From IMG/VR virus record IMGVR_UViG_3300031857_000347, positions 1-46,552 of that record: a DNA stretch of 46,552 nucleotides. One strand, written 5' to 3'. Each line of letters opens with the position of its first letter. Position 1 is the stretch's first letter. Both the position numbers and the translations under genes were made by a program. Below the pieces are notes generated by a model that ran no database searches, was not told the origin of the DNA, and saw only the letters and a program-made list of their open reading frames with translations. The DNA comes from a virus. This document shows positions 1 to 46,552 of the stretch, one piece after another.

Positions 1-1
1 G

Positions 2-127
2 GTGTCCTCCCGAGGTACGCAGGCAATGGCTTCGGCCGAATGTTGGTCAAGCGAGCCATGTCAAAGGCGCGCTCCCTCGGGCCGGAAATGTGGACCGACA
101 CGCGGAAGAACCCGGCCTCGGCCAACA
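2..127. repeat. Left copy of 126-bp terminal direct repeat
   Basis: Bases 2-127 are identical to 46427-46552; base 1 (g) differs from 46426 (t). The repeat lies inside an acetyltransferase gene whose reading frame continues correctly across the join. The simplest reading is an assembly overlap of a circular or circularly permuted genome, not a true terminal repeat, because 126 bp is close to a common assembler k-mer length and the repeat sits in coding sequence. Confidence 0.95.
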
Positions 128-213
128 CTCTTATCGCTTGCGGGTTTCGGCAATTTGCGCCGCCGACCCCCTGGGCTTTCCAGGATAGCGACTACTGGCG
201 CGTCAAACTCTAA
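4..213 (+). CDS. GNAT acetyltransferase, C-terminal part (gene wraps round the contig end)
   Basis: This is the 3' part of the gene that starts at 46216. Joined across the contig ends it encodes about 140 residues. The acetyl-CoA loop with the pattern R-x-x-G-x-G (residues about 75-82, LPRYAGNGFGRML) lies in the repeated segment. The C-terminal half follows the GNAT pattern, with an asparagine-rich turn (KNPASANTLIACGF) leading to the last strand. The stop TAA at 211-213 is 10 bases before the next start codon. It is probably co-transcribed with the dNTP hydrolase gene that follows. The substrate cannot be told; phage GNATs may modify host proteins or small molecules. Confidence 0.85.
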   Translation, partial: VLPRYAGNGFGRMLVKRAMSKARSLGPEMWTDTRKNPASANTLIACGFRQFAPPTPWAFQDSDYWRVKL

Positions 214-223
214 GGAGGAAGAA

Positions 224-685
224 ATGGAAGACACAAATCCCAAAACCAAGTTCGGGCTCAAGAAGGCCCAGCTTCACCTGTCCCCGTCCACGGCCCTCGA
301 AGCCATGGCCGGCGCGTTCACGCTGGGGGCCGAGAAGTACGGCGCCTATAACTGGCGCGAGCGCAACGTCTCGGTTTCGACCTACGTGGCGGCGGCCGAG
401 CGCCATATCCGCGCGTACTTCGAGCGACAGAACATCGACCCCGAGAGCGGCCACCACCACCTCGGGCACGCCATGGCTTGCTTGGCGATCCTGATCGACG
501 CCGACGCCTTCGGATGCTTGGTCGACGACCGGCCGAAGGTCGGGGTCCATGAAAAGATCGCCGGGCGGGCTGCCGATCGCATCAACCCCATCATAATGAC
601 AGGGCCGGCCAAGTCGACGACAGAGGAATACGTCGAAGGCGGAGGCGGAGGACCAAACGACCCCATCGTCCACTGCAACCGGTAG
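224..685 (+). CDS. dATP/dGTP diphosphohydrolase-like protein (DUF5664)
   Basis: The 153-residue protein starts at an ATG preceded by a strong Shine-Dalgarno sequence (aaggaggaa, 212-220). It matches the all-alpha phage family annotated as dATP/dGTP diphosphohydrolase: FGLKKAQLHLSPSTALEAMAGAF at the N-terminus, AEKYGAYNWRE near residues 36-46, then a histidine-rich metal-site helix with ESGHHHLGHAM at about 74-84. Proteins of this class hydrolyse deoxynucleoside triphosphates and shape the dNTP pool during phage replication. The C-terminal 45 residues are poorly conserved and glycine-rich. It is the last gene of the rightward replication operon. Its TAG stop shares a base with a palindromic site at 685-700, where it meets the late operon head-on. 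Confidence 0.8.
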   Translation: MEDTNPKTKFGLKKAQLHLSPSTALEAMAGAFTLGAEKYGAYNWRERNVSVSTYVAAAERHIRAYFERQNIDPESGHHHLGHAMACLAILIDADAFGCLVDDRPKVGVHEKIAGRAADRINPIIMTGPAKSTTEEYVEGGGGGPNDPIVHCNR

Positions 686-700
686 GTATCACGTCATCCC
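685..700 (+). promoter_or_regulatory. Dispersed palindrome copy 1 (GGTATCACGTCATCCC)
   Basis: This 16-bp near-palindrome sits at the convergent end of the two main operons. Its first G is the last base of the TAG stop of the dNTP hydrolase gene. On the other strand it contains the TGA stop of the endolysin gene (GGG ATG ACG TGA). It belongs to a twelve-member family with consensus GGTATYACGTRATMCC. Confidence 0.75.
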
Positions 701-1132
701 AAAGAGTTCGATTTCCGCCTCGCGGCGCAAGACCAAGCCCGCGAGGCGTTTCCCCCCTCCGAAGACCCAGCGCCGCAACTCGCCCGGCACCCGGTCAAGC
801 TCGCCGCGATTGATGACGGCGCGCAGCGTAGAGCCCCGATAGCGCGAGATGCCTAAGTTGAATACGAAGCTGGTCAGGGCGTCTATTTGCGGGTCCTGGA
901 GAGGCCACCGCGTAAGGGCCAGGGTTTGCCCCCGTGCCGTCTGGAGGTCGCTGTAGAGCAGCCGCTCGGCCTCTGGCTCCCCTATTTCGGGGTGGTTCTG
1001 CCGACAGACGTGGCCGTAGCCGATCGTCCAGTAGCCGGCCGGGCAAATGTAGGGCGCAACCGAGATTGCCGGCGAGCGGCGGACGACCCGGTGAAGGCCC
1101 TCGAAGTGCTTTACGAGCGGGACGAGGTCCAC
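689..1132 (-). CDS. Endolysin, T4-type lysozyme (muramidase)
   Basis: The enzyme cleaves the glycan strands of peptidoglycan at lysis. The frame is open to an ATG at 1240, but that would overlap the holin gene by 130 bp. I prefer the GTG at 1132, giving 147 residues, close to the usual length. With that start the catalytic Glu is E11 (KHFEGL), followed by C30 and T36 in YICPAGYWTIGYGH. This is the E-x-C/D-x5-T triad of the family with about ten extra residues between E and C. The conserved FVFNLG segment follows. There is no signal peptide, so release depends on the holin whose gene overlaps by 22 bp. The start codon choice is uncertain. Confidence 0.85.
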   Translation of the reverse strand: MDLVPLVKHFEGLHRVVRRSPAISVAPYICPAGYWTIGYGHVCRQNHPEIGEPEAERLLYSDLQTARGQTLALTRWPLQDPQIDALTSFVFNLGISRYRGSTLRAVINRGELDRVPGELRRWVFGGGKRLAGLVLRREAEIELFGMT

Positions 1133-1665
1133 GGCTGCAATCGCGTCGCTTGGGACTTGCCGAGTTGGCGGTCGACGAACCAGAAGCCAAGGATCGCAAA
1201 CAGCATCGTGCTGTCGGCCGGGCTCCACAGGATCGGCCACGCGGCCTTGATCGTGGCCTTCTCAACCAGCCAAGCGTAGCCGAAGCCGACGAACTTGGTG
1301 AGGCCGTAAAGGGCCAGGAAATAGTAGGTGACGACGGGGCGGACGGACTGATTGAGCGCGTCGATGAAGCGAACGCCCGTGATCTGCCCCTGGGCGCCCA
1401 AGGCCTCGCGGTAGGCATCGAGCGTCTTGCCCGCGACTTCCCAGTTGCCGGCCGTGTCTGCCTCGCGGATACGCTGCTCGTGGCCCTCGCGCGCAGCTTC
1501 GATGTCCAGCTTGCGCATGGCGAGTTCATGGGCGCGGTCAGCCCGAGCTTGGAAGAAGCCCACGATCCCCTTGCCGAGGTCGGGCAGCAGGCGCACGACA
1601 GCACCAAAAAGGCCGCCTGTGGCAGCCGATGCACCGATCCCGATTATGTCGAGCAAGCCGTCCAT
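1111..1665 (-). CDS. Holin of the GTA 3TM type
   Basis: The 184-residue protein has an N-terminal hydrophobic stretch (LLDIIGIGASAATGGLFGAV), a charged helical middle rich in Arg, Glu and Ala (about residues 45-95), and two further membrane segments near the C-terminus (around VVTYYFLALYGLTKFVGFGY and TMLFAILGFWF). The ending FWFVDRQ is typical of the three-segment holins first named from gene transfer agents. It would make lesions in the inner membrane and let the endolysin out. The ATG at 1663-1665 overlaps the previous stop as TAATG, so translation is probably coupled. An earlier start at 1749 lies inside the upstream gene and is less likely. Confidence 0.75.
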   Translation of the reverse strand: MDGLLDIIGIGASAATGGLFGAVVRLLPDLGKGIVGFFQARADRAHELAMRKLDIEAAREGHEQRIREADTAGNWEVAGKTLDAYREALGAQGQITGVRFIDALNQSVRPVVTYYFLALYGLTKFVGFGYAWLVEKATIKAAWPILWSPADSTMLFAILGFWFVDRQLGKSQATRLQPWTSSRS

Positions 1666-1868
1666 TACGCTTCTTCCTCCAGCTTTTTGCGCTCCAAGCG
1701 GCGGATACGGAGTTCTTCGTGCTGCGTCAGGATGCGGAAGGCAAGCCACACAACGGACAGCACAGCGGCCACGCCCGGCATCCAGCCGACGACGGTCGTT
1801 ACTGCGAGGCCGATAGCGCTGTAATCTACGACCTTCAAGACCGCCTCCGTGTTGCTTTCCGTGACCAT
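1665..1868 (-). CDS. Small holin- or antiholin-like membrane protein
   Basis: This 67-residue protein has one long or two short hydrophobic segments (about residues 16-45, AIGLAVTTVVGWMPGVAAVL then VVWLAFRIL). A highly charged C-terminal tail follows (EELRIRRLERKKLEEEA). That layout is common in small phage holins and in partner or antiholin proteins. The gene lies directly before the 3TM holin and its TAA stop overlaps the holin ATG. With a second holin-like gene beside it, it may tune lysis timing. Assignment rests on topology and position only. Confidence 0.6.
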   Translation of the reverse strand: MVTESNTEAVLKVVDYSAIGLAVTTVVGWMPGVAAVLSVVWLAFRILTQHEELRIRRLERKKLEEEA

Positions 1869-1869
1869 G

Positions 1870-2355
1870 CTACGCTCCCTTCGACGCCAAGAATAGCGCA
1901 GCACCCATGGCTACGCCAGTCAGAAATTCCGCACGCTCGGTCCAGTCGGTTCCGAAGCGCCGGCCGAACGGTTTATTGACCGCGTAGGCTACGACAGCCA
2001 AGGCGCCGAGGTGGGCAACGACGGGTGCCGGGTACAGAAAGAACGTCGGCAGTGTCGAGATAAAAGACACTGTGGCGCCCCACAGAGAGAGCAGGGCGTG
2101 GTCGCGCCAAGGACGTTCGAGGCCCATGCTTTCGCCGAAGTAGCCCAGCGTCATGGCAACGTAGATGGACGGCCAAAGCACAATAAGCGCCGGATCGAAC
2201 AGCACGGCCAGCGGCGCTGCCATAAGGAAGGCGCAGACGAGCCGCGTTACCGTCGTACCGGGCTCGCGACCGAACAGGTAGCGGTGGATGTTTCCGTAGT
2301 AGCCGCCGCGCAGCACCCAGCATAAGCCGCACCAGAGGGCGTAGAGCGCAATCAC
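1870..2355 (-). CDS. Multi-spanning membrane protein, unknown function
   Basis: The 161-residue protein starts at GTG (2353-2355), overlapping the fibre stop as GTGA. It has about four hydrophobic stretches: residues 1-15, 36-75 (AFLMAAPLAVLF, LIVLWPSIYVAMTL), 87-125 (LLSLWGATVSFISTLPTFFL, VAHLGALAVVAYAV) and the C-terminus (LTGVAMGAALFLA). No catalytic motif was recognised. Its place between tail fibre and holins suggests a lysis or membrane role, but it does not look like an i-spanin/o-spanin pair. I do not assign a function. Confidence 0.6.
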   Translation of the reverse strand: MIALYALWCGLCWVLRGGYYGNIHRYLFGREPGTTVTRLVCAFLMAAPLAVLFDPALIVLWPSIYVAMTLGYFGESMGLERPWRDHALLSLWGATVSFISTLPTFFLYPAPVVAHLGALAVVAYAVNKPFGRRFGTDWTERAEFLTGVAMGAALFLASKGA

Positions 2356-4154
2356 AGCACCACCTCTGCGGCCAGATCGCGCGTGGCACCCGTGCGATTA
2401 ATAAAGGTCGTGCGCGTGTCGGCATTGGCGCCCGTGCCATCGTCGTAGCGGACGTTCACGCGGTCGGTGGCGGCGCTGTTCGCGAGACTGCCGCCGATGG
2501 TCAAGGGCTCGTCGCGCGCGCCCCCAGTAACCTCGGTAAAGATGATTTCGACAAAATAGAGGTCGTTCGAGACACCGACGCTGATCGTCACCCATACATG
2601 GTCCCACGTCGTCGTGGTGTCGTTCGACGTGATCGTGCGGCCGACGCTTTCGTCGCTCGTATCGGTGAAGCTGATCGAGCCGAGCGTTGTCCCGTCCGTG
2701 GCGTTCGCGGGCGCCGAGCCTGTCTTGCCCCGCAGCGTCAAAGTCACGGTCGGCGTGCCCGTGCTCGTGTAACCCAGGTTGTTCGTCCCATGCGTGACGA
2801 CTTGGGCTATGCGCTTGCCCGGCGAATAGGTCTTTCCGACATAACCGGATGTAGACGCGAGGTAACTCGATCCCGTGTTGCTTGCGCTGGTCGTGCCATC
2901 GAACGATGCAGCCAAGCCGCCTACGTTCGTCATGTTCCCGATGTTTGTGCCGGTGCCGCCAGAGACAACGGACGTTGCCGTCGCCTGCACGATATACGCG
3001 CCCTGCTCGCGGTCGCGCGCGCCCGCATCGGCCCAATGCTGCACCGTGATCGTGCCGTCAACGGCGACGGCGGAATTGCGGGCAGTGAAAACCGTGTCGT
3101 CCTCGGGATCGAAATCGATCTCGGTCGCACTCGCCGCATAGCCGATCAGGCGCGTGGCGTTCTGTGTGCCGCTGGAGGGGATTGCTGGAGCCGTCTGCGT
3201 GACGCTACCTGCGGTCGCGCTGGCGAACACCGCTTGGCCTGCCGTCAGGCTGGTAAAGCCCGACACGCGCCCAGGCCGCACTTGCACCGACCCGATCGCG
3301 CCGCTCGAAATCGCAGCCAAAGCGATGCCGATGCGTGGCGAAATCCTGACCGGCGACACCGCGTCCGTATCGACCTGATACCAGCGGTCAGCGCCGCCGC
3401 CGCGCTGGTTGAACACGTCTTGGTAGACAAGGTTGCGGATGGAGAGGTTTTCGCCGGCCGTCACGGGAATGGCCCCCTCGACCAGCCCCAAGTTTGCGCG
3501 GGCCGCCGCAGCATCCGTAGCGCCTGTGCCTCCGCTAGCAATGGGGAGTGGCAGCGCGATGGCCGCAGCACTGGCCGCAGCGGCGGCAGCGGAAGCCCCT
3601 GCGTTCGTTTCCGCCGTTTCCGCCGCAGTTTCGGAGGCAGCAGCGGCGGCAGCGGAAGCAGTTGCAGAAGCGCTTGCGTCATACACGCTTTGAAGCAACT
3701 CATCAGAAGTTTGCGTGCTGCCAATCGGCACCTTGAGCGATCGGTCGATCTCTTCCTGCTGCTGGATCAGGATCATCGTCGGGCGGTCGAGCCCCTGCTC
3801 CAGGGTATCCGGGAAATAGCCGCCCTGATTTTCGAGGTCGATAGGCTGGAGCAAGTCCAACTTGCGCTTGATGACGAGCTTTTCACCCGTGGCCAGTTTG
3901 CCGACACCGCTGGCCGGGTAAGTGATGCTGCCTTCGCCGGGATACGTCGCGACAGACACGCTATAGTTCGAGGTGCCAGTACCTTCGGCCAGTGTGATTT
4001 CGACGCCCGTTGTGGAAACGAACGTAACTTCGAGGTCATGCGTCCCGTCGCCGTCGACAGCCGGTTTGAAGATCGTCATAGGCGCAAACGAGAACGACGT
4101 CGCTACGCCGTTTCCGTTGCGAATAACCTTTCCGACTTCGCTGACAATCGTCAA
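2352..4154 (-). CDS. Tail fibre protein with T7-type N-terminal domain
   Basis: The 600-residue fibre should attach to the tail by its N-terminus and bind the host by its C-terminus. Residues 1 to about 150 match the T7 gp17 N-terminal domain pattern: RNGNGVATSFSFAP, then EGSITYPASGVGKLATGEKLVIKR, then FPDTLEQGLDRPTMILIQQQEEIDRSLKVP. An Ala/Ser/Thr/Glu-rich segment (about 165-205) probably forms a trimeric stalk. The short IASGGTGATDAAAARANLGL motif, frequent in fibres before the receptor part, follows. The C-terminal 350 residues are beta-rich and Thr/Gly-rich, with no recognised domain. The receptor cannot be predicted. Confidence 0.85.
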   Translation of the reverse strand: MTIVSEVGKVIRNGNGVATSFSFAPMTIFKPAVDGDGTHDLEVTFVSTTGVEITLAEGTGTSNYSVSVATYPGEGSITYPASGVGKLATGEKLVIKRKLDLLQPIDLENQGGYFPDTLEQGLDRPTMILIQQQEEIDRSLKVPIGSTQTSDELLQSVYDASASATASAAAAAASETAAETAETNAGASAAAAAASAAAIALPLPIASGGTGATDAAAARANLGLVEGAIPVTAGENLSIRNLVYQDVFNQRGGGADRWYQVDTDAVSPVRISPRIGIALAAISSGAIGSVQVRPGRVSGFTSLTAGQAVFASATAGSVTQTAPAIPSSGTQNATRLIGYAASATEIDFDPEDDTVFTARNSAVAVDGTITVQHWADAGARDREQGAYIVQATATSVVSGGTGTNIGNMTNVGGLAASFDGTTSASNTGSSYLASTSGYVGKTYSPGKRIAQVVTHGTNNLGYTSTGTPTVTLTLRGKTGSAPANATDGTTLGSISFTDTSDESVGRTITSNDTTTTWDHVWVTISVGVSNDLYFVEIIFTEVTGGARDEPLTIGGSLANSAATDRVNVRYDDGTGANADTRTTFINRTGATRDLAAEVVL

Positions 4155-4175
4155 ACGCCTTCTCCTTTTTGATCT

Positions 4176-4191
4176 GGTATCACATAATACC
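4176..4191 (-). promoter_or_regulatory. Dispersed palindrome copy 2 (GGTATTATGTGATACC) with a weak promoter
   Basis: Written in the minus-strand sense, the site lies 22 bp upstream of the fibre start codon. Reading leftward, TTGCGG, a 17-base spacer and TATTAT form a possible promoter whose -10 lies in the left arm of the site. A repressor on the site would block it. The promoter call is weak; the site itself clearly belongs to the family. Confidence 0.6.
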
Positions 4192-4215
4192 TAGGGGATG
4201 GCCCAGCCGCAATGG

Positions 4216-7200
4216 TTATTTCGGGGGCGGCCCGAGGATGTAGTCAAGCGGGTTTTCGCTGTCCTTCTCAAGCGCTTCGAGGAAGCGATCAGCCTGCGAC
4301 CCGCCAGGGATACGCCCGAGGACGAACGCGGGCTTGACAAGCTTGCGCGCAGTCTCCGCCGTCAATTCTTCCTCTTCCCAAATCTTGGCTAGGGCTCCAA
4401 CAAGCTTCTGGCTCTCGGCCGCATAGGAGGCGACGAGGGTGCCCGACGGCTTGTAGCCCTGCACGAGGCCGCCTGCGATCTGGCCGAACACGCCAAACGC
4501 CTGAAGCTGGGTCCCGAAGACGCGACGCAGCCAGAACAGCGCGTCGGCGTCTTCTTCGTCTTCGGGCACAGCGTTGCCACGAAGCGTATCGAGGATGGAC
4601 GGGATCAGCGTCATCAGCACAAGCGTAGACCCCATCGTCCACAGCTTGCCCTTGATGCCCTTCTGCCGCTTGAGGTCGGCCACGGCTTCGCCCATCGCGT
4701 TGAAGTACACGGTCGGGTAGGTCATAACCCCGTTCACCGCGCGCGACCACGGGTCGCGGGCACGCTGGAAGCTCGACTGTGCCGACAGGGCGCCAGAGCC
4801 CTGCGACGTGCGGAGGATGCTGTCGGCATACACTGCGGCGTCCTGCGGCGTGCGGCCTTCCTCCTGGGCCTTGCGATAGGCCCCGAACCACGTCGGGTAG
4901 TCGACAGTGTAGAGCTGGAAGTAGGCCAGGGCTCGGAAGCCGGCGACCGCGAGTTTGGCGCGCGGGCTTGCCTTGTTCTCCAGTTCGCGCTGCAACTCAC
5001 CGATAGCCGCGTCCACCGAGGACAGGCGATCGCGCAGCACGAGGGAAACGTCGTTGGCCCACTTCATGCCCTTGCGCCCCGTGGCGAGAAGATCCATCAA
5101 GCCGCGTCCGTAGTAGAGGCTGCCCTTGGCGACTTGGCGTTTGCCGGTGTCGGTGCGGGAGAGCTGGTTGACCGACGACGTGATGCCGAGCGGCTGCGCC
5201 AGGAACGTCGCCACCGAGTAGGTCATGGCCGAGATGAGGACGCCCTGGCGAGCGAACTCGACGATAGGGTTGACGCCGTCCTGGATTTGAAGCGCTCGCC
5301 CAGCGTCGCCGTTGGCTGCCAGATCGCGCATCCACGCCTTGAGCCCCTCCATGCGGTCGGGGCCAGCTTTGTCGGAAATGAGGCCGGCCAGTTCCGGGTT
5401 GCGGAACAGCTTCGACATATCGCGGATCGCCTGCCGGTGGGTGATGTAGTGAATGTGTGCGTCGAGCACGAGGGTCGCGCGCGACAGGTCGAGAGCCAGG
5501 GGGGCAACAAAGCTGGTGCGCGCCTTGGTCATGCCGGAGAACACCGCGTCGTATTGGGCGCGCGAGCCGCCACCGACGCCCGAGGACAGCGGGTCCTGCG
5601 GCTGGAAAGCCTCGTCGTTGTAGCTGATCTGCGATCGGTCGTAGAGGAGCGGGAAATACCCACCCTGAATGACGGCGCCGTTGTTCAGCGTGATCTGCTG
5701 GCCCTGCACCTTGTTCGGCGATTTGCCGGTCTCGCGGCGGTACTGCGCCTCGACGAGAGGCCACATATGGACGTTGAAGATGTCGAGCATCCCCTGCACC
5801 CACTCGGCTTGCTTCGGCGTAAGCTGGTTGACTTCGGCCATGATGTTGGCTTCCGTCCACGAGCCGTCCTTGTAGCTGCGCCCGAGCTTCATGCCTTCGG
5901 TAAGGCGCTTCATGCCGTCGGGGCTCGCCGCGTTGAGCGAGAGCATGATGCGCTGCTCGACTGACAGAGGCACGCCCACGCCACCCGGCGTGGTGCTGCG
6001 GGTGTCGTCGAACTTGAGCCCGAGGGGGCCGGGGCGCTGGGGCAGCACGTCGCGAAGTTTTTCGATATGCGGCTGCACGAACTTCTCGCGGATACGGTTG
6101 GCGGCGAACTCGGCCGACATCACGTTGCGCACGGTCGCATTGAACCATTTGCCGGCCGCCTTGCCGTTGTCCAGCAGGCGCATCGTAAACTCGACAAGCG
6201 AGTTGCTCGGGACGATGACGTTGGCGGCCAGGGCTCCAGCTTTCTTCAGCGCGGGGGCGTTGGCGTCGTTGCGGGTCTCATCGGTGCGGGCGACGTCCTG
6301 AGCGCTGCGGGCCACGGCTTCGAGTTCGGCTTTGACCTGGGAAAGCTGGCGAACGCCGTCGGCTTCCGAGAACGATGCAGCGTCGCGACCGAAGCCCACG
6401 AGCTGGCGAATGACGACGGCAGCTTCACGCCAGTCGTCCAGGCGCATGTCGGTCGTCTCGACGGGGAAGCCCGCCTTTGAACCGCGAGGCTGCTGCAAAC
6501 GCGCCACGATCTCGGGGAAATTCTGCTCGACGATTTCGGCCGCGCGATCTTCCTTGATCTGGCCCACGTCCTCGGTGAAGCCGTACTCGCGCATCAGCCA
6601 CTTGGCCGCGTCGAAGTAATCGGCCGCTTCGCTATTGTCGGCCATGGCGCGGCCCTTGTCCGACGCCAGGAACTTGCGAAGAAACTTTTGGTCCTGTGCT
6701 ACTTCGTTGCGCACCTTGTAGGACGCGCGAGCCATCTCGAACGCGACGACTTTCTCGAACGCCTTTTTGACTGCGAGGGCACGGTCGCCCTTCCGCACCG
6801 CGCGACCAACCTCGGCAGCCTTGCGCTTGAACGCGCCAAAGAACGTGGCCGGTTTGATCTCCGAAACGCGCTTTGTTTCGAGCGCGTCCTGGGCAGCCTT
6901 CTTGACGAAGGCGTGCTTCAGTTTGCCCTGCTTGCGCGCGATCAGCATCCGGTTCAAATCGTCCATCATCAGCTTGCCCTGCTGATCGGTGTGGATCGCT
7001 TCGAGCGCCAGATCGACGTCGCGCTTGGACGACAGCAGATCGGGGTAGGCCTCGGCCATGCGGCGGTCGGCGAGCGTCTGGATGCGCTGCGTGCGATCCT
7101 CGGCCGACTGCAACGCCTGGAACATCGAGAGAGCGTCGTCGAAACCGAAGCGCGCGGCCAGGATATGTGGGTCGAGCCCCGTCTCCTTGCCCTTCGGCGT

Positions 7201-9717
7201 GAACAGGGGACGGCCGTCGATCGTTTTGGGGAACATGGGCAGCAGCGTCGCTTCGACGTCGGCGCGGATCGTCTTCGGGTCGGACGCCTCGTAGCCTGTA
7301 AACATGCCCTCGCCGGCAAACTGGAGAACGTCGATCGCCTTCTGCCGGTCGATGCGTTCGGCACCGATGGACGTCAGCAACGCGTAAACGGGCTCGTTGT
7401 CGACCGTCTGCTGGGCGACCTCGCGCTCTTGCTCGTAAAGCACCTTGTACTCGCTGGACAGGCGCTCGCGCTCCTGGCGCAGGCGCAGGTCTTCGAGGCG
7501 ATTGCGGGCGACCTCACGCGCGCGAGCGACCTTCGCAAGGTACGCCTCGTATTGCGGCTGCGTCAGCCCAGTGTCGCGGGCCGACTTGAACATCTCCTGG
7601 AGCCCGATCATCTGGTCGATGCCGATCGTCTGCTCGGCGGCCACGATCAAATTGCCGTCGGCGTCAGCGCGCAAGCCCTTGGGCAGCGCCTCGCCGCTCG
7701 TCAGATCGAGGATGACCTTCTTCGGCATCTTGCGGATTTCAAGATCGCTGAACCCCGCCTCGCGCAGGATCGAGATGGCGTCGTCGGTGATCTCGGTCGG
7801 CGCAACTTTGGCGGGCTTCTTCTCGGGGACCAACTTGAGACCCTGGGCAAGCTCGTCGCGAAGCTCGAAGCTGATGTACGGCGCAGGCATATTGGTGCCG
7901 GTGTCGTCGTAGGCTTTGCGGAGCTGCGGATCGTTGGCCGGCACGTCGACATAGAACACCTTGCTGCCTTCGCCTCGGTAGTCACGGGCGTAAGCAAAGT
8001 CGGGCGACACGAAACGTGACCCGCCGTCGTACTTGCCGCTGCCCGCGCCATGGTAGAAACGCACAAAACCCTCGCGCACTGGAGGCAAAGACGCGATGTC
8101 TTGGACGCCGGCTTCGGCAGCCTGCTCCTCTTCGGCCGCAGCCTTCGCCTGCTCCGACAGATCGGTGCCCGCGTACTCCTTGGCTTCCGCCGCCGTGAGA
8201 CCTTCGCGATCCAGACGGATGTGGTCGGCCAGAGCTGCGAACGCCTCGGGCTGCACATGCACTGCCGCGTGCGCCGCAGGCGACACGACGATGTCTTCGT
8301 TGCCGGCAGCGACCTCGGCCGCCAGGGCTTCGCGCGTGACGCCGATACGCTCCAGCAGCGCGTCGCCGACGTCGGGCGCCAGCTTGTCGAGAGCTTCCGC
8401 GAGCTTGTCGGCCGGGATCGAGACCTCGGGCAAAGAACCCGTCAGCGCTTCAATGGCGGCCTGCGGGTCATTGGCGGTGATCGGCGCCTCTTGCACCTTG
8501 GCGCTGATCTCTTGGAGCGTGGCGAGGCCATCTTCGGCGTTCGCGATGTCCTGGCGATCCTTGCGGTAGCGCATGACGGCGCCCGGAGTGCTCAACACCG
8601 TGGCCGCCTGGAAGGCTTTGTACCCCGCTTCGAAGATGCGGTCGCGGATTTGGTCGGCCGATGCGCCTTCCAAACCTTCGAGCGATTTGCCGACTTCTTC
8701 GGCCGTGATCTGGATGATCTCCTGGACGGCTTCGGTTCCCGTCTGCACGCCGACGTTCTTCGCGTACTCCGTTAGGGCTTTCCCGGCGACTTGCGTCACG
8801 CCGAGGCGCTTGACCATGTCCTGTACGAACGCAGCTCGGATGCCCGAGGTGAACTGCCCGAGGCCCACACGATCGGCTGCGACTTCCACGGCGCCGATCA
8901 GGCCGCCCGCGACGACCGCGAGCGAACGCGCGTAGGTGTCGCTGACGCCAGCTTCGCGCAAGTCCGCGTAGGACTGCCCCATGGCAACCGTGGTGGTTTC
9001 CGCAAGGTAGCCCAGGCCCGCACCGGCCACGACGACGCCGCCAGCAACCGCGAGTGTGGGGGCCGCCACAGCGCCAGTGGCAACGGCGCCTACGCCGAGT
9101 GCCGCGCCGCCGAGGACGTTCCTGCTGGTCGTCGTCGAGAACAACTGGCCGATCTGTTCCGACGCGGAGCCAAACCAACCTGCTATACCGCCGTCGTTGT
9201 CGGCAAGGGCTCTCAGGCGCGCGTCGAGTGCGGCCAAGTCGGATTTGAAGCCCTCCGAGCCGGGGGCGACGAGGAGGTTGAAGCCCGCGCGACCCTGGTC
9301 CTGCACCACGTTGCCGCGCTGGAACGCGCGAGCTTGGCGCTCGACAAACGAAAGCTGCTCGACGCTGTCGTGGGCGATCTTGGCGTTGGTGGCAATCGCC
9401 ATCCATGCGGCGGTGTTGGGCGCGTCCTGGAGTGCAGCGTTGACGCGGCGCTCGGTAGCGACGGCTTGGAAGTTCTCGCGGTCGGAGGCCACGACTTCTT
9501 CGGGTGCGCCGACTTCGGCGGCGAGCTTGCGGTCGGAGGCGGCCTGCGACGTGCTGGTGCCCGACAGGACGCGGGCGTTGGTGGCGGCTCGCTGACGGGG
9601 TTCGGCTGCTACGCCTTCAAGCGCGCGGAGGTATTTGTCGCCGCCCGGAACGCCCCCAGGCGTCACGTTTGCAGCGTCAACACCCTCAAGCGCTTTGTCG
9701 TAGATCGAACCAGCCAT
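4216..9717 (-). CDS. Giant internal virion protein with polyvalent-protein domains (1833 aa)
   Basis: By size and position this is the T7 gp16 counterpart: the largest ejected core protein, third after the 178- and 742-residue internal proteins. Residues about 200-255 are a long Ala/Gly/Val hydrophobic stretch that could insert in a membrane. Around 549-630 there is a segment resembling the ADP-ribosyltransferase fold of phage polyvalent proteins (FVRFYHGAGSGKYDGGSRFV, then DFAYARDYRG, then VFYVDVP). A charged helical middle follows (about 720-1100). A second hydrophobic segment (LVLMTLIPSIL) lies near residue 1690. I saw no lytic transglycosylase motif, unlike T7 gp16. It probably helps carry DNA across the envelope; the ART activity is untested. 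Confidence 0.75.
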   Translation of the reverse strand: MAGSIYDKALEGVDAANVTPGGVPGGDKYLRALEGVAAEPRQRAATNARVLSGTSTSQAASDRKLAAEVGAPEEVVASDRENFQAVATERRVNAALQDAPNTAAWMAIATNAKIAHDSVEQLSFVERQARAFQRGNVVQDQGRAGFNLLVAPGSEGFKSDLAALDARLRALADNDGGIAGWFGSASEQIGQLFSTTTSRNVLGGAALGVGAVATGAVAAPTLAVAGGVVVAGAGLGYLAETTTVAMGQSYADLREAGVSDTYARSLAVVAGGLIGAVEVAADRVGLGQFTSGIRAAFVQDMVKRLGVTQVAGKALTEYAKNVGVQTGTEAVQEIIQITAEEVGKSLEGLEGASADQIRDRIFEAGYKAFQAATVLSTPGAVMRYRKDRQDIANAEDGLATLQEISAKVQEAPITANDPQAAIEALTGSLPEVSIPADKLAEALDKLAPDVGDALLERIGVTREALAAEVAAGNEDIVVSPAAHAAVHVQPEAFAALADHIRLDREGLTAAEAKEYAGTDLSEQAKAAAEEEQAAEAGVQDIASLPPVREGFVRFYHGAGSGKYDGGSRFVSPDFAYARDYRGEGSKVFYVDVPANDPQLRKAYDDTGTNMPAPYISFELRDELAQGLKLVPEKKPAKVAPTEITDDAISILREAGFSDLEIRKMPKKVILDLTSGEALPKGLRADADGNLIVAAEQTIGIDQMIGLQEMFKSARDTGLTQPQYEAYLAKVARAREVARNRLEDLRLRQERERLSSEYKVLYEQEREVAQQTVDNEPVYALLTSIGAERIDRQKAIDVLQFAGEGMFTGYEASDPKTIRADVEATLLPMFPKTIDGRPLFTPKGKETGLDPHILAARFGFDDALSMFQALQSAEDRTQRIQTLADRRMAEAYPDLLSSKRDVDLALEAIHTDQQGKLMMDDLNRMLIARKQGKLKHAFVKKAAQDALETKRVSEIKPATFFGAFKRKAAEVGRAVRKGDRALAVKKAFEKVVAFEMARASYKVRNEVAQDQKFLRKFLASDKGRAMADNSEAADYFDAAKWLMREYGFTEDVGQIKEDRAAEIVEQNFPEIVARLQQPRGSKAGFPVETTDMRLDDWREAAVVIRQLVGFGRDAASFSEADGVRQLSQVKAELEAVARSAQDVARTDETRNDANAPALKKAGALAANVIVPSNSLVEFTMRLLDNGKAAGKWFNATVRNVMSAEFAANRIREKFVQPHIEKLRDVLPQRPGPLGLKFDDTRSTTPGGVGVPLSVEQRIMLSLNAASPDGMKRLTEGMKLGRSYKDGSWTEANIMAEVNQLTPKQAEWVQGMLDIFNVHMWPLVEAQYRRETGKSPNKVQGQQITLNNGAVIQGGYFPLLYDRSQISYNDEAFQPQDPLSSGVGGGSRAQYDAVFSGMTKARTSFVAPLALDLSRATLVLDAHIHYITHRQAIRDMSKLFRNPELAGLISDKAGPDRMEGLKAWMRDLAANGDAGRALQIQDGVNPIVEFARQGVLISAMTYSVATFLAQPLGITSSVNQLSRTDTGKRQVAKGSLYYGRGLMDLLATGRKGMKWANDVSLVLRDRLSSVDAAIGELQRELENKASPRAKLAVAGFRALAYFQLYTVDYPTWFGAYRKAQEEGRTPQDAAVYADSILRTSQGSGALSAQSSFQRARDPWSRAVNGVMTYPTVYFNAMGEAVADLKRQKGIKGKLWTMGSTLVLMTLIPSILDTLRGNAVPEDEEDADALFWLRRVFGTQLQAFGVFGQIAGGLVQGYKPSGTLVASYAAESQKLVGALAKIWEEEELTAETARKLVKPAFVLGRIPGGSQADRFLEALEKDSENPLDYILGPPPK

Positions 9718-9731
9718 GCTTCGCCCCTTCG

Positions 9732-11960
9732 CTACTGTGAGTTATTAGCCTTCCAGTATAGCGCCTTGAGCTGGGCTTCGCTAGGGGTCTGTGCCGTGCC
9801 GAAAGACCGACGCCAAGCTGCGATAAGCTGCGGGCGCTCCTCGGTCGGGATGCTGACGGTACGGATCGCGTCGAGGGTCTTAGGGTCCGGGGCAATGCCA
9901 AGCGTGGCCGCAGCGCGTGCGGTCGCAAGACGCGGGCCACGGGCTTGAGCGTCGGCGACAGCGGGGGCGTTCTCGGACACATTGCGGCCGTAGACAGTAC
10001 CGGGCTTGTCGGTAATATATGCCGCCACGGCTTGGTTGACGATCTCCAGGCGCTCGGCGTCGGTGATGCGGCCCCCGCGCTTCTCGGCGCGCAGGGAATT
10101 GACTTCCGACAAGATAACTTCGGCGAGGCGATTGACGTCGTCTTTTTTGCTGGCGCTCTGGAATTGCGAGTAGCCGCGAAGGCGCCCAAAGACGAACGCC
10201 GCGTCGGCCGACACGTTTGGGTCCATGCGACCTTGGGCGGCGGACAACCGAAGCGAATAGTAGCGCTTGTAGTCGTCGTCGGAGAGCCGCGTGCGGACAT
10301 CGTCCGGGGACATGGCCAAGAACTCGTCTACGCGCTTGCCTTCGATCATGGAGAAGATTTCTCCGATCAACCCTGGTTCGCTTTCGTTGGGGATGCCGAG
10401 CTGCGTGCGGCGGCTGATCTCGCGAAGGTTGCGTTCCTCGGAGGCGGTGAGGCCCGAGCGTTCCTGGGCCGACAAGTCATCGAATTTGCGACCGCCGCGA
10501 ATGGCGTCGCTCAATCCGTTGATGCGTTCGGCACGGGCTTCCTGGGCGATCTTCTGGTCGCGGGCGTACATCTGCACGACGAGGGTTTCTGCGCGCGTGC
10601 GGAGTTCCCCTGTCAGCGTATCGCGAACTTTTCCGACGCGCTCCTCCAGGTTGCCACCCATGTCGGTGATGGTTTGGGCCACAGCGTTGACGTCTTCAGT
10701 GGTCTGCGACTTGCGGGCTGCGTCGGCCTCGGTGCGCAGCAAACGCTGGCGGCGCTCGGCCAGGGCGCTCTCTTGGCGCGCGAGCGCAGCTTCCTGGCGG
10801 CGAACGGCCTCTTCGTCTTTGCCTTCCCGGCGCAAGTCCGCGAGGAGGCGGCGACCCTCGGCGAGAGTGCGGGCTTCTGACGCGATGCGATCGTTCTCGG
10901 CTCGGCGGACGTCTGCCGCCGCACGACGCTGGTCGGCCTCGCGCTCGTTGGCGCGGGCGCGTTCGGCAGCCTCGCGGGCGCGCTGGTTGGCTTCGAAGGA
11001 CATAGTGTCCCGGATGCGCCCCGTAAGCTCTTTGACCGCCGCCGTCTCCATGTCCCCGGAGTATTCCTTGCGGATAGCTTCGAGAGCTTGGTCGGGGGTC
11101 ATGCGGCCCGATCGAACTTCTGCCCCGTAGAAGTCGGCCACCTCTTGGCTCTTGATTTCGTAAAACTGTTTGTCGACGACTTTGCGAACCGATAGAGCCG
11201 CAGCCGGGTCCATGCGGCCGGCATTCTCGCGCAGCAGTCGCTCGGCAAGCGCCGGGTCTTTCTCGACGGCAGTCAGGATCGTGGCCGACAAGACCTGGGT
11301 CTCGGCCTTGCGAATGAGCGCCATGGTGACTTCGGGGCCGGCCCCGCTGATCTGTGCCTGCGACAGTGCTTCGCCGCGAACGGTCGCCAGGGCGCCCGCG
11401 AGCGCCTGCGGGTCGTTGTAGTTCGCCGCCGCTTCGGATACGGCAATTCCTTGGCGAGCTTCGGACGTGGCAAGCTGGGAGCTGCGGCGCTGCTCGGTGT
11501 TATAACGTAACATCCGTTCCGAGGTTGCCTGCGTGTGCTGCCCGGCCACAGTCTCGAAGTCGCGCTTCTGCGTGTCGTTCGAAAGCCGCGACCCCGCCTG
11601 CTCGCGGAGCTTCGTCATACGGTCCTGGTATTCCGAAAACTTGTCGACAGCGGTCTGCCCTTTGAGCCCGAAGTATCCGGGGTTCTCTTCGGTGCCGTCG
11701 CCGTATTGCAGCGACAATAGGCCCTGGCGGAACTCGGTGTCTGCGTCCTTGACTTGGCGCTTGTTCTCTTCCTGCTGCATGTCGATCGCCACGGCGCCCA
11801 TGCGGTCGGCTGCACGGCCGAGCTGGTCTGCTGCCTGGATCGTCTGACGCGCAGCTCCAGCGCCGAAAGCCTCCGGCGTTGCGCCAGATGCACTTTGGTA
11901 GACGGGACCGCCCGCGTTGGGCTGGACGGTGGCGCCTCCAGTGGTCGGAACGATCGCCAT
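9732..11960 (-). CDS. Internal virion protein, T7 gp15-like (742 aa)
   Basis: The protein is strongly helical and rich in Ala, Arg, Glu and Gln. Residues about 310-430 are dominated by charged heptad-like repeats (REAAERARANEREADQRR, later RRQEAALARQESALAERRQ), suggesting a long coiled coil. The N-terminus (MAIVPTTGGATVQPNAGGPV) is glycine/proline-rich and probably flexible. The order small, medium, giant internal protein before the tail fibre matches podovirus core and ejection proteins. The ATG at 11958-11960 overlaps the previous stop as TAATG. No enzymatic motif was recognised. Confidence 0.7.
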   Translation of the reverse strand: MAIVPTTGGATVQPNAGGPVYQSASGATPEAFGAGAARQTIQAADQLGRAADRMGAVAIDMQQEENKRQVKDADTEFRQGLLSLQYGDGTEENPGYFGLKGQTAVDKFSEYQDRMTKLREQAGSRLSNDTQKRDFETVAGQHTQATSERMLRYNTEQRRSSQLATSEARQGIAVSEAAANYNDPQALAGALATVRGEALSQAQISGAGPEVTMALIRKAETQVLSATILTAVEKDPALAERLLRENAGRMDPAAALSVRKVVDKQFYEIKSQEVADFYGAEVRSGRMTPDQALEAIRKEYSGDMETAAVKELTGRIRDTMSFEANQRAREAAERARANEREADQRRAAADVRRAENDRIASEARTLAEGRRLLADLRREGKDEEAVRRQEAALARQESALAERRQRLLRTEADAARKSQTTEDVNAVAQTITDMGGNLEERVGKVRDTLTGELRTRAETLVVQMYARDQKIAQEARAERINGLSDAIRGGRKFDDLSAQERSGLTASEERNLREISRRTQLGIPNESEPGLIGEIFSMIEGKRVDEFLAMSPDDVRTRLSDDDYKRYYSLRLSAAQGRMDPNVSADAAFVFGRLRGYSQFQSASKKDDVNRLAEVILSEVNSLRAEKRGGRITDAERLEIVNQAVAAYITDKPGTVYGRNVSENAPAVADAQARGPRLATARAAATLGIAPDPKTLDAIRTVSIPTEERPQLIAAWRRSFGTAQTPSEAQLKALYWKANNSQ

Positions 11961-12496
11961 TATTTAAACACGCCTTCCTTGTCAAACTTGTACCACTTGT
12001 CTGCGATGCTGCCGGCACCGGAGAGGAGCGTGCCTGCGATGCCGAGCGACGGGTCAGCGGAGGCGCCACGGTAGTCGGCCAGAGCCGCTTCGCTGCCGAA
12101 GTTCGAAGCTTGAATGCGGGCGTTGTACGCTTGGTTGTCGTAGTTGTATTTCGTGTTGAGCGCGTCCAGCTCGCCGAACGCGGCGGTGTCGCTCGTAATG
12201 TCGAGTGCCGACCCGAAGTCGACAAGGACGCCGTTGCCCGCAAGCACTGCGCGCTGGCGCCCAGCAAGGCGAGCTGCATCCTGGCGCTTCTTGTCGGCCG
12301 CGATCTTGCCCTCGGCTTCGATCTGCGTAGCGCGGCGTTCGGCGATGATTTGGTTGTTGCGGGCGACTTGCGCCTGATACGCGGCCGAGCGCTGCGTCGC
12401 TTCAGCCTGCTGCATCTGGCCCATGACGCCAATCACGGTGCTGCCGACGCTGCCGGCAAGAGACGCGATTGCTAGGGTTTCTGCGCCGATGCTCAT
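11960..12496 (-). CDS. Internal virion protein, T7 gp14-like (178 aa)
   Basis: The 178-residue protein begins with a hydrophobic helix (LAIASLAGSVGSTVIGVMGQM, residues about 8-28). A long Ala/Gln/Arg-rich helix follows (QAEATQRSAAYQAQVARNNQ and onward to about residue 85). The C-terminus is glycine-rich (LLSGAGSIADKWYKF). Small proteins of this layout (hydrophobic N-terminus, coiled middle) precede the two larger core proteins in many podoviruses and are ejected into the host outer membrane. The start overlaps the previous stop as ATGA, implying coupled translation. Assignment is by layout and order. Confidence 0.65.
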   Translation of the reverse strand: MSIGAETLAIASLAGSVGSTVIGVMGQMQQAEATQRSAAYQAQVARNNQIIAERRATQIEAEGKIAADKKRQDAARLAGRQRAVLAGNGVLVDFGSALDITSDTAAFGELDALNTKYNYDNQAYNARIQASNFGSEAALADYRGASADPSLGIAGTLLSGAGSIADKWYKFDKEGVFK

Positions 12497-12969
12497 TTGA
12501 CGCCTTTCAAGCTATAGGGCCTAAACGCGATCGGGTTGCCGGGGAAATAGAAGGTCCTTTCTTCTACGTCGAAGCCCAACCATTCCAGCCAGTTTATAGC
12601 TTTTGTGTTGTTTGCGTCAACCAGATTGCGAAGCTCGCCGTAATGCGCCGCCAGCCGCTTGACGTACTTGCGGGACAAGCGGAGAAAAGCCAGCTCGTGG
12701 CCACGCAGTCGCTCGCTCCCACGAAACCAGGGGTTCGCGACCGGTACAAAATACTTGGGTTGCAAGGCGCCGAATAGGCACGCGGGCTGTCCGTCGATAG
12801 TGCCGACCCAAACGTCGGTCGAAGCCTCGAAGCACTCGACCAGCACTTCGGAAGCGTCTTCGTCGGGCCGGTAACTGTCGATGTCGTCGACGTCCTCGGG
12901 GCGCAGAAGTTCGGCCAGCTCGTAGACGTGCTCGATGGTGGCTGGGATTACGTCATACCTATGCGGCAT
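12493..12969 (-). CDS. GNAT-fold-like virion protein (T7 gp13 position)
   Basis: The 158-residue protein looks like a degenerate GNAT acetyltransferase: an N-terminal RYDVIPATIEHVYELAELL strand-helix, TIDGQPACLFGAL in the middle and NTKAINWLEWLGFDVEERTF at the end, the usual C-terminal GNAT element. The central R-x-x-G-x-G acetyl-CoA loop is not evident. Proteins of this kind sit after tail tube B and before the internal proteins in many podoviruses, where a structural or assembly role is often assumed. A palindromic site overlaps codons 4-9. The start overlaps the tail tube B stop by 11 bases. Confidence 0.65.
   Translation of the reverse strand: MPHRYDVIPATIEHVYELAELLRPEDVDDIDSYRPDEDASEVLVECFEASTDVWVGTIDGQPACLFGALQPKYFVPVANPWFRGSERLRGHELAFLRLSRKYVKRLAAHYGELRNLVDANNTKAINWLEWLGFDVEERTFYFPGNPIAFRPYSLKGVK
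12944..12959 (-). promoter_or_regulatory. Dispersed palindrome copy 3 (GGTATGACGTAATCCC)
   Basis: In the minus-strand sense the first G is the last base of the TAG stop of tail tubular protein B. The site then runs through codons 4-9 of the next gene. This is the same stop-codon register as copies 1 and 10. Confidence 0.7.
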
Positions 12970-15511
12970 TGGTGATGTCTTCGATCTCGATGTCGGGGAT
13001 GACCGCGAGGATCGTCATGGGGAGTGGGTCCTTCTGGCGAAGCACCAGACGCCCATTGTCGTCGCGCGCGGGGTTGAGGCCGATCTTCTTGTCGCCCGTC
13101 AGGAGCGTTGTCGGATCGCCGTAGCCCTCGTCCTCGCGCTGGGCCATCTCGACGAACTCCTCGCTCGACTGGCTACCGCGACGGACAAGCAGACCGCGCG
13201 ACCGCTTGAAGCGAACGGTAACTTCCGCCACCTGTTTCAGGCGCCCTTGCAGCGTCGGCGAATTGGGGATTTCGATGTTGAGGAGCTCCATCTCGCTCAT
13301 ATACGGCAGGCCGATATGGACGCGGCTGTACTTGCGCGGGAAGGACACAGCCCCGTTCGCAACGGTGAGGTTGCCCACGACGTTGCCGTCAGCCAGGGCA
13401 ACGACCTTGAGCCCTTCGAGATGCCGCAGCCCACTGACAGTCTGCACCGCCTTGCGAACCGTGCCGCCCTCGACGTAGGTAGGCAGATCGGTGCCATCGT
13501 AGCCGGAGAGCTCGAACGTCGTCGCAGTGACATTGGCGACCGTGAAGCGCCGCGAGTTGAGCACGTCGGGCTGCACCTCGTCGCCGTAGTCGTCGTAGGT
13601 CGGCGCCCACGAGATGTCGAACAGATCGACCTCGTCTCCGTTGTTGAGGCTGTGGGCGACTTCGGTCTCGATCACGACCGGGTCGGAAGCCGCGATCGAG
13701 GCGATGGCGACCGGCACGTCGTAGGACAAGCCGCAGTCGACGAAGAAGCAGTCGCGAACATCCTTGAACCGGCGCGTGGCCAGACGCTCGACGTAGCGAA
13801 CGTATCGGCCGCCGACGAAGCGCTGCACGACAAAGTAGGTGCGGTCGTCGATGCCGTCGGTGGCGCGACGCAGCGTAGCCACGCGCTCGAACCAGCCGCG
13901 CGTCTTGAGCCGCGACCAAGCGATGACCTCTTGCTCCTGCTGGAACGTGAGAGCTGCGATAGCCCCGTCGGTGCGGACGAAGTAGCAGACGTTGTCGGGG
14001 GCCTTCGCCATGGCGGCGTCTTCGATCGTCTCGAACTCGAAGATATGGTCGGCCAGGAGGTTGAGGTCGGTGCCCGTGTAGCCGTCGACCTGGAGGTTGA
14101 ACCCGAGCGTGCGGACGCGAGCCTTTGTCTCCTCGACGAAGATGACCGTGCTGCCGACGACCATGGGCTTGATGAAGGCGCTGCCCCAGAAGGTCTGCGG
14201 CTTCTGCTTGACTGTGGTAGCCGCGAACGCGCTGTCCTGGCCCGAGTTGACGCGCCATTCGCTGCCGCTCGTCAGAACGATCAGATCGTTCAGCGGGACA
14301 TAGTGGCGGATTTCGTTGACCTTGGTCGCGGGCAAAGCAGCCGTGATCGCATCGTCGTCCTTGCCGGGATACGAGATCGACATGTTGTTCGCCGCCGCCG
14401 TAACCGAGAAGTACGAGGTGTCGGGGTTGTTCGACGTGCCGCCAAATAGGCGACGCTGCTCGTAGTAGCCCGGCGCTCCTGGGAAGTTGCCGGCCGAGCT
14501 TAGGGGATCGCGGGCCTCGTAGGGGCTGTCGCCTGTATCCGGCGCGACGTTCTTGTCGGTGAACGACAAGCTGCTCGTGCGGCCGATGAAGCCGTATACG
14601 CCCTTGAGCTTGTAGACGTTGTAGTTGACGGCGCCCGTGACCGCCGACCAAGAGACCGTGTTGTCGTTGGTCGTGTTACTAGTCGTCGTCGTGGCCACGG
14701 CCGACGCAAGGCTTTCTTCGCCCGCGTCGTTCTCTGCGGTCACGACGTATCGAACGGTCTCGCTGCCGGTGGTATTGTTGACGATGCCGAGGCCGGTGGG
14801 AGCTGCAATGCTGGGGGCGAAGGTGATGGTCGTCAGGGACCACGAAGCGATTGCTGCGCGTCGCAGCTCGCGCGCCGCGTAGTTGCGGTGGGTGATCGTC
14901 ATCACGTCGGCCGACTGGACGTAGTTCAATTCCATGAGATCGGCCGTGACGTAGGGCGTCACGATCTCGTAGACGCGCGCCGCAGTGCCGCCGCTGACGT
15001 AGGTGCCGAAGCTCGTCGAGTTGATGTTGCTGCCGTCGACTTGGTCGAGGATTTGGAAGGTGTTGGCGGTGGTCGTGCCGACGCGAACCCAGCGGCCATT
15101 CAGCTCGGTCATGCCTGTCGGCACGGACATATAGACGTCCTGGCCCGCCGTGTACCCGTGCGCCGTGATCTCGACAACGGCCGGACTGGCTTTGGTGATG
15201 CTGACGATCGTCTTGGCGGCCTCGGTCACATAGCTGTCGCCGCGAATGACGCGCATGTAGAGGTTGCCGAACTCCAGCATGTGGGCGTCCGTCGTCTTGA
15301 ACTCGAACGGCACGAGGCGCGGGGCGTAGGAGTGGTCCTTGACCGGGCCAAGGTAAATCGTGCCGGGGCGGTTGTCGAAGCCGCCTGTTGCTTTGATGAA
15401 CCCGTTGAACGCCGTGCGCAGGCCGACCTGATAGGCGGCGGTGTCTACGCGAGCGTACATCGAAGGGCCGACTTCGCCCTTCGCAAAAGACGGTTGGATT
15501 TTCTTCGCCAT
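12959..15511 (-). CDS. Tail tubular protein B (T7 gp12-like)
   Basis: The 850-residue protein should form the tail nozzle below the adaptor ring. The preferred start is the ATG at 15511 (MAKKIQPSFAKGEVGPSMYA), two bases after the preceding stop; the frame stays open further upstream without support. The N-terminus FAKGEVGPSMYARVDTAAY resembles the start of podovirus nozzle proteins (F-x-x-G-E-x-SP-x-L-x-x-R-x-D). Further family-like stretches are FEFKTTDAHMLEFGNLYMRV near residue 65 and AWSRLKTRGWFERVATL near 535. The protein is beta-rich, and the region about 230-300 looks like fibronectin-type repeats (TGAVNYNVYKLKG). It pairs with the tail tube A gene upstream. Confidence 0.85.
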   Translation of the reverse strand: MAKKIQPSFAKGEVGPSMYARVDTAAYQVGLRTAFNGFIKATGGFDNRPGTIYLGPVKDHSYAPRLVPFEFKTTDAHMLEFGNLYMRVIRGDSYVTEAAKTIVSITKASPAVVEITAHGYTAGQDVYMSVPTGMTELNGRWVRVGTTTANTFQILDQVDGSNINSTSFGTYVSGGTAARVYEIVTPYVTADLMELNYVQSADVMTITHRNYAARELRRAAIASWSLTTITFAPSIAAPTGLGIVNNTTGSETVRYVVTAENDAGEESLASAVATTTTSNTTNDNTVSWSAVTGAVNYNVYKLKGVYGFIGRTSSLSFTDKNVAPDTGDSPYEARDPLSSAGNFPGAPGYYEQRRLFGGTSNNPDTSYFSVTAAANNMSISYPGKDDDAITAALPATKVNEIRHYVPLNDLIVLTSGSEWRVNSGQDSAFAATTVKQKPQTFWGSAFIKPMVVGSTVIFVEETKARVRTLGFNLQVDGYTGTDLNLLADHIFEFETIEDAAMAKAPDNVCYFVRTDGAIAALTFQQEQEVIAWSRLKTRGWFERVATLRRATDGIDDRTYFVVQRFVGGRYVRYVERLATRRFKDVRDCFFVDCGLSYDVPVAIASIAASDPVVIETEVAHSLNNGDEVDLFDISWAPTYDDYGDEVQPDVLNSRRFTVANVTATTFELSGYDGTDLPTYVEGGTVRKAVQTVSGLRHLEGLKVVALADGNVVGNLTVANGAVSFPRKYSRVHIGLPYMSEMELLNIEIPNSPTLQGRLKQVAEVTVRFKRSRGLLVRRGSQSSEEFVEMAQREDEGYGDPTTLLTGDKKIGLNPARDDNGRLVLRQKDPLPMTILAVIPDIEIEDITNAA

Positions 15512-15512
15512 G

Positions 15513-16106
15513 TTACCGGCGAGCCCGAATGGTGTCGGCGTCGCGCTCCGGCTCGTCGATCCGCTGGGAAGCGGAGAGGCCCGAGGCACGGCGGAAGGCC
15601 ACGGCTGCGGACTTGATGTTGTCGTCTTTGATCGAGCGCTTGCCGGTCAGGGCGATCGCCATGTTGGCCGCGAGCAAGTACGCGAAGAAGTCGACGAAGT
15701 GCGGCGTGTAGCGCGCGGGGTTCGTTTGGCGGAAGGTGTAGACGCCGACAGCGTTGTCGACGTTGGTGAGGATGCTGTTGTCCCCCACGTCGTCGACCTC
15801 GGTCGTAAACGGGTAGGCGTCGTCAGCCCGAGATACCTGCTCCAGCCGACGCATGGCGATGCAGTTCACGGGGTAGACGTAGCGGAAGTACCACTCGGGC
15901 GGCGGGTCCTGGTTGTGCAGGGCGAGTGCCGCGCGAGCGCGGGCGAAATGCCAGTCGTTAGCCTCCAATGCCATGTCCAAAGTCTGCGCGTACCACAACG
16001 AAGCCTGCTTGGCCTCGGCGGACTTCTCCTCGAAAGATTGGATCGTCGTTGAACGACCCAGGTTCGACAAGGCGATATTCGCGATCTGGACTGAAGACAA
16101 AGGCAT
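15513..16106 (-). CDS. Tail tubular protein A (T7 gp11-like adaptor)
   Basis: The 197-residue protein starts MPLSSVQIANIALSNLGRST, the standard opening of the gp11 family (I-x-N-x-AL-x-x-LG). ALEANDWHFARARAAL and PPPEWYFRYVYPVNCIAMRR follow, matching the W-x-FA-x-x-R and Y-P-x-D-C-L-R motifs. It forms the ring joining portal and nozzle. The C-terminal stretch ARYTPHFVDFFAYLLAANMA corresponds to the family helix with A-x-LA. It is placed next to the nozzle gene, as in T7-like and BPP-like phages. Confidence 0.85.
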   Translation of the reverse strand: MPLSSVQIANIALSNLGRSTTIQSFEEKSAEAKQASLWYAQTLDMALEANDWHFARARAALALHNQDPPPEWYFRYVYPVNCIAMRRLEQVSRADDAYPFTTEVDDVGDNSILTNVDNAVGVYTFRQTNPARYTPHFVDFFAYLLAANMAIALTGKRSIKDDNIKSAAVAFRRASGLSASQRIDEPERDADTIRARR

Positions 16107-16127
16107 TGGAGGCCCTCTAGCCGGGAG

Positions 16128-16496
16128 TTACTTGCGCTTCTTCGCCACTGCGGTCTCGGACGTTGCCGCCGCTGCCGCAGCTTCTTCAGCTTCCAGGCGA
16201 CGCTGCTCGGCTTCGAGCGGGTCGACAGCCGGGGCCGCCTCGACGACAACGGGCTCGGCAGGCTTGCCAAGCGACTTGGCGTAAGCTTCCGCGTCGAAGG
16301 TCTCTTCGGTGCGTACCAAGTGGGACATGATCGGGCGGTTCGGGCTCGGGGCAACGTGGGAGCCCGAGTAGATGACGGCCGACTTCGGAAGGAATTGGAG
16401 CAAGTGCTCCGGGATTTCCGAGGGGCCGGGGAAATACGAGGTGTAGAAACGCCCATCCGGGGCGAACCAGTTATTGCGAAGAACGACTTGGGCCAT
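16128..16496 (-). CDS. Small virion-cluster protein, unknown function
   Basis: The 122-residue protein has a folded-looking N-terminal half with aromatic residues (VVLRNNWFAPDGRFYTSYFP) and a C-terminal half of Glu/Ala-rich sequence (residues about 85-115) ending AKKRK. It lies between cement protein and tail tube A, as small head-completion or decoration proteins do in BPP-like genomes. A good ribosome-binding sequence precedes the ATG. No catalytic motif was seen. Confidence 0.65.
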   Translation of the reverse strand: MAQVVLRNNWFAPDGRFYTSYFPGPSEIPEHLLQFLPKSAVIYSGSHVAPSPNRPIMSHLVRTEETFDAEAYAKSLGKPAEPVVVEAAPAVDPLEAEQRRLEAEEAAAAAATSETAVAKKRK

Positions 16497-16525
16497 TGGG
16501 TAGGTCTCCCTTCTCTCCAGGAAAT

Positions 16526-16552
16526 CCCGGCCCCCCTTTCGGAGAGCCGGGT
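16526..16552 (-). terminator. Hairpin downstream of the cement gene
   Basis: On the minus strand, CCCGGCTCTCC, a GAAA tetraloop and GGGGGGCCGGG form an 11-bp stem with two wobble pairs. ATTTCC follows. The U-run is short, so it may be a partial terminator or an mRNA-stabilising hairpin. It would limit read-through from the highly expressed capsid genes. Confidence 0.7.
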
Positions 16553-16577
16553 TGGTTCACGTACTCTGCGTCGACCC

Positions 16578-17051
16578 TTAGAAGGTCTGCGCAGCCGGCA
16601 ACGCCTGCCAGTTCTGGGCGTGTGCGAGCGGGACGATCGACACGTCGACAGCGCCGGCCGTGAGGACCGCCGTAGCGACGTTGTTGAGGACGCCGAGGAA
16701 GCGCTCGTAGGCGACGCCCTGGTTGAGCGGGATCACGCGACGGAAGCCGGCGACGAGCTGGGCGACCGGGATCGCTTCAGTCGAACCGTGCAGGGTCGAG
16801 GTGCCGTTCGTGGCGAGAGCCGCCGTGTCGTCGGACACGACTTCGAAGACGACCGTTGCAGCGCCGCCCGAGGTGGCCGTGGTGCGGATCGTGATGACGG
16901 CAGCCAGGGGTTCGCCATTGCCGATCGGGCGGCCACCGTTCGAAGAACCGCGAAGGTTGCCGAGGTCAATCTGGTCGCCGATGACGTTGCGACCAAGGGC
17001 GGTCGGAAGCGTCACGTTGCGGGCCAAGTCGGTGTACTGGTCGAGGATCAT
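16578..17051 (-). CDS. Capsid cement protein (Bbp16-like)
   Basis: The 157-residue protein starts MILDQYTDLARN and continues with TIRTTATSGGAATVVFEVVS and LGVLNNVATAVLTAGAVDVSI. This beta-rich pattern resembles the jelly-roll cement protein Bbp16 of Bordetella phage BPP-1. Such proteins trimerise on the outside of the head and strengthen it. It follows the capsid gene directly, as in BPP-1. The gene is bounded by two hairpins (17073-17105 and 16526-16552), so it could be translated from a stable capsid-cement message. The assignment rests on remembered family patterns. Confidence 0.75.
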   Translation of the reverse strand: MILDQYTDLARNVTLPTALGRNVIGDQIDLGNLRGSSNGGRPIGNGEPLAAVITIRTTATSGGAATVVFEVVSDDTAALATNGTSTLHGSTEAIPVAQLVAGFRRVIPLNQGVAYERFLGVLNNVATAVLTAGAVDVSIVPLAHAQNWQALPAAQTF

Positions 17052-17072
17052 TCTCTTTCTCCTGTTCGTTTG

Positions 17073-17105
17073 AGGCCGGGGTCGGGGGCCTGCCTAAGCA
17101 GACCC
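17073..17105 (-). terminator. Hairpin between capsid and cement genes
   Basis: On the minus strand, GGGGGTCTGC, the loop TTAG and GCAGGCCCCC form a 10-bp stem (one T-G pair) just after the capsid stop codon. There is no U-run, so it is more likely an mRNA processing or stability hairpin, or a weak attenuator, than a full terminator. Confidence 0.6.
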
Positions 17106-17113
17106 CCAGCCGG

Positions 17114-18127
17114 TTAGGTGTTCGGGACCAGCGCTTCGTCAGCCGACAGTGCGTCGACACGACCGATCGGGATGCCCTGGAATTCGGACACCATCTTACC
17201 GCCGACGTTCTTGTCTTCGAGCGTCGCGTTGGTGACGGCGTTCGCGATCTGCTGGCGAAGGATCATGCGCGTGTTGCGCGACATGTAGAACTTCGCGTTG
17301 CACTTGGCGAACGACGGGATGCGCTCCATGGCCTGGAACATCAGGTTGGGGAGGTTGGCACCCGTGGAAGCCGTCGGCGACAGGTCCGACTTGTCGATGT
17401 TCGGGATGCGGACAGCGTAGCGCCAGTCCTTGACCGTGAGGCCGAGGTCGAGGCGGTAGTGCGTCCGGTACATCTCTGCGCGACCGTTGGCACCGTCGAT
17501 GTTTTCGACCGTGACGCGGCCCTTGTCCGTGATCTGGAGGCCAGCCGTCGAGCCCTTCGGCACGATGCCGTGGATGGTCTCTTCGCCCCAGCCGATCAGC
17601 CAGATCGAGGTGTTGTCGGTGCCTGCGCCGCCGCCATGGATGACGTTTTCGGCCGAAGCGGCCGAGGACGCCAGACGCGTCGAGTAACGCGGGGCGAGGC
17701 CCGTGATACGTTCCGGGTTCGAGCGTTCGCTTTCGTAGATCAGCGCGCGGGTCGCTTCCTGCGAGAACGCTTCGATGAACGACTTCTCTTCCGAGAAGCG
17801 CCATTCGGCGTCGTTGCCGTTGAGGCCGGCCAGTGCGTAGTCGATCTCGGCGTAGGTCTCGATCATGCCGGTCTTGTCTTCGACCTGCACGGTCGTCGAC
17901 TTGCTCGGCTGGACGCCGCCGTACAGACGACGCCACGTAACCGTCGGGAGGCCCGTGCGGATCGTGGTGAGATGGCCGGTCGGCAGGTTGCCTTCCTTGA
18001 ATACGATGTCGTCGAAGATTTCGTTTTCCTGCGCGAGGATTTCGACGACCTTCGCGATGCGACCATCGGGGTCCGTGATCTTCGCAAGGTCCAACAGTGT
18101 CGGACGGGTTACGTTCAATGCGGCCAT
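17114..18127 (-). CDS. Major capsid protein (BPP-1 Bbp17-like)
   Basis: The 337-residue protein is placed directly after the scaffold gene. Its sequence follows the major capsid family of BPP-like podoviruses: MAALNVTRPTLLDLAKITDP at the start, then VEILAQENEIFDDIVFKEGN (about residues 27-46), LPTVTWRRLYGGVQPSK (about 59-75) and RNTRMILRQQIANAV near 280. It should build the HK97-fold shell. The gene has a strong Shine-Dalgarno sequence (aaaaaggag) and a promoter of its own at 18163-18191, fitting the large amounts of protein needed. Confidence 0.88.
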   Translation of the reverse strand: MAALNVTRPTLLDLAKITDPDGRIAKVVEILAQENEIFDDIVFKEGNLPTGHLTTIRTGLPTVTWRRLYGGVQPSKSTTVQVEDKTGMIETYAEIDYALAGLNGNDAEWRFSEEKSFIEAFSQEATRALIYESERSNPERITGLAPRYSTRLASSAASAENVIHGGGAGTDNTSIWLIGWGEETIHGIVPKGSTAGLQITDKGRVTVENIDGANGRAEMYRTHYRLDLGLTVKDWRYAVRIPNIDKSDLSPTASTGANLPNLMFQAMERIPSFAKCNAKFYMSRNTRMILRQQIANAVTNATLEDKNVGGKMVSEFQGIPIGRVDALSADEALVPNT

Positions 18128-18162
18128 CTGTGCTTACTCCTTTTTCGTTGACAGGTTCCGGG

Positions 18163-18191
18163 ATACTACTTCATTCCAGAGGCGTTGTAAA
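18163..18191 (-). promoter_or_regulatory. Sigma70-type promoter before the capsid gene
   Basis: On the minus strand, TTTACA (18186-18191), a 17-base spacer and TAGTAT (18163-18168) match the -35 and -10 hexamers at five and four positions. The start site would fall about 18156, some 30 bases before the capsid ATG. It would give extra capsid and cement transcripts inside the late operon. Confidence 0.55.
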
Positions 18192-18840
18192 AGTCTTTTG
18201 CGGACACGCCGCCCTTGGCGCCGGGCGCCGAGGTGCCAGCGACGAATTTGTCGTCCGACACGGCTTTGCCCAGGCGCGTCAGCAAACGGATGACTTCGGG
18301 GTGGTTGCCGGCGCCCGTGACTTCGAGAGCTTCGGCAAGACCCGGCGTGGCAAATTCGGAGGCCAGGGCCTTTTTGGCGAAAGCCAAGCTTTTCTTCTGC
18401 GCCGCTTCGTCGCCGCCGATTTCCTTGTCGGCTTTGAACCCTGCGACCCATTCGTTGTGCGTCGCCTCCCACTGCGACTTCAGTTGCTCGGCCGACTTCT
18501 GCTCTTGCTTGATCTGAAGATCGACGAGCTTCTGCGCCTGCTCCTGGGTCAGGCCGAGTTCCTTGAACGCGCCTTCGTATTCGGCGCGAACTTCGTCGGG
18601 GACCTTGAAGCCGTCGGGAAGCTTGAACTCGTACTTCTCGGGCGGTCCAGCCTTCTTGTCGGCTTCGCCATCCTTGGCCGCCTTGTCGTCTTTTGCGGCA
18701 GCAGCCGCCTGCTCGACCGTCTTCGGGTCTGCCGCACCGACAGCCGCGTCAGCGGCCTTCGGGTCGGGCGTAGCGCCAGCGGTGGCTTTCGGGTCTGCGG
18801 CGCCGGCGCCGCCTTCCGTCACAAGGGTTCCTTCCGTCAT
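18166..18840 (-). CDS. Capsid scaffold protein
   Basis: The 224-residue protein has a low-complexity N-terminus rich in Ala, Asp, Gly and Lys (residues 1-70, with three short ADPKA-type repeats). A charged helical middle follows (YEGAFKELGLTQEQAQKLVD and LQIKQEQKSAEQLKSQWEAT), then a conserved C-terminal region (about 140-224, ending AKDFYNASGMK). This is the usual composition of phage scaffolds, which guide shell assembly and then leave. It lies between the Bbp19-like gene and the capsid gene. Start and previous stop overlap as ATGA. Confidence 0.8.
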   Translation of the reverse strand: MTEGTLVTEGGAGAADPKATAGATPDPKAADAAVGAADPKTVEQAAAAAKDDKAAKDGEADKKAGPPEKYEFKLPDGFKVPDEVRAEYEGAFKELGLTQEQAQKLVDLQIKQEQKSAEQLKSQWEATHNEWVAGFKADKEIGGDEAAQKKSLAFAKKALASEFATPGLAEALEVTGAGNHPEVIRLLTRLGKAVSDDKFVAGTSAPGAKGGVSAKDFYNASGMK

Positions 18841-19184
18841 TTCTCTTCCTCCTGGTTGGTGAGGGCTTGCTGAACTTTCAACCGCTCCTCGAACTCGTCA
18901 CTCATAACCTTATAGGCATCGGGCATAGATTTCAATACCCATTTGTGGAGGAAACGCCCAACGTGTTTCCGCCCTTCGGCGTAGGCCATGGTCAGGGGTT
19001 TCTCGCCGACAAACGACGAGTTGAAAAGTTGGCTCTCCGTCAGCAGCTCCCATACGACCGCGCGGCCTTCGTAGGTCTCCAGCAGTCGGCGCATCCAGCG
19101 TTCCCATTCGAGCTTCTCGCGCGCGGTCTTGCGCTCGTGCGCCGCTTGTGTTTCCTCGGGCAGGACGTCCAGCTCGTATTGCAT
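18837..19184 (-). CDS. Bbp19-like head-region protein
   Basis: The 115-residue protein contains the family pattern EGRAVVWELLTESQLFNSSF followed by the AYAEGRKHVGRFL helix. I recognise this as the small protein encoded between portal and scaffold in BPP-1-like phages (Bbp19 family). Its molecular role is not established to my knowledge. The ATG comes one base before the portal stop region, so the genes are tightly packed. The N-terminal 35 residues are charged and probably helical. Confidence 0.7.
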   Translation of the reverse strand: MQYELDVLPEETQAAHERKTAREKLEWERWMRRLLETYEGRAVVWELLTESQLFNSSFVGEKPLTMAYAEGRKHVGRFLHKWVLKSMPDAYKVMSDEFEERLKVQQALTNQEEEK

Positions 19185-20885
19185 TTATCGCGCTCCCTGC
19201 TTGGCGAGCCCTTCGGACACGCCGTCGAGGATCGACTTGCCGTCGCTCGTGCGCGTCTCGCTCGCCGTCTTCGCGGCGTCGGCAGTGGCGCCCAACTGTT
19301 CCACCATGGCCGCCTGTTCCTGGGCTTCCTGGGCCTGCTTGCGCGACGCAGCGACCTGCTCGTCCGAGCGAACCAGGGAAGGCGGCGTGCGGAGCTGCTC
19401 GGCGTAGACGTCGACCGCTTGGTCCCCGTCGAACTTTTTGCCGTCCGACAGCCCGGCCTGCATCAGCCCGCCGACGAACGTACCCAAGCGTTCGATGTTG
19501 CTAAGGCCAGCAGCGCGCTGGGCAACGGCCAGGGTCGAAATGTACTCGGGACGGATTTCGCGCCCTTGGAGTTCTTTCGGCGGCAACGGCAAGATTTTAC
19601 CGCCGCCCGCGAGCCGATCCAACTCGGTGAGGCGAATGTAGGTGTTGTCGATCAGCGGGTTCAGGAACTCGCCAAATAGCTGCGTGAGCGGAGGCCCGAG
19701 CTGAAGCAGGCGCTCCTGGTTGCGTTGCGTCAGTTCGAGCTGGTTGCGGGGCTGCACGCCGTCCATGTTGGAGATGGCGAGGAACAGATCGACATAGTAT
19801 GCCCGATCGATGCGGTCCTCGCTGCGCTTTTGGTTCGCGCCGAGAGCCTGCACGTCGGGACGGATTTCGTAGACGGGCTTCAAGCCTTGCGAATTGCCGT
19901 CGAGGTCGAACAGCGTAGCGCCGCCCGGCAACTGATTGATGGGCGTATTGCGGAGCGTGGCCGGCCCCTGGAGCGGCGGGTGGACGAGCTTGTCGATCGC
20001 CTGGGCCAGACGGCGTTCGCCGACCTGCAAACCCTTGACGTCGCCAAGCGCCGTCATGCCGGGGCAGTCGGTGCCGTAGATGTCTTCAGCCGTGACTTCC
20101 CAGCGCGGGACGTAGTAGGGGAAACGATCGTAGCCCGACTTGCGCAGGAACTTGCCTTCGGTGTCAGAGGGCTCCCAGTAGATCGAGGCGAAGCGCTTGT
20201 TCTTCGCGAGGCCGGGGCCGGGCTTGTAGTCTTCGTTCGGCATGACGCAGTGGCGAACCGTGCGCCACGCGTCGTAGTTGCCGCTGTCGTAGGCGGCCTT
20301 GACGCCAGCTGACACGTTCTTCATCCCGAAGCGCTTGACCATCTGCAAGACGGTCATCTGCCATTCGCGATAGACGGTATCGACCCGCAGCTCGCCGTTC
20401 TGGGCGATCGCGTAGCTGCCGACCGAGTGGGCATAGAAGCGCGACACGGTGTCGAAGTCGTCTTCCTGGTACATGCAGCCGGTGCCGAATTGCACCATCT
20501 CGCCAAGCATGACGGGCGCCATGTTGTAGAGGTTCGACGAGTTGAACACGCGATTGAGGACGCCTTCGACTTCGTAGAGGTATTCTTGGACAGGCTTATA
20601 CTCGGCCAAGTCCGGGTCGTCGATCCCGAGCGCAAACCATTTCGTGGCCGGCGACATGATGCCCGACAGGAGCCCAGCGCGTGCGACCTTGAGCGCCCAC
20701 GACGCGCGCGAGTTGATGATGCTCTGGTGCGCCTTCTCGCCGCGATTGCGGTCGGTGACATTGAACCGCCCGCGCCGGGGCTGCACGAACTCGGCCAGCT
20801 CCCGGTAGTGCTCGATGAACGACGAGCGCTCCTGGATGACTGCGCCGAAGCGCTTGTTCAGGTCTTCGACCTCCTTGCTGGGCAT
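19185..20885 (-). CDS. Portal protein (head-tail connector)
   Basis: The 566-residue protein forms the twelve-fold ring through which DNA is packed and released. The N-terminus (NKRFGAVIQERSSFIEHYRE, then LAEFVQPRRGRFN) and the following SRASWALKVARAGLLSGIMS and LYNMAPVMLGEMVQFGTGCM segments match the podovirus head-to-tail connecting family. The C-terminal region has the ELTQRNQERLLQLGPPL barrel element. The start codon ATG lies inside a palindromic site; the Shine-Dalgarno sequence AGGAGG ends at the edge of that site, nine bases before the ATG. Confidence 0.9.
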   Translation of the reverse strand: MPSKEVEDLNKRFGAVIQERSSFIEHYRELAEFVQPRRGRFNVTDRNRGEKAHQSIINSRASWALKVARAGLLSGIMSPATKWFALGIDDPDLAEYKPVQEYLYEVEGVLNRVFNSSNLYNMAPVMLGEMVQFGTGCMYQEDDFDTVSRFYAHSVGSYAIAQNGELRVDTVYREWQMTVLQMVKRFGMKNVSAGVKAAYDSGNYDAWRTVRHCVMPNEDYKPGPGLAKNKRFASIYWEPSDTEGKFLRKSGYDRFPYYVPRWEVTAEDIYGTDCPGMTALGDVKGLQVGERRLAQAIDKLVHPPLQGPATLRNTPINQLPGGATLFDLDGNSQGLKPVYEIRPDVQALGANQKRSEDRIDRAYYVDLFLAISNMDGVQPRNQLELTQRNQERLLQLGPPLTQLFGEFLNPLIDNTYIRLTELDRLAGGGKILPLPPKELQGREIRPEYISTLAVAQRAAGLSNIERLGTFVGGLMQAGLSDGKKFDGDQAVDVYAEQLRTPPSLVRSDEQVAASRKQAQEAQEQAAMVEQLGATADAAKTASETRTSDGKSILDGVSEGLAKQGAR

Positions 20886-20896
20886 TACGTAATACC
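20881..20896 (-). promoter_or_regulatory. Dispersed palindrome copy 4 (GGTATTACGTAATGCC)
   Basis: In the minus-strand sense this site contains the portal ATG start codon in its right arm, and its left GG overlaps the Shine-Dalgarno sequence. A protein bound here would sit on the portal translation start region in the DNA. The site is co-directional with the late operon. Confidence 0.72.
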
Positions 20897-20898
20897 TC

Positions 20899-21114
20899 CT
20901 ACATGCCGAGGAGCGTTTTGCCGCTCGTCGAGACGTCGCCGGTCAGACCTTGCGCTGCGGTCAGGATGGTCGAATTGCGACCGCTCGCAAGGGCGGCGCG
21001 CTGGCGCGACTGGCTACGCGCCTTCGTCACCTGGGGGTCGACCTCGGTCGGGGGCGGCGGCGGTGCGGGCGGGGGCGGCGGGGGAGCCGGCATCGACGGG
21101 GCAGAGAAGCACAT
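20899..21114 (-). CDS. Small proline-rich virion-cluster protein
   Basis: The 71-residue protein opens with a proline tract (PAPPPPPPAPPPPPTEV, residues about 8-25). A C-terminal part with GRNSTILTAAQGLTG and TSGKTLLGM follows. Short Pro-rich proteins with an ILT motif and a terminal KTLLG are frequent just upstream of portal genes in BPP-like and related phages. Their function is unknown; a flexible head-tail or scaffold role is possible. Shine-Dalgarno sequence and spacing are good (start three bases before the preceding stop region). Confidence 0.7.
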   Translation of the reverse strand: MCFSAPSMPAPPPPPPAPPPPPTEVDPQVTKARSQSRQRAALASGRNSTILTAAQGLTGDVSTSGKTLLGM

Positions 21115-21117
21115 TGG

Positions 21118-21591
21118 TCAAGCTCCTTTGTGGAAATACTGGAATGTCTGCCCAGCATAGTCGTTCTCGGCGTACTTTGCAAACCCGAGTTTCGCGATCC
21201 AGGCCAAGCGTTGGGGAGTTGCATCGCTGCGCTCGGCGATGCCGATCGCCCCCGCGAAGAACTCCTTCCCCTCGTCCGTCGCCATGAAACGCAGGACGCT
21301 CTTGGTCATGTGGATTTTCTTGCGTTCGAGCGAGGCGTGGGAGAGCGTCTGAATTTGGTTGAATTGGTCGACGCCGAAGAGATACACGGGCGACAGCACC
21401 ATGCCCGCATCGACATAGGCGAGCTTCTTCAAGGTGACGAAGCGCGAGCGGATCGCCTCCCGGTCCATCCCCATATGCTCCTTTGCCCACTCGATGTCTT
21501 CCAGCGTGTACTGGTGGGGGTCGTTGAGGATGTAGTCGATCACCCCGAGCTTGCCCAAGGCGCTCCAGTTCGTCGCGACGATGACGGTCAT
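21118..21591 (-). CDS. Conserved late-operon protein, unknown function
   Basis: The 157-residue protein starts MTVIVATNWSALGKLGVIDY at an ATG that overlaps the large terminase stop as TAATG. It contains an N-terminal segment that could be a small DNA-binding fold (YTLEDIEWAKEHMGMDREAI, then RSRFVTLKKLAYVD). The C-terminal part ends IAKLGFAKYAENDYAGQTF. Its place between large terminase and portal suggests packaging or head completion. I do not recognise the family. Confidence 0.65.
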   Translation of the reverse strand: MTVIVATNWSALGKLGVIDYILNDPHQYTLEDIEWAKEHMGMDREAIRSRFVTLKKLAYVDAGMVLSPVYLFGVDQFNQIQTLSHASLERKKIHMTKSVLRFMATDEGKEFFAGAIGIAERSDATPQRLAWIAKLGFAKYAENDYAGQTFQYFHKGA

Positions 21592-23174
21592 TACAGTCTC
21601 CCTTCCAGAGGATTGTAGTCGATGTTGGGCTTTTCGTTGACGTTGTGGCCCGCGAAATCGTTGGCATTGCCCGGCGCCACTTCGGCCGCAAACGTGAGGG
21701 CCAGACCGTCGGCGATGTCGGGGCTGGAGTAGCCGCGCTCTTTGAGTTCGGCTTTGCTCTCCAGGTTGATCTTCTGCCCGTTGGTCGTGTACCCGAATTG
21801 GCGGGACAGCAGTTGCTCCTTCAGCTCGCGCCCAGGCGACCCTGCACCCTGGTCCTGCGGCAGACACAGGCGCGTGCCGAGCGCGTCGCGGACCTTGCCC
21901 CACATCTCGTCGACCTTGTAGCGGTAGGTGTTCGTGTCGGTGGGCTTGCCGCCGAAGTTGACTTCGGTCACGGGGTAGCCGAGATGGCGAAGCTGGTCGA
22001 CGACGCCGCCGCCGATCCCGCCGCCGTCGACGAAGATCATAGCGACCCGATGTCCGAGGTTGCGGAAGAAGCGGATTTTCTCGATGACTTTGCCGGTGAG
22101 CTGCACCGTGTCGATGCCCTTGTAGCGATCCTTCTCGCTGAACCACGAGCGCGCGTCCATGCCCTGGCGCGTATAGATCACGCTGTCGTCGTCGCCGAAG
22201 CGGGCCACGTCTACGCCCAGCACGATCGGGTCGCGGTTCAGGGGCGGCAGAGGGCGCACCATGGCGTCTCCCACCTGATCGCCGCCGATAAACTGCGTCG
22301 AACCCTGCGCCGGAAATTGACCCAACACGCGCACCTTGACGATGTCGCTGTCGATGCCGAAGTCGTCGACCATCTTCTGCTGTTCTTTTTTGTTCGTGAT
22401 GGCGACGGAGCGCGCGTCGATCATCCGAACCGTGTAGCGGTGCTTCTGGCTGCCGACGCAGTTCTCGTAGAACGCCCCAGTGTTTCGCGTCGGGTTGCCG
22501 AAGTCGAACACCATGGGCTCGCCGGTCATCAAGCCGCCCTTGCGAACTTCGAAGATGTTCTCGCCGATACCCGAGGCTTCGTCGAAGATGTAGAAGCTGG
22601 TGGAGTTCGCAGCATGCTGGCCGGCGAAGCTTTCCGAGTTCTCTTCGCGCGACGTCTGCGCCGTGACCACGCCGCCGAGGTACTTGCTCTTGAGCGCCAT
22701 TGACCCTCGGCCGGCCGAGTAGTCGGCCCAGTGCGCCGTAAGAGATTTGGCGTGCCACTCCCCGAGCGTGGCCCAGGTCTTGGTGCGAAGCTGGATGTCG
22801 GTGTTGGCCGTGACCGTGCCTTTGCAGCTCGGCCGCGTATCGATGACGAATTTGATAAGCCACGCCACCATGACGGACTTGCCGATGCCGTGCCCCGACG
22901 CCGTTGAGTACATGATCGGCTCGACGGGGTCTTTGCCGTTGAACCCTCGCGCCTTGATGTCGCGCCCGAGCTGGTCTAGGAATTCGCAGGCCCACACGTC
23001 GGGGCCGTATTCGCAGCCGTAGCGGGACTTCCACGGCTCGGCCAGCTTCACGAGCTGGATCGAGGTGTCGTTGTTCCAATCCCAATTGAACATGACGTAG
23101 CCGAGCGGGTCGGCGTAGAAGTCCGCGATCGTGTCGGCTAGCTGCGCGTCGGCGGATTGTTTCACGCTCGCCAT
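21591..23174 (-). CDS. Terminase large subunit
   Basis: The 527-residue DNA-packaging motor has a Walker A motif SGHGIGKS (residues about 93-100), Walker B FYIFDEA (about 194-200) and the RNase H-like nuclease start VLGVDVARFGDDDSVIY (about 315-330). FVDGGGIGGGVVD (about 370) and SPDIADGLALTF (about 490) supply further nuclease acidic residues. The extended N-terminus with YVMFNWDW is typical of the Mu/BPP-type subgroup. It overlaps the kinase-like gene by 13 bp. The mode of packaging cannot be read from the sequence alone. Confidence 0.92.
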   Translation of the reverse strand: MASVKQSADAQLADTIADFYADPLGYVMFNWDWNNDTSIQLVKLAEPWKSRYGCEYGPDVWACEFLDQLGRDIKARGFNGKDPVEPIMYSTASGHGIGKSVMVAWLIKFVIDTRPSCKGTVTANTDIQLRTKTWATLGEWHAKSLTAHWADYSAGRGSMALKSKYLGGVVTAQTSREENSESFAGQHAANSTSFYIFDEASGIGENIFEVRKGGLMTGEPMVFDFGNPTRNTGAFYENCVGSQKHRYTVRMIDARSVAITNKKEQQKMVDDFGIDSDIVKVRVLGQFPAQGSTQFIGGDQVGDAMVRPLPPLNRDPIVLGVDVARFGDDDSVIYTRQGMDARSWFSEKDRYKGIDTVQLTGKVIEKIRFFRNLGHRVAMIFVDGGGIGGGVVDQLRHLGYPVTEVNFGGKPTDTNTYRYKVDEMWGKVRDALGTRLCLPQDQGAGSPGRELKEQLLSRQFGYTTNGQKINLESKAELKERGYSSPDIADGLALTFAAEVAPGNANDFAGHNVNEKPNIDYNPLEGRL

Positions 23175-23611
23175 TTGACGGGCTCCAGCTTCCAGGCGTT
23201 GGCCTTCATCAGACGAAATATGTAGTGGTTAGCGTAGTCGAGGCACACCGCTCGCCCAGAACGATCGACGCCCCAGTTGCCGACGTGAGCATCAGCTTTA
23301 AGCCACGCCGGAATACGCTTTGGAAGCACCGACCAATCTTTAATAGGCCAGCACCGATCCATCACGAGGTACTTTCCGCCTTGCGACAGTCGACGGCATG
23401 GCACCAACCAGCGTTTGGCTTGAGCTTCAAAGTTGTGCGACATGTTCTTCCAAAGGTCGAACTCGGTGAAGTTGTCGAACGCCGGCAGCTCGCGCTCGAC
23501 CTTGACGACTGTCTCGCTGTTAAGGGCGCACAGGTACGTGTCGCGCGTTTGGCCGCTGCCGAGTTTATCTGCCAGCACAAACTCCCAAAGCTCCCCTTCC
23601 TGCACAGCCAT
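23162..23611 (-). CDS. Minimal protein-kinase-like or phosphotransferase-like protein
   Basis: The 149-residue protein carries a compact set of kinase-like motifs: a glycine-rich loop KLGSGQTRDTYL (residues 16-27), a lysine in VVKVE (K37), a possible helix-C glutamate in NFTEFDLW (E50), a hinge YLVMDRC (81-87), a catalytic loop DAHVGNWGVD with D107, H109 and N112, and a DFG-like LDYA (D125). The order D-x-H-x-x-N resembles the aminoglycoside phosphotransferase branch. It is far shorter than a normal kinase. The ATG overlaps the previous stop (TAATG). The target is unknown; activity is not proven. Confidence 0.6.
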   Translation of the reverse strand: MAVQEGELWEFVLADKLGSGQTRDTYLCALNSETVVKVERELPAFDNFTEFDLWKNMSHNFEAQAKRWLVPCRRLSQGGKYLVMDRCWPIKDWSVLPKRIPAWLKADAHVGNWGVDRSGRAVCLDYANHYIFRLMKANAWKLEPVKWRA

Positions 23612-23724
23612 TACGCGCGCCGACGACGTCGAAGGCGCGGGTAGATACCGTATCCTGCGACTACGGGCGGCTCGCCCCCGCTCACGTTCCCGAAGAAAAA
23701 GAAGATGTAGAGCGCCGAGTTCAT
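23611..23724 (-). CDS. Tiny coupled protein, unknown (37 aa)
   Basis: This short frame starts at an ATG overlapping the previous stop as ATGA and ends in a TAA overlapping the kinase-like start as TAATG. The product has a hydrophobic aromatic N-terminus (ALYIFFFFGN) and a C-terminus of consecutive arginines (PRLRRRRRA). It may be a real small membrane-seeking peptide or mainly a translational relay to the downstream gene. Support comes from the tight overlaps at both ends. Confidence 0.5.
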   Translation of the reverse strand: MNSALYIFFFFGNVSGGEPPVVAGYGIYPRLRRRRRA

Positions 23725-23864
23725 TGCGTCGCCTTCCACGCCTCGTAGTCGGCGCGCGTCGCCGCTTCATCCCAGTCCGTCGCGTCAGCGTTCAAGACTT
23801 GGAACACGGTGTCGCCGTCCTTGATATGCGCTATGTTCGGGTCGAAGGTTTCGGGGTCTGGCAT
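23721..23864 (-). CDS. Small acidic protein, unknown (47 aa)
   Basis: The product begins MPDPETFDPNIAHIKDGDTV and continues with an acidic helix (DWDEAATRADYEAWKATQ). A Shine-Dalgarno-like GGAGA lies directly before the ATG. The stop overlaps the next start as ATGA. No family was recognised. Its position in the tight chain leading to the kinase-like and terminase genes suggests it is translated. Confidence 0.55.
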   Translation of the reverse strand: MPDPETFDPNIAHIKDGDTVFQVLNADATDWDEAATRADYEAWKATQ

Positions 23865-23872
23865 GGTGTCTC

Positions 23873-25339
23873 CTAAATCCGGTACATGCCGGAGGTGACG
23901 AGAACCTGGGTCTGCGCAACGCCGCCGTTGACCAGCACAACGCGCCAGTAGCGCGTGGCGAGGAACACGCTAAGTTGAACGGGCACGTTCGCCACGAGCG
24001 TCGCCTGGGCTGCGCGCCGCCAGTTCGTGTTGTCGGTCGAGAACTCAATACGCGCGCCGTCTGCCGCGCTCGCTTGGTCGGCCACGAAGGTAGCGGCGAC
24101 GCGCTGGTTGACTGCCGTGGCGCCCTGGTCGCGGCTTGTGCCGGTGAACGTCGCACCGACCGCGAGGTTGGTAGCGGTGTCGGCGTTGATCGCTGGGGAT
24201 AGGGTCGTGATCGACCCGATCGTCGCCGTGACCGTGCCTTGCTGGGAAACGGGGAGCGCGTTCTGCGTACCCTGCGCCCGGACGCCTTGCAGATAGACCG
24301 GCGTGTTCGCGAACTTCTCGACGCTGATAAATCCGATCGTCCAGGTCGTCGTGGACGCGGGCGCAACCGTCCCGTTGAAGCTCCAAATCCAGACGTACAG
24401 CGGCACGTCGTCGTCGGGCAAGTTCTCGTAGCGCGATGCGAGCGAAGCAAAGTTGCCCGCCGTGACAGACGCGCGGAGCGAGTTCGAGAAAAACGCATCG
24501 CGGCCCGTTAGATCGTTCTGGACGATGACGCCAGGGGAAGCGGTTGTGATCGTCGTCGGCACCGTGTCGGCGTCAGCCCAACCCCGGCGCTGGGTCGTAA
24601 AGTTGATGTTGGTGGCCGTAGCGCCCGTCACAAGGTTGCGCACGAAGTTCCAGCCAAACAGCGTCAGAGTGCCCGTGCCAGACGCAGGCCAACCGGCGAC
24701 AGTGAAGGTGATCGACGTGCTGGCGACAACCGACGCGATGGCGTAGCGACCCGGCACGCCAGCCGCACCCGTGATGCCTGCAAGGTTGATGAACTGCCCG
24801 ACGTTCTGCGCCGTGTAGGTGTGACCCGGCACCGTGACCGTTACGCTTGTCGCCGAGTTGATCGTGTAGGTCAGTCCTTGACCGACCAGATCGGCCAGCA
24901 TGATCGCAAGGTTCTGGTTGGCAATGCGCTGCGATGCCACGATCGACGCGCGCATACGAAGCGAGCCGCGCCACGATAGCGTGGTGCGCGTCAGAAACTC
25001 GGCGTTCGTGCTTGTGCCCGTGACGATCGCCAGCGCACCCGCCGCTTGGCTAGCGCTTACGCCCGTGCCCGTGATCGGCGTGATAAAGTCGCTGGTCAGA
25101 AGCCCCGCGCCAACCGATGCAAACGAGCACGTCCAAACGTCCTGGCCCACCAGACGCACAGGCGGCGCAGCCACGGCGTTGAACGGCACCGTCGTCGTGC
25201 CGACCCACGGAGCCGAGGCGCCGTCTTCGCCAACGTCGATCTTGCTGTACGGCACAAGGACGCCGCCCACGTCGTCCATGCGGAAATCGTAGGTAGCGTT
25301 CGCACCTGTATTGGGGTTTACGCGGGCGTTGTCGGCCAT
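23873..25339 (-). CDS. Beta-rich virion-like protein, unknown (488 aa)
   Basis: The 488-residue protein is rich in Thr, Ala, Val and Gly, with many short strands and few charged runs, as in decoration or fibre-like virion proteins. Distinct parts are an N-terminal domain (residues 1-120), a middle with TINSATSVTVTVPGHTYTAQ (about 155-215), and a C-terminal carbohydrate-binding-like or discoidin-like strand pattern (ARIEFSTDNTNWRRAAQATL, then RYWRVVLVNG, then TSGMYRI). It lies upstream of large terminase, away from the fibre gene. It may be a second adsorption or decoration protein; I cannot name a family. Confidence 0.6.
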   Translation of the reverse strand: MADNARVNPNTGANATYDFRMDDVGGVLVPYSKIDVGEDGASAPWVGTTTVPFNAVAAPPVRLVGQDVWTCSFASVGAGLLTSDFITPITGTGVSASQAAGALAIVTGTSTNAEFLTRTTLSWRGSLRMRASIVASQRIANQNLAIMLADLVGQGLTYTINSATSVTVTVPGHTYTAQNVGQFINLAGITGAAGVPGRYAIASVVASTSITFTVAGWPASGTGTLTLFGWNFVRNLVTGATATNINFTTQRRGWADADTVPTTITTASPGVIVQNDLTGRDAFFSNSLRASVTAGNFASLASRYENLPDDDVPLYVWIWSFNGTVAPASTTTWTIGFISVEKFANTPVYLQGVRAQGTQNALPVSQQGTVTATIGSITTLSPAINADTATNLAVGATFTGTSRDQGATAVNQRVAATFVADQASAADGARIEFSTDNTNWRRAAQATLVANVPVQLSVFLATRYWRVVLVNGGVAQTQVLVTSGMYRI

Positions 25340-25342
25340 CGC

Positions 25343-25828
25343 TTACGCCCCCAGCTTGGCGCGAGCTTCCGCAATGGCTGCGTTGATGCGATCGAGTTCC
25401 GCCTGGGCTGCGTTGACCTCGTCCTGCTTGATCGCCAGGAGCGACTTCGAGGCGACGTCGACAGCTTCCGCGTCGGCCTTGGCCTTGGTGATTTTCTCGA
25501 CGCAGATCGCGTCGGCTTCCTTGATCACCGTCTTGGCGTAAGCTTCGGCGTTTGCTTTGACCTGCTTGGCCCCGGCTTCGGCGTTGGCAGCCGCTTCTTC
25601 CGCAGCCGCAACTTGGTTCTTAGCGTCGTTCAGTTCGGCGCGAACCGCATCGAGCTTGGCGCGTTCCTTCTCGGCCTCGGCCACGCAGGCGTCGGCCGTG
25701 GCTTTCGCCTGGACGGCAGCGGCTTCGAGCGACGCAATACCTTCGAGCGCCTTGCCCACGGTGGAGAAGGCTTCGATCTGACGGGTGAGGACTTTGACCG
25801 CTTCAGCGGCTTTGTTCAGGTCGGTCAT
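25343..25828 (-). CDS. Coiled-coil late-operon protein (161 aa)
   Basis: Nearly the whole protein is predicted by eye to be helix: Ala, Lys, Glu and Asp dominate, with stretches such as AKATADACVAEAEKERAKLD and VRAELNDAKNQVAAAEEAAA. It could be a rod-like spacer, a chaperone or a length-measuring protein. The ATG overlaps the preceding stop as TAATG. Its neighbours are two beta-rich virion-like proteins, so a structural role is plausible. No family was recognised. Confidence 0.6.
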   Translation of the reverse strand: MTDLNKAAEAVKVLTRQIEAFSTVGKALEGIASLEAAAVQAKATADACVAEAEKERAKLDAVRAELNDAKNQVAAAEEAAANAEAGAKQVKANAEAYAKTVIKEADAICVEKITKAKADAEAVDVASKSLLAIKQDEVNAAQAELDRINAAIAEARAKLGA

Positions 25829-26172
25829 TATCGGGTGCTCCGCGAAAGGAGGTATACGTTGACGTTGGCGCCAGAGCCAACCGGCGACAGGATCGCTCGG
25901 ATGTTGGTGACGTTTTCCGAGATGGCGTTGATGCCCTTGGACGTAAAGGTGATGGCCACGCCACCCGGATCATGCAGCGTATCCCAGGTCGCCCCGTCGT
26001 TGAGAGAGCCCTGGATGACGACGGTGGCGCCGCCGAAGGTGCCAGCAACCTGCACCGCGCGATCGGATGCGCCGGGGCGGGTGATCTTGTCGCCGTCAGG
26101 ATCGGCGCTTGTCAGGTTCCAGACCGCGAGGTTGGTGTTGCCGTATTTGTCTTCTTGCGTTACGCCAGCCAT
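25828..26172 (-). CDS. Small beta-rich virion-like protein (114 aa)
   Basis: The protein starts MAGVTQEDKYGNTNLAVWNL and has a jelly-roll or Ig-like pattern: RAVQVAGTFGGATVVIQGSL, then DGATWDTLHDP, then VTNIRAILSPVGSGANVNVY. This alternation of strands with an SLNDGATW turn resembles decoration-type domains found in phage head and tail proteins. Start and previous stop overlap as TAATG. It lies directly after small terminase. Confidence 0.6.
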   Translation of the reverse strand: MAGVTQEDKYGNTNLAVWNLTSADPDGDKITRPGASDRAVQVAGTFGGATVVIQGSLNDGATWDTLHDPGGVAITFTSKGINAISENVTNIRAILSPVGSGANVNVYLLSRSTR

Positions 26173-26756
26173 TACTTGTTCTCCTCTTTGTCGGATTGCG
26201 CCGCGCGCTTGCGGCCGGCCAGGATGCGGTCGATCAGCGACAGCTCGCCCGAGACTTCGACCTTGTCCGTGGCGTAGCCCATGATCTTCGCGAGCGCGTC
26301 GAGTGCTGCCTTCTTGTCGTGGAATTTGACCTTGTACTTTTTGACTTCGCGCGCGTCTTCGCCCTTGCCGTCCTTGTACTCGTCGACCTGGAATTCCGAG
26401 AGCGCCGCGCGCTGCTCGTCGTTCATGCCGGCCAGATCGAGGACAGCGGTGCCGTCTTCGTTGATTTCCAAGAGGTCGCCGAAGTTGGCGAAGGCGATCT
26501 TGGCGTATTCCTGGATGATGCGCTCGCGGGTCACGTCCGTCTTGCGCACCATGCTTTGGCGGCGCCGGTCGATTTCCTTGAGAACGTCGGGGTGGTTGAA
26601 GAGGCGGTGCTGGTAGCCTTCGATGCTCTTTTCGGAGAACCCGCAGGTACGCATGGCTTGGCGCTTGTTGAACCCGTTCGCGAAATACTCGTCGACGAGC
26701 TTCAGATAGCGCTCGCTCACTTCTCGCATCGGCTTGTTCTTTTTACCCTGACGCAC
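26172..26756 (-). CDS. Terminase small subunit
   Basis: The protein recognises phage DNA for packaging. I chose the GTG at 26754-26756 (194 residues) because a strong Shine-Dalgarno sequence (GAGGAGG) lies five bases before it; the ATG at 26729 has none. Residues 20-60 (YFANGFNKRQAMRTCGFSEK, then SIEGYQHRLFNHPDV) form the helix-turn-helix-like segment of the Terminase_2 family. A central coiled region follows. The C-terminal part (KKAALDALAKIMGYATDKVE) is the usual tail. It is the first gene of the late operon. Its stop overlaps the next start as TAATG. Confidence 0.8.
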   Translation of the reverse strand: MRQGKKNKPMREVSERYLKLVDEYFANGFNKRQAMRTCGFSEKSIEGYQHRLFNHPDVLKEIDRRRQSMVRKTDVTRERIIQEYAKIAFANFGDLLEINEDGTAVLDLAGMNDEQRAALSEFQVDEYKDGKGEDAREVKKYKVKFHDKKAALDALAKIMGYATDKVEVSGELSLIDRILAGRKRAAQSDKEENK

Positions 26757-26858
26757 CTTGGCCTCCTCGAAACTGGTGGGGGGAAACTTATAATGCTCCT
26801 CCCCCCAGGGAGCGGGGCCGCATCTAGGAGGGAAGGGGCTCCGACGCGGCCGAAGAGT

Positions 26859-26887
26859 ACAATACGGGCCACGGCTTTGTCGGTCAA
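26859..26887 (-). promoter_or_regulatory. Main late-operon promoter (sigma70 type)
   Basis: On the minus strand, TTGACC (26882-26887), a 17-base spacer and TATTGT (26859-26864) give five and four matches to the bacterial consensus. The expected start is near 26852, about 96 bases before the small terminase GTG. A palindromic site lies 11 bp upstream of the -35 box (26899-26914), where an activator or repressor could act. No phage RNA polymerase gene was seen, so the host enzyme should read it. Confidence 0.75.
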
Positions 26888-26898
26888 GCGCAAATTTT

Positions 26899-26914
26899 GG
26901 GATCACGTAATACC
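26899..26914 (-). promoter_or_regulatory. Dispersed palindrome copy 5 (GGTATTACGTGATCCC)
   Basis: In the minus-strand sense the site ends 11 bp upstream of the -35 box of the late promoter and is identical to copy 10 at the SNF2 gene. Its position would suit control of late transcription. Confidence 0.75.
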
Positions 26915-27199
26915 GGCGCAGGGGTCTTCGAATTTTTTGGGATGGCGTTTGAGCGCTGCGGAAATCGGGGGTACACCCTTTGATTGTACTCAAGAGGTTT
27001 CTGCGGAGGGCTTGCGAGGTCCTGGGAGGTAGTAAGCGCCCGAGGCCCCGCCGGCCCCCCGAAGTGCCCCCGACCGCGTTGGGGCCCCCCGGCGATCAAG
27101 CGATCGTTTGTACACGAACGAACCGATGGTGGCATCGGCGCAACATGAGATGCAATCGATACGTGTGCAATGCTAACGTGCGAATTCAATAGATAGCTT

Positions 27200-27215
27200 G
27201 GGATAACGTAATACC
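27200..27215 (-). promoter_or_regulatory. Dispersed palindrome copy 6 (GGTATTACGTTATCCC)
   Basis: This copy is in noncoding DNA about 300 bp upstream of copy 5 and in the same orientation. Two sites on either side of a gene-free stretch would allow looping or spreading by a bound protein; that is speculation. Confidence 0.7.
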
Positions 27216-27471
27216 AGCGAATAGCATCCGTTGCCGCAATTGCTGCATTGGATAGCGTTTGCGATAGCTCATACGTTTTTAAACGAAGCATTAGCGTCAA
27301 TGTCGGATTTTGGGCACGCTGGATGCGCATTAGAAGCCTTGAACACGTTCAACGCTAAACAATACGATAGCGATACGTTATAACATAACGCGCGATAACA
27401 CGCGCAATCGTTGCACTAAACGCGTGCTCTATCGTAGGCAAAGAAAAATCGACGCATCGAAAGAAAAGCTA

Positions 27472-27500
27472 TTGACAAACGAATGGCACGCGCGCATATT
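27472..27500 (+). promoter_or_regulatory. Rightward promoter (sigma70 type)
   Basis: TTGACA (27472-27477) is a perfect -35 hexamer, followed by a 17-base spacer and CATATT (27495-27500). Transcription would start about 27507, some 40 bases before the first gene of the less GC-rich block. No palindrome lies in this promoter. Confidence 0.7.
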
Positions 27501-27547
27501 ACACAACGTAGCAGCAACGATGCTGCATTGCTTGGAAGGGCAATCAC

Positions 27548-27742
27548 ATGACAAACAAACGTTACATACGGCAGACCAATGCCGAGTTTGCGCGCGCAAT
27601 GCGCAACAATAGACCAACGCGCAAAGCATCGCGCCACAATCGCAATCGCCTAGACGTCGAAACAGGCGCCTTGCTAGTCGTGGCAGTGATAGCCTTGATT
27701 GCAATCGGCGCGATTGCAGCAACGATCATCCTCAAAGCCTAA
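27548..27742 (+). CDS. Small membrane protein, unknown (64 aa)
   Basis: The N-terminal 35 residues are strongly basic and Asn-rich (MTNKRYIRQTNAEFARAMRN). One membrane helix follows (residues about 40-62, ALLVVAVIALIAIGAIAATI). The positive N-terminus should stay in the cytoplasm. GGAAGGG lies 7 bases before the ATG. It is the first gene after the promoter at 27472, suggesting early expression. Function unknown. Confidence 0.65.
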   Translation: MTNKRYIRQTNAEFARAMRNNRPTRKASRHNRNRLDVETGALLVVAVIALIAIGAIAATIILKA

Positions 27743-27754
27743 GGAGCACACAAA

Positions 27755-27958
27755 ATGCCGTCAATTAGCAATCTCTTCGCAGACGAAGAGCCGCGCGAAT
27801 TCCCCTTCATTGCCTTCTACAAAGGCAAGAAAATCGAGGTATACGCAGAAACGTCCTACAAGGCGCAAACGCTTGCCGCTTCGATGTTCAAAGCCCGCAA
27901 GCAACACGAGGTAGACGTGTATCGGGCGGATTTACCGATTAGTCACGCGTCTCTTTGA
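27755..27958 (+). CDS. Small soluble protein, unknown (67 aa)
   Basis: The sequence reads as a strand-strand-helix-strand unit: FPFIAFYKGKKIEVYAETSY, KAQTLAASMFKARKQHEVDV, YRAD. Similar short phage proteins with an I-A-F-Y-x-G-K core and a closing V-x-V-x-x-A-D strand are common in early regions, but I know no function. AAGGAG precedes the ATG. A hairpin (27971-27991) follows the stop. Confidence 0.65.
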   Translation: MPSISNLFADEEPREFPFIAFYKGKKIEVYAETSYKAQTLAASMFKARKQHEVDVYRADLPISHASL

Positions 27959-27970
27959 TCGGTTGCGGAT

Positions 27971-27991
27971 TAGAGCCCCGCGCGGGCTCTA
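27971..27991 (+). terminator. Hairpin after the 67-aa gene
   Basis: TAGAGCCC and GGGCTCTA form an 8-bp stem around CGCGC. There is no T-run, so it may act on mRNA stability or cause only partial termination. Confidence 0.45.
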
Positions 27992-28037
27992 GTTCGAAGT
28001 CGAGCAATCTTGCACGCTTCAAAACGGAGATAAAACC

Positions 28038-28502
28038 ATGTCGCACGAAAATCATAGCCTCGCAGGTGTCGGCCAGCGCTCTTATGTCATCTTCGCAATC
28101 GATGCCGCATTTATCAATTCGGCACGCGAAGCCGACCTACTGCAAAGCATTCGCACTAAACCCGTGCAAGGGGGATACACCATGGAAAGCACGGGCGAAA
28201 CTGTTGTCGAGGCCAGCTACATCATTGCAGCAGAGGACTGGACTAAAGTCTTAGCCTCCGGCCTCGTCGATAATCAGGAAAGCATCTTGGTCCTTGGGCC
28301 GAAGGCTTCCCGCGATGCGCACCGCCCTGCCGTTCTGCATTTCTTGCCGAAGACGTGGGATGTTATGACGCAAGCATTGCCCGTGTTCCTGGGTTACTTC
28401 GTCGATTGCGAAGAACACGTCGCAAAGGCGCAATCGGGCTGGACAGAAGACAACGGCGTGTTCTACGCGTGCTTTCACGATCCCGAAGACGCCCAAGAAT
28501 AG
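28038..28502 (+). CDS. Unknown protein (154 aa)
   Basis: The soluble protein begins MSHENHSLAGVGQRSYVIFA and contains GGYTMESTGETVVEASYIIA (about residues 45-65), ESILVLGPKASRDAHRPAVL (about 80-100) and a C-terminal GYFVDCEEHVAKAQSGWTED. It looks like a compact alpha/beta protein with the feel of phage early proteins that bind host factors, but no motif was recognised. CGGAGA precedes the ATG by 10 bases. A hairpin follows the gene. Confidence 0.65.
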   Translation: MSHENHSLAGVGQRSYVIFAIDAAFINSAREADLLQSIRTKPVQGGYTMESTGETVVEASYIIAAEDWTKVLASGLVDNQESILVLGPKASRDAHRPAVLHFLPKTWDVMTQALPVFLGYFVDCEEHVAKAQSGWTEDNGVFYACFHDPEDAQE

Positions 28503-28520
28503 CCGCTGATCGTTTCTAGG

Positions 28521-28545
28521 CTGGCACGTCGTCTAGGCGTGCCAG
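28521..28545 (+). terminator. Hairpin after the 154-aa gene
   Basis: CTGGCACG and CGTGCCAG form an 8-bp stem with a nine-base loop. No T-run follows. It resembles the hairpin at 27971 in placement, directly after a gene of the same block. Confidence 0.45.
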
Positions 28546-28559
28546 TGTAGAGACGGGCA

Positions 28560-29207
28560 ATGGTGCACGCTCTAATGCGGAATAGACCCATGTTTAAAGA
28601 GCATCAAACTAAAATTAGCCAATGGGCGAGGCGATCGCCCGATAACTTTGGGCGCGTGATGCAGTTTGTCATTCTGACAATCCGTATGCCGTTGCATCGC
28701 GTCGCGGGCGATTTTGAGACGGTAGAGCAAGGCGGCGACGACGCTATGGGTGTTCTATTCGGCTTCAAGTATCGAGCTTGGCGCGAGGCATGGGAACAGC
28801 GTGAAAAGCTTTTCACGTACCTAGAGCATGTATGGTCCGATCCTGAATTGACGGCACGCGATAAGCATATGGACATGCTTGAAGCCGTTGCCGATTGCTT
28901 CGGCTTCGGACCTGTCAAGGCTGGCTTCGTGCTGCAATTGGTCTACGGCAATTCAGGCTGCATCGATACGCATAACCTGAAACGGTTCGGCATAGGCTTG
29001 CGCGCATTCTCTAACTACTCGGGCAAGAAAACGCGCAAAGGACGACGTGCCATGCTTTCCAGATACGTCGATACGATCGAGCGGCAAGGGGGACCTGAAA
29101 AGCTTTGGGATGGATGGTGCGAATTCGTAGCACAAAACTCGCCAGGACCTTACCAGGGTTCTGCATACGTCGTGTCGCGTACCCATTGCGACGCACTAGG
29201 GCTCTAA
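28560..29207 (+). CDS. HhH DNA-glycosylase-like protein (215 aa)
   Basis: The centre (CFGFGPVKAGFVLQLVYGNS, then GCIDTHNLKRFG) resembles the helix-hairpin-helix plus GPD element of the endonuclease III/MutY superfamily: a G-x-G hairpin followed by the aspartate of DTH, which is catalytic in that family. The lysine falls one place from the lyase lysine of endonuclease III, so if active it may be a monofunctional glycosylase. There is no iron-sulphur cysteine cluster. It could act on host or modified DNA, or just bind DNA. A shorter start at 28590 is possible. Confidence 0.5.
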   Translation: MVHALMRNRPMFKEHQTKISQWARRSPDNFGRVMQFVILTIRMPLHRVAGDFETVEQGGDDAMGVLFGFKYRAWREAWEQREKLFTYLEHVWSDPELTARDKHMDMLEAVADCFGFGPVKAGFVLQLVYGNSGCIDTHNLKRFGIGLRAFSNYSGKKTRKGRRAMLSRYVDTIERQGGPEKLWDGWCEFVAQNSPGPYQGSAYVVSRTHCDALGL

Positions 29208-29226
29208 CCAGGAAAGGAAAAAGCCA

Positions 29227-29448
29227 ATGAGTAAGACGGCATTCTATAGCGCGCATTTAGGGCAATGCGCACGAAGTATCGCGGGAGCAAAACGCGCCGA
29301 TTTATCCGACGACGTCAAGGCGGATAATCTGGCTATGGCCATTGCCAAAATCCGCTTAGCTTGCGACGTCGCGGGGCTTGACTACTACGCAATCGAGCGA
29401 GACAGTTACCAGCTCTACCTCGCTTCGAAAGTCACGGAACACCGTTAA
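29227..29448 (+). CDS. Small helical protein, unknown (73 aa)
   Basis: The protein is mostly helix: LGQCARSIAGAKRADLSDDV, then ADNLAMAIAKIRLACDVAGL, then a C-terminal strand DSYQLYLASKV. No family was recognised. AGGAAAGG lies just before the ATG, and the next gene follows 19 bases after the stop. Confidence 0.6.
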   Translation: MSKTAFYSAHLGQCARSIAGAKRADLSDDVKADNLAMAIAKIRLACDVAGLDYYAIERDSYQLYLASKVTEHR

Positions 29449-29467
29449 CCAGAAAAGGACTAGTGCC

Positions 29468-29662
29468 ATGGGTAAAACTTACAAATACGATCCCGAGAGC
29501 GAATTGAGCCCGGTTGATGTCGAAATGCGCAAGCAAGAGGCAAGACGCCCGCGAGATCGATGGGACATCGAATACGAGGAACACGTGATGACGCAAACGC
29601 GCGACCATCGCGCAAGCTTGCCCGTGACACGTTACAGAACCCGTCCCCCCGTTCGGGGATAG
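29468..29662 (+). CDS. Small charged protein, unknown (64 aa)
   Basis: The 64-residue product is highly charged (MGKTYKYDPESELSPVDVEM, then RKQEARRPRDRWDIEYEEHV) and probably disordered or helical. It is the last gene of the block that ends at the strong hairpin at 29735. GAAAAGGAC precedes the ATG. No function can be suggested. Confidence 0.55.
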   Translation: MGKTYKYDPESELSPVDVEMRKQEARRPRDRWDIEYEEHVMTQTRDHRASLPVTRYRTRPPVRG

Positions 29663-29734
29663 GCCACGAGTTATAGGCCATTGGGCGACGTCAAAAGAGA
29701 TGCAAAATCGAGCACCCAAGTTCACACCCAAAAA

Positions 29735-29760
29735 GGGGGCTCTCTATAGAGAGCACCCCC
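29735..29760 (+). terminator. Strong bidirectional terminator
   Basis: The perfect 14-bp palindrome CTCTCTATAGAGAG is flanked by GGGGG and CACCCCC, giving a stem of about 11 bp with one bulged A. AAAA lies on the left and TTTT two bases after the stem on the right. It closes the rightward block at 27548-29662 and insulates the repeat cluster that follows. Confidence 0.85.
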
Positions 29761-29767
29761 ATTTTGT

Positions 29768-29950
29768 GGTCGTGATACTTTTGAGGGAAGCTAGAACAAA
29801 TTCCTTATCACGACGGGTGCGGTCGTGATACATTTTGCATCCGATGCAGTAAACATCGTATCACGATCAATAGTCGTCGTGATACGTCGTGATACACTAG
29901 GTCGCCGTTCCTTATCACGATCGCTCTCGGTCGTGATACGGTCGTGATAC
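29768..29950. repeat. Iteron-like cluster of nine TCGTGATA repeats
   Basis: TCGTGATA occurs in plus sense at 29770, 29822, 29877, 29887, 29931 and 29942 (each followed by C, extending it to TCGTGATAC) and in minus sense (TATCACGA) ending at 29813, 29866 and 29920. The last two plus-sense copies are 11 bp apart, one helical turn. The core CGTGATAC is the half-site of the 16-bp palindrome family. The cluster lies in gene-free DNA between a terminator and a promoter, as replication origins or multi-operator switches do. Confidence 0.85.
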
Positions 29951-30008
29951 TTTGCGATCCCTGGATTGTAGAGACTGGCCTAGCTGTTTCAACTTGTTGA
30001 TGTAGTAC

Positions 30009-30037
30009 TTGACAACGCGTTTGGTATTACGTAATAC
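30009..30037 (+). promoter_or_regulatory. Early promoter with palindrome over its -10 box
   Basis: TTGACA (30009-30014), a 17-base spacer and TAATAC (30032-30037) form a strong promoter, perfect at -35. The -10 hexamer lies wholly inside the perfect palindrome at 30023-30038. The start site would be near 30044, 24 bases before the first small early gene. A protein on the palindrome would directly exclude RNA polymerase. Confidence 0.85.
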
Positions 30038-30038
30038 C
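30023..30038 (+). promoter_or_regulatory. Dispersed palindrome copy 7 (GGTATTACGTAATACC, perfect)
   Basis: One of two perfectly symmetric copies. It overlaps the early promoter -10 and lies 73 bp right of the half-site cluster, which makes it the likeliest primary operator of the family. Confidence 0.85.
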
Positions 30039-30067
30039 GGGGCACCAAGCAAGAGGAGGGAAGGATT

Positions 30068-30337
30068 ATGAGTATCGTCGTGAACAATTTGATGAAGGCT
30101 TACCGCAAGAAAACGCGGCCCCTGAAACTGTCCAAGGAAAACCGCCGCCTTATGAACCTTCGTATCGCGCAAGCTCGGCTCGCGGTGGAAGTTCACGAGG
30201 AGCCGGGAGAAGACTACGCGGCCACCGATCTAATCTGCAATCTTCTGCACTACCTGCGCGAGGTTCACGGCTTATCGGCCGACGACGCAATCGCCCGCGC
30301 GCGTTCCCATTACGACGCGGAAATCGGCAACGAGTAG
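30068..30337 (+). CDS. Early protein, unknown (89 aa)
   Basis: The first gene behind the operator-controlled promoter. The product has a basic N-terminus (MKAYRKKTRPLKLSKENRRL), a helical middle (RIAQARLAVEVHEEPGEDYA) and a helical end (DLICNLLHYLREVHGLSADD). It could bind nucleic acid, and, being first behind the operator, it is a candidate regulator, but no helix-turn-helix was recognised. GGAGGGAAGG precedes the ATG. An efficient hairpin terminator follows. Confidence 0.65.
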   Translation: MSIVVNNLMKAYRKKTRPLKLSKENRRLMNLRIAQARLAVEVHEEPGEDYAATDLICNLLHYLREVHGLSADDAIARARSHYDAEIGNE

Positions 30338-30354
30338 CAGGGGGTTTTCGACGC

Positions 30355-30380
30355 GAGAGCCGGAGTTTACTCCGGCTCTC
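30355..30380 (+). terminator. Hairpin terminator or attenuator after the first early gene
   Basis: GAGAGCCGGAG and CTCCGGCTCTC form a perfect 11-bp stem around TTTA, followed by TTT. The T-run is short, so some read-through into the following small genes is expected. It would make the first gene the most abundant transcript. Confidence 0.7.
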
Positions 30381-30412
30381 TTTCGAGCATCCCGCTCGCA
30401 ATGGAGAGGACA

Positions 30413-30595
30413 ATGACGCAACTGCGAACAGCGCTCGGCATCGTCTGCGATTTGATGTCGCGTATCGAAGGCAACCAGCCCTACGTGGTGCCGGAGGACT
30501 ATCGAGAACTCGCGGCGCTGCTGAAGCGCTCGCCAGGGGCACGGCCGGTCAATTGCCCGACCGACGACTACATCGCACGCAAGACCAACAACTAG
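30413..30595 (+). CDS. Early protein, unknown (60 aa)
   Basis: I chose the ATG at 30413 because GGAGAGG lies just before it; an ATG at 30401 is also in frame. The product is helical at the start (LRTALGIVCDLMSRIEGNQP) and ends NCPTDDYIARKTNN. The family is not recognised. The next ATG follows closely with its own Shine-Dalgarno sequence. Confidence 0.55.
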   Translation: MTQLRTALGIVCDLMSRIEGNQPYVVPEDYRELAALLKRSPGARPVNCPTDDYIARKTNN

Positions 30596-30603
30596 GAGGC
30601 ACA

Positions 30604-30798
30604 ATGGAAACCCAAGAGCCACCAACGCTGGCCGAGCCCCGTTTCGCCGCCTATGTGCATAAGCAATGGCACCATGGCGGATACAAAACCCTGTATATCG
30701 TGAAAGATATGCAAGGGTCGCCCAAGCAAATTGCACGCGGCGCGAACAAAGAAGTCGCCGAGCGCATCGCCTACCTTCTCAACACCTACGGCAAATAG
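30604..30798 (+). CDS. Early protein, unknown (64 aa)
   Basis: TAGGAGGCACA immediately upstream fixes the start. The product FAAYVHKQWHHGGYKTLYIV, then GANKEVAERIAYLLNTYGK looks like a two-strand, one-helix small domain. No function is recognised. It is one of a chain of small genes each with a strong Shine-Dalgarno sequence. Confidence 0.6.
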   Translation: METQEPPTLAEPRFAAYVHKQWHHGGYKTLYIVKDMQGSPKQIARGANKEVAERIAYLLNTYGK

Positions 30799-30807
30799 GA
30801 GGACACC

Positions 30808-31008
30808 ATGGGGCGGTATTACGCACCGAACTATGACGCCAGAAAGTTCAAACCGGGCGAAGCCGTGATCCATACGACCGGCCTGGAAGCCGAAGTTGCC
30901 CTCATGTCGAAACGCGGCTGGGTGACGCTCCGTGAGCAGGGAGGCAAGATCGTTGCCGTTGTCCATGCCGCAGGGCTTCGCCATAAAACGCAAGAGGAGG
31001 AGGAGTAA
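30808..31008 (+). CDS. Early protein, unknown (66 aa)
   Basis: The sequence (MGRYYAPNYDARKFKPGEAV, then LMSKRGWVTLREQGGKIVAV) suggests a small beta-rich fold, ending in an acidic EEEEE-like tail (KTQEEEE). AGGAGG precedes the ATG. The stop is three bases before the next start. No family is recognised. Confidence 0.6.
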   Translation: MGRYYAPNYDARKFKPGEAVIHTTGLEAEVALMSKRGWVTLREQGGKIVAVVHAAGLRHKTQEEEE

Positions 31009-31011
31009 ACC

Positions 31012-31293
31012 ATGCAGACAATCGAAACCCGCCGCATCGGCCAAACCAACACGCGCGGCACGCGATACAAGGCGACGGCATCGGGCGGCTATGCCGTTAC
31101 GATCAGCGAACCTATCGAGGCAAGAAGTGAACTCGACTGCCATCAAGCGGCGGCCACAGCCCTCGTGCGCCAACTCAAGTGGGGCAACTACATCCACGTC
31201 GGCGCATCAAAGGAAGGCGAAATCTGGGCTTGCGCCAAGGCGATCTTCGATGCCGACGAAGCCTGCGAACTCGTGATGACGCGCGGCGATTGA
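31012..31293 (+). CDS. Early protein, unknown (93 aa)
   Basis: The product has alternating strands and helices: RRIGQTNTRGTRYKATASGG, SELDCHQAAATALVRQLKWG, SKEGEIWACAKAIFDADEAC. The layout of an N-terminal sheet followed by a helix with conserved-looking W residues recalls small phage proteins of unknown role. The upstream gene supplies the Shine-Dalgarno sequence (GAGGAGGAGG). Confidence 0.6.
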   Translation: MQTIETRRIGQTNTRGTRYKATASGGYAVTISEPIEARSELDCHQAAATALVRQLKWGNYIHVGASKEGEIWACAKAIFDADEACELVMTRGD

Positions 31294-31318
31294 CACTTGC
31301 CGGCAATAGGCGTAGGTT
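31290..31318 (+). promoter_or_regulatory. Internal early promoter (sigma70 type)
   Basis: TTGACA (31290-31295), a 17-base spacer and TAGGTT (31313-31318). It overlaps the stop of the 93-residue gene and would start transcripts about 31325, before the gene at 31349. No palindrome overlaps it. Confidence 0.6.
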
Positions 31319-31348
31319 TACCCCTCAATCCTTGGAAGGGAGCGAACA

Positions 31349-31609
31349 ATGGAATATCTCGCGATCGAGACCCGCGTCCTGCGGTCGAACATCGGCGATG
31401 GCCACGTCAAGGCCACGGCGGCGGGGGTGACGCCCGTCTACGTCAAGATCGACGATCCCAAGAACGCCAAGAAACTGCACCAGCTCGCGGCCGAAAAGAT
31501 CGCGATCCTGGTGCTGCGCTGCGACCATTCTGACGTCGTCGCCAAGAACGTCTTCGCGTCGAGCGAAGCGGGCTACGCCGTTTGGGTTGCTTTCAATCGG
31601 AGGGGCTGA
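31349..31609 (+). CDS. Early protein, unknown (86 aa)
   Basis: The product (VKATAAGVTPVYVKIDDPKN, then KLHQLAAEKIAILVLRCDHS, then SEAGYAVWVAFNRRG) reads as an alpha/beta domain. Upstream is the leader CCTTGGAAGGGAG, which recurs in similar form before 35881 and 39064. It has its own promoter at 31290. No family recognised. Confidence 0.6.
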   Translation: MEYLAIETRVLRSNIGDGHVKATAAGVTPVYVKIDDPKNAKKLHQLAAEKIAILVLRCDHSDVVAKNVFASSEAGYAVWVAFNRRG

Positions 31610-31611
31610 CC

Positions 31612-31866
31612 ATGTTTTCGTCGATGCACTCCTACTTCAAGCACCTGAAGCCCCTCGTCTGCCCTATCTTCGAGGACAGTTTCCTTCGGGCAATGCCCGA
31701 CGGCGCCGTCTTCTACGTCAACTTGCGCGACGTGGGCGGCCGGTGCGTCCCCGGATGGCCGTCGGCGATCCGCCACAACGTCACAACTTCGGCGAGATGG
31801 CGCCCCAGCAAACCCTACGCCCGCGTCAAGATCACCATCAAGAAACGGAAGGACCCCAACGCATGA
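31612..31866 (+). CDS. Early protein, unknown (84 aa)
   Basis: The start is the ATG two bases after the preceding stop; GGAGGGG lies before it. The product is MFSSMHSYFKHLKPLVCPIF, then MPDGAVFYVNLRDVGGRCVP, then a basic end YARVKITIKKRKDPNA. The basic tail could touch nucleic acid. The stop overlaps the next start as ATGA. Confidence 0.55.
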   Translation: MFSSMHSYFKHLKPLVCPIFEDSFLRAMPDGAVFYVNLRDVGGRCVPGWPSAIRHNVTTSARWRPSKPYARVKITIKKRKDPNA

Positions 31867-32228
31867 AGACCACTTTGGAGCAATACAACGCGGCCGAAAT
31901 CGCCTACACCTTCGGCCGCCATCTTGCCATTCTGAACCCTACTTGGGTCGAGGCAAGGGACGTCGAAGCCAAGGCGCGTTCGATCCTGATGGACCTGGGG
32001 CTGGAGCGTTTGCCCTCGGCCCTGGTCGATCGGTTCGAGACCGCAATCCGCAACGGCTTCGACGACGTCGTCAAGGGCGAAGACATCCTGCGCAGCCTTA
32101 GCCGCAGCCAAGCGCAGACGGTGCGCAGCCCGAAGACGCAAGAGCGGCACGCCATGCCGGTGCAGTCGTCCGAAACCCGCGAAGTCGTCGGGCTCCTGCG
32201 CAAACACGGCGTCGAGGTTCGCGAATGA
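31863..32228 (+). CDS. Early protein, unknown (121 aa)
   Basis: The helical protein includes LEQYNAAEIAYTFGRHLAIL, LPSALVDRFETAIRNGFDDV and a C-terminal SSETREVVGLLRKHGVEVRE. It begins with an ATGA overlap and ends with another, so it belongs to a translationally coupled set of three or four genes. No domain was recognised. Confidence 0.6.
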   Translation: MKTTLEQYNAAEIAYTFGRHLAILNPTWVEARDVEAKARSILMDLGLERLPSALVDRFETAIRNGFDDVVKGEDILRSLSRSQAQTVRSPKTQERHAMPVQSSETREVVGLLRKHGVEVRE

Positions 32229-32473
32229 AGTACACGCAAATTCTCGAAGAGAGCGCGGGCAACTACGATTGCCCGACCGTCAACCGCAAATGCCGTGGTA
32301 CGTCTTGCATGGCCTGGGTCGGGGGCAAGCTCTACAAGGTGACCCCCAACAAGGGGCTTGTGCCTACGCAATTTGTGCCCGAGAACTGGCTTCAAAAGAA
32401 GGTCGGCGGGAACCCCATCGACTGGACGTGGGAACTCGTCAATATCGGCCGCTGCGGCATGGTGCCCCGGTGA
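32225..32473 (+). CDS. Small cysteine-containing protein (82 aa)
   Basis: The N-terminal half carries a cysteine cluster: YDCPTVNRKCRGTSCMAW (C-x6-C-x4-C), with a fourth Cys near the end (GRCGM). This spacing could bind a metal ion or iron-sulphur cluster. The middle has KLYKVTPNKGLVPTQF. Function unknown; the metal idea is inference. It overlaps both neighbours by four bases. Confidence 0.55.
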   Translation: MKYTQILEESAGNYDCPTVNRKCRGTSCMAWVGGKLYKVTPNKGLVPTQFVPENWLQKKVGGNPIDWTWELVNIGRCGMVPR

Positions 32474-32652
32474 ACAACGTGATCCCGCTGCGGAGCCACC
32501 CGAAGCACCTCGCGCGGTGCGCCTTCTGCCTGAAGGACATGGTCCCTAGGAGCCCGCTCAATGTGCCAGCCTACTGTTCCTACGAACACGCGGCGGCCGA
32601 CAATCCCGAGAAGACGGCGCAAACCCTGCGCGTGAACCACGAAGGAGCATAG
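32470..32652 (+). CDS. Small zinc-ribbon-like protein (60 aa)
   Basis: Translation probably starts at GTG (32470-32472), overlapping the previous stop as GTGA. The product contains ARCAFCLKDMVPRSPLNVPA and YCSYEHA, a C-x2-C and C-x3-H set that could bind zinc. Small zinc proteins in early regions often bind host polymerase or DNA, but nothing here specifies this. Confidence 0.5.
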   Translation: MNNVIPLRSHPKHLARCAFCLKDMVPRSPLNVPAYCSYEHAAADNPEKTAQTLRVNHEGA

Positions 32653-32661
32653 GAGAAAGAC

Positions 32662-32823
32662 ATGGAAAAGACGATCTTCGACACGATCCGCGACCATATC
32701 GACGACGCGGTCCGCCCGAGAAATGTTGGCCCCCAGAAGGCCATCGAAATCCTCGAAGAGGTTGCGGAACACGTTCGCGCCAGTATTGAAGCACTGCGCG
32801 AAGAAAACCCCGAGCTGGAGTAG
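32662..32823 (+). CDS. Small helical protein (53 aa)
   Basis: This short gene has a good Shine-Dalgarno sequence (AGGAGAAAGAC) before its ATG. The acidic helical product is MEKTIFDTIRDHIDDAVRPR, then KAIEILEEVAEHVRASIEAL. A TAGGAGGG sequence at its end serves the next gene. No family recognised. Confidence 0.5.
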   Translation: MEKTIFDTIRDHIDDAVRPRNVGPQKAIEILEEVAEHVRASIEALREENPELE

Positions 32824-32832
32824 GAGGGACCA

Positions 32833-33015
32833 ATGAGCTACCACAAAGTCGAGATCATCATCAAGAACCACACGACGGGTGAAGAGGCGAGCATCATTCG
32901 CGCGGACGAAGAATACGCGATCATCGACCCGCTTAAACCGGCGTTCGAAGAGTTGCTGCGCCAGTACCGCGAGCGCTACCCGGTCGGCCTGCGGCTCTTC
33001 AAGAACGTCAACTGA
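32833..33015 (+). CDS. Early protein, unknown (60 aa)
   Basis: The product (YHKVEIIIKNHTTGEEASII, then IDPLKPAFEELLRQYRERYP) reads as two strands and a helix. AGGAGGG lies before the ATG. The next ATG follows 18 bases after the stop with another AGGAGGG. Function unknown. Confidence 0.55.
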   Translation: MSYHKVEIIIKNHTTGEEASIIRADEEYAIIDPLKPAFEELLRQYRERYPVGLRLFKNVN

Positions 33016-33032
33016 ACCAGGAGGGAAAGAGA

Positions 33033-33263
33033 ATGAGCATCAAGATAGAACACGGCAAATGGTACGTGCTGAACGACGGCCAAATCGTCGGCCCTGCCGA
33101 GCCCACTGAAGATTTCCGGTGGATTGCCGAAAAGGTCTACAGCGCGGCCCGTGGGCAGGTCTTCAACCCTCTCAACATCCCGCACCAAGCGCTCGGGGTC
33201 GCTTTCACGCAGCCCGAGTTGGCTCGCCTCCACCAGCAAATTGCGTTTCAAAGACCGTGGTAG
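33033..33263 (+). CDS. Early protein, unknown (76 aa)
   Basis: The product (IEHGKWYVLNDGQIVGPAEP, then WIAEKVYSAARGQVFNPLNI, then LARLHQQIAFQRPW) has a beta-hairpin-like N-terminus and a helical end. It is the last gene of the early block. Its TAG stop overlaps palindrome copy 8, and the strong terminator at 33286 follows. Confidence 0.6.
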   Translation: MSIKIEHGKWYVLNDGQIVGPAEPTEDFRWIAEKVYSAARGQVFNPLNIPHQALGVAFTQPELARLHQQIAFQRPW

Positions 33264-33277
33264 GATCACGTAATACC
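33262..33277 (-). promoter_or_regulatory. Dispersed palindrome copy 8 (GGTATTACGTGATCCT)
   Basis: The site overlaps the TAG stop of the last early gene and lies directly before the terminator at 33286. It is placed at the convergent end between the early block and the primase gene, like copy 1 at 685. Confidence 0.72.
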
Positions 33278-33285
33278 AAGAGAAA

Positions 33286-33314
33286 AGCCCCGGATCGCTC
33301 CGGGGCTTTTTTTT
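33286..33314 (+). terminator. Strong bidirectional terminator
   Basis: AGCCCCGGA, the loop TCGC and TCCGGGGCT form a 9-bp stem extended by AAAA/TTTT pairs, with a run of eight T on the right and A on the left. It ends the rightward early block and, on the other strand, overlaps the end of the leftward primase gene. Confidence 0.93.
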
Positions 33315-35280
33315 ATACCTTCGCCCAGCGCCACTTGGCTTTTTCGGCGTCATACATGGCGTTCGCCTTTGTGCCGGTCGTCTCGCGCAGGCGGATCAGG
33401 TAGTTGTTCTGAAGCGTTCGGCTGTCCACGTCCACTTCCTTGAGCATCGCCACGGCTTCGGCCAGGGCCTTTGTCGACCAGTCCTTGAACTTGTTCGCCC
33501 CAAGCACCTTGGCGACTGCTGCATCGAGCACCAGCACGCTCGACGCATCGAGCGCAGGACGCTTGCGCTTGTCCTTCGGAGGCGCCTCGGCCTTCTCGGT
33601 TGCCGGCACCTCGTCTGCCTTCGCGGCCGGGAACACGGCGAGCGATCCTTCGTCCTCGGCTTCGTCCTCGGCTTCGCCCTGGGCGCGCAGCTCCAGGCGC
33701 ATCGGCTTCTCCCACTCGGGCGCGTCCTTCTGTTTGGTGTTGAATAGGCTCACGCTCTTCTCTTTGCCCTTGCGATGCACTCCGAAGATCGCATCCGGTG
33801 CGCCCTGGAATTCCATGGAGCCCTTGGCGCGCGTGTCGTCGCCCTGCCCCGAGTGATGGATCGCGAGGAGTGTGGCGCCGAGCTCGGCCTGGAGCCGCTG
33901 CGTCATGGCCGTGAACTTCGACGCGTGCTCCTGGGCGTTCTCGTTGAGCCCTTGCATCGCGCGGGCGACCGTGTCCACGACGACGAGCTTGTAGCCCTCC
34001 GGGTGCATCTCCAGGGCGCCGTCGATGAACCCCTCGATCGCCTCGGCCACGAGCGGCACAGGATCGGCCAGGATGAAGCGGTCGGCTTTGCGCCCGCCCA
34101 GATGCGCCTGCTCCCACGCCTTCACGCGCTTGACGAAAGACGCGCGGCCCTCACCGAGGATGTAGAGGACCGGACCAGGGTCTTCGACGCGGAAGGCGTG
34201 CGTCTGGGGGAACGATCCGCCCGTCGCTACGGTCAACGCCCAGTCGAGCGCGATGAAGGACTTGAAGGTGCCGGGGGGACCGAAGAGGATCGCGAACGCG
34301 TCCTGCGGCAGAACGCCGGGGATAAGCCAGCGCGCAGGCGGCACATGATCGAGGGCCTCGCGGTCAACGAAGCGAAACTTGCCCGCCGTCAGCTCGCGCC
34401 CGCTCGGCAGATCGTCGCGCAGGATCGGCCGGAACATGGCCTTGATCTTCGCCTCTTTGTAGGCAGCCGTGATGTTGCCGGGCGGGCTGGTGTTGTAGGC
34501 GTACCCGTTGTCGATCTTGGTTTCGAAATGGTCGGCTTCGTCCGCACCCCAAGGCGGCTGGCAGCGCGGGTTCCAATGCTCCCACATGAGGTCGCGCGCA
34601 AGCTCCTGGGAGATGCCGTAGGACTTCAGGTGCGCCGCTGTGGCGTAGGCTATGGCGTCGCCGCCTTGCCCCTGGACGGCGACCTTGGCGTCTTCGCGAA
34701 GCCATTTGGTGGCCGCCTCGACGTTGGCCGGGAGGTCGGGCTCGATCAGCCAACTGTCGCGGTCCTGGTGCTTCTCGCGCGCCACGTTGAAGGAGCGCAG
34801 CATGTCGTCGGTGCGAAAGGTGGCGCGGCCCTCGGCCTCCCAGTCGTAGACGCCGTCGCCTGTGCGGCTCGGAGCCAGCAGCACGTAGCCATTGAGGCCA
34901 CGGATGTCGGTCTTATGCGCCACCTTGCTGACGGAGTTTGCGACGCGGTCTTCTTCGCCGATTGCATAAAAAAGATGGATACCACCTCGCGGTGTGCGCT
35001 GTCGCATTTCGGTGTTCGGCAACTGTAGGTCGCGTTTGACCTGGGCCATGTCGGAGCCAGGGTCGAAGTCTACGACGCATAGGCCAGCGCCCGAGAGGTC
35101 GCAGCCGATGTTCGCTTTCGGAAACCGAGCCCACCACTTTTCGATTTTGCCTGGGTCGGTCGTCGCGTCGAGCACCCCATTGGGTACGATGGAGCCGATC
35201 GGCTCTTTGTTGCTGTCGCACGGAAAGACGGGAAGCCCGCGCTTGGCATAAGCCAGCGCATGTTCAAGCATTGTCGCCAT
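33313..35280 (-). CDS. Primase-polymerase / RepA-type helicase fusion (655 aa)
   Basis: Residues 1 to about 190 form a bifunctional primase-polymerase domain: RGLPVFPCDSNKEP, the metal-binding VVDFDPGSD (about 68-76), GGIHLFY (about 100-106) and DIRGLNGYVLLAPS (about 124-137). Residues about 290-550 form a RecA-like ATPase with Walker A LFGPPGTFKS and Walker B LVVVDTVARAM. It should prime and unwind the phage DNA. It is the only leftward gene in the replication region, with its own promoter (35311-35339). The C-terminal 90 residues are charged. Confidence 0.88.
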   Translation of the reverse strand: MATMLEHALAYAKRGLPVFPCDSNKEPIGSIVPNGVLDATTDPGKIEKWWARFPKANIGCDLSGAGLCVVDFDPGSDMAQVKRDLQLPNTEMRQRTPRGGIHLFYAIGEEDRVANSVSKVAHKTDIRGLNGYVLLAPSRTGDGVYDWEAEGRATFRTDDMLRSFNVAREKHQDRDSWLIEPDLPANVEAATKWLREDAKVAVQGQGGDAIAYATAAHLKSYGISQELARDLMWEHWNPRCQPPWGADEADHFETKIDNGYAYNTSPPGNITAAYKEAKIKAMFRPILRDDLPSGRELTAGKFRFVDREALDHVPPARWLIPGVLPQDAFAILFGPPGTFKSFIALDWALTVATGGSFPQTHAFRVEDPGPVLYILGEGRASFVKRVKAWEQAHLGGRKADRFILADPVPLVAEAIEGFIDGALEMHPEGYKLVVVDTVARAMQGLNENAQEHASKFTAMTQRLQAELGATLLAIHHSGQGDDTRAKGSMEFQGAPDAIFGVHRKGKEKSVSLFNTKQKDAPEWEKPMRLELRAQGEAEDEAEDEGSLAVFPAAKADEVPATEKAEAPPKDKRKRPALDASSVLVLDAAVAKVLGANKFKDWSTKALAEAVAMLKEVDVDSRTLQNNYLIRLRETTGTKANAMYDAEKAKWRWAKV

Positions 35281-35310
35281 GTTTTCCCCTTCACTAAAGA
35301 AAAGCCCCAG

Positions 35311-35339
35311 ACGCTAGCATTTGCAAGGCTTTGTGTCAA
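35311..35339 (-). promoter_or_regulatory. Promoter of the primase-helicase gene
   Basis: On the minus strand, TTGACA (35334-35339), a 17-base spacer and TAGCGT (35311-35316). The start would be near 35304, about 25 bases before the ATG at 35280. Palindrome copy 9 lies 24 bp upstream of the -35 box. Confidence 0.65.
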
Positions 35340-35363
35340 TGGTGACGCAAAGCTTGTGCAACC

Positions 35364-35379
35364 GGGATTACGTGATACC
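35364..35379 (-). promoter_or_regulatory. Dispersed palindrome copy 9 (GGTATCACGTAATCCC)
   Basis: The site lies in the 129-bp divergent gap between the leftward primase gene and the rightward lipoprotein gene. It is placed as copy 5 is to the late promoter: shortly upstream of a leftward -35 box. A weak rightward promoter (TTGTGC, 19 bases, CATATT) would overlap it. Confidence 0.75.
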
Positions 35380-35409
35380 ATATTGCTTCACTTTCAAAGG
35401 GAGGAGCCC

Positions 35410-35769
35410 ATGAAAAACATCTTGCTTGCCGTCCTCGTCGCACTGTTCGCCGTCGCCTGCACCCCAACGCCTGCCCTTGTCGTGCAGGCGCCCGTCGATG
35501 TCTGCCAAGGTGCCGTCAACGTGACCCAGGAGGTCGCCACGCTGCGCGATATGGGCGCGGAGTTCCGCGTGATCGACGGCGCCAAGGCTCGCAAGTTCGT
35601 GGTGGATACGGGGGGCGCCGAGGTGCCCTGGCTCGATCGGGTCGAGAAAGTAATCTTGGCCTTGGGCCTCGCTCCCGGCGCCGTTGTGCTCGGCGCCTAC
35701 GACAAGAACGGTTGCAAAATCGGCGGTGCAATTCTGCCCGAGCAACTCGTCTTTGGGAAAGGTGCTTGA
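35410..35769 (+). CDS. Small lipoprotein, unknown (119 aa)
   Basis: The N-terminus MKNILLAVLVALFAVACTPT is a lipoprotein signal peptide with the lipobox AVAC; Cys17 would be the lipid-bearing residue. The mature part (PVDVCQGAVNVTQEVATLRD, then GAEVPWLDRVEKVILALGLA) ends NGCKIGGAILPEQLVFGKGA. Being early and membrane-anchored, it could be a superinfection-exclusion protein; an o-spanin is less likely because it is far from the lysis genes. AGGGAGGAG precedes the ATG. Confidence 0.7.
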   Translation: MKNILLAVLVALFAVACTPTPALVVQAPVDVCQGAVNVTQEVATLRDMGAEFRVIDGAKARKFVVDTGGAEVPWLDRVEKVILALGLAPGAVVLGAYDKNGCKIGGAILPEQLVFGKGA

Positions 35770-35794
35770 CTTCTTCGAACGACGCGAGTATAGT
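35766..35794 (+). promoter_or_regulatory. Rightward promoter before the 271-aa gene
   Basis: TTGACT (35766-35771), a 17-base spacer and TATAGT (35789-35794), with five matches in each hexamer. It overlaps the lipoprotein stop. The message has a leader of about 80 bases ending in TCCTCGGAAGGGAG. Confidence 0.8.
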
Positions 35795-35880
35795 TCTTGT
35801 CTTCGATTGCTCCTGGGCACGAGTTGAAAAGGCCCACCACTTATCGCCCCTAGCGGGGCATCCTCGGAAGGGAGACCCAT

Positions 35881-36696
35881 ATGACCAAGACCAAGACCAA
35901 AGCCAGCAAGGCGTCGAAGCCCGCGCCCAAGGCGTCGAAGCCGTCGAAGGAAACCGCCGTCGTCATTGTCGACAAGGTTGCCGAGAAGGCTGCCGCCATC
36001 ACCGAGGCCAACAAGCGCCTCGACCCCATCGCGAAGACGATCAACGTGCGCCTCGAAAAGGCGGCGAAGCTCGAAGGCGACGCGGACGATCATCGCCTCG
36101 CGGCGGCGCTCGAAATGGCGCGTGCGGCTCAAGTGTGCGAAGCGGCTGGCATCAAGTTCAAGGACTGGGCCATCGAGCATATCAAAAACCAATCGTTCGA
36201 GAACGTGCGCAAGCTGCTGGCGGTCGGCAAGGCTGACGAACCGGCCAAGGCCCTCGCCGATCTGCGCGCTGGCGCCAAGAAGGCCCAGGCCAAGCACCGC
36301 GAGAAGGTGAAGGCGAAGGTCCAGGCGGCCAACGTGCCGAAGCTCGAAGCGCCCAAGCCTATCGACGTCGTCGTGGGGCTGAAACCCGAGGACCAGATCG
36401 CCCTGGTCAAGAAGGTCTCGAAAGACCTGGGTATGGCCGTCGTGTCCGAAAGCGACGCTAAGGCGCTCGATCAATTCCGCAAGACGCCCCCGGCGCAGGC
36501 GAAGACCGCAACCGTGTCGCTGCCGCTGGGCTACGACGCGGTCATCGCTGGCATCGGCGACCTCAAGCAGTCGGAGAAGGTCAAGCTCCTTCGCTGGCTG
36601 GCCGAGGTCCTGGGCTACGACGTGACGGCCAAGGCGGACGCCAACGAAATGCCCGCGATCCCCGACTTCCTCGACATCAAGAAGAAAGCGGCATAG
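35881..36696 (+). CDS. Lys/Ala-rich protein, possibly nucleic-acid binding (271 aa)
   Basis: The N-terminal 30 residues are lysine, serine and proline-rich (TKTKASKASKPAPKASKPSK), like a flexible basic tail. A helical region follows with RLAAALEMARAAQVCEAAGI and the segment KFKDWAIEHIKNQSFENVRK, which resembles the winged or HTH-like element in phage and plasmid proteins that tests replication sites. The C-terminal part has YDAVIAGIGDLKQSEKVKLL and LGYDVTAK. With its own promoter and early place it is one candidate for the protein that reads the palindromes. The family is not certain. Confidence 0.6.
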   Translation: MTKTKTKASKASKPAPKASKPSKETAVVIVDKVAEKAAAITEANKRLDPIAKTINVRLEKAAKLEGDADDHRLAAALEMARAAQVCEAAGIKFKDWAIEHIKNQSFENVRKLLAVGKADEPAKALADLRAGAKKAQAKHREKVKAKVQAANVPKLEAPKPIDVVVGLKPEDQIALVKKVSKDLGMAVVSESDAKALDQFRKTPPAQAKTATVSLPLGYDAVIAGIGDLKQSEKVKLLRWLAEVLGYDVTAKADANEMPAIPDFLDIKKKAA

Positions 36697-36809
36697 TGAC
36701 CGCAGTACAATCGACCGACGTTGGTTTGGCCGTCATCTTGTTGGTGACGGCCATCCTCGCCGCCTTTATCCTCGGTTGGATACTGCGCGGCATCAAGGAC
36801 GGGGAGTAG
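36696..36809 (+). CDS. Tiny membrane protein (37 aa)
   Basis: The GTG start overlaps the previous TAG stop as TAGTG. The product has one membrane helix (residues about 11-30, LAVILLVTAILAAFILGWIL) followed by a short charged tail (RGIKDGE). Its TAG stop shares a G with palindrome copy 10. Function unknown; too short for most gene finders, but the hydrophobic frame and overlaps support it. Confidence 0.55.
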   Translation: MTAVQSTDVGLAVILLVTAILAAFILGWILRGIKDGE

Positions 36810-36824
36810 GTATTACGTGATCCC
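36809..36824 (+). promoter_or_regulatory. Dispersed palindrome copy 10 (GGTATTACGTGATCCC)
   Basis: The first G is the last base of the TAG stop of the 37-residue gene, and the GTG start codon of the SNF2 helicase lies in the centre (ACGTGATC). Stop, operator and start codon thus overlap within 18 bases. Confidence 0.78.
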
Positions 36825-38271
36825 AGCATTGATCCAAGACGAGCATCCTTCTGTTCTCGCCAGCCGTGCGGTCGAGCCTTTGTTCTTCGAGGCACCTGTG
36901 CCCCCCGACCGCACGGCGAAGCGCTATCAACATGCCGGCGTCGAGTATTGCCTCGCTCGCAACAACGCGATCATTGGCGACCAGCCGGGGGTAGGCAAGA
37001 CGGCGCAGGGCATCTTCCTGTCGAACGCTATCGGCGCCAAGCGTACCCTCGTCGTGTGCCCGGCCAGCCTGCGCCTCAACTGGGAGCGCGAAATCTGGCA
37101 GTGGTCAACGACCGAGAACGTGAAGACCTACCCCGTGATGAAGGCGTCCGACGGCATCTCCTCGGAAGCCGACTACGTCATCATCTCCTACGATCTGCTG
37201 CGCAACCCCGCGATCCTCGAAGCGGTGATGGATTTGCGCTGGGATCATTTCGTGGCCGACGAGGCTCACGCGCTCAAGGACCCCAAGGGCAACAAGCGGA
37301 CGCGCGTGATCTGCGCGCCTGATGCCTTGCCGTCGGTCGTCGGCCGCATCACGTTGCTGACCGGCACGCTGCTGCCGAACCAACCCATCGAGTGCTACAA
37401 CGCGATCCGCCTGTGCGACTGGGATGCGATCGACAACGCCAGCCTCGAAGACTTCCGCAAGTTCTACTACGACAAAGGCCAGGGCTTCGTCACCGTGTTC
37501 GACAAGGCGCAGGGCAAGACCGTGACCAAGTTCTCGAACGCGGTGCTGAACCAGCCGAAGAACATGGCCGACCTTCAGTATCGCCTGCGCAAGAACTTGA
37601 TGGTCCGTCGCCTGAAAGACCAAGTGCTGCACGAGCTGCCGCCGAAGCAGTGGCATCCGTTCCCCCTCGACGTGACGTCGGACATCCGTCGAGCCATCAA
37701 CCACCCCGGCTGGAAGCAGGCCGAGAAGCTTTACGATCTCGACCCCGACGGCTTCGCCAAAGCGATCCCGGTAGACGGCGCAGTCTCGACGGCACGCCTG
37801 GAGCTGGGGCTTGCGAAGGCGCCCGGCACGATCGCCTATATCGAAGACCTGCTGGACAGCGGCGTCGAGAAGGTTGTCGTCGGCGCTTGGCATATTCAGG
37901 TGATGGACAAGATGCGCGAGGCGCTCGGCAAATACGGGCTCGTCTACATGGACGGGCGCACGTCCGACGCCAAGAAGCAGGTCGCGGTCGATGCTTTCCA
38001 GAACAACGACGGCGTGCGGATTATCCTCGGGCAGATGATCCCGCTCGGGGAGGGCTGGACCTTGACGCGCGCGAAGGACGTTGTGCTGGCCGAACCGTTC
38101 TGGGTGCCGGGAAAGAACGACCAGTTGATCGACCGCTGCCACCGATTGGGCCAGCTCGACAACGTCATCGGTCATATCCCCGTGGTGCCGGGCACCCTCG
38201 ACGAGCGCATCCTCGGCACGGTGATCGAGAAAGACAAAAATATTCATTTGGCGCTTGACGCCAGAGGTTGA
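36817..38271 (+). CDS. SNF2-family DNA helicase/translocase (484 aa)
   Basis: The ATPase motifs are in order: Walker A GDQPGVGKT (residues about 49-57), VVCPASLRLNWERE, motif II ADEAHALKD (about 148-156), motif III LTGTLLPN, then in the second lobe LGQMIPLGEGWTL and motif VI DRCHRLGQ (about 436-443). Phage SNF2 proteins accompany family A polymerase, DUF2800 and DUF2815 genes and probably remodel recombination or replication forks. It lacks an extra nuclease domain. Translation starts at GTG inside palindrome copy 10; no strong Shine-Dalgarno sequence was seen. Confidence 0.88.
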   Translation: MIPALIQDEHPSVLASRAVEPLFFEAPVPPDRTAKRYQHAGVEYCLARNNAIIGDQPGVGKTAQGIFLSNAIGAKRTLVVCPASLRLNWEREIWQWSTTENVKTYPVMKASDGISSEADYVIISYDLLRNPAILEAVMDLRWDHFVADEAHALKDPKGNKRTRVICAPDALPSVVGRITLLTGTLLPNQPIECYNAIRLCDWDAIDNASLEDFRKFYYDKGQGFVTVFDKAQGKTVTKFSNAVLNQPKNMADLQYRLRKNLMVRRLKDQVLHELPPKQWHPFPLDVTSDIRRAINHPGWKQAEKLYDLDPDGFAKAIPVDGAVSTARLELGLAKAPGTIAYIEDLLDSGVEKVVVGAWHIQVMDKMREALGKYGLVYMDGRTSDAKKQVAVDAFQNNDGVRIILGQMIPLGEGWTLTRAKDVVLAEPFWVPGKNDQLIDRCHRLGQLDNVIGHIPVVPGTLDERILGTVIEKDKNIHLALDARG

Positions 38272-38283
38272 GGCGCGTATGGT
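38255..38283 (+). promoter_or_regulatory. Promoter before the 214-aa low-complexity gene
   Basis: TTGACG (38255-38260), a 17-base spacer and TATGGT (38278-38283). It overlaps the end of the helicase gene and gives a leader of about 35 bases before the ATG at 38324. Confidence 0.7.
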
Positions 38284-38323
38284 CGGGTCTCAATTGAGTT
38301 TGCAACGGAGAAGGGAGACAAAC

Positions 38324-38968
38324 ATGGAAGTCAAGAAACTGTCCGTCGAGGTGACGGCGGAAGGAAAGCTCGTCAGCGTCTCGGCCTTGTTCCCCTCGGG
38401 CAACAAGATCGAAGCCGACGACGTCGCCGAGCTTCAGCGTGTGCTGGGGGAGTTGCAGGGCGGCCCGTCCGCCCCGACCGAAGCACCGCCAACCGGCCGA
38501 CGTGGCCGCAGCTCTGCTCCGTCTGCGGCAGCCGAAGCCACGAGCCCTGTCGCGGCCCCGCAACGTGCCCGACGCGGTGCAACGAGCCCGGCTGCACCCG
38601 CCACGGCCGAGGCATCGGATGCTGCGCCCTCCACGACGGCATCCCCTTCTGAAGGTCGCCGCCGTCGTTCGGCACCGGAACCCGAAGCGGCTGCGCCTGC
38701 CGAGGAACCCCGTCGCCGTCGCGGTGCTGCGGCGGAACCGGAAGCGCCCAAGACGCCGAGCGATGCCGACCTCGTGAAGGCGGCGACGGCGGCCAATGAA
38801 GCGCTGACGAAGGCGCTCGGCAAGGAAGGCCAGGAGAAAATCCTGGACCTGATGGACGAGTATGACGGCACCGACGGCAAGCCGGTGACGCGTATCGACA
38901 AGCTCAAGGCCGAAGATCGCGACGACTTCCTGAAGCGCCTCAAAGCGCTGGTGGCCGACAACACGTAA
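38324..38968 (+). CDS. Ala/Pro/Arg-rich linker protein, unknown (214 aa)
   Basis: Residues 1-47 look folded (KKLSVEVTAEGKLVSVSALF, then DDVAELQRVLGELQGG). About 100 residues of low-complexity Pro, Ala, Thr, Arg and Glu follow, with repeated RRRRG/RRR clusters. Then comes a compact helical C-terminus (TAANEALTKALGKEGQEKIL, then DDFLKRLKALVADN). Such bridge proteins often join partners or bind nucleic acid through their Arg clusters. AAGGGAGA precedes the ATG. Family not recognised; it lies in the replication module. Confidence 0.6.
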   Translation: MEVKKLSVEVTAEGKLVSVSALFPSGNKIEADDVAELQRVLGELQGGPSAPTEAPPTGRRGRSSAPSAAAEATSPVAAPQRARRGATSPAAPATAEASDAAPSTTASPSEGRRRRSAPEPEAAAPAEEPRRRRGAAAEPEAPKTPSDADLVKAATAANEALTKALGKEGQEKILDLMDEYDGTDGKPVTRIDKLKAEDRDDFLKRLKALVADNT

Positions 38969-39063
38969 GTCATCGACTTGTAGGTGGCCGGTGTAAACCT
39001 TCGCGCGTTGTGGGTGACACGGACTTTGGAACCCTCACAGATTTCCTCGGAAGGGAGATTGAC

Positions 39064-40272
39064 ATGCCCGAACTACCCCAGGCCCACAGCCCGCTCGGTG
39101 CGTCGAGCGCGGAACGATGGATGGCGTGCCCCGCGAGCGTGAGCTTGTCGGCTGGGCACCAGGACGAAGAGAGCGATCACGCTGCCCTCGGTACGGCGGC
39201 GCACACGCTGGCTGCCTACTGCTTGACAAAGGACGTCGAGCCATGGCGCCTGATCGGTCAGTACGTCGCCGAAGACAAGATCGACGGCGCCGAAGACAAG
39301 ATCGACGGCGCCGAAGGCAAGCACCTCATCGACAAGGAGATGGCCGACGCCGTGTCCGAGTACGTGGCATTTATCGGTGCGGAGTTTCCCGACCGCAACC
39401 AGGGCAACTCCTGGGTTGAGCGCAAGTTCCACTGCCCATCGATCCACAAGTATTTCTACGGGACGTCGGACTTCACGGCGATCGTCGGCCGCAAGGCCAC
39501 CGTCGTCGACTACAAGCACGGCGCCGGCATCGTCGTGGACGCGGTCGAAAACCCGCAACTCATGTACTACGCGGCGGGCGTCCTCGAAGACCTGAACGCC
39601 TGGGATAGCGTTGACGAGATCGAACTTGTGATAGTGCAGCCTCGGGCCTTCCACTACGACGGCCCGATCCGTAGCTGGACGATCAGCACGGCCGAGCTGG
39701 TGGCGTGGCTCGAAGACAAGCTGGTGCCGGCAATGGATCGCGCCCTGGTATCACGTGATACCAAGTCCGGGGAACACTGCCGCTTCTGCCCCGCGCGCTT
39801 CGGCGCCTGTCCGCAGATCGTGTCCGACGTGGACGAAATGGAGGAGCTGATGAAGACGATCGGTAAAGACGGCGGGGGCGCACCGAAGCTCACGGGCGAA
39901 CAGCTCGCGCGCTTTCTCGACCTCGGCGAGGTGTTCAAGATAGTCCGCACTGCGGCGCTCAAGACGGCCACGGTTCGCGTCCAGAATGGGCACAAGGTCC
40001 CCGGCTGGAAGCTGTCGAAGGCGCGGTCGAACCGCGAGTTCAAAGAAGGTGCGGAGGCCGCCGCCAAGAAGGAGTTCGGCGATGACGCATATTCGCAGCC
40101 GAAGCTGAAGTCTCCCGCCGAGTTCGACAAGCTGCCGAAGGGCAAAGACTTCACGGCGCGCTGGGCCTTCAAGCCTGACGCCGGGGAGACTTTGGTCCCT
40201 GAAGACGACGCACGCCCGGCCGTAAACAAAGACGTGAAGTCGATGTTCAAGCCGATCAAGAAGTCCAAGTAA
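39064..40272 (+). CDS. DUF2800 nuclease (PD-(D/E)XK, Cas4/RecB-like), 402 aa
   Basis: The N-terminus SPLGASSAERWMACPASVSL is the hallmark of the phage DUF2800 family. The nuclease core is GTSDFTAIVG and VVDYKHGAGIVV (residues about 137-161), with the D and D-x-K of the PD-(D/E)XK fold. A cysteine group (EHCRFCPARFGACP, about 238-251) fits an iron-sulphur cluster as in Cas4/AddB exonucleases. It should process DNA ends for recombination with the DUF2815 protein. A 21-bp tandem repeat encodes EDKIDGA twice near residue 70. A palindrome copy lies at 39747. Confidence 0.85.
   Translation: MPELPQAHSPLGASSAERWMACPASVSLSAGHQDEESDHAALGTAAHTLAAYCLTKDVEPWRLIGQYVAEDKIDGAEDKIDGAEGKHLIDKEMADAVSEYVAFIGAEFPDRNQGNSWVERKFHCPSIHKYFYGTSDFTAIVGRKATVVDYKHGAGIVVDAVENPQLMYYAAGVLEDLNAWDSVDEIELVIVQPRAFHYDGPIRSWTISTAELVAWLEDKLVPAMDRALVSRDTKSGEHCRFCPARFGACPQIVSDVDEMEELMKTIGKDGGGAPKLTGEQLARFLDLGEVFKIVRTAALKTATVRVQNGHKVPGWKLSKARSNREFKEGAEAAAKKEFGDDAYSQPKLKSPAEFDKLPKGKDFTARWAFKPDAGETLVPEDDARPAVNKDVKSMFKPIKKSK
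39268..39309 (+). repeat. 21-bp tandem repeat inside the nuclease gene
   Basis: Two identical 21-bp units (39268-39288 and 39289-39309), followed by a 12-base partial third copy with one change. The frame is kept and adds EDKIDGA to a surface-like loop. It looks like a recent duplication. Confidence 0.85.
39747..39762 (+). promoter_or_regulatory. Dispersed palindrome copy 11 (GGTATCACGTGATACC, perfect, inside a gene)
   Basis: This perfectly symmetric copy lies inside the DUF2800 gene (codons for ALVSRDTKS), not at a gene boundary. Perfect symmetry in coding DNA suggests it is kept as a binding site, as internal stoperators are. Confidence 0.72.
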
Positions 40273-40295
40273 CCATCAACCAAGGAGAGAAGAGA

Positions 40296-40955
40296 ATGGC
40301 ACGCGAGACGAAGAAGAAAGAACCGGCCGAGATCATTCTGCTGCCGGAAGGTCGCCTTATCAACAACGCGTTGTTCGAGCGCGACCAGTTCGACGACAAG
40401 TCGGCACTGGCCTACAAAGCCGAGATCGCAATCTCGAAGGACGACAAGGCGTTCGACGACATCATCGACAAGCTCTACGCGGCGGCGGAAGCTGCCGGTC
40501 TGCCGGGCAACGAGAAGTTCACGGTCGATGGCGGCGACGTTGCCTGCGGCATCATCGACGGCGACGAGTACGCCAAGAAGCGCGAACGCCTCGGCAAGCC
40601 CGCCGACGCGTACAAGAACCACTGGGTCATCCGTGCGGCGTCCAAGTTCAACAAGGACGGCGTCGAAGGTCCTGGCGGTATCGCGGTCTACGACGAAGAG
40701 CCCAAAGCGGTCACGATCCAGAACCAGGGCGTCGTCTACAACGGTTGCTACGGCATCCTCGCCGTGACGATCGGCGTATACACGGACGACGGCAAGGGCG
40801 GCACGGGGCTCCCGTCCACCAAGTTCTACCTCGCGGGCTTCCAGAAGTCGCGCGACGGGGAACGCTTCGCGGCTGCCCGCGATATGTCGTCGGTGTTCAA
40901 GCCGCTCGGCAAGGCAGCGGCGGCCGGTGGCGGCGAACGTCGCCGTCGCGGCTAA
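40296..40955 (+). CDS. DUF2815 single-stranded DNA-binding protein (219 aa)
   Basis: The sequence EIILLPEGRLINNALFERDQ, with later KSALAYKAEIAISKDDKAFD and DKNHWVIRAASKFNKDG-like segments, follows the DUF2815 family, an OB-fold ssDNA-binding group found beside DUF2800 and family A polymerase in phages. It should coat single strands in replication and recombination. The C-terminus is Gly/Arg-rich (GGGERRRRG) instead of the acidic tip usual for bacterial SSB. GGAGAGAAGAG precedes the ATG. Confidence 0.8.
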   Translation: MARETKKKEPAEIILLPEGRLINNALFERDQFDDKSALAYKAEIAISKDDKAFDDIIDKLYAAAEAAGLPGNEKFTVDGGDVACGIIDGDEYAKKRERLGKPADAYKNHWVIRAASKFNKDGVEGPGGIAVYDEEPKAVTIQNQGVVYNGCYGILAVTIGVYTDDGKGGTGLPSTKFYLAGFQKSRDGERFAAARDMSSVFKPLGKAAAAGGGERRRRG

Positions 40956-40985
40956 GGTAGACTGACCAGCGCAGGAGTGCGCCAA

Positions 40986-41003
40986 GGGGGTGAAAAGCCC
41001 CCA
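40986..41003 (+). other. Small hairpin before the 67-aa gene
   Basis: GGGGGT, a GAAAAG-type loop and CCCCC form a short stem upstream of the Shine-Dalgarno sequence AAGGAGGG. No T-run of note. It may affect translation or stability of the following gene. Confidence 0.35.
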
Positions 41004-41023
41004 CGATTTTCAAGGAGGGCTGC

Positions 41024-41227
41024 ATGAACGCCGAGGAACGGTTGAAGCGCATATCGAAGATCATGTCCTACGGGGGGCTGATAGGGCTGTCGGCTATTGA
41101 GGCCGAGGCCATCGTGCGCCGCCTGTGCCGGCCGTACTTCGACGGAGACTTCACGGCCGTAAACTCCCCCGACTATTGCCGTGCGAAGTTGCGCCAGATC
41201 GTGAAAGAGGCAGAAGAAGCCAAATGA
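41024..41227 (+). CDS. Small protein, unknown (67 aa)
   Basis: The product is helical: AEERLKRISKIMSYGGLIGL, then EAIVRRLCRPYFDGDFTAVN and a C-terminal KLRQIVKEAEEAK. AAGGAGGG lies at an ideal distance. The stop overlaps the next ATG (ATGA). No function recognised. Confidence 0.6.
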   Translation: MNAEERLKRISKIMSYGGLIGLSAIEAEAIVRRLCRPYFDGDFTAVNSPDYCRAKLRQIVKEAEEAK

Positions 41228-41406
41228 ACAAGGTCTTCATCTTTCTGTGGCTCGTCGGCGGCGGCATTGAAGGCCCGTTTGAGTACGAAACTTCGACGGA
41301 GTGCCACGTGCTTCTCGCCGGCTACGAGGAACGGCTGCGCCAGTACGGCGGCGGCAGCATCGAATTCGAATGTGAACCGATCGAACCCGAGAAGGAGATG
41401 GAGTGA
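41224..41406 (+). CDS. Small protein, unknown (60 aa)
   Basis: The product has a hydrophobic start (NKVFIFLWLVGGGIEGPFEY) and an acidic end (EFECEPIEPEKEME). A YETSTECHVLLAGYEERLRQ helix lies between. It resembles small phage proteins of unknown role. Overlaps at both ends (ATGA and TGATG) show tight coupling with the HD enzyme. Confidence 0.55.
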   Translation: MNKVFIFLWLVGGGIEGPFEYETSTECHVLLAGYEERLRQYGGGSIEFECEPIEPEKEME

Positions 41407-41972
41407 TGACATGGATACAGACCGTGTCGGGCCGCCAGTTTTGGCCGCTTGAACCCAAGGCCGAAGACGTGGACATCGGCGACATCGCCCACGCCCTGTC
41501 GATGAAGTGCCGCTACTCCGGCCACACCCAGAAGTTCTACTCGGTGGCGGAGCATTCGGTGCATATCTCGAACGCCTTGTTGCGCGACGGGTGGAGCCCG
41601 AGCGCGGCACTGTGGGGGCTGCTGCACGACGCAGCCGAAGCCTACCTCCCCGACATCGCCCGCCCGATCAAGGCGGCGATACCGGGCTTCGACGCGATCG
41701 AGTTCGACGTCGCGCTGGCGATCATTTCGAAGTTCGACGGCCTTGTCAAAGGCTGGGCTTTCGCGCTGATACCCTGCGACGTCGTCAAGCTCTACGACAC
41801 CCGCATCCTAGTCGACGAGAAGGCAGCGATGATGCCGCACACTCCGGCCGACTGGGGATTGCCCGACAACGGGCTCGGCGTGCAGATCGTAGGCTGGTGC
41901 CCGACCGAAGCCAAGGTGCGTTTCCTGCGCGCCTACGAGAACCTAGTCAGCCTGATCGAGGCCCGCGCTTGA
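41406..41972 (+). CDS. HD-domain nucleotide phosphohydrolase (188 aa)
   Basis: The HD metal site is visible: HTQKFYSVAEHS (H50), then ALWGLLHDAAEAYLPDIARP with the HD pair (74-75). This belongs to the YfbR-like phage HD enzymes that hydrolyse deoxynucleotides; the dATP-specific DatZ of 2-aminoadenine phages is a relative in this group. I chose the ATG at 41406, which overlaps the previous stop as TGATG; a GTG at 41403 is possible. It overlaps the DNA polymerase start. Substrate not determined. Confidence 0.75.
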   Translation: MTWIQTVSGRQFWPLEPKAEDVDIGDIAHALSMKCRYSGHTQKFYSVAEHSVHISNALLRDGWSPSAALWGLLHDAAEAYLPDIARPIKAAIPGFDAIEFDVALAIISKFDGLVKGWAFALIPCDVVKLYDTRILVDEKAAMMPHTPADWGLPDNGLGVQIVGWCPTEAKVRFLRAYENLVSLIEARA

Positions 41973-43939
41973 TCCACCTCGACTTCGAAACCAAGAGCTA
42001 CGCGGACCTGAAGAAGGTCGGCGCCTGGGCGTACTCGGAACACGAGACGACCGAGGTGATCGTGCTGTGCTGGGCGATCGACGGCAGCGCCGTCGACTAC
42101 TGGCGCCCCGACCATGGGCGCGGGATGCCCGAGGGATTACGTGATGCCATCGAAGAGGGCCACCCGGTCGAGGCGCACAACTGCTCGTTCGAAGTCTCGA
42201 TCTGGAAGAACGTCATGGTGAAGCGCTACGGCTGGCCCGACATCGCGGTCGAGCAATGGCGCGACACTATGGCGGTCGCACACTACTACGCCCTGCCGGG
42301 CGGGCTCGACAAGCTGGCGCGCGTGCTGGGCCTGCCGGGGAAGAACCCCGAGGGTGCGCGGCTTATCACGAAGTATTCGAAGTTGCACTTGAAGACCGCG
42401 AAGACCGTGATCCCGCCCGAGGACATGAAGAAGTGGATCGCGTACTGCACGCAGGACGTCGAGGAACAGCGCACAATCTCGAACTATCTTGGCGATCTGC
42501 CCGACGACGAGCTAGCCTTGTTCCACCTCGACCTGGAGATCGAGCTGCGCGGGTTGAAGCTCGACCACGAAGGCATCGCGGCGGCGAGCGAGGTTGTCGA
42601 CCGACGGGCCGAAGACCTCGAAGCGGAGTTCCGCAAGCTGACGGGCGTCGGCCCCAACCAGCGCGAGAAGGTGCTGGCGTGGTTCGAGGTGCAGGGCTTC
42701 CCGCTGGAGAACCTTCAGGCCGAGTACCTGGAGGAGCTGGTCGAGGAAGGCAACGTGCCGGCCGGGGCTGTCCGTCGCGCGCTGTCGATCCGCCTGTCTA
42801 TCTCGAAGGCCAGCACGAAGAAGCTCGACAAGATGGTGATGCAGTCGGGGGAAGATTGCGTCGCCCGCTTCCAATGCAAATACCACGGCGCGCAGACGGG
42901 GCGCTGGACGGGCACAGGCTTCCAGCCGCTCAACATGAACCGGGGCAGCGAGGACAGCGTGCCCGAAGACTTGGTGGCGAACATCATGCGTCGCGATCCC
43001 CGCTGGCTGGACGCACTCTACGGCGACGCTATGCAGGCAGTATCCTGGGCGACGCGCCACTGGATTACGGCAAAGGAAGGCAACCGCATCCTGGCCGGGG
43101 ACTTCGTATCCATCGAAGCCGTGGTGCTGGCGTGCTTGGCGGGGGAGGAGTGGAAGGTCAAGGCGTTCCGCGACGGCGTCAAAATCTACGAGGCCATGGC
43201 CGACAAAATCTATAACCTGCCGCCCGGCACGGTCACGAAGAAGACGCACCCGCTCGAACGCCAGGACGGCAAGACGGGCGAGCTTGCCTTCGGCTACCAG
43301 GGTGCGCTCAATGCGTGGCTCAACTTCGATAGCTCGGGCCGCCACACCGACGAACGCATCATCGAAATCTGCAAAGCATGGCGCAAGGAACACCCGGAGA
43401 TCGTGAAGTTCTGGTACGCCATGGAGCGCGCCGCGATCAAGGCTGTCGAGGCCGGCCGAGAGGTCGAGTGCCAAGCGCTGTCCTTCAAGGTGATCGACGA
43501 ATGGCTCTCGATGCGTCTGCCCGACGGCAAGCGTATCTGGTACTGGGCGCCCGAGCTGCGCGTCAAGATGCCGAAGTGGCACGACCCCGCCACCAAGGAA
43601 GACTGCGCTGCCGGAACGTGCCGCTGCGAACCCCAGCCGCAGCTCACCTACATGGCGCAGAAGTTCGGGCAGTGGAAGCGCGTCAGCACCTACGGCGGCA
43701 AGCTCGTGGAGAACGCGACCCAGGCCACGGCTCGGCAGATACTCACGCCGTCGATGCTGCGCGTCGAGAAGCACGGCTACCCGATTGTGCTGTCGGTCTA
43801 CGACGAAGTCGTCTGCGATACGCCGCTGGGCCACGGCTCTATGAAGGAGTTCGAAGCAATCCTCGGCGAGCGCGAAGGGTTCTTCCGAGACTGGCCTATC
43901 GGCGTCGACTGCTGGGAGGGGCATAGGTATCGGAAATGA
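41969..43939 (+). CDS. Family A DNA polymerase with 3'-5' exonuclease (656 aa)
   Basis: The start is TTG (41969-41971), overlapping the HD stop as TTGA. Exo I is HLDFETKSYADL (D5, E7), exo II VEAHNCSFEVSIW (about 67-79) and exo III YCTQDVEEQ (about 158). The polymerase motifs are A AGDFVSIEAVVLA (about 375), B RQDGKTGELAFGYQG (about 431-445) and C LSVYDEVVCD (about 607-616). Motif C has Tyr where family A normally has His (VHDE). It lacks the 5' nuclease domain. It should copy the phage genome with the primase-helicase and DUF2815 protein. Confidence 0.9.
   Translation: MIHLDFETKSYADLKKVGAWAYSEHETTEVIVLCWAIDGSAVDYWRPDHGRGMPEGLRDAIEEGHPVEAHNCSFEVSIWKNVMVKRYGWPDIAVEQWRDTMAVAHYYALPGGLDKLARVLGLPGKNPEGARLITKYSKLHLKTAKTVIPPEDMKKWIAYCTQDVEEQRTISNYLGDLPDDELALFHLDLEIELRGLKLDHEGIAAASEVVDRRAEDLEAEFRKLTGVGPNQREKVLAWFEVQGFPLENLQAEYLEELVEEGNVPAGAVRRALSIRLSISKASTKKLDKMVMQSGEDCVARFQCKYHGAQTGRWTGTGFQPLNMNRGSEDSVPEDLVANIMRRDPRWLDALYGDAMQAVSWATRHWITAKEGNRILAGDFVSIEAVVLACLAGEEWKVKAFRDGVKIYEAMADKIYNLPPGTVTKKTHPLERQDGKTGELAFGYQGALNAWLNFDSSGRHTDERIIEICKAWRKEHPEIVKFWYAMERAAIKAVEAGREVECQALSFKVIDEWLSMRLPDGKRIWYWAPELRVKMPKWHDPATKEDCAAGTCRCEPQPQLTYMAQKFGQWKRVSTYGGKLVENATQATARQILTPSMLRVEKHGYPIVLSVYDEVVCDTPLGHGSMKEFEAILGEREGFFRDWPIGVDCWEGHRYRK
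42133..42148 (-). promoter_or_regulatory. Dispersed palindrome copy 12 (GGCATCACGTAATCCC, inside the polymerase gene)
   Basis: In the minus-strand sense this has one mismatch in the left arm. It lies inside the polymerase gene (codons for EGLRDAIEE) and points against transcription. It is the least certain member; chance in coding sequence is possible. Confidence 0.45.
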
Positions 43940-44238
43940 TCCTTGACAAACTCTGCGATCGCCTGACCGGAGAGAACCAGAACTTGCTGGTGCCGTGGTG
44001 GCTGATGGCGTGCTATGCCTATTACATAGAAGACGACCCGATCCTCTCGGACGCGGCCTTCGACAAGTTGTGGAAACGGCTCGATCGCGTGTGGACCTTC
44101 GTGCAGCACCAGCACAAGGACTGGATCGACGGCGACGCGCTACAGACGGGCGGCTACCTGGGCGAGGCAGACTACCCCACGCGCGTACCGGGGGCGGTCG
44201 CAGCACTTCGGTTGGACAACGGCGGCACACGCAAGTAG
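43936..44238 (+). CDS. LigA adenylation-domain Ia-like small protein (100 aa)
   Basis: The sequence CYAYYIEDDPILSDAAFDKL, then WKRLDRV resembles domain Ia of NAD+-dependent DNA ligases (pattern Y-x-x-x-D-x-P-x-x-S-D-x-x-Y/F-D). That domain binds the nicotinamide part of NAD+. The rest of the ligase is absent. Phages carry such stand-alone Ia-like proteins; their role is unknown. It overlaps the polymerase stop as ATGA. Confidence 0.6.
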   Translation: MILDKLCDRLTGENQNLLVPWWLMACYAYYIEDDPILSDAAFDKLWKRLDRVWTFVQHQHKDWIDGDALQTGGYLGEADYPTRVPGAVAALRLDNGGTRK

Positions 44239-44241
44239 TAT
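44212..44241 (+). promoter_or_regulatory. Promoter before the resolvase gene
   Basis: TTGGAC (44212-44217), an 18-base spacer and TAGTAT (44236-44241). The start would be about 44248, only 14 bases before the ATG. Moderate match. Confidence 0.5.
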
Positions 44242-44261
44242 AGGAAACAGACGGAGGAACC

Positions 44262-44591
44262 ATGGGTCTCAAGTCCAAAACCAAAGGCAAGGTTGGCGAG
44301 CGCGAGGTGGCCGAGCTGCTGCGCGAGTTCGGTTTCAATGCCCGTCGCGGCCAGCAGTTTGCGGGCGGCGGGGATAGCCCCGACGTCGTCAGCGATATGG
44401 AAGGTTTCCATATCGAGGTCAAGCGTACCGGCAAACAGACGGACATCTTCGCCGCGTTGGATCAGGCGAAGCGCGACCGCAAGCCGGACGAAGACGCAGT
44501 GGTGTTCCACCGCAAGAACAACAAGGACTGGATCGTCGCGATGGATGCACGCGAGTTCCTGCGCCTCGTCACGAAATACGTTTTCAACTAG
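44262..44591 (+). CDS. Holliday junction resolvase-like nuclease (109 aa)
   Basis: The protein follows the archaeal Hjc-like PD-(D/E)XK pattern: KGKVGEREVAELLREFG (E15 region), ARRGQQFAGGGDSPDVV (D) and GFHIEVKRTGK (E-x-K, about residues 50-53). It should cut branched DNA made by recombination or replication before packaging. It lies in the replication module between the ligase-like fragment and the HTH-metallophosphoesterase-like gene. GGAGGAACC precedes the ATG. Confidence 0.82.
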   Translation: MGLKSKTKGKVGEREVAELLREFGFNARRGQQFAGGGDSPDVVSDMEGFHIEVKRTGKQTDIFAALDQAKRDRKPDEDAVVFHRKNNKDWIVAMDAREFLRLVTKYVFN

Positions 44592-44599
44592 GAGCCCGC

Positions 44600-46228
44600 A
44601 TGAACAGCAACGCCCCCTTGTCCGCCGAGCGCATCCAGGAAATCGTGGAGGCGGTCGATCTGCACGGCACCAAGAAGGCTGCGGCCGACGCCTTGGGCAT
44701 CTCTCGGGACGCGGTGATCCGCGCCGTGCGCAAGGCAGAGGAGAACGCCACGGGTCGGGCCAAGGCGCCAGAGCGCGTGGACTTCGGGCTGCCGGCAAAG
44801 GGCAAGATCGCCCGCTACATCTTCACCTGCGCCCAGTCCAACACCAAGCTACACGACTGGACGTGGCGCAATCTCGTAGCCCTGGCCGAACACTACGGCG
44901 CCCGCATCCACGTCTCGCGCTTCACCTACAAGAAGGAAGCCTACGGGTCGAAGGCGGTCAAGCCCGGCAAGGGCGCAACGGCTGCCGACAAGGCGGACCT
45001 ATGGTACGACAAGCGGATCGAGCCCTTCATCTCCGACGAAGGCGCCAACGTGGCGCCGGGCCTCGTATGGTGCGGCGAGATGAACATCCTGCCCACGGCC
45101 ATCCGTCCGCTCTCGGGGATGGAGAGTTACACCGGCCGCAAGTCGGGCATCTTCCCCCACGCCAAGATCGCCATGGAGAGCATCGCTTCGCACAAGTCGG
45201 AGCCGACGAAGTTCAACTACACGACTGGCGCCGTGACGCTGCGCAACTACATCGCCAAGAAGGCGGGGCTCAAGGCCGAGTTCCACCACGGCTACGGCGG
45301 GCTCTTGGTCGAAGTCGACAGCGAGGGCTCCTGGTGGTGCCGCCAGTTGAACGCCGACAGCGAAGGCACAATCTATGACCTGGACGTGCGGGCGAGGCGC
45401 GGCCACGTCACGACAGGCCACCGGGTCGAGGCTGTGAACTGGGGAGACATCCACGTATCGGGCGAAGAGACGCCGAGCCTGACCGCTTGCTTCGGCAAGG
45501 ACGGCATCCTCGACACGCTGCGGCCAAGGTTCCAATTCCACCACGACGTATTCGACTTCCGCTTCAGCAACCACCACGATCGCAAGAACCCGCATCGCCG
45601 CTTCGAGCTTCATCTGTCGGGCAAGGACAGCGGGGTCGACGAACTCAAGAACGTGGCCCGATTTATCATGCACGATAGCTGGCGTGACTTCTGCAAGACC
45701 GTGGTCGTCGACAGCAACCACGACAACGCCATGACGCGCTGGCTGCGCGAGGCCGACTATCGCGAGGACCCCAAGAACGCGCTGCTGTTCCTGGCCGCCC
45801 AGCTTGAGGTCTATCAGGCCATCGCTGCGGGCGATAAGAAGTTCCATCTGGTGTCCTGGGCCGTCAACCGCATGGCGCCCGACTACGCCGCCACTCGTGG
45901 CAGAACCGTAAAGTTCCTCCATCAGGACGAGAGCTTCGTCATCTGCCCCGATGCCAACGGCGGCATCGAGTGCGGTATGCACGGGCACCAAGGACCCAAC
46001 GGTGCCAAGGGATCGGCCGCCGCGTTCTCTCGGATGGGCCGCAAGAGCAACATAGGCCATTCGCATAGCGCCTGCATCCACGATGGCACCTACGTCGCTG
46101 GCGTGACCGGGGCACTAGACCAGGGCTACAACGCCGGCCCGTCGTCGTGGTCGCATAGCCACGTGGTCACGTATGCCAACGGAAAACGCGCGATCCTGAC
46201 AGTGTGGGACGGCAAATGGAGGGCTTGA
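44600..46228 (+). CDS. HTH plus metallophosphoesterase-like protein (542 aa)
   Basis: The N-terminal part (residues about 8-45) has an HTH pattern: IQEIVEAVDLHGTKKAAADA, then LGISRDAVIRAVRKA. The rest resembles calcineurin-like phosphoesterases: VVVDSNHDNAM (like the GNHD motif, about 370) and, near the end, GHSHSACIH (like G-H-x-H, about 487-495). Some phages place similar large proteins among the replication genes; T5 A1 is one distant comparison. It may bind and cut or dephosphorylate nucleic acid. The acetyltransferase ATG (46216) overlaps its end by 13 bp. Confidence 0.6.
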   Translation: MNSNAPLSAERIQEIVEAVDLHGTKKAAADALGISRDAVIRAVRKAEENATGRAKAPERVDFGLPAKGKIARYIFTCAQSNTKLHDWTWRNLVALAEHYGARIHVSRFTYKKEAYGSKAVKPGKGATAADKADLWYDKRIEPFISDEGANVAPGLVWCGEMNILPTAIRPLSGMESYTGRKSGIFPHAKIAMESIASHKSEPTKFNYTTGAVTLRNYIAKKAGLKAEFHHGYGGLLVEVDSEGSWWCRQLNADSEGTIYDLDVRARRGHVTTGHRVEAVNWGDIHVSGEETPSLTACFGKDGILDTLRPRFQFHHDVFDFRFSNHHDRKNPHRRFELHLSGKDSGVDELKNVARFIMHDSWRDFCKTVVVDSNHDNAMTRWLREADYREDPKNALLFLAAQLEVYQAIAAGDKKFHLVSWAVNRMAPDYAATRGRTVKFLHQDESFVICPDANGGIECGMHGHQGPNGAKGSAAAFSRMGRKSNIGHSHSACIHDGTYVAGVTGALDQGYNAGPSSWSHSHVVTYANGKRAILTVWDGKWRA

Positions 46229-46552
46229 GAGTTAGGTCTGCCGACTTTGAAATTGGGGACCTCGACGACCTGGAGAAGCTGCACGCGAAGCTGTTCCCGA
46301 GCGACCTAATGCCCGAATGGGAGCTTGGGGATTGGGTCATCGCTACACACGCAGGCGATCCGTTCGGTTTCGTGGGCGTCGAGAGCCATTGGGCTGCAAG
46401 AGGCCCGGCGTATCTTTCCCGCGTCTGTGTCCTCCCGAGGTACGCAGGCAATGGCTTCGGCCGAATGTTGGTCAAGCGAGCCATGTCAAAGGCGCGCTCC
46501 CTCGGGCCGGAAATGTGGACCGACACGCGGAAGAACCCGGCCTCGGCCAACA
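46216..46552 (+). CDS. GNAT acetyltransferase, N-terminal part (runs off the contig)
   Basis: The gene begins at an ATG inside the end of the previous gene and is open to the contig end. It continues at base 4 of the window after the 126-bp overlap. Residues 1-70 are the usual N-terminal strands (RVRSADFEIGDLDDLEKLHA); the acetyl-CoA loop starts near residue 73. The complete protein has about 140 residues. Confidence 0.85.
   Translation, partial: MEGLRVRSADFEIGDLDDLEKLHAKLFPSDLMPEWELGDWVIATHAGDPFGFVGVESHWAARGPAYLSRVCVLPRYAGNGFGRMLVKRAMSKARSLGPEMWTDTRKNPASAN
46427..46552. repeat. Right copy of 126-bp terminal direct repeat
   Basis: Identical to bases 2-127. Removing one copy gives a circle of about 46,426 bp with an intact acetyltransferase gene over the join. 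Confidence 0.95.

Follow-up and report, generated by a model that had tools for sequence, protein, structure and literature searches.

The region from 29735 to 29950 of the phage genome analysed here is probably its replication origin, made up of an iteron array, to which an initiator protein would bind, and an adjoining hairpin. The window, that is the whole stretch of 46,552 nucleotides, is a complete, circularly assembled genome with a 126-bp end overlap and 62% GC, and its structural genes are podovirus-like, with an epsilon15-like portal and a T7 gp14-like protein. The decisive lead to this putative origin is the comparison with other phages. No close relative was found among cultured phages, and a DNA similarity search of phage and plasmid collections with the array region gave no match. 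A complete relative, G001 (IMG/VR contig 3300042292_000587; 47961 bp, with a 30-bp end repeat), shares about 83–96% amino-acid identity with the window across most replication proteins. The gene arms diverge from the array region and meet near 0.69 kb, the exception being the helicase gene. One of the early proteins (28038–28502, plus strand) has a weak match, below cut-off (E=1.9e-4), to the S-adenosylmethionine lyase family PF23780, reminiscent of T3-like anti-restriction.

The sequence-only reading had described nine repeats, six plus and three minus, within 183 bp of gene-free DNA. Nine exact matches are indeed present (Table 1), far above chance: in dinucleotide shuffles the expectation for TCGTGATA in the whole window is a mean of 0.64 and a maximum of 3. 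The largest 8-mer cluster within 183 bp holds 9 copies in the genome compared with 2–4 in 40 Markov-1 simulated genomes, and no other 8-mer, in the genome or in the simulations, is as clustered. A period of 53–54 bp, unremarked in that reading, relates 29770/29823/29877/29931 and 29806/29859/29913, such that the full unit is an inverted pair, TATCACGA-N9-10-TCGTGATA. Two units carry an extra direct copy one helix turn on (10–11 bp); the 11-bp spacing noted previously is found for 29931/29942, with 10 bp for 29877/29887. The sites stand at helical spacing, which is a feature of iteron-type origins. Only short ORFs without support occur in the 183-bp stretch, whose GC content ranks in the bottom 1.4% of the genome and which, as had also been proposed, is bounded by a hairpin or terminator on the left and a palindrome-overlapping promoter on the right.

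Table 1. Positions of the array, its flanking elements and related features in the window
Feature	Position	Strand	Remarks
Iteron array, nine RTCGTGATAC sites	29770-29950	both	~53.5-bp period
Exact TCGTGATA sites	29770, 29823, 29877, 29887, 29931, 29942	+	
Exact TCGTGATA sites	29806, 29859, 29913	-	
Single further TCGTGATA copy in whole window	42364	-	outside array
GC-rich hairpin GGGGGCTCTC-TATA-GAGAGCACCCCC	29735-29760		adjoins array, left side
Block identical in G001	29942-29982		41 bp; spans last iteron and -10 region of putative minus-strand promoter
Possible minus-strand promoter TTGAAA-16-TACAAT	29965-29992	-	points through array toward hairpin/terminator
Early promoter TTGACA-17-TAATAC	30009-30038	+	overlaps palindrome GGTATTACGTAATACC (30023-30038)
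Small basic ORF, 64 aa	29468-29662	+	89% in G001; ends just before hairpin
Candidate initiator, Prim-Pol + RepA-type helicase	33313-35280	-	92% identical in G001
Twelve palindromes GGKATYACGTRATMCC, 16 bp each	685, 4176, 12944, 20881, 26899, 27200, 30023, 33262, 35364, 36809, 39747, 42133		

All nine TCGTGAT cores are found at corresponding places in G001, with 63/63 bases identical, compared with 85/118 bases kept between the cores (Fisher p=1e-7). Copies that are unable to pair into hairpins are conserved as well as those that pair, and for this reason the array copies look like protein-binding sites in double-stranded DNA rather than hairpins. The same observation bears on the idea of a short leftward RNA, running from ~29.96 to ~29.74 kb, in which the repeats would act as a primer or as a protein or RNA sponge. 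The -10 element of the possible minus-strand promoter is kept in G001 within the 41-bp identical block (the -35 there is TGGAAA), a terminator lies at the far end, and strong RNA folding is predicted for the region (z -7.5), all of which would suit such a transcript. The occurrence of sites in both orientations and the equal conservation of unpaired copies nevertheless favour binding to double-stranded DNA; matches like TTGAAA-16-TACAAT are expected by chance 2.8 times per 5 kb, and Rfam gave no match. We regard the RNA explanation as highly improbable.

Control of transcription, in which a phage regulator bound to the nine sites would turn on or off the 30.01-kb early promoter, a leftward promoter at 29.97 kb or both, we consider unlikely. 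The array lies directly upstream of the early promoter, of which TTGACA and the spacing are kept in G001, the conserved minus-strand promoter-like site faces into the array, and the sites are spaced by helix turns. On the other hand, no HTH_3 regulator was found in the phage, this promoter seems to have its operator already in the palindrome at 30023, and an array of nine sites that extends over 180 bp and has a hairpin on one side is a better match to the arrays that lie behind replication genes in other phages.

The hairpin is a candidate priming or unwinding structure and/or bidirectional terminator. Hairpins of the GC-rich type with an A/T apex occur at two places only in the window, and one of these, at 29739–29754, abuts the array. 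Its stem is kept in G001 with altered sequence (GGGGTCTCTACAGAGTAGAGAACCCC), and the TATA apex is absent there. The 64-aa ORF that precedes it has no family match. No DnaA boxes were seen in or near the array, the one weak match being at 29469, and scans for IHF and CtrA sites gave no convincing sites.

The protein that most likely acts as initiator, through its C-terminal region, is the Prim-Pol-helicase itself; the alternative is a separate small phage protein. It comprises a Prim-Pol domain (residues 8–150), an AAA_25 helicase domain (307–480) and a C-terminal region of ~90 residues, with Pfam matches to PF09250 (1.7e-28) and PF13481 (1.3e-37). A PDB profile search with five homologues gave RSF1010 RepA (1g8y) as the best match (E=1.1e-11) and nothing else convincing, and a search of GTDB genomes for the helicase found no relative. 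The C-terminal region is predicted, with low confidence, to be helical. AlphaFold models, at pLDDT 42 for the complete helicase and pLDDT 60 for this region, were too poor to use and had no match in the PDB; a winged helix had been expected in the C-terminal region, but is not claimed because the model is of low confidence and without a PDB match. Directly behind the helicase gene there is a short gap with a terminator and no array. The phage encodes a replisome of its own, consisting of the Prim-Pol/AAA_25 helicase, a DNA polymerase A, a Gp2.5-like SSB, a SNF2 helicase, a DUF2800 exonuclease and a RusA-like resolvase. Adjoining the resolvase is a gene (44600–46228, plus strand) for a T5 A1-like DNA transfer protein that shares 53% identity with proteins of Rhodobacter phages.

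Distant homologues of the Prim-Pol/RepA-type protein define a set of 17 loci for comparison, in which the 250 bp following the gene were examined for at least five copies of one 7-mer. Arrays are present behind the gene in 10/17 loci compared with 1/458 control windows from the same loci (p=1.4e-15), the ten including L090, whose array lies in annotated coding sequence, and both Rhizobium 16-3 and RHph_X2_25, which are related to each other; in the other seven the 250 bp contain no array. GC-rich hairpins that have an A/T apex likewise occur in 10/17 loci compared with 7/293 control windows (p=1.7e-10), given an apex list drawn up after examples had been seen and a search for L091 that started at the next intergenic gap. 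Neither element is present in L087, L088, L095 and L097. In most loci an array of mixed orientation, built from differing 7–8-mers, occupies the non-coding DNA that follows the gene: GGTTCAC (eight copies) in Alteromonas PB15, CGGTACA (eight) in 1N2-2, TGGGACA (eight) in MW202867, GCGTGACA (13–16) in Rhizobium 16-3 and RHph_X2_25, GCGGAGA (12) in RHph_N65, CTACAAA (10) in Roseobacter CRP-811, GGGGACA (five) in CGphi29 and GTCAAAA (five) in L080. The GCGTGACA iteron is one base from CGTGATA in the core that it shares with the present array. No experimentally proven origin was found in the literature for any of the comparison arrays.

Array and hairpin together form a shared layout that is also present in the window, though displaced, and on this ground we read 29735–29950 as the origin. 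An origin with iterons had been the first alternative in the sequence-only reading, and it is supported by the conservation in G001 and by the arrays and hairpins behind homologous genes elsewhere; cumulative GC skew, the check named there, has no clear minimum in either genome and is uninformative. Some points count against an origin. The array lies 3.4 kb from the helicase gene, unlike those of the comparison loci, the G001 hairpin lacks the TATA apex, and there is neither a GC-skew signal nor a DnaA box at the array. In the mechanism that we envisage, the initiator would bind the nine iterons, each of ~10 bp and placed at whole helix turns, with the DNA wrapped or bent, and would load the Prim-Pol/RepA-type helicase. 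The initiator may be that same protein, acting through its C-terminal region. The helicase would then open the adjacent hairpin and the AT-richer DNA, and would make the first primers, to be extended by the family A polymerase that the phage encodes, with forks perhaps leaving in both directions.

Several known systems share parts of this arrangement. The lambda ori, read by the O protein, is also an iteron origin in a phage, with its iterons inside the O gene and a different initiator that recruits host DnaB. Iterons lie in both orientations in P4 ori1, where, as proposed for the candidate here, they are read by a primase-helicase; P4 alpha, however, joins a Toprim primase to an SF3 helicase, whereas the present protein joins Prim-Pol to a RepA-type AAA_25 helicase and has no confirmed winged helix. 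RSF1010, with 20-bp direct iterons, resembles the window phage in its RepA-type helicase, its iterons and a stem-loop near the array, but its oriV uses three separate proteins (RepC iterons, RepA helicase, RepB' primase and ssi stem-loops), and no RepC homologue was identified in the window phage. Rhizobium 16-3 and RHph_X2_25 have many iterons of mixed orientation, an A/T-apex hairpin and a homologous Prim-Pol/RepA-type protein, and differ in that the putative origin array is directly behind the DNA primase/polymerase gene rather than 3.4 kb away beside the early promoter. It has been described that the alpha protein of P4 has a winged helix and reads repeats, that RSF1010 combines iterons, RepA helicase and primer-site stem-loops, that in the minimal replicon of pRN1, with its Prim-Pol-helicase protein, the stem-loop origin behind the gene still works when displaced, and that for phage BIP-1 the origin had earlier been proposed to be a stem-loop that follows the replication gene (PMC4234260). 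The last two share with the window phage a Prim-Pol-helicase replication protein and a stem-loop, but the stem-loop is long and without iterons, and the helicase is of the SF3 type (PMC4234260). The displaced origin of pRN1, the BIP-1 proposal and the RSF1010 combination are further reasons to read 29735–29950 as an origin.

There is perhaps an even chance that an undescribed class of origin, consisting of mixed-orientation iterons and a GC-rich A/T-apex hairpin, is common to phages in which Prim-Pol and a RepA-type helicase are fused, and that in the present genome this origin has become separated from the gene of its initiator and now forms part of the early promoter region. No description of such a class was found in the open-access literature. 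Phage origins have rarely been mapped outside a few models, and if one type of helicase goes with a recognisable sequence design, origins become predictable in many uncultured phages. The way in which a fused primase-helicase locates the place to start could also be tested, and naturally matched protein tails and iterons would be at hand for specificity swaps.

The twelve palindromes form a separate system. Scattered all around the genome, they occupy gene junctions, start or stop codons, a terminator and the interior of two genes, and follow the rule GGNATNACGTNATNCC with one-base exceptions. All twelve are found at homologous places in G001, with 95% site identity compared with ~57% just upstream. 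They resemble dispersed operators/stoperators or parS-like sites, and match the bacterial parS consensus in 12 of 16 positions. The core of the array does equal one arm of the palindrome at 39747, as the sequence-only reading had it, yet only 4/24 palindrome halves in the window read CGTGATAC, and the further suggestion that one protein reads both cluster and palindromes is not supported. In the palindromes CGT is preceded by A in 24/24 sites, and they end in CC; the cluster, with the rule RTCGTGAT, has T in 18/18, while its base at the outermost palindrome position is C in only 1/18, and the spacing of half-sites differs as well. Since the two rules differ, the CGTGATAC common to the array and some palindrome halves is best put down to chance or to a remote relationship.

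For these reasons we give very little weight to the idea that the array serves in partition (as a centromere) or silencing and is bound by the same protein as the palindromes. The shared 8-mer would favour it, and so would the parS sites of mycobacteriophages, some of which consist of direct repeats that follow repA (PMC7157519); the binding rules and half-site spacing speak against it, and searches of the phage for ParA, ParB, an integrase and HTH_3 found none. In a more distant relative, L068 (G005), with roughly 50–65% amino-acid identity for most shared proteins, a palindrome is kept at 9330–9345, at the convergent end of the endolysin gene, and is the only one in that 11-kb fragment. A lysine/alanine-rich conserved protein of 271 residues (35881–36696, plus strand; 86% in G001), with no family match, is a candidate DNA-binding protein for the palindromes.
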